Of a stretch of 37,408 nt of DNA, positions 1 to 37,408 are shown piece by piece. How positions within the stretch are numbered: position 1 is the first letter of the stretch; each line of letters starts with the position of its first letter. A program made the position numbers and the translations under genes. The notes beneath the pieces are model-generated. The model was not told where the DNA came from. It searched no databases and saw only the letters and a list, made by a program, of their open reading frames with translations. The DNA is from a virus: positions 1 to 37,408 of IMG/VR virus record IMGVR_UViG_3300042691_010121. One strand, written 5' to 3'.

Positions 1-205
1 CGTCATCTATGTTGTTCGACACCGCCGTGATGAAGGCGGAGGGGGTTCCGTAGAGCCCGATCTTAACGGCGTCCTTACCGGCCGCCGCGATTGCGCCGGG
101 GCCAGCCCCCGACATCCCCATAGGGCGGAAGCCTTCTCGTAACTTGGCCTCCACCAGTTCGCGCATAAGCGCGAGTTGTTCCGCTGACCTTTTAGGCGCC
201 GGCAT
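1..205 (-). CDS. Partial gene, N-terminal 68 residues (hypothetical, possible HTH)
   Basis: This leftward frame starts at an ATG on 205, with a weak GAGG about seven bases upstream, and is cut by the left edge of the window, so only the N-terminus is visible. It opens with a basic segment (MPAPKRSAEQ), then a helix rich in Leu, Glu and Lys, then an Ala/Gly-rich turn. This resembles the small N-terminal helical or HTH modules that some phage proteins carry ahead of another domain, but no family can be named. It follows the holin-like gene by 12 bases and is the last leftward late gene here. Codon use matches its neighbours, so it is probably real. Confidence 0.6.
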   Translation of the reverse strand, partial: MPAPKRSAEQLALMRELVEAKLREGFRPMGMSGAGPGAIAAAGKDAVKIGLYGTPSAFITAVSNNIDD

Positions 206-217
206 GTGTCGGCCTCG

Positions 218-514
218 CTAGGTTGTTGGACCTTTTAGCAGGTGAGAAATCTTGTCCCCGATCAGCCACCAGAAGGCGGCGAAGGCGGTGCTTATGGCGA
301 CCGCTGCGGCGGATGCGGCGGCTATCAACCGGGCTTTCAGGAGGTCATAGGCGTGGACCTTGGCCTCGATGACCTCCAGCCGCTTACCGACGCGTTCGAA
401 CCCCTCGCGGGCCTGATCGCCGTTGGCTTCAACCTTGGCCTCAACCGCGCCGAGCTTGGTCAGGACTTGTTCGAGGACGTGGCTAAGGTCGAGGTGGGTG
501 GGCTGGTGGGTCAT
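218..514 (-). CDS. Small membrane protein, holin-like (98 aa)
   Basis: The first 55 residues are charged and helical, rich in Glu, Lys and Val with heptad spacing (LTKLGAVEAKVEANGD), so a short coiled coil is likely. Residues about 66-87 form one hydrophobic segment (AAASAAAVAISTAFAAFWWL), followed by a short basic tail. This coiled-coil plus C-terminal transmembrane layout is common in small phage proteins of the DUF1515/holin-like type next to lysis genes. The ATG on 514 overlaps the stop of the spike gene (ATGA), so the two are translationally coupled. A holin role is inferred from topology and position; a virion-anchoring or superinfection role is also possible. Confidence 0.6.
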   Translation of the reverse strand: MTHQPTHLDLSHVLEQVLTKLGAVEAKVEANGDQAREGFERVGKRLEVIEAKVHAYDLLKARLIAAASAAAVAISTAFAAFWWLIGDKISHLLKGPTT

Positions 515-2727
515 GGCGCGACGTAAGCCCCAGCGGTGTCCGCCGTGGTCGGGCGGGCGGTTCCGGCGAGGTCGTGGGAGAGAACCGCCACGTCCATGAT
601 GTCGGCAACCGGAGCCGACCCGCTGGTGAGGGTATAGACGCCGCTTCCGGCCCCCACCGTGTAGGCAGGCCCCGCCGCGACCGTGACGCCCGCGAACGTA
701 GTCCAGTTCGTGTTCGCCATCTGCGCGGTCGAAGTGAGCGCGGTTGTGCCGAGGCTTGACCCGATGCCGGGATAGGCTTGAGCAAACGAACCACCCAGGC
801 CGCCGGAGTCGGCGTCGATGTATTGCGACCACTCATCGAAGCAGCCGACGCCGTAGAGATAGGCCCAATTTCCAAGCCGCGTGGACGCGTCGGGGCCGCC
901 CTCCGTAGCCCCCCGAAAAACGTCTCCCTTGGTGTTAACTTGGGTCCAGAGGTTCCCCCGCATGGACATAAGGCGCGAGGATCGGGCCGTTGGGCCTTCG
1001 TCGTAGAACAGATTGCAGCGACCCGCGATAAAGGCCCCGACCGACGTGTTATTATGGATCACAACGTGGGTATTGTTGCCGGTGTTGCTGTCGTTGGAGA
1101 CGCCGAGCATGTAGCCGAGGGTCGTTGACGTCCACTCAATGACGTTCTGCACGAAGGCGTAGTTCGTCACGTCTGCCGACCCGCCGATATTCAGCATTGC
1201 CGTGCCGGTCGGGCCGTTGACGCGGTTGAAGGCGAAAATTCCGCCGGTTGCCGTCCGCGTGGAGATTATGAACGCCGCCGGGCTCGTCCATGTGCAGCCG
1301 ACGCTCAGGTAGTTTTCGACGTTGTTGCCGGTTCCTACGGTGCAGGAGACGCCACGGAAAATTCGGTGTTCATTGGTTCCCGCTGAGAACGTGCTGCACG
1401 ACGCGGCCAGCGCCGTGACAGTGGCTCCGTAGAAGTAGCTATGGCTATCCGATAGGAAGTTGGCCGTCGCCGTGCTGTTGTCGAAATCCACATCGTTGAA
1501 CTGGATTTCGAGCTGGTTCGCCGCTTCGCCCCGGATCGTGGACGCGCCGGTTCGGACCAGATTGATGTCGCGGAAGTTGATGCAGCCGGTCGTGAGGGGC
1601 ACCGTCCCGCCGCCAACCGCCGGGGCGTTGTCCAGCCCCGCCAGCAGGCGCGGGCGGAACGATGACGCGCCCCACGACACGCGGGCATTGGCGCGGGCGA
1701 CGTTGGGGTCGCGGGTGAAGATAATCGCCGCGCAGTCTTGATTGCGCGAGGTGGCCGAGCCGGTCAGGACAAATGGCGTTCCGCCGTCGTTGCCGATGCG
1801 GACGATAACGCCGTCCGCCTTGCCCGCCGCGCCTGCGTTGAGCGCGTTGAACATGCCCACGACGGTCAGGAACGGAGAGGCTTCCGCCGTCGCCGCCGTG
1901 GTCGAAAACACCCCGGTTCCGTCGTTGCCGGTTGTGGTGATGTAGGCGTAATATGGCGCCGCAGCGAGCCCGGTGGACTTGTAGAAATACCGAGGCCCGA
2001 AGTCGCGCCCGTTAACCGCCGTTCCGGTGTCGCTGTCGGCTACCGACCCCGACGCCCCGATGAACGGATAAACTTGGCAGCGCACGCGAAAAACGGCGTT
2101 GTTCGTGAGGCTGGTGATGTCGGTTTCCGGCATCCGATAGACGATGACCGGATGGCGGTCTCCGGTGCGCCCGCTGACCACCGTTGACGAAACCGGCGTG
2201 CAGGTGACGGTGTTCGTGCCGTCCGTGACCGAGAACACCACGGACGCGACTTCTCGCCCCGACCGCGCGTTGCGGTGGAAGGCGACAATCTCAACCGGGA
2301 CCACCGTCCCGCCAATGGTGTTCCCCACGACGCTCCGGTGCGGCGTCACCCAATTGCAGACCGGCACGGGGCTGGTCAGCGTGGCGTTGTTGACCACCGA
2401 GCCAGAGGGCGTGTCGGTCGAATAGATGTAGTCTGAAAGCGCCACCGTGAGGGCGGACGGGTCGGCCTGATCGGGATAGGGCTTGCGAACCCGCGTTGTG
2501 ACGTACAGCGTATCCAGATAGGTCGTGGTGTTACCGCTGGCGTTGTAGCCCTGACGCGAAACCGTGAAGGCGATAGGCGACGGAACCGAAGGCGTGGCGC
2601 CGTACTCCGCCGACCAGCTATCGTAAGCGCCCGTCCCGTTGACCGACGCGAACGGGGCCGCAATCACCGCAGACGCAGCCGCGCTCGACCGCAGAACCGC
2701 TCTCCGACTGGCGACGGTCAGCCCCAT
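511..2727 (-). CDS. Tailspike-like beta-helix virion protein (738 aa) with Tat-like N-terminus
   Basis: This long, Thr/Ser/Gly/Asn-rich protein has low charge, many short beta-strand periods and Asn-rich turns (for example VVIHNNTSVG), which is the look of a right-handed beta-helix tailspike or capsule depolymerase. Its place at the end of the structural genes, before the holin-like gene, fits a receptor-binding spike. The first 32 residues are odd for a virion protein: SRRAVLR followed by an Ala-rich hydrophobic run (SSAAASAVIAAPFA) closely resembles a twin-arginine export signal. No catalytic residues can be assigned by eye. The start on 2727 follows the stop of the 129-aa gene by three bases. 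The structural role is fairly sure; enzymatic activity is speculative. Confidence 0.72.
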   Translation of the reverse strand: MGLTVASRRAVLRSSAAASAVIAAPFASVNGTGAYDSWSAEYGATPSVPSPIAFTVSRQGYNASGNTTTYLDTLYVTTRVRKPYPDQADPSALTVALSDYIYSTDTPSGSVVNNATLTSPVPVCNWVTPHRSVVGNTIGGTVVPVEIVAFHRNARSGREVASVVFSVTDGTNTVTCTPVSSTVVSGRTGDRHPVIVYRMPETDITSLTNNAVFRVRCQVYPFIGASGSVADSDTGTAVNGRDFGPRYFYKSTGLAAAPYYAYITTTGNDGTGVFSTTAATAEASPFLTVVGMFNALNAGAAGKADGVIVRIGNDGGTPFVLTGSATSRNQDCAAIIFTRDPNVARANARVSWGASSFRPRLLAGLDNAPAVGGGTVPLTTGCINFRDINLVRTGASTIRGEAANQLEIQFNDVDFDNSTATANFLSDSHSYFYGATVTALAASCSTFSAGTNEHRIFRGVSCTVGTGNNVENYLSVGCTWTSPAAFIISTRTATGGIFAFNRVNGPTGTAMLNIGGSADVTNYAFVQNVIEWTSTTLGYMLGVSNDSNTGNNTHVVIHNNTSVGAFIAGRCNLFYDEGPTARSSRLMSMRGNLWTQVNTKGDVFRGATEGGPDASTRLGNWAYLYGVGCFDEWSQYIDADSGGLGGSFAQAYPGIGSSLGTTALTSTAQMANTNWTTFAGVTVAAGPAYTVGAGSGVYTLTSGSAPVADIMDVAVLSHDLAGTARPTTADTAGAYVAP

Positions 2728-2730
2728 GGT

Positions 2731-3120
2731 TCAGCCCGCCAGTACAAGCGTGAGGACGCGTTGGGCGCCCTGATTGACCGGCGTCCCCGTCGTGCCGGAG
2801 CGGACCTTGACGTAAGTTACCGCCGTCCAGTCCACCAGCGAGAGCGCCAGGAAGCGCGAGGTCCCGACGTTGCCGGATGCGATGGTCCGCTCAACCGCCG
2901 TGGTCTCCAGCGCGTCGTCGTACACGTCGAAGAAGCTGGACCCGTCCACCGACGCCTGAAAGGTGATCGCCGCCGCCGTCCAGGCCGCCGGTGTGATGAT
3001 CCCGCTCAGCCGGCCGTCAACGAACACGGAATCGCTCAGGCTCGCGCCGTTGGCGATGGTCGCCGTCGCGGTCTCAGGCGATCCAGACGTTACGGTCACT
3101 TGTGCATTGGCCTTGGCCAT
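2731..3120 (-). CDS. Small virion-associated protein (129 aa)
   Basis: This is a Thr/Ala/Ser/Val-rich, beta-type protein (ITFQASVDGSSFFDVYDD, then RFLALSLVDWTAVTYVKVRSG). It resembles the small head or tail decoration proteins found beside fibre genes in many phages; the pattern of a 'sum of deviations from zero' beta-sandwich (ATATIANGASLSDSVFVDG) is typical. It starts at the ATG on 3120, preceded by AAGGAACC as a ribosome site. It sits between the large internal virion protein and the spike, so it may join spike to particle. No enzymatic motif is seen, and the function is inferred from position and composition. Confidence 0.65.
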   Translation of the reverse strand: MAKANAQVTVTSGSPETATATIANGASLSDSVFVDGRLSGIITPAAWTAAAITFQASVDGSSFFDVYDDALETTAVERTIASGNVGTSRFLALSLVDWTAVTYVKVRSGTTGTPVNQGAQRVLTLVLAG

Positions 3121-3159
3121 CGGTTAGGTTCCTTGCGAGTGGTGTGGTAGGGTGAGGGC

Positions 3160-3270
3160 GTGAGAGAACCGATCTTCGAACCAGGTGGCATCGGGCGCCT
3201 GATCTACTTGCTCGCGTCCGTCGCGTTCGGATGGTGGCTGTTTCATTCGCTCGCCATCCCGACCAGTTGA
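3160..3270 (+). CDS. Possible antisense-strand small membrane peptide (36 aa)
   Basis: A GTG-initiated frame runs rightward against the surrounding leftward operon, through the only gap in this stretch (3121-3242), and ends 28 bases inside the 3' end of the 856-aa gene. The product would be a short soluble head (VREPIFEPGGIGR) and one clean transmembrane helix (LIYLLASVAFGWWLF). Composition and codon use look protein-like. However, the GAGG upstream is only two bases from the GTG, and no clear rightward promoter is visible. It may be a real small membrane gene or a chance frame. Confidence 0.3.
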   Translation: MREPIFEPGGIGRLIYLLASVAFGWWLFHSLAIPTS

Positions 3271-5813
3271 CCGCCAGCAACGCCGGCCGGGATGTAGCCG
3301 CGCACTTGCGCCTTGGGCGTAGCGTTGCGAGACGCCAGCCAGTCCGCGAACTCGTCGGCGTTCAGTTGCAGGATGCGCCCGAACTCGTCGCGCACTTCGA
3401 TTGGCACACCCGCCGTGCGGCTGTAGGCGAGCATCCGTGAAACACTGGTTCCGAGCGCGTCCAGCGTCCCGGCCATGAGCTGGCCTCGCCCAAACTTCCC
3501 GGCGATCCGCGCGGCGTCCCCGAAACTCTCCGCGCCCGCCGCGCCGAACTCATCGCCCGGAGATCCCGCTCCGGGCATCATCCGCCCGCCCGTGCGCGCC
3601 AGCCGGGCTTCGGCTTCCATCTTGGCGATGAAGCGTTGGGAGCCCTCACGTCCGAAGGCAATTTCCAGTTTCTGTGGCAGCCCAGGAACGGAGAACTTGC
3701 CGCCCTTGAGTTGGCCCCGGTTCGCCAGGTCCAGAACATCCGCCCCGATGGCCGCCTGAATCGCGCGCTTCTCAGCAGGCGTTTTCGCGCTCGCCACCAG
3801 CTTGGCGAAGTCCGCGACCTTGCCTTGCGTCAGCTTGCCTCGCGCCCGCTCAAACGCGCTCTGAATTTTCAAATAGTCGCCGCTTTCGGCCAATGCCTCA
3901 CGATAACCGGGGATGGCGCCGGGCCGGCTTTCATCACCCGCCAGCGCACGCCGCAGATCGGTCGCCACCGTCGCCAGGTCGCGGTTTCGGATGCCGACTT
4001 CGCCCGTGCCAATGACCTTGCCCGTCACCGGGTCGCGCTCGACCAGGCTGTCGAGAACCCTTTTGACCTGATCCCACGACCGGGCGGTCGGTTGCGCCTC
4101 TAGCGCAGGCTCCATGTCCGGCGCCGCCCGCCCAACGTACTGTTCCGGCGTCGGTAGGTCGGCAGGGTCGCCGCCGTAATACGCTATTTCTTCTGACGCC
4201 TCGCGCGCCGCAAACCGTTGCGCCGCACCCGGATCCGCTTCGCGTGCATAGGTCGGGCGCCCACGCATCTCGTCAGACAGCGCGTCTAGAAGCTGGTTTG
4301 CGGTCGGGCGGTCACGGTATTGTGGGAAATACCCAGCTTCCCATGCCCGAAGCGCCCACTCATCGGCGTCAGGCCCATTGCCGATTAGGCCCCGTTGGAA
4401 CGCCTTGCCCTTGTTCCAGTCTTGCCCCGCCATGGCGCCGACATCCCCGCCCGTGTCACGGATGCCGCCGCCGTCAGCAATGAACTTCGCCAGCGACTTA
4501 CCCCGAGACGGCGCCTTTGCCGGACCCCGAACCGGCGCCGTAGGGGGCGCGCCGAACGACGCCACCGAGCTATCAAAAGCGCCCGGCTGATCTACAAACG
4601 ACATCCCGAGGGCTTCAGTCGGTCGCCCAGCGTTCCGCGCGCTTTCCTCGGCCACACTAAACGCGCGCCGAACCGCCGGACGTTGCGCCAGTCCGGCGAG
4701 TTCATCGTTCCAGATTGGCGCGTCATCGCCTAGCGCGCGGTCATAGAGCGGCGCGGCGCGGCGGCGGCCCTGTTCAACCATCGACTCTATGTCGCCCGCC
4801 GCCCATTCCGGCATGACCCCAAGGTCGTCGGAGAAGTCATCCATGATACGTTGCGGGGCGCCCCGTTGGCGCTGGATCAGCAACGCCTCCAGATCGTCCG
4901 CCGTGTTGCCGTCGCGGCGAGCGGTCGCCGCCAGTTTGCTCACACCTTCACGGCCCATGATTTCCGCCGCCGTCACCGGCTTTCCGGCGAAGTCATCCGC
5001 CGCCATGGTCCGCACCGCATCCGGCGTCAGGCCCTTGCGAGAGGCCATTTCTTCGACCCTCGCCGCCGCAAGTTCGGCCTGTCGCGGTGTCGCCACCGGA
5101 CGAACGCCAGGCGGGGGCGGCCTGCGTGTCACAGCCCGCGTCACATCGCGCACCACGCCCGCGCCGCCGCTCACCAGAGGCGCGGCTGCGGACATACCGC
5201 CGTGCAGCACAGAGCCCGCCAGGAGACCACCGGGAACCGCCTTGAGGCCATCCCCCACGCGATCCATGCCTTCACTGTCAGCGGCGCCATAGGCCCCAGC
5301 GAACAAGCCACCCGCCGCCGCTGCCTTAACGTTGTTCTTGATGAACGACAGGACGCGGTTTCCCTCAGTCACCGCCGAGGCGATGACCTTTGCGCCCCTC
5401 ACCGGAGCCGCCGAAAAACCGCCCAGGAGCCCGCCAGCCGTCGTCGTGACCGGGTAGCGTTCCTGCCTACGATTCCGGCCCTCGTTGATGGCGTCCTTGT
5501 TGGCCAGATAGACCGCTTCGGAATCCCGCGCCGCATCCGCCGCGCTGTCACCCTGAAACGCGCGTGCGATGTAATTGCCGGTTGCCTTGATGCCGCCGAT
5601 CAGTTCGTCCATCACCGGAAGCGGTTCCGCAACCGCCGAGCGGAGCGCGTCGTATCGCCCGCCTCGCGTTTCGTGCGCGCGCTCGTTACGCTCCGCCTTG
5701 GCCTTCTCCCGCGCATAGGTGGCCGACTGACGCGGATTGGCCGGCGCACGCGGCTTTCCGCCGTCCGCCGCTCGGAACGTGCCGCCTTCTTCCAGTTGCC
5801 GGAACGTCCGCAT
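3243..5813 (-). CDS. Large internal virion (DNA ejection) protein (856 aa)
   Basis: This is the largest gene in the window, with an ATG that overlaps the preceding stop (TGATG). The N-terminal ~70 residues are very basic and rich in Arg, Ala and Glu. Two Gly/Ala-rich hydrophobic stretches follow (around residues 125-140 and 165-200, e.g. GGLLGGFSAAPV and AAAGGLFAGAYGAADSEGM), then long helical Ala/Arg/Glu-rich sequence to the C-terminus. Large, helical, glycine-punctuated proteins at this position in short-tailed phages are ejected with the DNA to form a channel across the envelope (P22 gp16/gp20-type or T7 gp16-type). I see no lysozyme-like Glu motif. It is not a tape measure because no other long-tail genes are present. 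The role is inferred from context. Confidence 0.65.
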   Translation of the reverse strand: MRTFRQLEEGGTFRAADGGKPRAPANPRQSATYAREKAKAERNERAHETRGGRYDALRSAVAEPLPVMDELIGGIKATGNYIARAFQGDSAADAARDSEAVYLANKDAINEGRNRRQERYPVTTTAGGLLGGFSAAPVRGAKVIASAVTEGNRVLSFIKNNVKAAAAGGLFAGAYGAADSEGMDRVGDGLKAVPGGLLAGSVLHGGMSAAAPLVSGGAGVVRDVTRAVTRRPPPPGVRPVATPRQAELAAARVEEMASRKGLTPDAVRTMAADDFAGKPVTAAEIMGREGVSKLAATARRDGNTADDLEALLIQRQRGAPQRIMDDFSDDLGVMPEWAAGDIESMVEQGRRRAAPLYDRALGDDAPIWNDELAGLAQRPAVRRAFSVAEESARNAGRPTEALGMSFVDQPGAFDSSVASFGAPPTAPVRGPAKAPSRGKSLAKFIADGGGIRDTGGDVGAMAGQDWNKGKAFQRGLIGNGPDADEWALRAWEAGYFPQYRDRPTANQLLDALSDEMRGRPTYAREADPGAAQRFAAREASEEIAYYGGDPADLPTPEQYVGRAAPDMEPALEAQPTARSWDQVKRVLDSLVERDPVTGKVIGTGEVGIRNRDLATVATDLRRALAGDESRPGAIPGYREALAESGDYLKIQSAFERARGKLTQGKVADFAKLVASAKTPAEKRAIQAAIGADVLDLANRGQLKGGKFSVPGLPQKLEIAFGREGSQRFIAKMEAEARLARTGGRMMPGAGSPGDEFGAAGAESFGDAARIAGKFGRGQLMAGTLDALGTSVSRMLAYSRTAGVPIEVRDEFGRILQLNADEFADWLASRNATPKAQVRGYIPAGVAGGQLVGMASE

Positions 5814-6757
5814 CAACGCGCCGCCTTCTTCCGGTAGAGCGTGCCGTCAACGTCGATAATCCATGAGCCCGGCGGAATCCTTTCGAACTCGCCATCAGTT
5901 GTCGGGACGTAGGGATTGCCCTTGTTGCCGGACGGCTCTTTGGCGCTCCTGAACATCGCCGCCGCCGCCCGCTGGCGATCCGTCAGCCGCCCGCTGAAAC
6001 CTTCCGGCGGCTTGCGGCCATCGGCGTTGCGGGGGCCAACGGCTCGCGTGATGTCCTCTTGCGCCTGCGTCGGACGCCCGTCGCCCGCCCCGCGCTCCGC
6101 CCCGAAATACTGGCGCCAGTTCATGCGGTTTGCGTTCAGGCGGGGCTCGCCAGCCGACTCGGACGCCGGGTCAAAGATCGGGTTGTCGCGGGCGTACTGA
6201 AACCACGCTTCATCCGCCCCGAGCCGGTTGCCGTAGGTCTGGAAATACCAGTCGTTGAACGTGCGCTTCTGGATCATCGCATCGTTGCCGAGGCGTTGAG
6301 CCTGAATGAGCGCCCGGTTCGTCTCGGTCGGCTTGTCCTTGCCATAGGTCATGGCCAGGAACTGTTGCGCGTCGAAGTCCGAGATAGCGCCTTCGCCCGG
6401 CGTCCGGTTCTGGCGCGCGGCCCGAGACTGGATTGCGTCCATTTCCCGAAGCTCAGGATCGAACAGGGCCATGGCGGATCCGACCACCGGGACGCTGTAG
6501 ATGCCGCCCGTCTTTTGCTTGGTCAGCAGGCCTTCCATGCGGCGCGCATCACTCAGGCCCGTCTCAGCGGTCCCGACGCCCTTGTCCTGCTCGGTGCGCC
6601 ACTTGTTGAAATAGGCCGCCTCCGACTTGTCGGGCCTGTCCAGCCGCTCTGGCAGATACGCAAGCCCCTTCGCGTCGGCGCGCGGGATCGACACCCACGC
6701 CTCGCCGTTCCACGCCTTGCGCTGTCCATTCGGGCCGGTTGCGATGTACTGAGGCAT
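5813..6757 (-). CDS. Internal virion protein (314 aa)
   Basis: I chose the ATG on 6757 (MPQYIATGPNGQRKAWNG) because it follows the previous stop by two bases. The N-terminus has the short motif often seen in phage internal proteins, 'tGPNGqrkawnGeaWv', which looks like a small beta-hairpin of the SH3/WW kind. Residues ~85-115 contain a hydrophobic patch (IYSVPVVGSAMALFDPE), followed by helical sequence rich in Gln, Arg and Asn. A second beta-hairpin closes the protein (GSWIIDVDGTLYRKK). It lies between the 266-aa and 856-aa genes with overlapping or touching ends, so the three probably make one ejection complex. No catalytic motif was found. Confidence 0.6.
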   Translation of the reverse strand: MPQYIATGPNGQRKAWNGEAWVSIPRADAKGLAYLPERLDRPDKSEAAYFNKWRTEQDKGVGTAETGLSDARRMEGLLTKQKTGGIYSVPVVGSAMALFDPELREMDAIQSRAARQNRTPGEGAISDFDAQQFLAMTYGKDKPTETNRALIQAQRLGNDAMIQKRTFNDWYFQTYGNRLGADEAWFQYARDNPIFDPASESAGEPRLNANRMNWRQYFGAERGAGDGRPTQAQEDITRAVGPRNADGRKPPEGFSGRLTDRQRAAAAMFRSAKEPSGNKGNPYVPTTDGEFERIPPGSWIIDVDGTLYRKKAAR

Positions 6758-6759
6758 GA

Positions 6760-7560
6760 CTACGGACCCACCGCTTGAACATTCCACCCAGGCCCAGGCG
6801 GGGGAGGACCGCCGGCGCCACCGCGACCACCGCCGGCCGCAATCCGCCCCTCACGCTGACGCGCAAGCGCGGCTTGGCCCTGCGACACGCTCAGGCGGCC
6901 CCTCGCAATATCAGCGAGGATGTCCCGATAGGCCGCCATCTCGTCGGCCTTGTCGGCGGCTTCCTGATCGCGCCGCGACCACGGACGTTCTTCGCCCCAG
7001 GTCACGTTGCCCTGATTGTCGATGGTGTAGGGCGTATCGCCGCTAACGCCGGCCTTCGGCGCCAGTTTGTCGGCCAACAGGAACGCCTCCGACGCGTCCG
7101 CCTGATCGCCGATGGCGGCCATGTAGGCTTGCGGGTCAAACTTGCCGTCACGGTAGGCGTTGCGGAACGCCTGGTTGCGGCGAGCAAGGTCGGCCTTCGC
7201 TTCGGCCTTCTCCGCCACCGCTTCCTGATCAACGCGGTACTTGTCGCGCTTGCCGGACAGGTAGCCCATGCCATCGCGGTCCTGCAGAACCTCGCCGACC
7301 GCAAACAGACGGTCCGCAAAGCCCACGCCGTCCTTCTCCGCCATCAGCCGGTCTTTGAGGCCGCCCAGCAGAGACGGACCCGGCTTGATGTCGGGCATCT
7401 GCGTCATCTCTTGCGGTGCGCCTTGCTGCATCGGTTCGACCAGCGACGACAGAAGCCCGCCGCTATCGTTCGGGCCGGACTCGTAGGGCGACACCATCAT
7501 CTTTCCGCGCTCGGTCACGTTCATGCCGCGCGGCTTTGTCAGGAAGTCGAGGAACCCCAT
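6760..7560 (-). CDS. Internal virion protein (266 aa)
   Basis: Translation probably starts at the ATG on 7560, which overlaps the stop of the S74-domain gene (TGATG); an in-frame TTG one codon earlier is less likely. The first ~60 residues are flexible and rich in Met, Gly and Pro. Residues ~95-160 are a strongly charged helical block (EKAEAKADLARRNQAFRNAYRDG). The C-terminus is a Gly/Pro-rich tail (GGGRGGAGGPPPPGPG). This pattern, between an S74-type protein and two more helical proteins, fits an ejection-complex subunit comparable in position to P22 gp7 or gp20. No sequence motif names the family. Confidence 0.6.
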   Translation of the reverse strand: MGFLDFLTKPRGMNVTERGKMMVSPYESGPNDSGGLLSSLVEPMQQGAPQEMTQMPDIKPGPSLLGGLKDRLMAEKDGVGFADRLFAVGEVLQDRDGMGYLSGKRDKYRVDQEAVAEKAEAKADLARRNQAFRNAYRDGKFDPQAYMAAIGDQADASEAFLLADKLAPKAGVSGDTPYTIDNQGNVTWGEERPWSRRDQEAADKADEMAAYRDILADIARGRLSVSQGQAALARQREGRIAAGGGRGGAGGPPPPGPGWNVQAVGP

Positions 7561-8627
7561 CAAAGCCTCCCGTAATCGACCATGAGGAAGCCGCTTGGGT
7601 GACGGATCACCGCGTCAGGCTTCACGCCAAGCACCTCTTGCGCCATGACGCCGATGCGACGGACGGGGGACCAGAGGTAGCGGTAGGCGTAGATTCCAAG
7701 GCCATCCGCACGCTCCCCAAGGCGCACCACGTCGCGCTTCAGGCGGCGGTCGGAGAATATGATGGATGCGATTTGCGCGGCCTTGCCGGCGGCGCCGAGC
7801 GGGTCGCTTTCCTTCGACACGCCCGTTCCGGTGGTCGTGCCGCTGCTGTTGGTCGTGGCGCCCGTGAAGGCCCCGATGTTGAGGCCAGACAGGAGCCCTT
7901 GAAGCTCCTTCTCCACATCCAGCGGAGCCCTGCGGCGCGCGTTCGCCAGGTCGGTTTGCTGCGATGCGAACCGGCCCCGCATATCCAGCGCAGCCCGTTC
8001 ATCCGCACCGCGCCGGCTGGTGATGTCGGACAGCAGGCCCGCACCTTGGAACCGCGCCCCGCGATTGCCCTCCTGCGCCGCCTGCACCCGGCCCGCATCT
8101 CCGGTTCCGGCTTGAAGCGCGAAGTTCGCCGCATCCTTGAGCAAGCCGCCGTAAGTCGAGGCCCGACCCCGCGCCAACTCGCCTTCGGTCTGCCCCTCAC
8201 GAAGCCCCCAGCGACCGCCCCGGAACGCACCGTTGCGAGCGCCCGCCGCCGCTTGCGCCGCCCTCACCTGCCCCGCTTGCTCGTCGAAGTCGTCAAGGAC
8301 CGGGTTGATCACGTCATCCGCGAAGAGGTCGCGGTAGTCGCCCATGAAGTCCTTGGCCCGCGTGCCGGTCAGGTCATAGTTCACGCCGTCCAGCAGGCCC
8401 GTGGCGCCGCTGTAGTCGCCCCCGCGCAGGTTTCCGGCGTCGGACCACACCTTATCAAGCGCAGGCGTCGAGTCCGGCGCAAAGCTCATCGGGTCCATAG
8501 CTTGAAGCCCGCCAACCCGCGTGGCGGAGGTCTGGTAAGGCTTCAGAATCCAGTCAGGGACGTTCGGCGTGGTCGTGGCCGTCTGGTTCGTCGTCTGCGT
8601 GGACTTGGTGGTCTTTTTCTTGCTCAT
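7560..8627 (-). CDS. Virion protein with C-terminal S74 intramolecular chaperone domain (355 aa)
   Basis: The C-terminal 64 residues carry the hallmarks of the endosialidase-type chaperone (peptidase S74): SDRRLKRDV at residue 292, then YAYRYLW, GVMAQEVLG, PDAVI and VDYGRL. In this family the domain folds as a trimer, helps the upstream part to trimerise, and cuts itself off before the Ser of the SDxRLK motif; Ser292, Asp293 and Lys297 are all present. The N-terminal part is low-complexity Lys/Thr (SKKKTTKSTQTTNQTATTT), then helical, Ala/Gly/Arg-rich and unlike a fibre. It sits among ejection proteins, so here S74 probably matures an internal or tail-hub protein. The chaperone domain is sure; the partner role is inferred. 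Confidence 0.8.
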   Translation of the reverse strand: MSKKKTTKSTQTTNQTATTTPNVPDWILKPYQTSATRVGGLQAMDPMSFAPDSTPALDKVWSDAGNLRGGDYSGATGLLDGVNYDLTGTRAKDFMGDYRDLFADDVINPVLDDFDEQAGQVRAAQAAAGARNGAFRGGRWGLREGQTEGELARGRASTYGGLLKDAANFALQAGTGDAGRVQAAQEGNRGARFQGAGLLSDITSRRGADERAALDMRGRFASQQTDLANARRRAPLDVEKELQGLLSGLNIGAFTGATTNSSGTTTGTGVSKESDPLGAAGKAAQIASIIFSDRRLKRDVVRLGERADGLGIYAYRYLWSPVRRIGVMAQEVLGVKPDAVIRHPSGFLMVDYGRL

Positions 8628-8630
8628 CGC

Positions 8631-9050
8631 CTAGAGTTCCTTGGCGACGGTGACGGAGAAAAACTCGTAGCCTTGGGGCTTGAGCACCCGCTCCCACCCC
8701 TTTTGGCCCTCCACGATCATCTTGGTGCAGCCGATCATGCGGGCCATCGCCTCGATGCCGGGCGCCAGGGCTACAATCTCGGCAAGGTCGCCACACGCCC
8801 AAAGCACCTGCATGGCCTTGGCCCCGCCAGGATAATCCTGCGGCTCAGCCACCACTGCCGCATCCTTGCCCGCAAACAGGAACGCCCGGCGCGTGGCTAT
8901 GCGCTGCTCAAGGTCATCAATCGTGTAGAGGCTGGCGTCGTCCATCGCCTCGGCGAAGCGCGACTTGAACCGCGCCCACTGTGTGAGCATCGGGTTTTCG
9001 TCCCGCGCCAGACGGTGAACGGTGTCGTCTTGGGGGTGAGCCAGGGTCAT
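8631..9050 (-). CDS. GNAT-like phage protein (139 aa)
   Basis: The C-terminal half looks like a GNAT acetyltransferase fold that has lost part of its acetyl-CoA loop: a strand (AMQVLWACGDLAEIVAL), a helix with Gly, and the closing 'GQKGWERVLKPQGYEFFSVTVAKEL' pattern of acetyltransferase C-termini. Short proteins like this occur beside head-tail and internal protein genes in T7-like and N4-gp56-type phages, where they are thought to be virion or assembly proteins rather than active enzymes. The canonical Q/RxxGxG/A motif is not obvious, so catalysis is doubtful. The ATG overlaps the stop of the gp10-like gene (ATGA), and the S74 gene follows after three bases. Confidence 0.55.
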   Translation of the reverse strand: MTLAHPQDDTVHRLARDENPMLTQWARFKSRFAEAMDDASLYTIDDLEQRIATRRAFLFAGKDAAVVAEPQDYPGGAKAMQVLWACGDLAEIVALAPGIEAMARMIGCTKMIVEGQKGWERVLKPQGYEFFSVTVAKEL

Positions 9051-10561
9051 CGTTGGCCTGCCGTTTCAATTTCAAAGGTGTCGCGTCCCCAGCGCGCCGA
9101 AGCGGGGCTGGCGTTCCATTCGTCGCGGATACGCATGACGCGCCCGGTTGCCCGGAAGTCCTTGTGGCGACGGTTCGGCGTGAGCGCGTAAGGCCCCTTG
9201 GTCCGAATGACCGTGTCCTGCGGATAAAGCCGGGTCTTCAGGTAGCGGTTGATGGTCCCGGCCTGGCCCTTGAAGTCCGGCCAGCACCCTTGAACCTGCA
9301 TAAGGTCCGTTGCGTCCCCGAGCACGAAGTCGGCGGTTTCCAGGAAGCCGGACAGAAAGCCGCCGTCCGCCGTCGTGCCGCGTTCCTGCCAGTAGAGGTT
9401 GCCCCCAAAAGTCACGCCCACCGGGTCAGCGGAGGGGTTGGCGTCGGAATAGGCCGTGCGGGGCTGGCTGGCGTCGGTTGACCAGTTGCCATCGGAATCC
9501 ATCGCCACCGAGCGGCTGATCTCGTAGCCGTCGCGGCTGTCAGCGTAGAACCACCGGATCTCCCGATAGCGGCTGACCGTGGTCCCGACGATCTTGTCAT
9601 TCTGACCGACCGCCAGGTTGGCGGCGAAGTCGGTCTGGATCGGGCAAGGCATCGGAACCGGAGCCCCGCCGATGGTCGCCGCGTAGAATTGACCGCCGGG
9701 GCTGATCCACTTGGCGACCTGACCGTCAATGATGACCGCGTTCGGCCCGATGGCGCCGCAGTCCTCGCCCTGACGCTCAAAGCGCCACGTCTCTTCCGGG
9801 GCGCCAATGAACGTCCCGAGGTAGAACGCCGCGTCGGTCCAAACCATCATGTAAGGCCCGACCATGGCCCCGCAGACGATGCGTGAGCCGCTATCGAGCG
9901 CGTACTCAAAGGCGTTGTTGGCGGTCGTCGGGGTCCAGTCGGTCAGGTCTTCGATGTCCGACCCGCGAATGACCATGGGATCAATGTCGCCACCGCCAAT
10001 CGGCGTGCAGCCGAGCGCGATCACCTGCCGGGTCGGCGTCACCAGCATGAACACGCATTGAGCCGGGGCGTTGGTCACCGGGGCGGCAATGACCGCCGTG
10101 TTGTTCGACCATTGCCAGATGCCTTGTTCACGGGCGTTGGCGATCAGGCTTTGACCGTAGAGCCCGAAGCTCCACGTCATCGGAAACACCGGATCGGACG
10201 TGGCCTCGCCGTAAGGTCCGGTTCCGTAGGTCGAGGTTCCGTAGCCCGCGCTTGCCGCGCCGTCGATGTTGCCGGCCACGAACGCAGACGGCGTGATGTT
10301 GAACACCTCGCCGCCATAGTAGACGTCGAGGCCATTATGCCGACCGAGCGCGATGTTGAGGTTTCCGGCGTTGTCGGTCCATTGCAGGACCGTGCGGCAA
10401 ACCCCGGTCAGGGTGTCGGTGATGATGCTTTCAAAGCCGCCGAGCTGCTGCCAGCCGCCATCGTAGCACCGGGCGCCGGAGCAGGCGAAAACGCGCCCTT
10501 CCGACACGAATGTCGTATCGTTCGACACGAGCCCAGGTGGGTAGGTGATGGGGAAATTCAC
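9047..10561 (-). CDS. Packaged-DNA stabilisation / tail hub protein, P22 gp10-like (504 aa)
   Basis: This is a Trp/Gly/Tyr-rich beta protein with repeated aromatic blades (for example GIWQWSNNTAVIAAPV, MMVWTDAAFYLGTF, IRWFYADSRDGYEISRS). That pattern fits the propeller-like head-closure proteins known as P22 gp10 or 'packaged DNA stabilisation protein', which follow the adaptor and plug the portal in short-tailed phages. It begins at a GTG on 10561, with AGGTAAGG upstream as ribosome site. It is the first gene after a 106-base gap holding a late-promoter candidate, so it probably heads its own transcript. Family placement is by appearance and context. Confidence 0.68.
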   Translation of the reverse strand: MNFPITYPPGLVSNDTTFVSEGRVFACSGARCYDGGWQQLGGFESIITDTLTGVCRTVLQWTDNAGNLNIALGRHNGLDVYYGGEVFNITPSAFVAGNIDGAASAGYGTSTYGTGPYGEATSDPVFPMTWSFGLYGQSLIANAREQGIWQWSNNTAVIAAPVTNAPAQCVFMLVTPTRQVIALGCTPIGGGDIDPMVIRGSDIEDLTDWTPTTANNAFEYALDSGSRIVCGAMVGPYMMVWTDAAFYLGTFIGAPEETWRFERQGEDCGAIGPNAVIIDGQVAKWISPGGQFYAATIGGAPVPMPCPIQTDFAANLAVGQNDKIVGTTVSRYREIRWFYADSRDGYEISRSVAMDSDGNWSTDASQPRTAYSDANPSADPVGVTFGGNLYWQERGTTADGGFLSGFLETADFVLGDATDLMQVQGCWPDFKGQAGTINRYLKTRLYPQDTVIRTKGPYALTPNRRHKDFRATGRVMRIRDEWNASPASARWGRDTFEIETAGQR

Positions 10562-10587
10562 GGCCTTACCTGCTGTCGCGCGCAGGC

Positions 10588-10672
10588 CCGTGCCGTGGGC
10601 TAGTCGAGGCGGAACTTACCCCTCCCGCGAGGGTAGCCAATCGCGTGACGCGGTTCGTTTACGGATGTCAAG
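10588..10672 (-). promoter_or_regulatory. Leader of the gp10-like gene: late-promoter element plus shared 28-bp block
   Basis: Read leftward, the element CTTGACATCCGTAAACGAA (10672-10654) overlaps the stop codon of the upstream membrane protein gene. About 40 bases later comes a 28-base block (10615-10588) that matches the block ahead of the capsid gene at 25 of 28 positions (core on the + strand: CCGTGCCGTGG, then TCGAGGCG). Between them lies an imperfect hairpin (10617-10635; arms TACCCTC and GAGGGGTA with one bulged base). TTGACA has the form of a -35 box, but no good -10 lies 17 bases away (TCACGC). I infer a leftward late promoter with a structured leader. Confidence 0.5.
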
Positions 10673-11180
10673 CCAACATTGAGGCCAGAGCGGCTAGTCC
10701 GAACGCCGCACCTCGTGCGAGTTCAACCGTCGCGTTCTCGTCGCCGATGCCGCGCCCGGCCTTGATCGCAGCGGCTTCCTTGGCCCCGTACCATGCCGCC
10801 AGGATGGTCGCCGCAAGACCGAACGCCACGAACGGAGCCGCCGCAATCAACGGCTTGTCGGCCCAATAGGCGGCGAGCATGACCAGCGGCGCCACGAGCG
10901 CATGACGCACGAACGTCGCCAGGTAGCCTTCGCCGTCCTTGGGTGTCATCGAGGCGGACGGGATCACATCCCATGCCGGCGTGCGCCAGATCAGCCATGC
11001 AAGCGCCAGGAGCGCCCCGAAAGGCCCCGCCGCGACCCACCCAAGGCCCGCGCACCCAAGGGCCGCCCACGCCACGCCACGGCCCGGCAGGCGGTCGTCC
11101 AGCTTCGGCCAGCCGCCACCCGCGAACCGATCCGCGAGCGCGTAGGCGATGGGAAGGGCGAAGGCGGTTTCGGGGATCAT
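10668..11180 (-). CDS. Integral membrane protein (170 aa)
   Basis: Four or five hydrophobic segments are visible: residues 5-16, about 34-67 (AWAALGCAGLGWVAAGPFGA, then LLALAWLIW), 92-105 (LVAPLVMLAAYW), 110-130 (IAAAPFVAFGLAATILAAWY) and 155-169. Basic residues cluster in the loops. Small multi-spanning proteins of this type occur next to fibre genes in many phages of GC-rich hosts and have no agreed function; superinfection exclusion or lysis timing are possibilities. The ATG overlaps the stop of the glycine-rich gene (ATGA). Its own stop lies inside the late-promoter element that serves the next gene, so transcript ends and starts overlap here. Confidence 0.6.
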   Translation of the reverse strand: MIPETAFALPIAYALADRFAGGGWPKLDDRLPGRGVAWAALGCAGLGWVAAGPFGALLALAWLIWRTPAWDVIPSASMTPKDGEGYLATFVRHALVAPLVMLAAYWADKPLIAAAPFVAFGLAATILAAWYGAKEAAAIKAGRGIGDENATVELARGAAFGLAALASMLA

Positions 11181-11944
11181 GCGCGCACAATCACAGCGAC
11201 CAGCAAGCCGTCGCGCCCGTTGCCGCCGTTAAGCGCGCCCGTGCCGCCCATGCCGCCGCCACCACCGCCGTACAGAACACCGTTGCCACCACTGCCGGAC
11301 GCAGCCCCGGTGCCGCCCGCGCCCGGACTGCCTAGGCCCGTGGGGAAGCGGGAATCTGCCGCGCCACCACCACCGCCGCCAGCCGTATTGTCACCCCCGT
11401 CGCTGCCGGGTCCACCCGTTGATGCGCCCGCCGCACCACCGGCACCAGCCACACCGCCCGCGCCGGTCGTGTTGCCGCCGCGTCCGCCGCTGAAGTTACG
11501 CAGGCCGCCCGATGCCGTTCCGCCGACCCCACCGGATTGCGCGCCCGTGCCACCAGCCGGACCGCCCAAACCACCTCCAGCCGAAACCACAGCCCCGGTC
11601 GGAAGCGTTATAGTTGTCGCGCCCCCAGCCGGACCCGCGCCGCCACCGCCCGCGCCACCGGCCCCGATTGAGTACGAAAAAGACTGGCCGGGAGTGAGTG
11701 TGAACGTCGTGTAAGAGGCCGCACCACCCCCGCCGCCTGGGGCGTAGTTCGTGCCGCCGCTTGATCCGCCTCCAGCCCCACCCCCGCCAACGAGATAGCA
11801 GAACACCCGGCAGGCGCTTGCTGCCGTGATTGTGCCCGTGCCAGACGTGTAGGCGGTCGCGCTGATGGGCTCGGAGGGCGCCAGCGCCTTCCGCCCATCC
11901 ATTCCCTGCGCTACGAGCCCACGGAGAGGCTGACCGGCGGTCAT
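11177..11944 (-). CDS. Glycine-rich fibre or adhesin-like protein (255 aa)
   Basis: After a short head (MTAGQPLRGLVAQG, then an ISATAYTSGTGTITA strand and CRVFCYLVGGGG), the protein is dominated by Gly, Ala and Ser. A run of GGxGG/GGAGG motifs stretches from residue ~52 to ~250, interrupted by short hydrophobic strands (TFTLTPGQSFSYSIG, ATTITLPTGAVVSAGGG), and it ends in LLVAVIVRA. Phage adhesins with such sequence can pack as polyglycine type II helices, as in the Salmonella phage S16 gp38 tip. Here it is one of a set of fibre-like genes between the adaptor and gp10-like genes. A distal host-recognition tip is the best guess; the exact match to gp38 is not shown. Confidence 0.65.
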   Translation of the reverse strand: MTAGQPLRGLVAQGMDGRKALAPSEPISATAYTSGTGTITAASACRVFCYLVGGGGAGGGSSGGTNYAPGGGGGAASYTTFTLTPGQSFSYSIGAGGAGGGGAGPAGGATTITLPTGAVVSAGGGLGGPAGGTGAQSGGVGGTASGGLRNFSGGRGGNTTGAGGVAGAGGAAGASTGGPGSDGGDNTAGGGGGGAADSRFPTGLGSPGAGGTGAASGSGGNGVLYGGGGGGMGGTGALNGGNGRDGLLVAVIVRA

Positions 11945-12363
11945 CAGTAGTTCGCAGCCTCTATGATCACGTTGATGCTCACCGACTGGCCTTGCGCCAT
12001 GTAGATGCGCTCGTTCGGGGCCAGGATCAGCGGGTTATCGTCCGAATAGCCGAAGTCCGTGGTCGGGGCTTCGGTGTTCTGCGCCATCGTATAGGTCGCC
12101 ATGAGCGCGCTATCGGCAAAGAACTTCGACGCCCCCGCCGTGGCGTTGTCGCGGAACAACTGCACCTGATTGGCGGTTGAGACCGTGGCGCACGGGATGG
12201 CCTGCACCTTCGTGATCCGCGCGCCATTGGCCCCCGCCGTAAACGCCAGCACCGTGTTTGTCGGGCTGGTCGTGTAGGTGGAGTTGGTCGCGCCCGAGGG
12301 CAGGTTGATTTGAGACGACGCCGGACCCTGCGGCGTGATGATGCTGTTCGGAGTCACAGCCAT
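11944..12363 (-). CDS. Small fibre-associated structural protein (139 aa), paralogue-like
   Basis: This Thr/Ala/Asn-rich beta protein ends with 'NPLILAPNERIYMAQGQSVS' followed by VNVIIEAANY-like sequence. The end strongly resembles the C-terminus of the 216-aa gene at 13285-13935 (YPIILAQNEGINIMN to NLEVAEATAY), so the two seem related by duplication. The sequence looks like a jelly-roll or beta-sandwich decoration of fibres or capsid. The ATG on 12363 follows the stop of the 108-aa gene by two bases, and the stop overlaps the next ATG (TGATG). No catalytic motif is visible. Confidence 0.6.
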   Translation of the reverse strand: MAVTPNSIITPQGPASSQINLPSGATNSTYTTSPTNTVLAFTAGANGARITKVQAIPCATVSTANQVQLFRDNATAGASKFFADSALMATYTMAQNTEAPTTDFGYSDDNPLILAPNERIYMAQGQSVSINVIIEAANY

Positions 12364-12365
12364 GA

Positions 12366-12692
12366 CTAACCCTCCTGCGGCGAGAGCGCCGCGATTTCAG
12401 CTTCCAGACCAACAATGATGTCCGCTTGCAGCGCGATAGCCGCGTGCGCTTGAGCCAGAGACGCCTTTAGGGACGCCGCCGTTGTGGCCGCGCCCGCGCG
12501 TTCGCTATCAAGCAACGCCTGAAACGCCGCCAGCGTCGTGCACTCGTAGGTCACGGGCGGGCCATCCGGCAGACCGACCGCCGACGCGCGCCAGCCGTCC
12601 GCCTCCGCAGGCGCCTCATTGCCCGCCGAGAACATGAAACCATTCGGATGGTCCCAGCGGTAGAACAGGGTGTCGGTTTCGAGCGCGGCCAT
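12366..12692 (-). CDS. Small protein with C-terminal coiled coil (108 aa)
   Basis: The first ~55 residues are a small mixed domain (FYRWDHPNGFMFSAG, then DGWRASAVG). Residues ~60-105 form an Ala-rich helix with heptad repeats (AASLKASLAQAHAAIALQAD, then IIVGLEAEIAALS). The position directly after fibre genes resembles phage fibre-assembly chaperones of the Tfa or DUF4376 kind, which also end in helices, but no diagnostic motif is seen. Its ATG overlaps the upstream stop (TGATG). It could equally be a structural linker. Confidence 0.5.
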   Translation of the reverse strand: MAALETDTLFYRWDHPNGFMFSAGNEAPAEADGWRASAVGLPDGPPVTYECTTLAAFQALLDSERAGAATTAASLKASLAQAHAAIALQADIIVGLEAEIAALSPQEG

Positions 12693-13285
12693 CAGAGGCT
12701 CACCGCCAGCGCGATTTGCGTTCCAAGAATCTTGGTCGAGTAGTCCGAAAGCTGGAGCGCGCTAATCGTGTCCCAATACGGGATGGTTCCGTTGTTGGTC
12801 AGGAACTTGCCGTTGTTCCCGATGGGGCTCGGTACGTCGCCGCCAGGCCCGCCCGCCACCACCGAAGCGATGTAAGCCTTCCACGACAGACCCCCGACGC
12901 CCGGCGTCGTCCAGTCGGTCCCGTCGCACTGAATGTCAATGATGTCGCCATCATCAATGGCGACCGTGGTCCCGCCCGCCGTGAAGGTCGCAATCTTCCC
13001 GGTCGCGTTCCAGACCCGGTAGAGCTTGGAGACGTTCGGCGTGGTGACCGTGAAGTTAGCGGCAGGCGAGCCGGTCAGCTTGATAAACGCCCGGCGCGAC
13101 TGGTCCGTCTGGCCGTTCAGCGCCGTCAACGTCGTGTCGCCGGTGATCGGCACCGCGACGTAGCCCGCGACGCCTTCGTCGATCATGGCGATGGCTTCAG
13201 CGTTGAGCTTCGCGCCCCAAAGGTTGAGGTTGTCGCCCGTACCTTGGAGATTGAGCCGCAGGGATGGAGACCATGAAGAAGCCAT
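12692..13285 (-). CDS. Fibre-like protein (197 aa)
   Basis: The N-terminus (SSWSPSLRLNLQGTGDNLNL, then WGAKLNAEAIAMIDEG) is a pattern commonly found in phage tail-fibre proteins, where it pairs with repeats that bind a virion base. The middle is beta-rich (ALNGQTDQSRRAFIKLTGSP, VTTPNVSKLYRVWNATGK). The C-terminus is typical of fibre tips (GNNGKFLTNNGTIPYWDTI). It belongs to a run of fibre or decoration genes that overlap by TGATG junctions. It is likely trimeric and surface-exposed; receptor specificity cannot be read from sequence. Confidence 0.65.
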   Translation of the reverse strand: MASSWSPSLRLNLQGTGDNLNLWGAKLNAEAIAMIDEGVAGYVAVPITGDTTLTALNGQTDQSRRAFIKLTGSPAANFTVTTPNVSKLYRVWNATGKIATFTAGGTTVAIDDGDIIDIQCDGTDWTTPGVGGLSWKAYIASVVAGGPGGDVPSPIGNNGKFLTNNGTIPYWDTISALQLSDYSTKILGTQIALAVSL

Positions 13286-13935
13286 CAGTAAGCTGTCGCC
13301 TCCGCCACTTCGAGGTTGACGTAGAGCGTCCCAACACCCGCCGCGCCCATGGCGGTCAGGTTCATGATGTTGATGCCCTCGTTCTGAGCCAGGATGATCG
13401 GGTAGTCCCCGGCGTCGTCGCTGAAGAGGTTGCTCAGGGCCGGGGCAATCACCACGCCCGTTGTCGTGGTCGGAGCGAAGCCGCCCACCACCCCGAGGTC
13501 ATTGGTGTCCAGCGTCTTCGTGCCGGCGGTCAACGCAGCCGCCGCCGAGATGCGGCAATCCACGCTGGTGAGCGTGCCAAGCGACGTGCGGACCTTGCAG
13601 TTGTTGCCGGTGAGCGCGATGGCGTTGCCGACCGTGTCCGACGCCGTGAACGCCCGCGCCACCTTGAGGCCGTAGTTTAGCTGTTGGCCGGTCGTGAAGC
13701 CGGTCGTGGTGACGAAGCCCACGCCCACCCGGCGCACAATCAGCAGGTTTGCGGAAATGTTCCGCAGCGAGAACACCGCCGCGTTGGCCGCAACGCCCGT
13801 CAGGTTTCCCGAGACCGCCCCGACCGTCAGCCAGGATGTCACCTCGGGAGGCCGCAGCGTCATGCGGAGGGCGTCCATCGTCGGATCGGCGGCCACAACC
13901 GTTGATCCGTCCTGACCTAGAAGCTGAATCGCCAT
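13285..13935 (-). CDS. Structural protein (216 aa), related to the 139-aa gene
   Basis: This is a Thr/Ala/Gly/Val-rich beta protein with alternating strands (TSWLTVGAVSGNLTGVAANA, RRVGVGFVTTTGFTTGQQLN). Its C-terminal ~40 residues share a pattern with the 139-aa gene at 11944 (I/LILA.NE.I then a final V.V.A..Y), which suggests duplication within the fibre block. The start is the ATG on 13935, directly at the TAG of the previous gene. The role is most likely in the virion, as fibre or collar decoration; no enzyme motif is present. Confidence 0.6.
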   Translation of the reverse strand: MAIQLLGQDGSTVVAADPTMDALRMTLRPPEVTSWLTVGAVSGNLTGVAANAAVFSLRNISANLLIVRRVGVGFVTTTGFTTGQQLNYGLKVARAFTASDTVGNAIALTGNNCKVRTSLGTLTSVDCRISAAAALTAGTKTLDTNDLGVVGGFAPTTTTGVVIAPALSNLFSDDAGDYPIILAQNEGINIMNLTAMGAAGVGTLYVNLEVAEATAY

Positions 13936-14856
13936 CTATGCCATCCGATGCCAAGCCACATTCCAAGAGCCGCGCAAGGCGACGTTCCCGGTACGGGCGC
14001 GAATGTTGAAGCCGACACCGGCCACGATGTCCCCGGCCATCACGATCAGTTCCTCGGCCAAATGCTCATCAGCGGTGTGATCTGCGCTCGCCATCGCCAG
14101 AACCGATGCCAGGATTACCGACGACACACCGACCGACGCGTCAGCCACCGCCACCGATGCGTCAGAGGCCCCGCCGGCGCCGAAGTTGACCACCGCCACG
14201 CCCGCCGTTCCGGGCCGCAGCGTCGTGCCGCTCATCTCAAGGCCAGCGCCGAGGCTGATCTCTTGCGGGTCACCTGAGCCTGCCCCAGCGCCGCGTCCGA
14301 CCAACCGGGAAGCCGCCGAGACGTCCTGCATCTTGGCGTAGGTGACCGCGTTGTTGGCGATGGTCAGGTTCAGCGTGAAGTCCGCCGAGCCGTCGAACGC
14401 CACCGAGCCCGTCGCATCCGTGCCGAGCGTCAGCGTGCGCGCCGTTGTCCAGGCCAGAGCCGAGCCCACACCCACAATCGAAACGGGCGCCGTAGCGGTC
14501 GGAGCCGCAGAACCACCGGAGAAGTTCGCCAGGATCCGTTGATTGGCAATCGAGGCGAGGCTAATCGTCCCCGACGTGGTGATGGCGCCGCCGGTCAGGC
14601 CCGCGCCGGTCGCCACGCTGGTGACCGTGCCGCTCCCACCACCGCCGCCCCCGAGATCCACCCACGCCACGCCGTCCGAGCCTTTGAACTCGTCCGTGTC
14701 CGGCGTGTAAATCAGGCACCCTTCATAAAGCGCGACGTCCGGCAGATCGCCGCTGTCGAACCGGGGCAGCATGATCGGAACCCTCGGCACACGCCGGACG
14801 AAGTCCTGCTCGATCAGGCGGGAGAGTTGCGGGTCGAGGCTTGAGCCGTAATTCAT
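13936..14856 (-). CDS. Tail fibre-like protein (306 aa)
   Basis: I chose the ATG on 14856 (MNYGSSLDPQLSRLIEQDFV) because it overlaps the adaptor stop (ATGA); longer frames would run into the adaptor. The N-terminus binds the theme 'PDVALYEGCLIYTPDTDEFK', followed by DGVAWVDLGGGGGGSG. The middle has the phage-fibre repeat style (VTSVATGAGLTGGAITTSGT, ANNAVTYAKMQDVSAASRLV). The C-terminus is a compact strand-rich tip (GFNIRARTGNVALRGSWNVA). These are the marks of trimeric tail fibres. It lies right after the head-tail adaptor, a common place for the fibre that attaches to the portal complex. Confidence 0.72.
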   Translation of the reverse strand: MNYGSSLDPQLSRLIEQDFVRRVPRVPIMLPRFDSGDLPDVALYEGCLIYTPDTDEFKGSDGVAWVDLGGGGGGSGTVTSVATGAGLTGGAITTSGTISLASIANQRILANFSGGSAAPTATAPVSIVGVGSALAWTTARTLTLGTDATGSVAFDGSADFTLNLTIANNAVTYAKMQDVSAASRLVGRGAGAGSGDPQEISLGAGLEMSGTTLRPGTAGVAVVNFGAGGASDASVAVADASVGVSSVILASVLAMASADHTADEHLAEELIVMAGDIVAGVGFNIRARTGNVALRGSWNVAWHRMA

Positions 14857-15488
14857 GGCGACGGCCTCAGTCGGCCCGTGCCAAGCCTGCGGTTGGTCTC
14901 GCCCTTCAGGCGTCCGTACCACTGGCGCTCAGCGGCCTCCGCACGGCCATAGTCGGCGTCGGCTTTGAAGTAGTCGCGGAACAGGGTCATCCGCGCCCTG
15001 GCCGAAAGCAGGGGCGCCGCGTTGACCGTCCAGACGTTCGTTGACGCCGCGCTCGAATAGTCCAGGGCCGTCGCGTCCGCGATGTCCAGCCAAACGATGG
15101 TGTAGGCGTCATTCGGCGTCGGCCACCAACGGACCTGAGCCCCGAACTCGCAATAGTCGGTCGGCTGGCCGGAGAGAGGCGTGGTGTACATCCCCTCGAT
15201 CCACTCCATCGACCGCTTGTTGATGTCGTAGCGAACCCCGCCGATCAGCAAAAAAGGCACGTCGATGATGCGCGCCCCGGTCGGTCGGTTCGTATATTCG
15301 TTGGCCGCCGTGGTCGTGGACGTGGCCCGCGCCTCGTTCCACCACCACCGCTCCGCGGCGTAATACTCAATCGCGTCGGCAATCACCTGATCCAGCGCGT
15401 CGGCAAGTTCGTCCTCAAGGTCATCCCGGTTTGACTCCGAGATGATCCGCGTCCGAAGCCCGCCTAGCGTGGTTGGAAACGTCGCCAT
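14853..15488 (-). CDS. Head-tail adaptor, P22 gp4-like (211 aa)
   Basis: The N-terminus is a helical bundle opening with TTLGGLRTRIISESNRDDLE and continuing LADALDQVIADAIEYYAAER, followed by WWWNE. A beta region (ARIIDVPFLLIGGVRYDINK, MEWIEGMYTTPLSGQPTDYC) and a C-terminal helix pair (RARMTLFRDYFKADADYGRA) complete it. This layout, and the position after capsid and decoration genes, match phage adaptors of the P22 gp4 / 'gp6-like' group that extend the portal ring. A nine-pair hairpin precedes the gene. I see no transglycosylase active-site pattern, so only a structural role is claimed. Confidence 0.75.
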   Translation of the reverse strand: MATFPTTLGGLRTRIISESNRDDLEDELADALDQVIADAIEYYAAERWWWNEARATSTTTAANEYTNRPTGARIIDVPFLLIGGVRYDINKRSMEWIEGMYTTPLSGQPTDYCEFGAQVRWWPTPNDAYTIVWLDIADATALDYSSAASTNVWTVNAAPLLSARARMTLFRDYFKADADYGRAEAAERQWYGRLKGETNRRLGTGRLRPSP

Positions 15489-15496
15489 GCGAAGTC

Positions 15497-15518
15497 GGGG
15501 GCGACCGAAGCCGCCCCC
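15497..15518 (-). terminator. UUCG-capped hairpin between decoration and adaptor genes
   Basis: Read leftward, GGGGGCGGC pairs with GTCGCCCCC across a TTCG loop: nine pairs (one G-U) closed by C-G around UUCG, the very stable tetraloop. It lies three to four bases beyond the decoration gene stop region and before the adaptor start at 15488. There is no T-run after it, so it is not a textbook intrinsic terminator. It may stabilise the capsid message 3' end, or partly stop transcription and lower adaptor expression. Confidence 0.6.
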
Positions 15519-15524
15519 CTAGCC

Positions 15525-15908
15525 TCACGCATCCGGCGGGATGTAGGCGATGACCACCTGAGCCGCGCCAGCCGTCGCATCGCTGTTCTGGTCGGTGTAG
15601 GTCACGGTGATCGTGGTGTCAGCCGCAACGTATGTGCTGACCGCCTCGTCCAGCGCCGCGAAACCGACCGTCTGACCGGCCAGGTCCGTGGCGTACAGAT
15701 CCGCCGTGGCCGTGGTGCCGATGTCGATGAGGTCGGTCCCGGTGCCGTTGAAGGCGGTGTGGACGTTGAGCCCCGAGGCCGGCTTCAGGATGACCGAGCC
15801 GGCGGGCAGGCGCCCGACGTTCACAGCCACCCCACGGTCGGCGAAGGTGATGTCGCGGCGCAGATAGTGAACCATCTGCTGCGAATAACGGCGTGCCGTC
15901 AGTGCCAT
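15525..15908 (-). CDS. Capsid decoration-like protein (127 aa)
   Basis: This small beta-rich protein (AVNVGRLPAGSVILKPASGL, VSTYVAADTTITVTYTDQNS, AAQVVIAYIPPDA) directly follows the major capsid gene. A head decoration or stabilising protein at this place is usual in phages with N4-gp56-type capsids. The ATG on 15908 has a strong ribosome site (AAGGAG) eight bases upstream, in keeping with high expression. A stable hairpin lies just past its stop. The assignment rests on composition, size and position, not on a named domain. Confidence 0.68.
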   Translation of the reverse strand: MALTARRYSQQMVHYLRRDITFADRGVAVNVGRLPAGSVILKPASGLNVHTAFNGTGTDLIDIGTTATADLYATDLAGQTVGFAALDEAVSTYVAADTTITVTYTDQNSDATAGAAQVVIAYIPPDA

Positions 15909-15920
15909 GATCTTTGCTCC

Positions 15921-16991
15921 TTACGAAGTGAAGGTCGGGCAGACGACCGAGCCGAAATCGGCGCTGTTGAAGCGGAGCTTCTTCAGGCCGAAAATCGCCC
16001 CGGCTTCGACGCCGAGCTGGTTGCCGTAGTCGAAAAGTTCCTCGTTCCAGTCGAAGTTCTCGAACGAGTAGCCCTTGCCGAAGGCGATGGCGGCAGACTG
16101 AGCGCCCAGGAGCACGCCGCGACGAGCGGTCGCAACCGTCGCCCCGGTGCTGGAGTTCACGCCGGGAGTGATGCGGGTGGACTCGTGCAGGACAACGCCG
16201 TTGTAGACACCGAGCGAGCCGGTGAAGATCGGGTTGTTCTTGGAGCCGTCGCCGGTCGTCGCCGCCTTCTGGATGTCAAGCCACTGGCCAGTGGACGTGT
16301 TGGTCCGAAGCTGGCGGGCCTGGCGGGTGTGCATGACAAAGACATAGTAGTCTTCGCCGTCCACCTTCACCGGGCGGATGATCGGGTCGTTGGCCGAAGC
16401 GCCGCCCAGCTTGGCGTACTCGACGGCGTTGTCGATGATCGACAGCGTCATCTCGTCGCCGGTGGTCAGCGATTGGTCGTTGGCCCGGCTGTTCGGACGG
16501 AAGACGTGGTCAGCGTCGGGCGCAATCACCGCTTGGTTGCCGGTGAACTTGGTGTCCGACTGGACCGTGTAGCCGCAGAGCTGGTTGAAGAAGGACGTGT
16601 CGAGACGCCCCGCCCACCAGTCCTTGAGGCCCATCATGGCCTCTTCGCGGATCGACCAGGGGATGCGCTGCTCGGTCATCTTGCCGGCGGAACGAACCGC
16701 GTGGCGAAGCTGATCAATGAACAGGTTGTCGGTGTAGGTCGTCAGCGCCTCTTCGTTGCCTTCAAGAGTGCCGTCGCCCTGCACGCCGTCGCCGGTCAAC
16801 TGCATCCGCAGCGTCACGGTGATGCGGTCGCCCGCACCCTTCGACGTTTCGTCAAAGACTTGCAGGATCGAGTCGGAGCTGTTGCCGATGAACTTCTGGA
16901 TCCAGGTGGCGGCGAGAGCCTCGCGGGCCAGCTTGGAGCGCCAAAGCTTGACGGCCTCCGACGAGTTCACGCCATAAGCGGTCGTCGCCAT
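15921..16991 (-). CDS. Major capsid protein, N4-gp56 family (356 aa)
   Basis: The protein opens with MATTAYGVNSSEAVKLWRSK and LAREALAATWIQKFIGNSSD, a pattern characteristic of the N4-gp56 major capsid family. Later come LMQLTGDGV-like and DNLFIDQLRHAVRSAGKMTE sequence, a Trp-rich WWAGRLDTSFFNQLCGY segment, and a C-terminus rich in Phe and Gly (IFGLKKLRFNSADFGSVVCP). A HK97-type fold is expected from the family. It has a clear ribosome site (GAGGAC) and a 170-base leader with the late-promoter element, so it probably starts a strong transcript. Scaffold upstream and decoration downstream complete the head module. Confidence 0.88.
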   Translation of the reverse strand: MATTAYGVNSSEAVKLWRSKLAREALAATWIQKFIGNSSDSILQVFDETSKGAGDRITVTLRMQLTGDGVQGDGTLEGNEEALTTYTDNLFIDQLRHAVRSAGKMTEQRIPWSIREEAMMGLKDWWAGRLDTSFFNQLCGYTVQSDTKFTGNQAVIAPDADHVFRPNSRANDQSLTTGDEMTLSIIDNAVEYAKLGGASANDPIIRPVKVDGEDYYVFVMHTRQARQLRTNTSTGQWLDIQKAATTGDGSKNNPIFTGSLGVYNGVVLHESTRITPGVNSSTGATVATARRGVLLGAQSAAIAFGKGYSFENFDWNEELFDYGNQLGVEAGAIFGLKKLRFNSADFGSVVCPTFTS

Positions 16992-17080
16992 TTGAATGTC
17001 CTCTGGGATGGGGGTTTTGCTTCGTCCCCGTCCCGTGGAGACATTCCGAGGCTCAGGATTTCGCCCCTGGCGGCGTCAGT

Positions 17081-17154
17081 CCGTGCCGTGGACTATTCGA
17101 GGCGCAACGGTGCGCTAGGCTGGTGCGTCCGCTGGTTCGTTTACGGATGTCAAG
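17081..17154 (-). promoter_or_regulatory. Capsid leader: late-promoter element plus shared 28-bp block
   Basis: Leftward from 17154 reads CTTGACATCCGTAAACGAA, identical to copies at 10672 and 20449. About 29 bases after the matching first 21 bases comes the 28-base block (17108-17081) shared with the gp10-like leader. Between them a small hairpin lies on 17102-17115 (arms GCGCA and TGCGC, loop of four). The capsid start is about 90 bases further left. The double element marks the two genes with long leaders, and I infer a late promoter plus an RNA or protein-binding element in the message. Confidence 0.55.
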
Positions 17155-17161
17155 CGGGGAT

Positions 17162-18046
17162 TTAGCCCGCCCGCCGCTCCTGTTCGCGCAGCTTGGCCCA
17201 AGCGGACTCATACGCCGCGCCCTTGAGCCGGTTGATCTGGTCAACCGTCATCCGGCCTTCGCCGTTCTTGCCCGAGGTCGGCCCCTTGCTCGCTTCAGCC
17301 GCGCGCACGATTTCCTTGAGCTTGGCCTCCGCCGCCGCCTTGCCCGACTGGAACCCGCGCTTCTTCGCCAGGTTATAGACCACCTCGGCAGGATCACGCC
17401 CGCCGCTCATGGCGCGCTGCACCAGACCCAGGAAGTCCTTCACCAGTTCAGCCTCAAGCGCCTCGCCCGAGAAGCCCATATCCTCGTAGTCCTCGCGCCG
17501 GGCCTTCTTGAAGTGCTCCACCGCCTCCCGATAGTCGGGGTGTTCGTCGGCAAAGTCGGCCTCGGCCTCGTCCATCGCGCGGGCAATCTTGACGACCGCC
17601 TCTTGCTGCACCCGCCTCACCGCTTCGGCCTGCGTCTCTTCCGACTGCTGGCGCATGAACGCCTTCAGCGCCCGCTTGACCGACGCCAGATCGGTGATCG
17701 GATCCTCGTCATCGTCGCGCAGCGCGTTGATTGCCGCGACGAGGTCATCTTCCTCCGCTTGCGTGGCGGGCTTGTCGCGGGTTTCCAGGCGCTCAAGGCG
17801 CGTCTCTAGCTCACGGGCGCGGCGTTCGGCCTCACGGCGGCGGGCGCGCTCCTTTGCGGCCTGCCCTTCCTTGTCCATGGCCCGCTTCTGCCAATCGACG
17901 GCAGGCTTCTCGCCCTCGTCGCCACCTTCCTCACCCTCGCCGGCCTCGTCACCTACCTCGGCGAGACGCGCGGCCTCAAACGCGGCTTCGTCGGAGCCGG
18001 TATCTGCGGCTTCCGGGGCTTGTGGTGCGGCGTGGGCTTCGCTCAT
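17162..18046 (-). CDS. Scaffolding protein (294 aa)
   Basis: This is a highly charged, acidic-then-basic helical protein with Glu/Ala-rich N-terminus (residues 1-45, with DEAGEGEEGGDEGEK) and long heptad stretches (KERARRREAERRARELETRL, ERLETRD). A C-terminal basic helical segment (KLREQERRAG) is the type of element that binds coat protein in scaffolds. It lies between portal and capsid genes, the usual scaffold position, and its ATG overlaps the portal stop (ATGA). There is no Ser/His protease motif, so it is a scaffold without fused protease. The stop (TAA) is seven bases before the late-promoter element. Confidence 0.78.
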   Translation of the reverse strand: MSEAHAAPQAPEAADTGSDEAAFEAARLAEVGDEAGEGEEGGDEGEKPAVDWQKRAMDKEGQAAKERARRREAERRARELETRLERLETRDKPATQAEEDDLVAAINALRDDDEDPITDLASVKRALKAFMRQQSEETQAEAVRRVQQEAVVKIARAMDEAEADFADEHPDYREAVEHFKKARREDYEDMGFSGEALEAELVKDFLGLVQRAMSGGRDPAEVVYNLAKKRGFQSGKAAAEAKLKEIVRAAEASKGPTSGKNGEGRMTVDQINRLKGAAYESAWAKLREQERRAG

Positions 18047-20022
18047 GCAATCTCCGGGGCTTCGGTTTCCGGCGCCTCAATCGGCGGCGGGGTCAGCACA
18101 TCGCGCGCCATTTGCGCGTGCGTGGCGTGGGCGTCGGTCGCCTTCTGGAACGCGGTCGCCCGCTTCTGTTCCGTGTCGGCCATCTTGTTCTCAAGTTCCA
18201 CCGTCGCGGCCTGCTTGGCGAGTTCAGCCTGCTCAGGATCGGCCACTTGCGCCTCCTGACGCTTGCGGATGCCCGCTTGCAGTTCCGTGACCAGCGACGC
18301 CGGAAGATCCATGTACTCCAGCGTCATCGCCACTTCTTCCGGCCCGATCAGCCCGGCCTCAAGCATTTGCGGGATCAGCGGCAGAAGCGCAGAGGCGACC
18401 CGCGCCTTCTGGTTCGGCGTGTTCGGAGCCTCATCGACCACCACGTCGTACTCTTCGGCGTCCATCGTGTAGGCAAGCTCGACGTACTTCTGCGTCCCCT
18501 TGTCCACGATCCGCAGGAGGGTGTCCTTGGGCAGATATTCCCGCATCATCCGCAGGAACAGTTCACCCCAATTGCGGGTGTAGCGCCGCTTGCCGTCGAA
18601 ATACGGCCCCAGGATGCCATAGGCCGCCTGTTTGCGTTGCGCCTCCAGCACGCCCGGTTGCTCACGCCCGGCGAGGCCCAAAATCTCCTCGTTCACGCCG
18701 GTGCAGGCCCGCACCATGTCCCGCGCGAACTCCATCATCTGAAAGACGGCGGTCGGGATCGGGGGCGCCGTCTTCGGCATGATGCGCGAGCCGTTGGCGC
18801 CGGACAGCGCGCCGTCCTTGAGCCAGGTGATCGAGTCGCCTTGCGCCCAGCTTTCCTCGAACGCGCGCACGTCATCGACCGCGCCAGCCTCAACCGCCAG
18901 GCCGCCCTTCGCGTTGGTGCGGAAAAGGTGCATCACCTCAGAATAGAGCTTGTTCACGAACCTCTGAGGATCCGCCATCGGGCGCACGAGGCCGTAGTAC
19001 GTTCCACGGTTCCGGTCGCGCTTTCCGGTCATCGCCTGATAGCGGAACTTCGCCTCGGGCAAGGACTCGCGCATCAGCACCTCGCCGCCGCCGACGAACG
19101 CGCGGGAGTAGACCTTCTTCGTGGTCTTGGTGTATTTTAGCTGTTCGCCCTGGCCCGCCATGATCTCGCGCGCCAACGAAAACCTGTCGTCGTCCAGTTC
19201 GACAATCTTGATCACGCCGGGCTGGTCGGGGTCGGGCATCGCCGCCAGCGTAACCGGCAGCTTCTCCCACCATTGCCATTCCTGCACGATGACGTTGTCT
19301 TCAGCGCCGGTGCCGAGCGTGCCGTTCTTGTAGCGCCGGCGCGGGTCAACCACCGTCACGCGCTTGCCGATGCTCAGGACCATCCCATCCGCATCGGCGT
19401 CCGGCTTGCCGATCTCTCGCCGGAACTCCTCAAACTCGTCCTGCGTCATGGGGATGTTGCGTCGCAGATAGCGCGCATCCTCGTAGCAGGCTTTCCGAGA
19501 GGCCGGGTCTACGCCCATCTCCAGCGGGTCAACGCGGCCCTTCGGAATCTCGACGGTCTTCCCGTCCACTTCCGGCGCGGTCAGCGTCCAGCCTTCGCCG
19601 CAGATCAGCACGTCGCGGAAGGCGTCACTGTCCTCCATGTCGCCGTTGCACTTGTCGGAGATGTAGTCAACGCCTTGGGTAAGCGCATCGCTGACGCCCG
19701 TGTCGCCACGCTCCCTCGGGTAGTATTGCGCCTGCTGGCGGTTCTGGATCTCAGCCCCGCACACCGCGTCAATCGTCGGCGCCACAAGGTTGAACACCGC
19801 CGGGACGCGGCCACGTTCCTCCAGCAGCGCGATGTCGTCTTCGGTCCACTGGTTGCCGGCCTCGAGGTTGTACCACGCCTCGGCGTCCTCGCGCCACGCG
19901 CCGCGCTTGGTCTCGATGTCCCGGTCCCATCGCTCCAGCTTGGCGAGCAGTTCCTCGTCGCCGCTTTCACCCGGAACGAGTTGCGCGTCGAATTGCGGGC
20001 CTTGGGTCGGGGGCTCGCTCAC
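18043..20022 (-). CDS. Portal protein, P22 gp1-like (659 aa)
   Basis: The N-terminal third shows the P22-type portal pattern: 'WYNLEAGNQWTEDDIALLEE', then GRVPAVFNLVAPTIDAVCGA and EIQNRQQAQYYPRERGD. Acidic, mixed sequence with VDPLEMGVDPASRK follows, then VKIVELDDDRF-like strands and the long helical crown domain at the C-terminus (ELAKQAATVELENKMADTEQ). The length fits P22-like portals (~700 aa) rather than shorter HK97-type ones. It lies downstream of terminase with a 130-aa gene between, in the order expected for head genes. The ring forms the DNA channel at one capsid vertex. Confidence 0.88.
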   Translation of the reverse strand: MSEPPTQGPQFDAQLVPGESGDEELLAKLERWDRDIETKRGAWREDAEAWYNLEAGNQWTEDDIALLEERGRVPAVFNLVAPTIDAVCGAEIQNRQQAQYYPRERGDTGVSDALTQGVDYISDKCNGDMEDSDAFRDVLICGEGWTLTAPEVDGKTVEIPKGRVDPLEMGVDPASRKACYEDARYLRRNIPMTQDEFEEFRREIGKPDADADGMVLSIGKRVTVVDPRRRYKNGTLGTGAEDNVIVQEWQWWEKLPVTLAAMPDPDQPGVIKIVELDDDRFSLAREIMAGQGEQLKYTKTTKKVYSRAFVGGGEVLMRESLPEAKFRYQAMTGKRDRNRGTYYGLVRPMADPQRFVNKLYSEVMHLFRTNAKGGLAVEAGAVDDVRAFEESWAQGDSITWLKDGALSGANGSRIMPKTAPPIPTAVFQMMEFARDMVRACTGVNEEILGLAGREQPGVLEAQRKQAAYGILGPYFDGKRRYTRNWGELFLRMMREYLPKDTLLRIVDKGTQKYVELAYTMDAEEYDVVVDEAPNTPNQKARVASALLPLIPQMLEAGLIGPEEVAMTLEYMDLPASLVTELQAGIRKRQEAQVADPEQAELAKQAATVELENKMADTEQKRATAFQKATDAHATHAQMARDVLTPPPIEAPETEAPEIA

Positions 20023-20411
20023 AGCGACGTCCGCCAGGCTTCGTCAGGGTCCACAACGCCGCTCAGGCGCGCCACCACGTCCGCGCACATATCGCGCCCC
20101 AGGTCAGACGCCAGAAGCGCCGTGCTGATTGTATCGCGCCGCACATCGTCCAGCAGCGACACCGAAATAGAAAGCACCGACTCCCCGCCGTTGACCTTGT
20201 CGAGCGAGAACACCCACTTCCGGCCAAGGCTATCGTGGCGCATCACCTCGTAGTGAAAGCGGTCGTAGGCCTCGTAAGCCTCGGCTCCGATGGCCGCCAG
20301 TTCATGAGCGCCGAGAGCGCGCGGCAATGATCCGCCGGCCTTCCCGTCGCCGTCGTGGTCCAGCGCCTCAACCTGCGCTTCGGTCAAAGGCTTCTTGCGC
20401 GGTCGTGCCAT
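20019..20411 (-). CDS. Small protein between terminase and portal (130 aa), EF-hand-like loop
   Basis: The N-terminus is basic (MARPRKKPLTEAQVEALD) and runs straight into DHDGDGKAGGSL, which matches the DxDxDG part of a calcium-binding EF-hand or dockerin loop. The rest is a mixed domain with an Arg/Asp-rich helix at the end (DLGRDMCADVVARLSG). Proteins with this 'DHDGDGKAGG' start occur near terminase and portal genes of phages of GC-rich bacteria, but the function is unknown. The ATG has no Shine-Dalgarno and lies 31 bases after the TTGACA of a late-promoter copy, so a leaderless message is possible. Its stop overlaps the portal ATG (ATGA). Confidence 0.6.
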   Translation of the reverse strand: MARPRKKPLTEAQVEALDHDGDGKAGGSLPRALGAHELAAIGAEAYEAYDRFHYEVMRHDSLGRKWVFSLDKVNGGESVLSISVSLLDDVRRDTISTALLASDLGRDMCADVVARLSGVVDPDEAWRTSL

Positions 20412-20430
20412 GTTGGCCCGCGTCCATTGC

Positions 20431-20449
20431 TTCGTTTACGGATGTCAAG
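20431..20449 (-). promoter_or_regulatory. Late-promoter element copy ahead of the 130-aa/portal transcript
   Basis: CTTGACATCCGTAAACGAA reads leftward from 20449 and is identical to the copies at 10672 and 17154. The next bases (GCAATGGAC) also match the copy at 23021. TTGACA would put a transcript start close to 20412, the base before the ATG of the 130-aa gene. The -10 position (GGACGC) is unlike a normal -10, so an activator or other sigma factor would be needed. Confidence 0.55.
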
Positions 20450-20466
20450 GCCGCAGTTGTTGGGCC

Positions 20467-20516
20467 AGCCGGAAACTCAATCCGGGCAGTTTCCGGCTCA
20501 ATCCGGCGCAATCCGG
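20467..20516. repeat. Hairpin with CAATCCGG repeats after the large terminase gene
   Basis: An 11-base perfect inverted repeat (AGCCGGAAACT at 20467-20477 and AGTTTCCGGCT at 20488-20498) encloses a 10-base loop. The loop holds one copy of CAATCCGG, and two more copies follow at 20499-20506 and 20509-20516, next to the terminase stop. There is no T-run on either side, so a plain intrinsic terminator is unlikely. It may be a transcription stop that needs a factor, an RNA-processing site, or a protein-binding array. Confidence 0.6.
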
Positions 20517-20517
20517 C

Positions 20518-22086
20518 CTAAGCCGCCCAGGCGCTCCCCCGACGCCGTCCACCGCGATAGCGGTCTCGCGCCGCCACCGCCTGCGACACGTCCTTGACCG
20601 GCGCCGCGAACGTCAGCGCCACCGCGTCCGCCCCATCCGGCGAGCGCATCCCGCGCCGCTTGATGTCGTCTTTCGACTCCAGCACCAGGGCTTGCCGCAT
20701 ATCGTGCCGATAGCCCGGAGCCTGCAGATCGGCGTGCAACGCGTCGTCGTCGGGGATGTCCGCGCCGAGCGGATCCTCAAGCCAATCCCGCATCCGCATC
20801 CACATTTCAGCGCGGCGGTTCTTCGGACCCGGAAGCGGTTGGCCGTGGTTGTCCAGCTTCGCCAGGTCTTGCGGGTTGCTTCCAAAGTTCACAGGCTCGA
20901 TCAGCTTCTCGTAGGGCTCGCCCCAATCGCGCAGGATTTGGATAAACTCCCCATAGCCGCCACCCACGTCCACAAACACCCGAGCGGGCTTGTCCTCGTC
21001 AATCACCGCCTTGAGCCAGTTCGCCTTGTCCACCGGACCCAGCTTGTGGCGCCGCTCAACCTTCAGCACCTTGCCGCCCTGTCGCCAGGCCAGCGCCGTG
21101 GCGTCCGCGCCAGAGCCCGCCGGGTCCATGCCGATGATCAGGCTCCCCATCGGCTCTATCGTTGCCTTGCGGGCGCGCAGGATGGCGTTGGCGTCATTGG
21201 CCGTGATGAAGGCGTCGTGGCCGGTCGTCTGGAACGCTTCAGCCGCCGTCGCCGGGTACTCCTGCTTGAACAGGAGCGGGTCTTTCAATTCGGCCATCTT
21301 CGCCCGACGCCAGACCATTTGCCCCACGTCCAGGCCATGCAGCGCCCGATAGTCCTCTTCCTCGTCGGTCAGCACGAAGTCAGCCGGAACCTCGCGGCGG
21401 TACTCATCCGACCAGAACCACGGGACGAAGATAGCGATGTAATCCCCCTCGCCGGCCTCCGCCTGCTGCCAGCGTTCGTGGAACTCGCCGCCGATGCCGT
21501 TGGCCGTGCTTTCGAGGATGATCTCAGTGCCAGGCAGATCGGGGACCGTCTGCACCACGCCCGCGAAGTGTTCCGGCGCGTTGGGCCAGAAGGCTGCCTC
21601 CGAACCGTGGAAGAGCTGGATCGTCTTTGACCGACCAACCGCCCGGCTTCCCGCCGTGCCGACGCTGTAGCCGCTATCCAGGCCGTCGAAATACAGTTCC
21701 TTCGCGTTCGACGCCCCGGTCGAGGGCTTCACAAGCGGGTGGTTGTGCTTGTGGTAGCGGTCCACCATCGAGAACAGATTGTCGGTCGCGGGCTGCTCAT
21801 GGGTCAGGATGAAGCACTGAATCCCGAAGCTGTGCGTCACCCGGTGGTAGAACCGACCGCCGATGTAGGTTGAGAATCCCTGCTGGCGGGCCTTCAGGAT
21901 CAGAGCCCGAACCTTGCCTGTCGCCTTGCGCTGAGCCTCTAGCCGCTCGTGGACGTACTGTTGCGCGGTGTTCAGCGTGAACGGCTGGATCGCGCCGCTT
22001 TTGGTCCTGATCTTGAGGCACTTGCCGGCGTAGTGGGGGAACTCGTCCTTAAGCCGCTGGCGGATGGCGCGTTCTTCGGCGTCCAT
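20518..22086 (-). CDS. terL: Terminase large subunit (522 aa)
   Basis: The DNA-packaging motor shows its motifs in order: Walker A variant KARQQGFS (residues 65-72), Walker B region FHGSEAAFWP (~159-168) with the acidic Glu, coupling motif ESTANG (192-197), and the start of the RNase H-like nuclease, GMDPAGSGAD (319-328, catalytic Asp321). Length and motif style fit packaging terminases of P22-like and related phages. It overlaps the small subunit by TGATG, so the pair is translated together. The nuclease domain runs to the C-terminus (GADAVALTFAAPV near the end contributes another acidic residue). Confidence 0.92.
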   Translation of the reverse strand: MDAEERAIRQRLKDEFPHYAGKCLKIRTKSGAIQPFTLNTAQQYVHERLEAQRKATGKVRALILKARQQGFSTYIGGRFYHRVTHSFGIQCFILTHEQPATDNLFSMVDRYHKHNHPLVKPSTGASNAKELYFDGLDSGYSVGTAGSRAVGRSKTIQLFHGSEAAFWPNAPEHFAGVVQTVPDLPGTEIILESTANGIGGEFHERWQQAEAGEGDYIAIFVPWFWSDEYRREVPADFVLTDEEEDYRALHGLDVGQMVWRRAKMAELKDPLLFKQEYPATAAEAFQTTGHDAFITANDANAILRARKATIEPMGSLIIGMDPAGSGADATALAWRQGGKVLKVERRHKLGPVDKANWLKAVIDEDKPARVFVDVGGGYGEFIQILRDWGEPYEKLIEPVNFGSNPQDLAKLDNHGQPLPGPKNRRAEMWMRMRDWLEDPLGADIPDDDALHADLQAPGYRHDMRQALVLESKDDIKRRGMRSPDGADAVALTFAAPVKDVSQAVAARDRYRGGRRRGSAWAA

Positions 22087-22325
22087 CAGGCCAGATCCTT
22101 TAAGGCTTCCTCCGGCTTTTTCAGCGTCACGTCAGCCGTGATCGGGATGAGCTTGGAGAACAGCTTGAAGAAGTCGGTCGGGTTTTCCTTCGCCCAGTTT
22201 TGCAATGCCTCTACCCCGCCGACGCCGTCAAACGCCTCTTGGAACGCTTGCTTGGCGGCGACGCTGGCTTTGTTCTTGGAGCCCTTGGGGCGGCCAGGGC
22301 CAGGCGTTCCGTCACCGACGCGCAC
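22086..22325 (-). CDS. terS: Putative terminase small subunit (79 aa)
   Basis: The N-terminus has GRPKGSKNK, the basic motif of DUF5681-type proteins that commonly sit beside the large terminase. The rest is two short helices (VAAKQAFQEAFDGVGGVEAL, NWAKENPTDFFKLFSKLIPI), compatible with a DNA-binding oligomer. At 79 aa it is shorter than most small subunits, so the assignment rests on motif and position: directly upstream of terL with a TGATG overlap. It would recognise the packaging site and start packaging. Whether it alone is enough is unknown. Confidence 0.65.
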   Translation of the reverse strand: MRVGDGTPGPGRPKGSKNKASVAAKQAFQEAFDGVGGVEALQNWAKENPTDFFKLFSKLIPITADVTLKKPEEALKDLA

Positions 22326-22342
22326 GTTTCCCCTCGGTTTGT

Positions 22343-22510
22343 TTAACGCTTGGCGTAAGGCGAGTTCGGAGCCGGTGCGGACTTCGTTGACGCGTTCGCG
22401 CCCGAGAAGTTCGGACCACCACCGCTTATCGACTTGATGCGGCCAGCCGACACGTTACGCGTTGAGCCAGAGGCGGTCGCGGGCTTGGTGGTGATTTCAT
22501 CACGACGCAT
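22343..22510 (-). CDS. Small basic Ser-rich protein (55 aa)
   Basis: This short frame starts at an ATG on 22510, with TTGGAGC eight bases upstream, inside the last bases of the HNH gene. The product (MRRDEITTKPATASGSTRNV start, ISGGGPNFSGANASTKSAPA middle) is basic, Ser/Asn/Pro-rich and probably unstructured. Similar small proteins occur between an HNH nuclease and terminase in other phages of GC-rich bacteria. Overlap with the HNH gene and a short gap to terS suggest it is part of the packaging operon. No function can be named. Confidence 0.6.
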   Translation of the reverse strand: MRRDEITTKPATASGSTRNVSAGRIKSISGGGPNFSGANASTKSAPAPNSPYAKR

Positions 22511-22982
22511 GTTCTTGCTCCAAGAGTTTTTGACCGCGCGCGATAACACTAGGAGCGCCGCCAGTTGTTAGGCCGTGACGGCCAGCAATGACACTTAACG
22601 AAAGGCCGAGCGCACGATCTCGCGCCGCATTGCGGGCCGTCACATCTGTGTGTCGCGTCATCCCGGCTCGCTCCCCGAGCGCAGTGCGACCACGCGTTTG
22701 GCGGTCTTCGATGTTCTCAGCCATCGTGCCCGCTTCAAGATGGTCAGGGTTCACGCAGCGGGGATTATCGCACTTGTGGCGAACCACATTGCCCTCAGGA
22801 ATGGCGCCCTTTGCCATCTCGTAACTTAGACGGTGCGCCCGCGCCTTTTTGAGGTCGGGGCCTCGCACATACCCATAACCCAGGCCATGGGTTTGTGCTG
22901 TCCACACCCAGCAACCGTTCGGGGCGGTCTTATCGACCTTCTCCCAAAAGCGGACTTCAAAGGGGCGGCTCGGGTACGGCAT
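22500..22982 (-). CDS. HNH endonuclease ahead of the terminase genes (160 aa)
   Basis: The N-terminus has the pattern RFWEKVDKTAPNGCWVWTAQ followed by GYGYV, which precedes HNH_3-type nucleases of phages. The catalytic core is VVRHKCDNPRCVNPDHLEAG, with the metal-binding Cys pair and the HNH His/Asn. A 'NIEDRQTRGR' tail and a small C-terminal HTH-like part (LSLSVIAGRHGLTTGGAPSV) follow. HNH genes at this place can be free-standing homing nucleases, or help terminase make the cut in packaging (as HK97 gp74). The start has no Shine-Dalgarno and lies 32 bases after the TTGACA of a diverged late-promoter copy. Confidence 0.8.
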   Translation of the reverse strand: MPYPSRPFEVRFWEKVDKTAPNGCWVWTAQTHGLGYGYVRGPDLKKARAHRLSYEMAKGAIPEGNVVRHKCDNPRCVNPDHLEAGTMAENIEDRQTRGRTALGERAGMTRHTDVTARNAARDRALGLSLSVIAGRHGLTTGGAPSVIARGQKLLEQEHAS

Positions 22983-23002
22983 TTGATTGTTGGGTCGATT
23001 GC

Positions 23003-23021
23003 TTCGTTGATGGATGTCAAG
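23003..23021 (-). promoter_or_regulatory. Diverged late-promoter element copy ahead of the HNH/terminase operon
   Basis: CTTGACATCCATCAACGAA reads leftward from 23021 and differs from the other three copies at two of 19 bases. It shares GCAAT and GAC downstream with the copy at 20449. The TTGACA would place a transcript start about two bases before the HNH ATG. It separates the early operon ending at 23026 from the late genes. Confidence 0.5.
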
Positions 23022-23025
23022 GGGT

Positions 23026-23199
23026 TTACGCTATCCGCCGGATCACAAACTGCCCTTCCGCTCGCGCCACGCTGTAGCGGGCCTCAACGTACTTCATCGC
23101 CGTGGCGATTAGGCCCCGAGGGTTTCGAGCGACGACGCAGGACTTGCCAGGCGATAGGGTCATCACGCGTTCGGCGGGCGGACTTGGGCGCTTGCTCAT
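23026..23199 (-). CDS. Small basic protein (57 aa)
   Basis: The ATG on 23199 overlaps the preceding stop (ATGA). The product begins MSKRPSPPAERVMTLSPGKS, then RNPRGLIATAMKYVEARYSV, and ends ARAEGQFVIRRIA. It is small and basic with one likely amphipathic helix, and no known motif. It is the last gene of the leftward early operon, four bases before the late-promoter element, so its 3' end and the next promoter touch. It may be a host-takeover peptide; that is a guess from size and position. Confidence 0.55.
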   Translation of the reverse strand: MSKRPSPPAERVMTLSPGKSCVVARNPRGLIATAMKYVEARYSVARAEGQFVIRRIA

Positions 23200-23426
23200 G
23201 GTTCCTCCGTCAGTGAGCGGTAGCGGGCAAGGAGCTTGCTGGGATGGTTCGTGAAGTGCGGGGCCACGGGGATTACGGACGGCGGACGAGGCCGGCCCAG
23301 GTGGAACGCCCGACAGTGGGGGCAATGGTAGACGCCGAGCGCGTGGCGCCGTTCCTTGTCGCGGATAGATCGGCGGGCGTGTTCCGCGTCGGATCTGTTG
23401 GCGTAGGGGATCTTGGCGCAGCGCAT
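23196..23426 (-). CDS. Small zinc-finger-like protein (76 aa)
   Basis: The protein starts MRCAKIPYANRSDAEHARRS, followed by IRDKERRHALGVYHCPHCRAFHLG. The pattern of a basic Ala/Arg helix followed by YxCxxCxxxHLG is common in small phage proteins and probably binds one zinc with two Cys and one or two His. A DNA- or RNA-binding role is plausible. It sits in the early operon between two other small genes, starting three bases after the 64-aa gene ends and overlapping the next by ATGA. Confidence 0.6.
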   Translation of the reverse strand: MRCAKIPYANRSDAEHARRSIRDKERRHALGVYHCPHCRAFHLGRPRPPSVIPVAPHFTNHPSKLLARYRSLTEEP

Positions 23427-23429
23427 CCC

Positions 23430-23624
23430 TCACCCCTCGCTTGCGGGTTGTTTGGCGAAGGCCAGGAGGTCGGTCTCTATGTCCACAAGCTCGATCACGA
23501 TGCCCCCAAGGAAACCTTTGTCCGCCTCGTTTCGCGCAACTTTCGGATCGAACACCCCCTCGATCTCCGCTCTCAGTGCGGCGAAGGCTTCACGGATGCG
23601 GGTGTCTGCGTTGCGGTAGGTCAT
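23430..23624 (-). CDS. Small acidic helical protein (64 aa)
   Basis: The start is the ATG on 23624, which overlaps the stop of a 14-codon mini frame (ATGA). The product (MTYRNADTRIREAFAALRAE, then IEGVFDPKVARNEADKGFLG, then GIVIELVDIETDLLAFAKQP) is acidic and mostly helical. No family is recognised. Overlapping junctions on both sides show it belongs to the early leftward operon. It could be a small binding protein that acts on a host factor. Confidence 0.55.
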   Translation of the reverse strand: MTYRNADTRIREAFAALRAEIEGVFDPKVARNEADKGFLGGIVIELVDIETDLLAFAKQPASEG

Positions 23625-23665
23625 GCGGCTTGCTCCAGGGCCTTGGCGGCGCGATTGGCGGCCAT
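23621..23665 (-). CDS. Possible 14-residue coupling mini-ORF
   Basis: Between the stop of the 94-aa gene and the start of the 64-aa gene lies a 15-codon frame, ATG to TGA (MAANRAAKALEQAA). It begins inside the upstream stop (TGATG) and ends inside the downstream start (ATGA). It therefore bridges an otherwise untranslated gap in an operon where nearly all genes touch, and may only keep ribosomes moving. It could be chance. Confidence 0.3.
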   Translation of the reverse strand: MAANRAAKALEQAA

Positions 23666-23949
23666 CAGTGGTACGCTTCCGAGATTTGCCGATGCGAAAG
23701 CCGGTTGCCGTCAAGTCCCGGCCACGGCGTCGGCTCGACAAGCTCAATCCCCGTCTTGGCGAGCAAGTCGCGGAACGCCTTAACGTCGCGCATCTTGTGG
23801 TAAGCCGTGAGTGTTCGCGGCGTCAGGCGGCGCCCGTTCAACTCCGCGCCGGTCAAATAGCTGTCCGCGAAGTCTTGGTTCACGCAGTCGCACACGGCGT
23901 TGTAGAACGCTATTTCAAGCGTCATTGGGTGAAAGCGCGGTTTTTTCAC
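23665..23949 (-). CDS. Small protein (94 aa), early operon
   Basis: I favour the GTG on 23949 (MKKPRFHPMTLEIAFYNAVC) because it has AGGAAAGGA about six bases upstream; the ATG on 23925 is an alternative. The C-terminal part (ELNGRRLTPRTLTAYHKMRD, VKAFRDLLAKTGIELVEPTP) is helical and basic, and a short tail ends NRLSHRQISEAYH. No family is recognised, although the size and position fit small phage proteins near replication genes. It overlaps the end of the DUF1376-type gene. Confidence 0.55.
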   Translation of the reverse strand: MKKPRFHPMTLEIAFYNAVCDCVNQDFADSYLTGAELNGRRLTPRTLTAYHKMRDVKAFRDLLAKTGIELVEPTPWPGLDGNRLSHRQISEAYH

Positions 23950-24499
23950 CGGCTGTCCTTTCCTGCTTTTCGAGATTGGCAATGACGAGCGCGGTCCAAT
24001 CCACCGGCTCGCCGGGCGGGGCGTTCGCGCCATCAAGGCGCGCGAACGATCCGTTCGGCCCACAGAGGGTAGAAGCCCTCTTGGGGGCTTCTACCTCTGT
24101 GGAAGGGGAAGGGGTGCAGCCTCTAAGCAGTGCTTTTGGAGTGCTTGAAGCAGTGCTTTTAGCAGCCTTGGCGCGACCCCCAGCGGCGGCCCGTTCGGAG
24201 AACTTGCGCTTCCGTTCCGCCCAGCGTTCAAGCTCCTCGTCGGCGCGCTCCTGACGCCACACGCCGTCCTCGATATAGAAGTATCGCAACATGACCGGGC
24301 GGGTCTTTCGCCATTGAGCGGGCTGCATCCGGGTGATAGCGCCAAGGAACGCATCGTCATCCGGCGGCGGACCATCAACCCAATACGAGATCAGCAGCAG
24401 CAGATAAGCGCCGTGTTGCTCGGCATTGAGGCCCATCGTCTTTTTAAGGTAGGCGCTCACCATGAGTGGGAACCAAACGTCGGGCTTATCCTTACTCAT
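23915..24499 (-). CDS. DUF1376-type replication-associated protein (194 aa)
   Basis: The N-terminus MSKDKPDVWFPLMVSAYLKK, then TMGLNAEQHGAYLLLLISYW, is the clear signature of the DUF1376 family. These proteins are found next to phage replication genes, where they resemble the N-terminal part of initiators such as YdaU. The middle continues the family pattern (YFYIEDGVWRQERADEELER), and the C-terminus is a basic, Ala/Ser-rich tail. The ATG on 24499 has GGAGGC six bases upstream and overlaps the HNH stop by eight bases. It probably helps to start replication with the helicase and the DnaA-like protein. No DnaC-like ATPase is visible. Confidence 0.75.
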   Translation of the reverse strand: MSKDKPDVWFPLMVSAYLKKTMGLNAEQHGAYLLLLISYWVDGPPPDDDAFLGAITRMQPAQWRKTRPVMLRYFYIEDGVWRQERADEELERWAERKRKFSERAAAGGRAKAAKSTASSTPKALLRGCTPSPSTEVEAPKRASTLCGPNGSFARLDGANAPPGEPVDWTALVIANLEKQERTAGEKTALSPNDA

Positions 24500-25028
24500 C
24501 GACGCCTCCGTCAATATCGCGGATTAGGTTCCAGCAAATGCCGCAGAAGTATCGGAACCGCGTCGAGTCCGCTTTCCAAGCCATGCGGGATCGGGCGGTC
24601 TCTGCGGCTCGGATGACCTCCTCGAGCGGAAGCCTCTCAGTGAACCGGCGGACGCTTTCAAACCGCGCGTGCGTCGTCTCTTGGCGGCCCTCGAGGGCGT
24701 CAAACACCCGCCACACGTCGTCTTCCTGCCGTTCCTTGTGTTCCTGAATCACCGCCCGGTAGGCGTGAAGCTGCTCTTCGGCTTCAGCGATGCGCGCAGC
24801 GCGCTCCGCAAGGCTTTCTGGGATGACCGTGAGGGCGACGGCTGACTTGCCCCGGTTGCAGGCCAGGCAAGCCGTGACGAGGTTTTCCTCTTCGTCCCCG
24901 CCCCCCAAGGCGACCGGCTCAATGTGATCGACCTCGAGCACGGCGTCAGGCGGCGTGGCGCCGCAATACTGACAGGTGAAGCCGTCGCGCTTGAAGACCT
25001 CGAACCGCTTGCGCTTACCAACGCTCAC
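24492..25028 (-). CDS. HNH endonuclease (178 aa)
   Basis: The start is a GTG on 25028, overlapping the preceding stop (GTGA). The HNH core lies near the N-terminus: RDGFTCQYCGATPPDAVLEV, then DHIEPVALGGGDEEENLVTA and CLACNRGKS, with two CxxC pairs for a structural zinc and the His/Asn catalytic residues. A long charged helix follows (ERAARIAEAEEQLHAYRAVI), then a C-terminal CGICWNLIRD segment that could bind another metal. Proteins with this HNH head and helical tail are common in phages; they may act in replication or recombination, or as homing nucleases. The operon position before DUF1376 supports replication. Confidence 0.82.
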   Translation of the reverse strand: MSVGKRKRFEVFKRDGFTCQYCGATPPDAVLEVDHIEPVALGGGDEEENLVTACLACNRGKSAVALTVIPESLAERAARIAEAEEQLHAYRAVIQEHKERQEDDVWRVFDALEGRQETTHARFESVRRFTERLPLEEVIRAAETARSRMAWKADSTRFRYFCGICWNLIRDIDGGVDE

Positions 25029-25228
25029 GCCGCCCTCCCCTGCATCTCCCGATATTCCCGCCCAGCCTTGATCGTCGCTCGGGCGCAAAGGCGGAACACC
25101 TCGCGCTGAAGCGGGGTCGAGGTCTTCCACGTCCGGTTGGGCGGCGGGTTAGACGGGTCGTCCTGACCGCAGACGCGCCAGAACTGGTCGCAGATGGCGA
25201 TTGCGAGGTGGTCCTCTAGGCTGATCAT
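25025..25228 (-). CDS. Small protein after the DnaA-like gene (67 aa)
   Basis: The ATG overlaps the DnaA-like stop (ATGA). The sequence is MISLEDHLAIAICDQFWRVC, then a Pro/Asn-rich turn (GQDDPSNPPPNRTWKTSTPL), then a basic helix (REVFRLCARATIKAGREYRE). No family was recognised. Because it is strictly coupled between the DnaA-like gene and the HNH gene, it may be part of a replication or regulation unit. Confidence 0.55.
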   Translation of the reverse strand: MISLEDHLAIAICDQFWRVCGQDDPSNPPPNRTWKTSTPLQREVFRLCARATIKAGREYREMQGRAA

Positions 25229-25677
25229 GCGGAGGCCGCCTCGCGGGCCTTGCGCATGACGTGGTACTCAGCCAACCGCGCCGCGTGCTTCTCCAGCCGA
25301 GGCGTCAGCTTGCCGTCCAGATGGGATTGCCACTTCTGGATAAGGTAGATCGCCGTGGTGTGATCCTTGCGGCCTAGACCGGCGGCAATCTGCGAGTAGG
25401 AGTAACGCCCGGTCTGGTGCATCACCCAGGCCGCTTCGGCTCGGGCCATGACGAGAGCGTGCCGGCGTGACGGTCCCCTCATTTCGGACGCGGTGAAGCC
25501 GTGGCGGTCGGCCACGGTTTGCACGATAGCCTTCTTACTTTCCGTGCGGTCGGTTATGAGGATCGACCCGCGCCAAAGCGACAGATAGGTCGGGGTGACT
25601 TCCGGCACGACAAGCCCGCGCCAGAGGGACAGGAGGTGCGCCCGGTTTTCGGGGTAAGTTTTGTGGGCGTGGCTCAT
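25225..25677 (-). CDS. DnaA domain-IV-like DNA-binding protein without ATPase (150 aa)
   Basis: Residues ~48-118 match the DnaA C-terminal domain: an initial helix (KKAIVQTVADRHGFTASEMR), then RRHALVMARAEAAWVMHQTG and YSYSQIAAGLG, then the signature GRKDHTTAIYLIQKW (DnaA proteins read G(G/R)(R/K)DH(T/S)TV). In DnaA this part reads DnaA boxes. The AAA+ domain and domains I-II are absent. Before it, residues 16-48 contain two tandem copies of LSLWRG. I chose the ATG on 25677 because it overlaps the GcrA-like stop (ATGA). It may occupy host DnaA boxes, regulate genes, or mark the phage origin. The homology is clear; the role is inferred. Confidence 0.82.
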   Translation of the reverse strand: MSHAHKTYPENRAHLLSLWRGLVVPEVTPTYLSLWRGSILITDRTESKKAIVQTVADRHGFTASEMRGPSRRHALVMARAEAAWVMHQTGRYSYSQIAAGLGRKDHTTAIYLIQKWQSHLDGKLTPRLEKHAARLAEYHVMRKAREAASA

Positions 25678-26297
25678 GCGGCTTTGTCCAGGCGTTGGAG
25701 GTCTTCCCGCGTGATGCCCGCGAACATGATCAACCGGCACGCGTGGCAGTAGGTCGCGCCGCCCGTGGGCTGAGCGCAGGAATAGGTGTCAGCCCCAGAG
25801 CCCGCGACAGGCCGGGCGCACTCACCAAAGGCGCGCTCGGTCCAGGGCTTCGCGCCAGGCGGAGGCGGGGTGTCCTCGATGACCGGCATGGGCGCCGCGC
25901 GCGGGCCATGCGGACGGGGAACCATCCACGTCGCCTTGCGTTTGGCGCGGGGGGCGTTCTGTTCGGCGTAGGGGCTCTTGGATTGAAGGCCCATGCGCTT
26001 CATGCGCTTGCGGACGGCGGCGTGGGAGACGCCTAGGACGATCCCGATTTGCCTCGAGGTGTATTGCGCATCGACCAGCCGGATCAGCGTGGCGACGTTC
26101 TCAGGGGTCCAGGGTGACGGGCGCCCGCCGATGTTCCGCCCTGTCGCCGCGCGCTGGAGGCCGAGGCGGCTGATCTTGCCGATCACGGCGTTGCGGGTGA
26201 GCGGCGGATGCTTCGCGGCAATCTCAGTCGCGGAAAGGCCCTCTTTCCAGAGAAGAGTGACTTGATCGGTTAGAGCTTGGTTGGCCCAGATGTTCAT
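25674..26297 (-). CDS. GcrA-like cell-cycle regulator with extra HTH (207 aa)
   Basis: The N-terminus (LTDQVTLLWKEGLSATEIAA, then TRNAVIGKISRLGL at 34-47) is nearly the same as the DNA-binding part of alphaproteobacterial GcrA, which ends in TRNAVIGKVHRLGL. The C-terminus has the GcrA-type Cys cluster (ECARPV at 159, SCAQP at 173, YCHAC at 183). In hosts, GcrA binds sigma-70 and methylated GANTC DNA to activate cell-cycle genes. Between these lies a second HTH (PWTPENVATLIRLVDAQYTS, then VSHAAVRKRMKRMGL), not part of standard GcrA. It overlaps the C5-methyltransferase and DnaA-like genes by ATGA. Late-gene activation or control of host methylation-dependent promoters is inferred. Confidence 0.85.
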   Translation of the reverse strand: MNIWANQALTDQVTLLWKEGLSATEIAAKHPPLTRNAVIGKISRLGLQRAATGRNIGGRPSPWTPENVATLIRLVDAQYTSRQIGIVLGVSHAAVRKRMKRMGLQSKSPYAEQNAPRAKRKATWMVPRPHGPRAAPMPVIEDTPPPPGAKPWTERAFGECARPVAGSGADTYSCAQPTGGATYCHACRLIMFAGITREDLQRLDKAA

Positions 26298-27091
26298 GCG
26301 GCCTCCGCTTGGAGAATGGCGCGGCCAATTAGCTCGGGGATTTGGGGGACGACGGCGTTGCCGAGGGCGCCTATTCGGGATTTGTCCAGCCCGGAGGGAA
26401 GCCCATCATTGCTTCCACATATGTCGGGCTCAACGGACCACCCCACACGTTCCAGGCTATGTCCGCCAGTTTCGCGTTTCCATCTATGTCCGAGCGGCGC
26501 GAGCGGATGCGATACGCTCCGCAGATTAGCGCCAAGGGGCGTTTGATCCCCAAAAACAATCCGTCCGACTTCTGTGGGGTAGGCAACCACCCACGCTCGT
26601 TGTCGCTCGTGGGGCAGTCCCACGGCGGCCGCGCGAATGTTCTGCCACTCTGCATCATACCCGAGTTCGGCCAGGTCTCCGAGAACTCGCCCAAACCATC
26701 CGCCTGGCCGCTCAGAAGGGCCTCTAAGCAGGTTTGCGACGTTCTCCACGAGAATGTACCGCGGTCGAATCTCGTCAGCCAATCGGACGATTTCGGACCA
26801 AAGCCCGCTCCTTGCGGCGCTAATTCCGCGCTGCGCGCCCGCCACGCTAAGGTCCTGGCACGGAAAACCCCCTGAGATGACGTCAACGGCAATTCCATCG
26901 GCAGCAAGGCGCTCTGCGGTGAGGGTTCTGACGTCATCGTAACAAGGCACCTCGGGCCAATGTTTCGCCAGCACGCGGCGGCAGAAGGGTTCGATCTCGC
27001 AGAAGGCGACGGTCTCAAAACCGCCCGTCCGCTCCAGCCCGAGCGAAAAGCCGCCGATGCCGGAAAACAGGTCTAGGACGCGGTACGTCAT
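26294..27091 (-). CDS. C5-cytosine DNA methyltransferase (265 aa)
   Basis: All main motifs are present: I, DLFSGIGGFSLGLE (7-20); IV, GGFPCQDLS with catalytic Cys78; VI, VENVANLL (ENV 116-118); VIII, ERQRAWVV; and X, RIGALGNAVVPQI near the end. The target-recognition region is short. Size is typical for phage C5 enzymes. It would methylate cytosine in a short site, protecting phage DNA from restriction or altering promoter recognition. No restriction enzyme lies next to it, so it is an orphan. It overlaps both neighbours by ATGA in an operon with a second methyltransferase. Confidence 0.9.
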   Translation of the reverse strand: MTYRVLDLFSGIGGFSLGLERTGGFETVAFCEIEPFCRRVLAKHWPEVPCYDDVRTLTAERLAADGIAVDVISGGFPCQDLSVAGAQRGISAARSGLWSEIVRLADEIRPRYILVENVANLLRGPSERPGGWFGRVLGDLAELGYDAEWQNIRAAAVGLPHERQRAWVVAYPTEVGRIVFGDQTPLGANLRSVSHPLAPLGHRWKRETGGHSLERVGWSVEPDICGSNDGLPSGLDKSRIGALGNAVVPQIPELIGRAILQAEAA

Positions 27092-27255
27092 GCCCCCGCC
27101 CCCGGCGCTCGGTTCGTGGCCTCACGAGCGGCCTTGAAGGTCGCGTGCTGCTTTCGGGTGTCGCCCCCACGGATGGCGGCTTGAAGCTCGGCAACGGCCT
27201 TGGCGCGTTCGGCGCGTATGGCTTTGCGTTGGAAGTAGCGGAGGATGCGGATCAT
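27088..27255 (-). CDS. Small basic protein between the two methyltransferases (55 aa)
   Basis: This ATG-to-TGA frame exactly fills the space between two methyltransferase genes, with ATGA overlaps at both ends. The product is basic and helical (MIRILRYFQRKAIRAERAKA, then VAELQAAIRGGDTRKQHATF). The exact double overlap strongly supports a real gene. No family is recognised. It might be a small partner of one of the enzymes. Confidence 0.65.
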   Translation of the reverse strand: MIRILRYFQRKAIRAERAKAVAELQAAIRGGDTRKQHATFKAAREATNRAPGAGA

Positions 27256-28154
27256 GCGGCTACCGTGTCGAATAGCTGCGGCGTCTCGCCAGCGGCCTCC
27301 GCCTCGGAGACGTTCTTGACCGCTTGGCGGAAGTAGGCGGGCTTCAATTCCGAACCAACAAACCGACGCCCGGCCTTGATCGCCGTCCAGCCCTCGGAGC
27401 CGATGCCCATGAACGGCGAGAACACCGTATCGCCAGGGTTAGACCAAAGCCGAATGGCGCGCTCGATCAGGTCAAGCTGCAGCGGGCAAAGGTGGCGCTC
27501 GTCTTTTTCCTCGCGCGCGACTTTGACGTTGAGGACGTTGGTCTGCTGGATGTCCATCCAGACCGGCGAGGCCCATTGCTGCCAAAGCGAGACGGGGAAG
27601 TTGCGCGCGTCGTGGCCTACCTTGTCGGCGTCCTTCTCGTCATCCGGCGTCTTGCGGAACACCATGACGTAATCCGCCATGCCCTGACGGTTGCGCGTCG
27701 CGTCGGTCTGAATCTGCTTGTAGAGAAGCCCCAGCGCCTTGGTGCGCTGCATCTCCACGACGGGGTCTTTCCACACGGTGATGCGGCTATGAAACGTCCA
27801 GCCGGCTTCCTCGTGCACCTGCCGAATGTCGCTCGGAAAGTCGTAAAGCCCGATCACCCCGTGCGCCGTTTTCGTGCGCGGGAGGTCCGAGCAATGGACC
27901 GCCGTCAACCGGCCCGGCTTGGTGATGCGCAGTTTCTCGCGGACCAAAAACGAATAGAGCCGGCGAAACTCCGCCTCGTCGGCCACGTTGCCCATGTCGC
28001 GCTCGCTGTCCGAATAGACGAACAGTTGCGCGAACGGCGGGGAGTAAACCGAAAACCCGACGCTGTTGTCGGGGAGCGTCGATGCAAACTCCACACAATC
28101 GGCGTTGACGATGTAAAAGCCGCGCCCGGTGGCGCTGTCGAGAACGTGGCTCAT
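27252..28154 (-). CDS. Beta-class DNA amino-methyltransferase (N4-cytosine or N6-adenine), ~300 aa
   Basis: The catalytic motif IV (YSPPFAQLF, near residue 40) comes first and the AdoMet-binding motif I (DTVFSPFMGIGSEG) near the C-terminus, the order of beta-class enzymes. The closing GRRFVGSELKPAYFRQAV is the usual motif X-like end. SPPF rather than DPPY leans toward N4-cytosine but does not exclude N6-adenine. Two starts fit: ATG on 28154, overlapping the helicase stop (ATGA), which I prefer; and ATG on 28169, five codons longer. No restriction partner is next to it. It probably guards phage DNA or alters methylation-dependent control with the C5 enzyme and GcrA-like protein. It lacks the DPPY motif of CcrM, so it is not a CcrM copy. 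Confidence 0.87.
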   Translation of the reverse strand: MSHVLDSATGRGFYIVNADCVEFASTLPDNSVGFSVYSPPFAQLFVYSDSERDMGNVADEAEFRRLYSFLVREKLRITKPGRLTAVHCSDLPRTKTAHGVIGLYDFPSDIRQVHEEAGWTFHSRITVWKDPVVEMQRTKALGLLYKQIQTDATRNRQGMADYVMVFRKTPDDEKDADKVGHDARNFPVSLWQQWASPVWMDIQQTNVLNVKVAREEKDERHLCPLQLDLIERAIRLWSNPGDTVFSPFMGIGSEGWTAIKAGRRFVGSELKPAYFRQAVKNVSEAEAAGETPQLFDTVAA

Positions 28155-29632
28155 GCTGCGGTCATCCATGATGGGAGCTGGACCGGGGCGGTCGGCTCAT
28201 AAGGAGATTGTTCGTGTTCAATTCGGACGGCGCGGCGCATGGCCGCCGTCATCTCGCGCTTCATGGCGTCGTGGTCGCCGCTCTTGCGGTTCACGACTTG
28301 CCAGATGCTTTCCTCCGTGTCGGCGCACGCCACATGGACGCTGACCGGGCGCGTCTGCCCAAACCTCCAGCACCGCCGGATTGCCTGATAGAACGCCTCG
28401 TAAGAGAACGAGAGCCCGACAAAGGCCATCCTGGCGCAATGCTGCCAGTTGAGCCCGAAACCGGCCAAGGACGGCTTGGTAATCAGGATGCGAGCCTGAC
28501 CTGTCGAGAACGCGGTGAGGCGTTCCTCTTTCTGGTCCGCCGTCATCGACCCGCGAACCTCTATGGCGCCAGGGATGCGGGCAACGAGCGCGTCCGCCTC
28601 ATAGTCAGTGTCGCACCAGATGACCCAAGGCTCGCCGGGCTCCCGCGCGACAATCTCCGCGATCAGGTCGGCGCGCGCCTCAATGGTCATACGCTTCTCA
28701 CGGTGGATCGACGTGGCGGACGTGTCGGGGATGCGGAACAGCCGTCCCTGCCCGTCCTTTTCGGCGCCGCTGTCCAGCGACCGATCAGCCTTCACAACGT
28801 GGCGCTCGAGATTGAGCGGCGGAAGCGCAAAGCCATCGTCCGAAAACCCTAGATCCGATGGCTTGGAAACGCAGCGCGCCCATGACGCCACCCATGACCA
28901 GAAGTCGCGGACGGCATGACCCTTCATGCGCCATGTGCCGGTGTCGGCGCTGTCGTGAATGAACCAGCGCGTCAGCATTTGGGATGCCGAGAGCGTGCCT
29001 AGAAAGTCGGAGTGTTGGCCTAGCTCGGAATGGTCGTTGGGCGCGGGCGTGGCGGTGCAGGCCAGACGGAAGCGCGTGTCTGAGAACGCCTGAATAAGCG
29101 ACTTGGACGTGCGCCCGTTCATGCTTTTCAGGATGCTGGATTCATCCAGGATCACCCCGCCAAACGCGGACGGATCAAACTTGTCCAGTCGATCATAATT
29201 GGTGATGTAGACGCGCGGCGTGGTGATCTGGTCGGGCTCACGAATGGCCCGCGCGTCGATCCCAAACTTCTCCGCTTCGCGCTGGTGTTGGGCCGCCACG
29301 GCGAGCGGCGCCAGCATCAAAACCGGCTCGTTCGTGTGTTCGACGACGATGCGGCCCCAATCAAGCGCGCAAAGGCTCTTACCTAGTCCAGTGTCCAGAA
29401 AGAGCGCTGTCCGCCCGCCCCGCAATGCGAAGTCGGTGACTGACGCCTGATGCGGGAACATGGCGGGGTTGAGGTCGGGGACGCGGGTTAGGCCAACGGT
29501 AGGCGTGGCAATGCGTTTCGCGGCGACCGCGCTGCGGTAAGCATCAATGCCGCAATTGGTCGGGGCGCGGTGGGGAGAGGGACACCGCGCCCCTGTCGCG
29601 CTGGCAATGGGCTTGCCTTGCGCGGGTTTCAT
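28151..29632 (-). CDS. SNF2-like superfamily II helicase/ATPase (493 aa)
   Basis: Motifs appear in order: FPHQASVTDFALRGGRTALF (Q-like start, ~59), motif I LDTGLGKSLCALDW (GLGKS at 82-86), motif II ILDESSILKS (DESS 163-166), motif III CTATPAPND (~192), and motif VI IRRCWRFGQTRPV near residue 430. The DESS box and RxGQ motif VI place it with SNF2-type enzymes often found in temperate phages close to replication genes. It probably remodels protein-DNA complexes or opens DNA at the origin. I chose the ATG on 29632 (MKPAQGKPIA) because it overlaps the HTH-gene stop (ATGA). The first ~55 residues have no recognised domain. Confidence 0.85.
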   Translation of the reverse strand: MKPAQGKPIASATGARCPSPHRAPTNCGIDAYRSAVAAKRIATPTVGLTRVPDLNPAMFPHQASVTDFALRGGRTALFLDTGLGKSLCALDWGRIVVEHTNEPVLMLAPLAVAAQHQREAEKFGIDARAIREPDQITTPRVYITNYDRLDKFDPSAFGGVILDESSILKSMNGRTSKSLIQAFSDTRFRLACTATPAPNDHSELGQHSDFLGTLSASQMLTRWFIHDSADTGTWRMKGHAVRDFWSWVASWARCVSKPSDLGFSDDGFALPPLNLERHVVKADRSLDSGAEKDGQGRLFRIPDTSATSIHREKRMTIEARADLIAEIVAREPGEPWVIWCDTDYEADALVARIPGAIEVRGSMTADQKEERLTAFSTGQARILITKPSLAGFGLNWQHCARMAFVGLSFSYEAFYQAIRRCWRFGQTRPVSVHVACADTEESIWQVVNRKSGDHDAMKREMTAAMRRAVRIEHEQSPYEPTAPVQLPSWMTAA

Positions 29633-29865
29633 GCGGCACGCTCGGAAGCGGCCTTGGCGATCAGCACCTCCCACACCGCAGCGCCGCGCCCTTCCGCGCG
29701 CCAGATGCTTGGCGGGATGCCTGAGACTTCCTCAATACGGAGGGCCAGGTCCAGCGACGGCGACTTTGCGCCCGTCACAAGCTGCGACGTGTAGCTCGGG
29801 GTAAGCCCGACCTTGTTCCGCAGCGCGTCGGAGAGGGCCTTGCGGCCTATTGCTTCGGTGTCCAT
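29629..29865 (-). CDS. Cro/C1-type HTH repressor-like protein (78 aa)
   Basis: The sequence MDTEAIGRKALSDALRNKVG, then LTPSYTSQLVTGAKSPSLDL, is a standard Cro/C1 helix-turn-helix (recognition helix around PSYTSQLVTG, followed by SLDLALRIEEVSGI). It is the first gene of the leftward operon and faces a rightward promoter across about 110 bases, as a lambda-like switch would. No dimerisation or protease domain follows, so it is a Cro-size regulator. No Shine-Dalgarno precedes the ATG, and a TTGACG box would place the transcript start at about the ATG, so it may be made from a leaderless message. Whether it maintains lysogeny is unknown; no integrase is seen. Confidence 0.8.
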   Translation of the reverse strand: MDTEAIGRKALSDALRNKVGLTPSYTSQLVTGAKSPSLDLALRIEEVSGIPPSIWRAEGRGAAVWEVLIAKAASERAA

Positions 29866-29893
29866 GCCACTTTGTCGCCGCGAACGGAAAGCG

Positions 29894-29955
29894 CGTCAAG
29901 TCATTTGTTTATCCCGAATAGGGCTTGACCGCGCCGTGATGGCGTGCGCTTATAC
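29894..29955. promoter_or_regulatory. Divergent early promoters and operator candidate
   Basis: Two -35 boxes face apart: leftward TTGACG (29899-29894) and rightward TTGACC (29925-29930). The rightward -10 candidate is CTTATA within GCTTATAC (29948-29955), which resembles the Caulobacter -10 form GCTANAWC; spacing is about 18. The leftward -10 would be GACAAA (29876-29871). Between the -35 boxes lies AT-rich DNA, unlike the surrounding GC-rich sequence, with an imperfect inverted repeat (ATCCC, five bases GAATA, GGGCT). This is a good place for repressor binding to shut both operons. Confidence 0.6.
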
Positions 29956-29976
29956 GTCATCAACGGAGACAAGCCG

Positions 29977-30288
29977 ATGGCGACCACCCTCGCAGATTTC
30001 AGACAGGAGCGCGTTCGCGGCGCACGCTACCACCTCGCCAAGGTGCAGGCTGGCCGCGCGGCTTCCGAAGCCCGCTACGCCCACGAGCCCCACATCCTTG
30101 AAGCCGAGCGGGCCTTCTGGTTGCGCGCCGAAGCCAACGCCAAGGCGTCCGTTCGCAACGCCCGCGCGCTTGCTCTCTGCGCTGACAACGCCGACGCGGC
30201 CTTCGCCCTGCTGCTGGGCGAGAGCCACGACGCCATCGACGCGAGGCTTACGGCGCTTGAAGCCGCTTCCCTGCAGGTGGCAGCATGA
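29977..30288 (+). CDS. First rightward early protein, helical (103 aa)
   Basis: The ATG on 29977 has ACGGAGA upstream; the frame's earlier GTG lies before the likely transcript start and is not used. The product (MATTLADFRQERVRGARYHL, then AKVQAGRAASEARYAHEPHI, with a later NARALALCADNADAAFALLL) is Ala/Arg-rich and helical throughout. It resembles no named family. As the first gene of the rightward operon, about 16 bases after the predicted start of transcription, it is probably made early and in quantity. A host-takeover or regulatory role would fit. Confidence 0.6.
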   Translation: MATTLADFRQERVRGARYHLAKVQAGRAASEARYAHEPHILEAERAFWLRAEANAKASVRNARALALCADNADAAFALLLGESHDAIDARLTALEAASLQVAA

Positions 30289-30569
30289 CCGCCGACGTCA
30301 TCCCCCTGCGCACCGCGATGGCGTCCTTCCCCGACGCCTCCCCGCTCGCCAACGACTACGGCGTGGAGCCTCCTGAATGGGAACGGCCGACCGTGGACAT
30401 TTCCGGTGGCGTCAGCGGTTTCCGCGTCTGGATCAGAGGCCGCCTCTACCGCGAGTTCCGAACCCTCACCAACGCAAGCCGTGTCGCTTCGGCCCTGATG
30501 TCGCTTCATGCGCTCGGGTGTCTGGACGACGTGGCGCTGCCGCAAAGCCCGGAGGCCCCCTGTGCGTGA
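30285..30569 (+). CDS. Small early protein (94 aa)
   Basis: The ATG overlaps the preceding stop (ATGA). The sequence (MTADVIPLRTAMASFPDASP, then VDISGGVSGFRVWIRGRLYR, then NASRVASALMSLHALGCLDD) contains a basic strand pair and a C-terminal helix. No family was recognised. Its 3' end holds the GGAGG ribosome site of the next gene. Confidence 0.55.
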   Translation: MTADVIPLRTAMASFPDASPLANDYGVEPPEWERPTVDISGGVSGFRVWIRGRLYREFRTLTNASRVASALMSLHALGCLDDVALPQSPEAPCA

Positions 30570-30756
30570 TCCACGTTACGACATGCCCGACACCGTAGCC
30601 GATGGGACGGTCGATTTCCCCCACGTCTGCGAGCGATGCGGCGAAGAGGACATCGACGTCAACGTCGAGGCGTTCGAGATGACCGGCGAAACGGTCTGCG
30701 ACCTCTGCGCCGAGGAAGTGCTGTTCGAGAACGGCCCATTCGGACTTGGCGAATGA
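30562..30756 (+). CDS. Small zinc-ribbon-like protein (64 aa)
   Basis: The start is a GTG on 30562, six bases after a perfect GGAGG. The product contains two Cys pairs, HVCERCGEEDIDVNVEAFEM and then TVCDLCAEEVLFENG, which form a likely one-zinc ribbon. Small phage proteins with such ribbons can bind nucleic acid or RNA polymerase parts. Its stop overlaps the next ATG (ATGA). The zinc pattern is sure; the role is not known. Confidence 0.62.
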   Translation: MRDPRYDMPDTVADGTVDFPHVCERCGEEDIDVNVEAFEMTGETVCDLCAEEVLFENGPFGLGE

Positions 30757-30866
30757 TCCGCGCCCTCCACAACCTCATCTCAGCAATCGTGCTGATCGCC
30801 TTTTTCACCATGCTGCTCACGATGGCCAACGTCGGCGCGTCAGTGATTTTCCCTGGGAGCTTCTGA
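30753..30866 (+). CDS. Single-span membrane peptide (37 aa)
   Basis: The ATG overlaps the zinc-ribbon stop (ATGA). The sequence MIRALHNLISAIVLIAFFTM, then LLTMANVGASVIFPGSF, is one long hydrophobic helix with a short basic head, so an inner-membrane peptide is expected. It is in a rightward early operon, not by lysis genes, so superinfection exclusion or host-membrane modification fits better than lysis. Composition and exact overlap support a real gene. Confidence 0.55.
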   Translation: MIRALHNLISAIVLIAFFTMLLTMANVGASVIFPGSF

Positions 30867-30868
30867 CC

Positions 30869-31114
30869 ATGACCTTTGAGATTGAGACCGGGATTCCGAT
30901 GCCCGATGACCGTGGAAGCGGCATGAGCGGTGCGCTCCGGCGCTTGGCGCTGGACGGCAAGATTGGCGACAGCGTGTTCTTTCCCGGCAAGCGGACGAAC
31001 GACCTCAATGGCGTCTTGGGCAACCTGAAGATCAAGGCGGGGTGGCAGGTGGCCCGCACGGTTGATGGCGGGTGCCGCGTCTGGAAGGTCCGCGAGACGG
31101 AGCCGCGCTCGTGA
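30869..31114 (+). CDS. Small early protein (81 aa)
   Basis: The ATG on 30869 follows the membrane peptide stop and has GGGAGC upstream. The protein (MTFEIETGIPMPDDRGSGMS, then LALDGKIGDSVFFPGKRTND, then WQVARTVDGGCRVWKVRETE) looks like a small beta domain. It resembles short phage proteins of the 'GGAWRVWRV' ending type that may bind nucleic acid. No firm family can be given. A GTGA overlap leads into the next gene. Confidence 0.55.
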   Translation: MTFEIETGIPMPDDRGSGMSGALRRLALDGKIGDSVFFPGKRTNDLNGVLGNLKIKAGWQVARTVDGGCRVWKVRETEPRS

Positions 31115-31305
31115 CCCGCACATCCTACCACGCCGTCACCAAATCCGGGACCGTCGTTTGCACGTTCGAGACCATGGCCCACGCGGTCGAGTGGACGCAG
31201 AACCGCCTTCACGTTGTCCCCGGAATGTCCGTCCGGCGGGTCGAAACCCGCACCACTGAAACAACCGTCTGGCCGGAGCCCGCGAAGCTCCGCGCCGTGG
31301 CTTAG
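31111..31305 (+). CDS. Small basic protein (64 aa)
   Basis: The GTG start overlaps the preceding stop (GTGA). The product (MTRTSYHAVTKSGTVVCTFE, then TMAHAVEWTQNRLHVVPGMS, then RRVETRTTETTVWPEPAKLR) is a mixed small domain rich in Thr and Arg. No family was recognised. The ERF gene follows after eight bases with its own ribosome site (GGAGGC). Confidence 0.55.
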   Translation: MTRTSYHAVTKSGTVVCTFETMAHAVEWTQNRLHVVPGMSVRRVETRTTETTVWPEPAKLRAVA

Positions 31306-31313
31306 GAGGCCGC

Positions 31314-32006
31314 ATGTTCGCTCAATCCGAAAACATCGCCGCACTGTCCGCTTCACTCGCCAAGGCCCAAGGCCAGATCGAGGGCGCCGTGAAGGGGAAA
31401 GAGAACCCGCACTTCAAGTCGAAGTACGCCGACCTTTCCGCCGTGTGGGAAGCCTGCCGGGAAGCCCTCACCACCAACGGTCTCGCCGTGATCCAATCTC
31501 CCGGCCCGATTGCCGAGGGGCGGTTGGAGATGACCACGATGCTGGTTCATTCGTCCGGCGAGTGGATCAGGGGCGCGCTCACCATCCCGCTCGGCAAAGT
31601 GGACGCCCAGGCTTACGGGTCCGCCGTGACCTACGCCCGCCGCTATGCGCTGGCGGCTTTCGTCGGGGTGTCGCCCGAGGATGACGACGGGAACGCCGCT
31701 GCCAAGGCCGCACCGAAGCGGGCGGAGATTGTTCCGACCGATGGCCGCAAGTCAGCCGCCCAAGCCAAGCGCGACGGTGATGACGTCAAGATCAAGGCAT
31801 CGATTGCCGAGGCGGATCGGGCGGGCTTGCGGGATTGGCACGAGAACTTCGACGCCTACACCGCACACGTCCCGTTCTCTTGGCTCGATAGCGTGCGGGA
31901 CATGATGCATGACCGCCTAGCCGATCTGGACGGCGCGGAAGCCGTTGCCGACGCCGAGCGGGAGATGGACGACGGGTTTGCCGGCGCCATCGGGCGGGCC
32001 GCGTGA
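31314..32006 (+). CDS. erf: ERF-type single-strand annealing recombinase (230 aa)
   Basis: The N-terminal domain follows the ERF family pattern: SENIAALSASLAKAQGQIEG, then NPHFKSKYADLSAVWEACRE, then LTTNGLAVIQSP, and GKVDAQAYGSAVTYARRYAL, AAFVGV. ERF proteins anneal complementary single strands in phage recombination and genome circularisation. The C-terminus is charged and less conserved, as is usual (IGRAA end). It is encoded directly ahead of a NinB-like gene, overlapping by GTGA, so the pair form a recombination unit. No exonuclease partner is visible in the window. Confidence 0.88.
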   Translation: MFAQSENIAALSASLAKAQGQIEGAVKGKENPHFKSKYADLSAVWEACREALTTNGLAVIQSPGPIAEGRLEMTTMLVHSSGEWIRGALTIPLGKVDAQAYGSAVTYARRYALAAFVGVSPEDDDGNAAAKAAPKRAEIVPTDGRKSAAQAKRDGDDVKIKASIAEADRAGLRDWHENFDAYTAHVPFSWLDSVRDMMHDRLADLDGAEAVADAEREMDDGFAGAIGRAA

Positions 32007-32452
32007 GCCGCTTCCTGACCGCCTTGAACACGCCCCATCAACGGGCGGTTGCTCGCCGGGCCATAGACAAGGCCCCCGAGGGCTACGTCTGCGAGGTCCG
32101 GGAGGCCAAGCGGTCGGACCCTCAGAACTCCGCCATGTGGTCACTGCTAGGCCAGATTGCCAAGCAACGTCCCACGCACAACGGCGCCCGCATGACGCCG
32201 GAGCTATGGAAGGCGGTGTTCTTGCAGGCCCTCGGGTCCGAGATGGTCATGATGCCGACGCTGGACGGCGACGGGTTCTTCCCGCTCGGCCATCGGTCTA
32301 GCGCCCTGACGAAGGGTGAGATGGCGGACCTGATTACGCTGATCCTGGCCTGGACGGCGAGGGAGGGCCTGACGATCCGCCACTTCGATGAGTTTTCACC
32401 AGCGGCCCAGGAGCCGGGAGGGGTTAACAGCCCCTCCCGAGTGGCCGCGTGA
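32003..32452 (+). CDS. ninB: NinB-like recombination protein (149 aa)
   Basis: The protein shows the NinB pattern: KAPEGYVCEVREAKRSDPQN, then SAMWSLLGQIAKQ, then MTPELWKAVFLQALGSEM and SSALTKGEMADLITLILAWT. Lambda NinB (Orf) binds single-strand DNA and supports recombination, replacing RecFOR. The start is a GTG overlapping the ERF stop (GTGA), which supports coupled expression. Length is normal for the family. The C-terminal tail is Pro/Ala-rich and probably flexible. Confidence 0.88.
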   Translation: MSRFLTALNTPHQRAVARRAIDKAPEGYVCEVREAKRSDPQNSAMWSLLGQIAKQRPTHNGARMTPELWKAVFLQALGSEMVMMPTLDGDGFFPLGHRSSALTKGEMADLITLILAWTAREGLTIRHFDEFSPAAQEPGGVNSPSRVAA

Positions 32453-32754
32453 CCCAATCGCTCACCGGGGCGGGCTGGTACTTCTCCGCGTCTCACCGCG
32501 ACCCGATCCGCCAGGAGTTGCACGGCCACTCTTACGAGGTCACCGCCTACTGGCCCTCGGAACCGCCGCGCGATGCGATGGTCCTGCAATGGACCTTGCG
32601 CGACGTGTTGAAGGGCTTCGACCATGTGACGCTGCCCGACGAATTGTCGCGCGCTGAGAACCTCGCCCGCGCCATCGGGTCACTGATCGACGGATGCGTC
32701 CGCGTGGACATCGCCCGCCCTTCGGAGCGCCTGCGGTGTGAGGTCTGGCTGTGA
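32449..32754 (+). CDS. Mini QueD/PTPS-like protein lacking the catalytic Cys (101 aa)
   Basis: The sequence aligns well with QueD (6-carboxytetrahydropterin synthase): YFSASHR (FxAAHR in QueD, His16), LHGHSYEV (His25, His27), KGFDHVTLP (LDHHYLN, Asp58-His59), and SRAENLARAIGSLI (PTSExLAKWI). The three His that hold zinc are kept. The catalytic Cys four residues before HGH in QueD is Arg here, and the C-terminal Glu of the VKET motif is not evident, so activity is doubtful. It may be a pterin-binding relative. It overlaps the NinB stop (GTGA) and is two genes before a DpdA-like gene. Confidence 0.75.
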   Translation: MTQSLTGAGWYFSASHRDPIRQELHGHSYEVTAYWPSEPPRDAMVLQWTLRDVLKGFDHVTLPDELSRAENLARAIGSLIDGCVRVDIARPSERLRCEVWL

Positions 32755-32930
32755 AGTACGTCATCGCCGTCACCAACCGACACACGGACACCGAACTTTT
32801 TGGTCCTTACGACTCCGAAGCCGATGCTCAATCCGTGATTCAGGCTTCGTGGGAAGCACTGTGGGATTTAGCCGATGAAGACGGGAGTGTGGAGGTATTT
32901 CCGCTCCAAGACCCTGGGTCTTGGCGGTGA
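32751..32930 (+). CDS. Small acidic protein (59 aa) between QueD-like and DpdA-like genes
   Basis: The GTG start overlaps the QueD-like stop (GTGA), and the TGA on 32928-32930 overlaps the next start (TGATG). The product (MKYVIAVTNRHTDTELFGPY, then DSEADAQSVIQASWEALWDL) is a mixed alpha-beta domain rich in Asp, Ala and Trp. No family is recognised. Its last codons hold the 19-base palindrome just before the DpdA-like gene. The double overlap supports a real gene. Confidence 0.6.
   Translation: MKYVIAVTNRHTDTELFGPYDSEADAQSVIQASWEALWDLADEDGSVEVFPLQDPGSWR
32906..32924. repeat. Perfect 19-base inverted repeat before the DpdA-like start
   Basis: CCAAGACCC and GGGTCTTGG flank one T. In DNA it is a perfect palindrome for a dimeric binding protein; in RNA it can form an eight-pair stem with a three-base loop five bases before the DpdA-like ATG, covering the ribosome site region. 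It lies inside the coding end of the 59-aa gene, so it may control the DpdA-like gene alone. Confidence 0.7.
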
Positions 32931-33652
32931 TGACGATTTGCTATCACGGAACGCCGATCACGCCGCAAAGCGCGCTGTTGAAGCTCGCCGGGCGACACTT
33001 CTGCGTTTCGTATTTCAACCGGACAAAGACCAGCCTTCCGCTGATCGAAGGCATCGCGTCCAGCCTCATGCTCGATAACGGCGCGTTCTCGGCATGGCAG
33101 GCGGGCGTTGATCTTAGCGATGCCTACTGGTCCGGCTATTTCGATTGGTGCGACCCGCTGCTGGACCGCCCGACGACGTGGGCCGTCATCCCTGACGCCA
33201 TCGCCTCGGGAACCCAGGAGCAAGACCGCCTCATCCGGCTATGGCCGCACGGCGACCGGGGAGCGCCCGTCTACCATCTGACCGAAGACTTCATGCAGCC
33301 GCTGTCTCGGCTGGTGAGGCTTACCCAAGAGTGGCCGCGCGTCTGCATTGGATGGGCGCACCCGCCGTCAACGCACCCGATCAACGGGGCTGCGTTTGAG
33401 CGCGCGATGGATGCGCTCTGGAACGAGCTGGCGCGGCATCATCGCCGGACGCCGGTCGTCCATATGTTCCGGGGGATGCAGCTAGTCCGGTCTCGGTGGC
33501 CGTTTGCGTCGGTGGACTCGACCGACGTGGCCCGCAATCACAACCGGCCTCAAAACACCCCCGAGGCTATGGCCGCCCGTTGGGATGCGGCGCAATGCCC
33601 GGCGCGATGGGAACCGGCGCCCGAACCCATGTTGCTGGAGTTTGTCGCATGA
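32930..33652 (+). CDS. TGT/DpdA-like deazaguanine transglycosylase candidate (240 aa)
   Basis: Motifs follow tRNA-guanine transglycosylase order: LMLDNGAFSAW (Asp49; TGT has DSGGFQ), WAVIPDAI (PD 88-89), VYHLTED, RVCIGWAH (TGT GGLAVGE region), then HMFRGMQL and FASVDSTDVARN, where Asp196 may be the nucleophile (TGT has FDCVxPTR). The TGT zinc site (CxCxxC) is not visible. DpdA proteins are TGT relatives that place 7-deazaguanines in DNA. I chose the ATG on 32930, overlapping the previous stop (TGATG). Family membership is by pattern only; another TIM-barrel nucleobase enzyme is possible. The QueD-like neighbour supports deazaguanine work. Confidence 0.68.
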   Translation: MTICYHGTPITPQSALLKLAGRHFCVSYFNRTKTSLPLIEGIASSLMLDNGAFSAWQAGVDLSDAYWSGYFDWCDPLLDRPTTWAVIPDAIASGTQEQDRLIRLWPHGDRGAPVYHLTEDFMQPLSRLVRLTQEWPRVCIGWAHPPSTHPINGAAFERAMDALWNELARHHRRTPVVHMFRGMQLVRSRWPFASVDSTDVARNHNRPQNTPEAMAARWDAAQCPARWEPAPEPMLLEFVA

Positions 33653-34008
33653 GCCGCTCAGTGGCCGAATGGATCGGAAAGAACTCAAACAGCACGCCCC
33701 CCGCCAGCGTCCGCGCCCGCGTGTTCCTGGCTCACGGTGGACGTTGCCACATATCGGGCCGACCGATCCGGCCTGGCGACGTGTGGGAACTGGAACACGT
33801 CAAGCCGTTGAGCATGGGCGGGGAGAACAGGGAAACGAACCTTGCCCCGGCGCTGTCAGACGCCCACCGGGAGAAGACCGCAGCCGAGGCCGGCGTCCGC
33901 GCGAAAGCCGACCGCATCCGGGCGAAACACCTCGGAATTTTTCCCCGTAGCCGCCGCCCGCTTAAGGGCCGACCGTTTGCGAAGTCCAGACCGGAGATTG
34001 AAGCGTGA
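33649..34008 (+). CDS. HNH endonuclease (119 aa)
   Basis: The core reads VRARVFLAHGGRCHISGRPI, then VWELEHVKPLSMGGENRETN, then LAPALSDAHREKT: the HNH His, Asn and His are visible (EHV, N, AH). The usual CxxC zinc pairs are missing, as in several small phage HNH proteins. The ATG overlaps the DpdA-like stop (ATGA). The tail is very basic (PRSRRPLKGRPFAKSR). It may work in recombination with ERF and NinB, cut branched DNA, or act on host DNA. Confidence 0.72.
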   Translation: MSRSVAEWIGKNSNSTPPASVRARVFLAHGGRCHISGRPIRPGDVWELEHVKPLSMGGENRETNLAPALSDAHREKTAAEAGVRAKADRIRAKHLGIFPRSRRPLKGRPFAKSRPEIEA

Positions 34009-34310
34009 GCCTACCAGAAATCACAGACGAGGATCGTGCGGTTTACATTGAGGCGCTGCGCCTGTGGAACACCGAACGCGTCAACCCCGTACCCGGCGAA
34101 ATCGCCGCCGCCCTGGTCCGCACCGGGTGGACGCCGGTTGATCCTGACCTGATCCTGGCGCGGGAGGTGGCGGCGGATACCGCATTCACTTACGGCTTTC
34201 ATACGGGCGTCACCGATGCAATGCGACGGGGCGCCGACGACACCGACCGAGGCGTACGGTCCGCCCTCGCCGCCATCAAGGCCGCTGACGCACGGAGGAA
34301 GGGCGCATGA
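34005..34310 (+). CDS. Small protein (101 aa), rightward operon
   Basis: The GTG overlaps the HNH stop (GTGA). The sequence (MSLPEITDEDRAVYIEALRL, then VPGEIAAALVRTGWTPVDPD, then YGFHTGVTDAMRRGADDTDR) is helical and acidic, without a known motif. Proteins with a similar 'LAREVAADTAFTYGFHTG' core occur as accessory genes in phages of GC-rich hosts. The function is unknown. Confidence 0.55.
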   Translation: MSLPEITDEDRAVYIEALRLWNTERVNPVPGEIAAALVRTGWTPVDPDLILAREVAADTAFTYGFHTGVTDAMRRGADDTDRGVRSALAAIKAADARRKGA

Positions 34311-34447
34311 GTGACATGATCCTGTCTTTTGCGGCCGGTGTTCTCATGGCCGCCGCATTCATGGAGCCCGGCAAGTCCTGGGTGCCGACGATCCGCGCTG
34401 TCTGCGCGTGGACCGCCGTGCTCATGCTGATCCGGGTGAACACATGA
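34307..34447 (+). CDS. Small two-helix membrane protein (46 aa)
   Basis: The ATG overlaps the previous stop, and the stop overlaps the next ATG (both ATGA). The product has two hydrophobic segments, MILSFAAGVLMAAAFM and VCAWTAVLMLIRV, joined by a short polar loop, so a membrane hairpin is likely. It could be a small exclusion or lysis-related protein; its place in an accessory operon does not decide. The double overlap supports a real gene. Confidence 0.55.
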   Translation: MSDMILSFAAGVLMAAAFMEPGKSWVPTIRAVCAWTAVLMLIRVNT

Positions 34448-34617
34448 CCCCCACCGACCGCCGCCCGATCCCGCTCACATGCGGCGGTACGGCTTACCAT
34501 GACCCCGACACCGGGACTCTGTGGCTGTGTGATCAGTGCTTCGCGCCAGTTCCGACCGGGGCTGGGATGCCCGCTCTGTGCGCGGCGTTGCACGATGCGG
34601 GAGGGCTGCTGCCGTGA
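34444..34617 (+). CDS. Small zinc-binding-like protein (57 aa)
   Basis: The ATG overlaps the previous stop (ATGA). The sequence has LTCGGTAYHDPDTGTLWLCD, then QCFAPVPTGAGMPALC. The CGG...CDQC arrangement suggests a small zinc ribbon, although one Cys of a pair is missing in a standard reading. No named family. It is followed by a GTGA overlap. Confidence 0.5.
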   Translation: MTPTDRRPIPLTCGGTAYHDPDTGTLWLCDQCFAPVPTGAGMPALCAALHDAGGLLP

Positions 34618-34832
34618 TTGACGCCGAAGGCTACAAGATCACCTACGTTTCCGACACCTACGGCAGGGGCGGACAGCACACCAACGGCCCTGACTACGGC
34701 CTGTTTCGGTGCGAGCACGCGGGGACGCGAACCGCCGTCGAGGTTCACAGTCACGAAGCCAGAAGCCAGCACAAGGCTAGAGAGTTGGCCTTGATGCTTT
34801 GCGCGATGGCCGTTGAGGAACTGTCCAAATGA
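34614..34832 (+). CDS. Small protein (72 aa)
   Basis: The GTG start overlaps the zinc-like gene (GTGA). The product (MIDAEGYKITYVSDTYGRGG, then PDYGLFRCEHAGTRTAVEVH) starts as a beta sheet and ends in a basic helix (SHEARSQHKARELALMLCAM). No family was recognised. Confidence 0.5.
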   Translation: MIDAEGYKITYVSDTYGRGGQHTNGPDYGLFRCEHAGTRTAVEVHSHEARSQHKARELALMLCAMAVEELSK

Positions 34833-35056
34833 CCCCCATCACCATCCGAGCCGATACCCCGCGTCAGGCGGTGGAGGAGGTGTGCAAGTGGTTGGAGGTG
34901 GCCCTAGAGCAGTGGGACCCGCCACCCTCCGCCGGTCCCCGCCATGCATATCAGCGGCTTCACGAGGCGATAGGCATGGAGCGAGCCCTTTTGCGCGCAG
35001 TCAACGCCCTCCGATCCGCCACCATCGAACCCAAGGAGCAAGCTGATGCTTCTTAA
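34829..35056 (+). CDS. Small helical protein (75 aa)
   Basis: The ATG overlaps the preceding stop (ATGA). The sequence (MTPITIRADTPRQAVEEVCK, then WLEVALEQWDPPPSAGPRHA, then YQRLHEAIGMERALLRAVNA) is two helices around a Pro-rich linker. It has no known motif. Its 3' end carries the AAGGAG ribosome site for the next gene. Confidence 0.52.
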   Translation: MTPITIRADTPRQAVEEVCKWLEVALEQWDPPPSAGPRHAYQRLHEAIGMERALLRAVNALRSATIEPKEQADAS

Positions 35057-35237
35057 CTGCCCCTGCGGTGCGACGCACAATCCCTACGTTCGATGGACCT
35101 TCGTCCGCTACGACGGGACCAGCTCTTACTCGACGGAGGTCGGCCCACGCCTGCCCCTCGGTAGCTGCCCGATCTGTCGGCGGCTTCCGGTCAGGATCGA
35201 ACGTCAGGAACCCTCTATTTGCCGGAGCGCGATGTGA
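35046..35237 (+). CDS. Small zinc-finger-like protein (63 aa)
   Basis: An AAGGAG lies seven bases ahead of the ATG. The product has MLLNCPCGATHNPYVRWTFV, then LGSCPICRRLPVRIERQE: two Cys pairs (CPC and CPIC) that could hold a zinc. Small phage proteins like this often bind DNA or protein partners. The 3' end overlaps the Ea22-like gene (TGATG). The role is unknown. Confidence 0.55.
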   Translation: MLLNCPCGATHNPYVRWTFVRYDGTSSYSTEVGPRLPLGSCPICRRLPVRIERQEPSICRSAM

Positions 35238-35620
35238 TGGATGACGCCGAACTGAAGCGCGTGGCGGAGGCTGCGACGCCGGGGCCGTGGGACTATGACG
35301 CCGGGGACTTTTCGATCTTCGCCTTGGAGACGTTTGTTCCCCTCGAATATACAGAGGCCAACGCCATCTTCATCGCCACCTTCGACCCTCCGACCGTCCT
35401 ATCCCTCCTCTCCCGCCTCTCCGCAGCCGAAGCGCGGGTGGGGGTGTTGGAGGGGGCGATCAACCGCCTTCGGTACGCGATCTCATGGCTGGACGAGCCG
35501 TTCGTGGACGAGACGACGCCGCTCAAGGACATCCGCAGCCGCATCGCCTTCATGCAGGCCGACACGAAACAGGTGGTGGCTGAGATGAACCAAGCCCTCA
35601 CCCAGGAGCCCACGCCATGA
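35237..35620 (+). CDS. Ead/Ea22-like protein (127 aa)
   Basis: The pattern MDDAELKRVAEAATPGPWDY, then AIFIATFDPPTVLSLLSRLS, then AAEARVGVLEGAINRLR is characteristic of Ead/Ea22-like proteins of many phages (the ATPGPW box and FIA...P..VL.LL..L). Their function is unknown; in lambda, ea22 is an accessory gene of the early left region. The start overlaps the previous stop (TGATG). The C-terminal helix may form a coiled coil. Confidence 0.75.
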   Translation: MDDAELKRVAEAATPGPWDYDAGDFSIFALETFVPLEYTEANAIFIATFDPPTVLSLLSRLSAAEARVGVLEGAINRLRYAISWLDEPFVDETTPLKDIRSRIAFMQADTKQVVAEMNQALTQEPTP

Positions 35621-36048
35621 GCCTTCCTGAACTGCTGGAGCGGGTGAAGGCGGCGAGCGACCGCTTGGACGACGCGACCTTGGCGCGCGTGTTGTGCGCG
35701 GTCCAGGGTGTCGAGTACGCACACCACGGCATCGTTTGCGGTGACGACGGGTCGGACGAACTGTACGTCATCGACAAGCGTAACCGCCGCGTCGAGACCT
35801 TCGCCCGAGGCGGCTATCGAGACCTCGCCCCCGATTCCTCCATCGACGCCGCTGTGGCGCTGATTGAGAGGGTGCTGCCGGGGTGGCGAAAGTCGGTCGT
35901 TATCCTAACGCCGGAACCCTGCCAAGCCTACGCGTGGCATCCCGAGCGCGGAACAATTGGCCGCGTCTATCGGTCAAGCGCCCCCACCGCTCCGCTCGCC
36001 CTCATCTCCGCCCTGCTCGGAGCCAAGATTGCAGAGGATAAGCCATGA
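35617..36048 (+). CDS. Phage ABA-sandwich-type protein (143 aa)
   Basis: The sequence SSIDAAVALIERVLPGWRKS, followed later by HPERGTIGRVYRSSAPTAPL and ALISALLGAKI, is the usual pattern of small phage proteins with the ABA-sandwich fold. These are accessory proteins of unknown role. The ATG overlaps the Ea22-like stop (ATGA). The N-terminal helix (LPELLERVKAASDRLDDATL) is an added part. The TTG of the next frame lies before its stop. Confidence 0.65.
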   Translation: MSLPELLERVKAASDRLDDATLARVLCAVQGVEYAHHGIVCGDDGSDELYVIDKRNRRVETFARGGYRDLAPDSSIDAAVALIERVLPGWRKSVVILTPEPCQAYAWHPERGTIGRVYRSSAPTAPLALISALLGAKIAEDKP

Positions 36049-36178
36049 GCCTGCGTTCGTCAGCTATCCGCGCGGCACCCCGTTCGGCGTTTGCTGGAGA
36101 GACAAGTTCTCCGGTCCAGCCCGAGCCGCTATCGCTGCATATGAAGTGGAGAGGTTGAAATGGGCTATCGAACGCTGA
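36029..36178 (+). CDS. Small protein (49 aa), TTG start proposed
   Basis: Two frames compete here. The one I favour starts at a TTG on 36029, six bases after GGAG, and gives MQRISHEPAFVSYPRGTPFG, then VCWRDKFSGPARAAIAAYEV, a compact protein-like sequence with a C-terminal helix. The other begins at an ATG on 36045 that overlaps the previous stop (ATGA) and gives a 37-aa Ser/Pro-rich product, less protein-like. Which is used, or both, cannot be settled from sequence. Confidence 0.5.
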   Translation: MQRISHEPAFVSYPRGTPFGVCWRDKFSGPARAAIAAYEVERLKWAIER

Positions 36179-36399
36179 TCGAGATCAACCACGACTTTGG
36201 CCCGCAAGACGGAAACCTTGAGTTCGTGGCCGCGCTCGCCCGCTATCTGCGAGGCGCCAACCGAGACAACGCGGAGGCCCTAGAGGCGTTCGGAGTCAAG
36301 GTGATAGGGATGCGCCACCATAGCGAAAAGTTCATTCTGGACGGCACGCCAGACGGCTTCCCGGCTCTCTATCTGGACCCACCCCATGACCCGCGCTGA
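36160..36399 (+). CDS. Small protein (79 aa)
   Basis: The ATG has GGAGAGG upstream. The sequence (MGYRTLIEINHDFGPQDGNL, then EFVAALARYLRGANRDNAEA, then VIGMRHHSEKFILDGTPDGF) has an alpha-beta look, with a conserved-style 'MRHHSEKF' segment seen in small phage accessory proteins. No function is assigned. Its 5' end overlaps the 49-aa frame by 19 bases and its 3' end overlaps the next gene. Confidence 0.55.
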   Translation: MGYRTLIEINHDFGPQDGNLEFVAALARYLRGANRDNAEALEAFGVKVIGMRHHSEKFILDGTPDGFPALYLDPPHDPR

Positions 36400-36598
36400 C
36401 CTGATCGCAGCCGTCCGCACCGCATCCGGTAAGCCGATGATGTCAGAGCGTGAGTGTCTGGCTATCGCGCGGGCGGTGTTGGGAGTGGTGAGAGAGCCGA
36501 GCGAGGGCGATACCTACGCGGTTATGAGGGCTCGTCAGGAAGGCGGCGCGCTGCTGTCTTACGCGATGGACGCAACTACCGACACCCCGCCACGCTAG
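36386..36598 (+). CDS. Last rightward gene (70 aa)
   Basis: The ATG lies inside the end of the previous gene. The product (MTRADLIAAVRTASGKPMMS, then ERECLAIARAVLGVVREPSE, then VMRARQEGGALLSYAMDATT) is helical and lacks a known motif. It is the last gene of the rightward operon and overlaps the 3' end of the leftward outer spanin gene by 23 bases, so the two operons converge tail to tail. I see no strong intrinsic terminator at the junction. Confidence 0.52.
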   Translation: MTRADLIAAVRTASGKPMMSERECLAIARAVLGVVREPSEGDTYAVMRARQEGGALLSYAMDATTDTPPR

Positions 36599-36848
36599 CC
36601 TCTAGCTCCGCCTCTCTCCCGATCCTGAGAGCACGTCCGGCACGGTATAGCTTGGCAAGCTCGAACACGTTCGGAGCGCCTGCAATCGCCGCATCGGTGT
36701 CGGGGTACTCGGGCCTGGGGCCGGGGTCGGTGGCGCACTTGATAGCGACCGGGACACGGACCTCGCGGACCTCAATGCGGGGTTCTGACGCCGTAGCGCA
36801 GGCGGTCAAGATTAACGGGATGACCGCTAACGCCGCTAATCGTAACAT
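36576..36848 (-). CDS. Outer-membrane spanin lipoprotein, Rz1-like (90 aa)
   Basis: The N-terminus MLRLAALAVIPLILTAC is a lipoprotein signal with lipobox LTAC (Cys17). The sequence then reads EVREVRVPVAIKCATDPGPR, with the R-V-P-V pattern typical of Rz1-like outer spanins; the C-terminus is helical. With the inner spanin upstream it would span the periplasm to disrupt the outer membrane at lysis. GGAG lies seven bases before the ATG. It is a separate gene, not nested in Rz as in lambda. It converges with the rightward operon. Confidence 0.78.
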   Translation of the reverse strand: MLRLAALAVIPLILTACATASEPRIEVREVRVPVAIKCATDPGPRPEYPDTDAAIAGAPNVFELAKLYRAGRALRIGREAELEASVAGCR

Positions 36849-36974
36849 TGATTGACTCCGTTGTTCGCGCTATAGGTTTGGGGCTGCGGTGCCAATTGCG
36901 GGTTGCGGACTTCGTGCCCAGCCTAAGCTTCCGGCGCCACACCGCTGGACCGTGTGGGGATAAGCGCCGCAGCT

Positions 36975-37367
36975 TCACCCTCCCCTCAGAACATCCAGCG
37001 CCCCCGCGCACACGTCCTCGGGAGCCCGCATCGCCAGCACCCGGTCAGCATGACGGCGGGCGCTCTCGGCCACCGCTCGCGCGTCACGGGCGGCTTTGGC
37101 GCTTTGGGCTACACGCCTATCGGATTCAGCCTTGAGGCCCGCCACGGCGCGGCTCTGAGCCTCCAGCGCGGCCGCTAGCGTCGTGGTGTTGGCCTTACAC
37201 ACCGTCAGGCTGGTCATGGCCCGTTCCGCCGTCGCTTCGGCCTTTGCAAGCGCCCGCTCGCTTTTCAAAGCACGCGTACACTGACCCACCGACAAGGCTA
37301 GAGCCAGGACGGCGACACCCGAGGCGATAGGCCCGGCAAGGCGGGAGGCTAGAATTGCTGCGATCAT
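36975..37367 (-). CDS. Inner-membrane spanin, Rz-like (130 aa)
   Basis: I chose the ATG on 37367; a GTG three codons earlier would overlap the previous gene more. A hydrophobic segment (LAGPIASGVAVLALALSVG) at residues ~10-28 is followed by a long Ala/Arg/Glu/Lys helix with heptads (LKSERALAKAEATAERAMTS, VCKANTTTLAAALEAQSRAV), ending DVCAGALDVLRGG. One N-terminal membrane helix and a periplasmic coiled coil is the Rz layout. It would pair with the lipoprotein encoded 126 bases downstream. The Cys residues could form disulfides. Confidence 0.75.
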   Translation of the reverse strand: MIAAILASRLAGPIASGVAVLALALSVGQCTRALKSERALAKAEATAERAMTSLTVCKANTTTLAAALEAQSRAVAGLKAESDRRVAQSAKAARDARAVAESARRHADRVLAMRAPEDVCAGALDVLRGG

Positions 37368-37368
37368 G

Positions 37369-37408
37369 TCACCCACCCGCCTTGCTAATCCACGCCACCA
37401 GAAGCTTG
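37369..37408 (-). CDS. Partial gene, last 12 residues (lysis cassette candidate)
   Basis: A leftward frame enters from the right edge and ends KLLVAWISKAGG with a TGA on 37371-37369, just before the inner spanin ATG. By position, an endolysin or holin gene would be expected here, but 12 residues do not identify it. The other frame at this edge runs open into the spanin, so the call depends on unseen sequence. Confidence 0.35.
   Translation of the reverse strand, partial: KLLVAWISKAGG

Follow-up and report, generated by a model that had tools for sequence, protein, structure and literature searches.

Full-pathway DpdA phages, such as 9g and CAjan, carry the transglycosylase DpdA, which inserts a 7-deazaguanine base into DNA, beside a gene of the QueD family. 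Phage 9g encodes FolE, a canonical QueD (CRHLHGH), QueE, and Gat-QueC. The locus described here shares with these phages DpdA homology, a QueD-family neighbor and, presumably, insertion of the base into DNA, but of the biosynthetic enzymes it encodes only an altered QueD. The singleton DpdA phages, group 3 of Hutinet et al. 2019 (7-11; MED16, SEN1, SW9), possess by BLAST a transglycosylase of the same family as ours and, like the cassette presented below, no phage-encoded FolE or QueC. Whereas they were described with DpdA alone, our locus adds a QueD-like neighbor. LC-MS of 7-11 virion DNA revealed dADG (7-amido-7-deazaguanine) at approximately 0.02% of G, and no modified base was found in Orion, another singleton-DpdA phage (PMC6884629). 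The DNA of MED16, the DpdA of which is 55% identical to that of SEN1/SW9, also carries dADG (PMC8306585).

Layout of the locus

The window, that is the whole 37.4 kb stretch of viral DNA which was analyzed, contains P22-like portal and capsid genes. Downstream of erf and ninB is a tightly overlapping run of three genes (Table 1), of which the QueD-like and TGT-like ORFs lie where an earlier note on this sequence had placed them. For the TGT-like gene the ATG is a more likely start than the upstream TTG, because it overlaps the preceding stop codon (TGATG) in the manner seen in relatives. Comparison of the window with six relatives indicates that both genes are under purifying selection (dN/dS ~0.02-0.12).

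Table 1. Positions of the genes discussed within the 37.4 kb window.
Feature	Positions	Strand	Remarks
GcrA-like protein (PF07750)	25674-26297	-	
C5-cytosine methyltransferase (PF00145)	26294-27091	-	
N6/N4 methyltransferase (PF01555)	27252-28169	-	
erf	31314-32006		upstream of ninB
ninB	32003-32452		stop overlapped by the GTG start of the QueD-like gene
QueD-like (COG0720/PTPS, T-fold), 101 aa	32449-32754	+	GTG start
59-aa ORF	32751-32930	+	between the QueD-like and TGT-like genes, this window only
Short DpdA-like guanine transglycosylase (phrog_887), ~240 aa	32930-33652	+	ORF also opens at TTG 32921

In the window the TGT-like gene is indeed found two genes after the start of the run, as previously noted, with approximately 176 bp containing the 59-aa ORF separating it from the QueD-like gene; in close relatives, however, the two genes abut, the stop codon of the QueD-like gene directly overlapping the ATG of the TGT-like one (TGATG), and the three-gene order was not encountered in other phages. 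The suggestion that the 59-aa gene is a new member of the unit has therefore been abandoned: it has no relatives in viral contigs, is missing from the operon of every relative, and gave no convincing match in family searches. Having no viral relatives and occurring in this window only, the ORF does not belong to the conserved unit. In contig L005 an HNH gene (4591-5010) occupies the QueD/DpdA junction, which is also the site of the 59-aa ORF in the window; insertions may therefore recur at this point.

Neither Rfam families nor tRNA genes were found in the window, and it gave no match to the PADLOC defense models. Two additional DNA modification genes, both encoding methyltransferases, are present (Table 1), and the phage may for this reason use several layers of DNA modification. 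The GcrA-like protein belongs to a type of regulator characteristic of Alphaproteobacteria, which hints that the host is a member of this class.

The short DpdA-like transglycosylase

The TGT-like protein matched phrog_887 ("queuine tRNA-ribosyltransferase") with an E-value of 1.7e-39, and its relatives are encoded in at least 590 viral stretches. A profile of 61 sequences aligned with phage 9g DpdA over 152 columns (hhalign P 1.3e-6), where the next-best of 23 9g proteins gave 0.007 and thirty shuffled sequences 0.04 or worse; against the E. coli tRNA TGT it gave P 0.34, which is no match. Analysis by tblastn linked the protein to the DpdAs of Salmonella phage 7-11 (E 5e-13), SEN1 (E 5e-19), and SW9. 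We place the transglycosylase in the singleton-DpdA group of Hutinet et al. (PMC6884629), an established subfamily to which it adds one more member. A Pfam search recovered no family at E-values up to 10, the DpdA family PF23859 included, and we therefore refer to the protein as DpdA-like and not simply as DpdA. PF23859 matches the DpdA of another locus (L068) and may describe a different DpdA subfamily. Searches of the PDB, with the single sequence and with the profile, produced nothing meaningful.

The AlphaFold model (pLDDT 94.5) is a TGT barrel, to which Cap10 (Z 15.3) and the TGTs (Z 14.8) are tied as fold matches. Counting residues from 32921, the candidate catalytic aspartates are D52 (60/61 members), D92 (61/61), and D199 (60/61), while H9, N53, P91, D92, P116, H119, G144, H181, and R184 are invariant. 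The TGT motifs recognized earlier are thus upheld with respect to the fold and the conserved Asp residues, but not with respect to "GWAH," which is mostly GSTAE in the relatives with only the G invariant. The protein ends approximately 40 residues past D199, and no CxCxxC corresponding to the C-terminal zinc motif of tRNA TGTs (CxCxxC...H) is found in it.

This last feature bears on the proposal that the short DpdA is a tRNA-modifying TGT, and that during infection the cassette increases or changes the queuosine of the host's tRNA. The TGT fold of the model and the queuosine-pathway neighbors QueE and YhhQ (see below) would suit such a role, which we nevertheless consider improbable: the zinc motif is absent, the profile comparison fits DpdA and not E. 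coli TGT, and the virion DNA of relatives carries dADG (PMC6884629, PMC8306585).

The best Foldseek match was 9NTN (E 5.7e-5), which is Cap10 of type IV CBASS with a bound deazaguanylated protein. Cap10 is a TGT-family protein remodeled to bind a deazaguanylated N-terminus (PMC11996544) and, as the nearest solved fold, raises the prospect that our transglycosylase has deazaguanine, either free or bound to protein, as its substrate and counteracts defense systems which attach deazaguanine to proteins (Cap9/Cap10 of type IV CBASS, and possibly Qat), with the QueD-like protein serving as a pathway sink or decoy. The top rank of Cap10 may, however, have been gained by default, since no phage DpdA is among the solved matches, and Cap10 was not detected in the PDB by the short-DpdA sequence profile. 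The short DpdA, moreover, keeps its catalytic aspartates, the window has no QueC/Cap9 homolog to act as the partner, and YhhQ, the alternative neighbor in other phages, is a transporter and ill-suited to the role of sink. There is in our opinion little chance that a counter-defense function of this kind is correct. DNA modification is the best reading of the transglycosylase, preferred because of its homology to 9g DpdA and its BLAST kinship with the DpdA of 7-11.

Two observations on the wider family may be added. In 19 loci (e.g., L140 5756-6004, L135, and L147), some of which also have YhhQ, the gene directly next to the short DpdA encodes a protein of 80-90 residues (phrog_37496; CPNNG...HHHGVDIET), which is a possible further partner. 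The 1.7 kb record OR850331.1, labeled "Staphylococcus phage," contains a DpdA resembling the one in Salmonella phage BTP1 and is probably mislabeled or contaminated.

The QueD-like protein

The 101-residue protein matched the PTPS family PF01242 just over the cut-off (E 8e-5), and scored 19.2 bits against the NCBIfam QueD model TIGR03367, far under its cut-off of 89.25. Its AlphaFold model (pLDDT 95.9) has the QueD/PTPS fold, with Z scores of 13.8 to 2DJ6 and 12.9 to E. coli QueD. A PDB search with the single sequence found nothing meaningful; a profile search with the family found QueD. Both models therefore confirm the folds, QueD/PTPS and TGT, which the earlier note had expected, and not other ones.

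QueD is defined by the catalytic cysteine of the motif CxxxHGH (PMC5041015). With QueD/PTPS proteins (COG0720) the QueD-like family shares the T-fold, the three zinc histidines and, in most members, the Asp-His dyad. The histidines, which had been noticed together with the HGH triplet, are invariant (H16, H25, and H27; 29/29 diverse members), and remain so at sequence identities down to ~25-30%. The family differs from QueD in that the cysteine is missing from all 29 members, its position being occupied by R, E, D, G, H, and other residues, none of them conserved, and in that the loop which bears it is shortened, with 9 residues from H16 to H25 versus 15 in E. coli QueD. Also invariant are E70 and R90. 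The latter ends the penultimate strand of the model (residues 85-90) and, by strand register, would take the place of the pterin-anchoring Glu110 of E. coli QueD. The PTPS-III motif ExxHGH is not present in the window protein, which reads RQELHGH, the Glu being one place too late. The Asp-His dyad is kept in 25-26 of the 29 members. It has been lost from those of L100 (5696-6007), L102 (5699-6007), and L110 (5684-6007), where HWH, HVH, or HEH stands in place of HGH; these three still adjoin DpdA.

Because the cysteine is gone family-wide and, by strand register, the glutamate appears to be as well, the protein cannot be assigned to the normal QueD step toward preQ0, as had been proposed. It could still be a working 6-carboxytetrahydropterin synthase that performs an unorthodox CPH4 synthesis through some other residue, boosting host flux such that DpdA inserts preQ0 or a derivative. 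We regard this as possible but doubtful. A canonical QueD holds the place of the QueD-like gene in locus L014, QueE, the next enzyme of the pathway, adjoins in six loci, the Asp-His dyad is mostly kept, and in four QueC-bearing Sphingomonadales genomes the sole PF01242 protein found is likewise devoid of the cysteine; yet the cysteine is absent from all 29 members with no substitute residue conserved at its position, an Arg apparently replaces the anchoring Glu, three members have lost even the dyad, and the score (19 vs 89 bits) is far beneath the QueD cut-off.

The loss of the QueD catalytic residues and the lack of FolE and QueC in 32 contigs would also fit a gene which is left over from a once complete preQ0 pathway, is decaying, and has no present function. 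This is very improbable given the strong purifying selection on the QueD-like gene (dN/dS 0.04-0.12), the invariance of its zinc site across such divergent sequences, and its retention beside three DpdA families.

Among Sphingomonadales (G038-G063, L165-L168), QueC was present in 24/24 genomes, and 13/23 had no PF01242 (QueD) match; in four genomes the sole COG0720 protein is without the catalytic Cys and has an Arg in the same region. QueD is thus possibly missing or altered in these bacteria and, because of the similar Cys loss and Arg, the QueD-like branch may be of bacterial origin. CGPG_00067 of Cellulophaga phage phiST (L160 46838-47185, minus strand) is a 115-residue protein with an HxH motif, encoded beside FolE, QueE, and QueD. 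Comparison with the QueD-like profile gave P 0.044 versus 0.22 or worse for 20 shuffles, and a distant kinship with the family is conceivable.

Linkage to DpdA and the proposed cassette

Searches employing QueD only, in which DpdA was not used, yielded 17 non-redundant QueD-like genes, and a DpdA/TGT-family gene lies within 3 kb of every one of them (17/17). This is the phrog_887 DpdA at 14 loci and a protein of another family at three (L064, L068, and L071), such that at least three families are involved overall; no phrog_887 gene exists in the whole contigs of the latter. At L068 the QueD-like gene adjoins a PF23859 DpdA, and at L064 (5387-6001) and L071 (4638-5381) a phrog_15826 protein with the motifs DNGGF/DSGCF and APD. 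This PHROG is of unknown function, although others have annotated its members as DpdA-like in actinophages. Profile comparison gave no significant match between the L064 and L071 proteins and the short DpdA; the order of the motifs and the annotation by others indicate that phrog_15826 is probably another DpdA subfamily. The QueD-like family is tied to DpdA. Chance similarity of the gene pair was considered and is ruled out by the folds, the shuffle-controlled profiles, and the conserved pairing. The pair is also present in an isolated phage for which there is a laboratory host, Caulobacter phage DMCA on C. vibrioides CB15.

QueE (7-carboxy-7-deazaguanine synthase) adjoins in L071, L119, and L124 (TIGR04508, over cut-off) and was detected by profile in L070, L112, and L128 as well, giving six loci in all. 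FolE and QueC were found neither in the window nor in any of 32 contigs, and therefore host enzymes, or a pathway stopping at CDG, are needed. The earlier note had listed FolE, QueE, and QueC as missing from the window; this is correct for FolE and QueC, and in the case of QueE nothing resembling it is among the window ORFs listed. Its central idea, a short deazaguanine unit of DpdA-type and QueD-family proteins which relies on the host, is supported by the folds, homology, and linkage.

In many other phages the short DpdA adjoins YhhQ/DUF165, a queuosine-precursor transporter family; examples include Pam5, Rhizobium phages N3_2 and X2_30, and coliphage Sadiya. Among 54 loci found via DpdA, 15 have the QueD-like gene, 17 have YhhQ, and none has both (Fisher p 0.001, a significance inflated because kinship is ignored; a set thinned to 60% redundancy has too few loci for this test). 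A second DpdA-centered set of 80 loci, partly overlapping the first, contains five with the QueD-like gene, 64 with YhhQ, and again none with both. On the DpdA tree the partner switches at least seven times, and even the sister pair L070/L120 differ. Since shared descent inflates the Fisher significance, the repeated switching carries more weight. We read the QueD-like protein and YhhQ as interchangeable supply modules because they are never found together and are swapped among close DpdA kin.

On balance we think it probable, with some reservation, that the locus is a minimal 7-deazaguanine DNA-modification cassette, in which a neighboring gene supplies or tailors the base for DpdA. The short DpdA-like protein would put a 7-deazaguanine base in place of some of the guanines of the phage DNA, as its homology to DpdA proteins and its intact catalytic aspartates lead us to infer; that DNA is the substrate, the base a deazaguanine, and the neighbor a supplier is likewise inferred. 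The supply module would be the QueD-like protein in the window phage, YhhQ in most related phages, and the QueD-like protein plus QueE in a few; the remaining steps would fall to FolE and QueC of the host and, in most cases, to its QueE. The benefit would be phage DNA shielded from restriction. As the published singleton-DpdA phages carry little or no modified base, the modification may have little effect, or the enzyme may in reality act on another substrate.

Because the QueD catalytic residues have been lost, and in L100, L102, and L110 the Asp-His dyad with them, supplying the base is no more than a putative role for the QueD-like protein. It might act on, or hand over, a later or different intermediate, such as CDG made by QueE, and our tentative preference, held at less than even confidence, is that it tailors or hands over the base. 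Loss of the Cys and, apparently, of the anchor Glu, retention of the zinc site, and the invariant Arg make a later intermediate somewhat likelier than standard CPH4 synthesis, and action on CDG would explain both the pocket Arg and the occurrence of QueE without QueC. The unorthodox QueD discussed above is nearly as likely, since a canonical QueD sits in the same place in L014. That the protein is instead a binding partner of DpdA we hold to be unlikely.

A 2023 paper on phage deazaguanines reportedly proposed a CDG decarboxylase, DpdL. Our literature search for DpdL found nothing relevant, and the protein is a possible equivalent of the QueD-like family and the main threat to its novelty. In the literature examined we found no description of a catalytically altered QueD that is dedicated to DpdA, or of its swap with YhhQ. 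It is conceivable, though we would not press the point, that the Cys-less, Arg-bearing QueD relatives represent a new T-fold family that serves DpdA systems specifically, either turning a 7-deazaguanine intermediate (e.g., CDG from QueE) into a base outside the current list of phage deazaguanines or passing the base directly to DpdA.

Whatever its activity, this branch of COG0720 is annotated as 6-carboxytetrahydropterin synthase though it does not have the residues by which that activity is defined. Lone-DpdA phages have hitherto been puzzling, in that neither the source of the base nor any activity of the enzyme was explained. The coupling of the short DpdA to either a transporter or a QueD-derived protein, and never to both, points to a supply route which can be tested.
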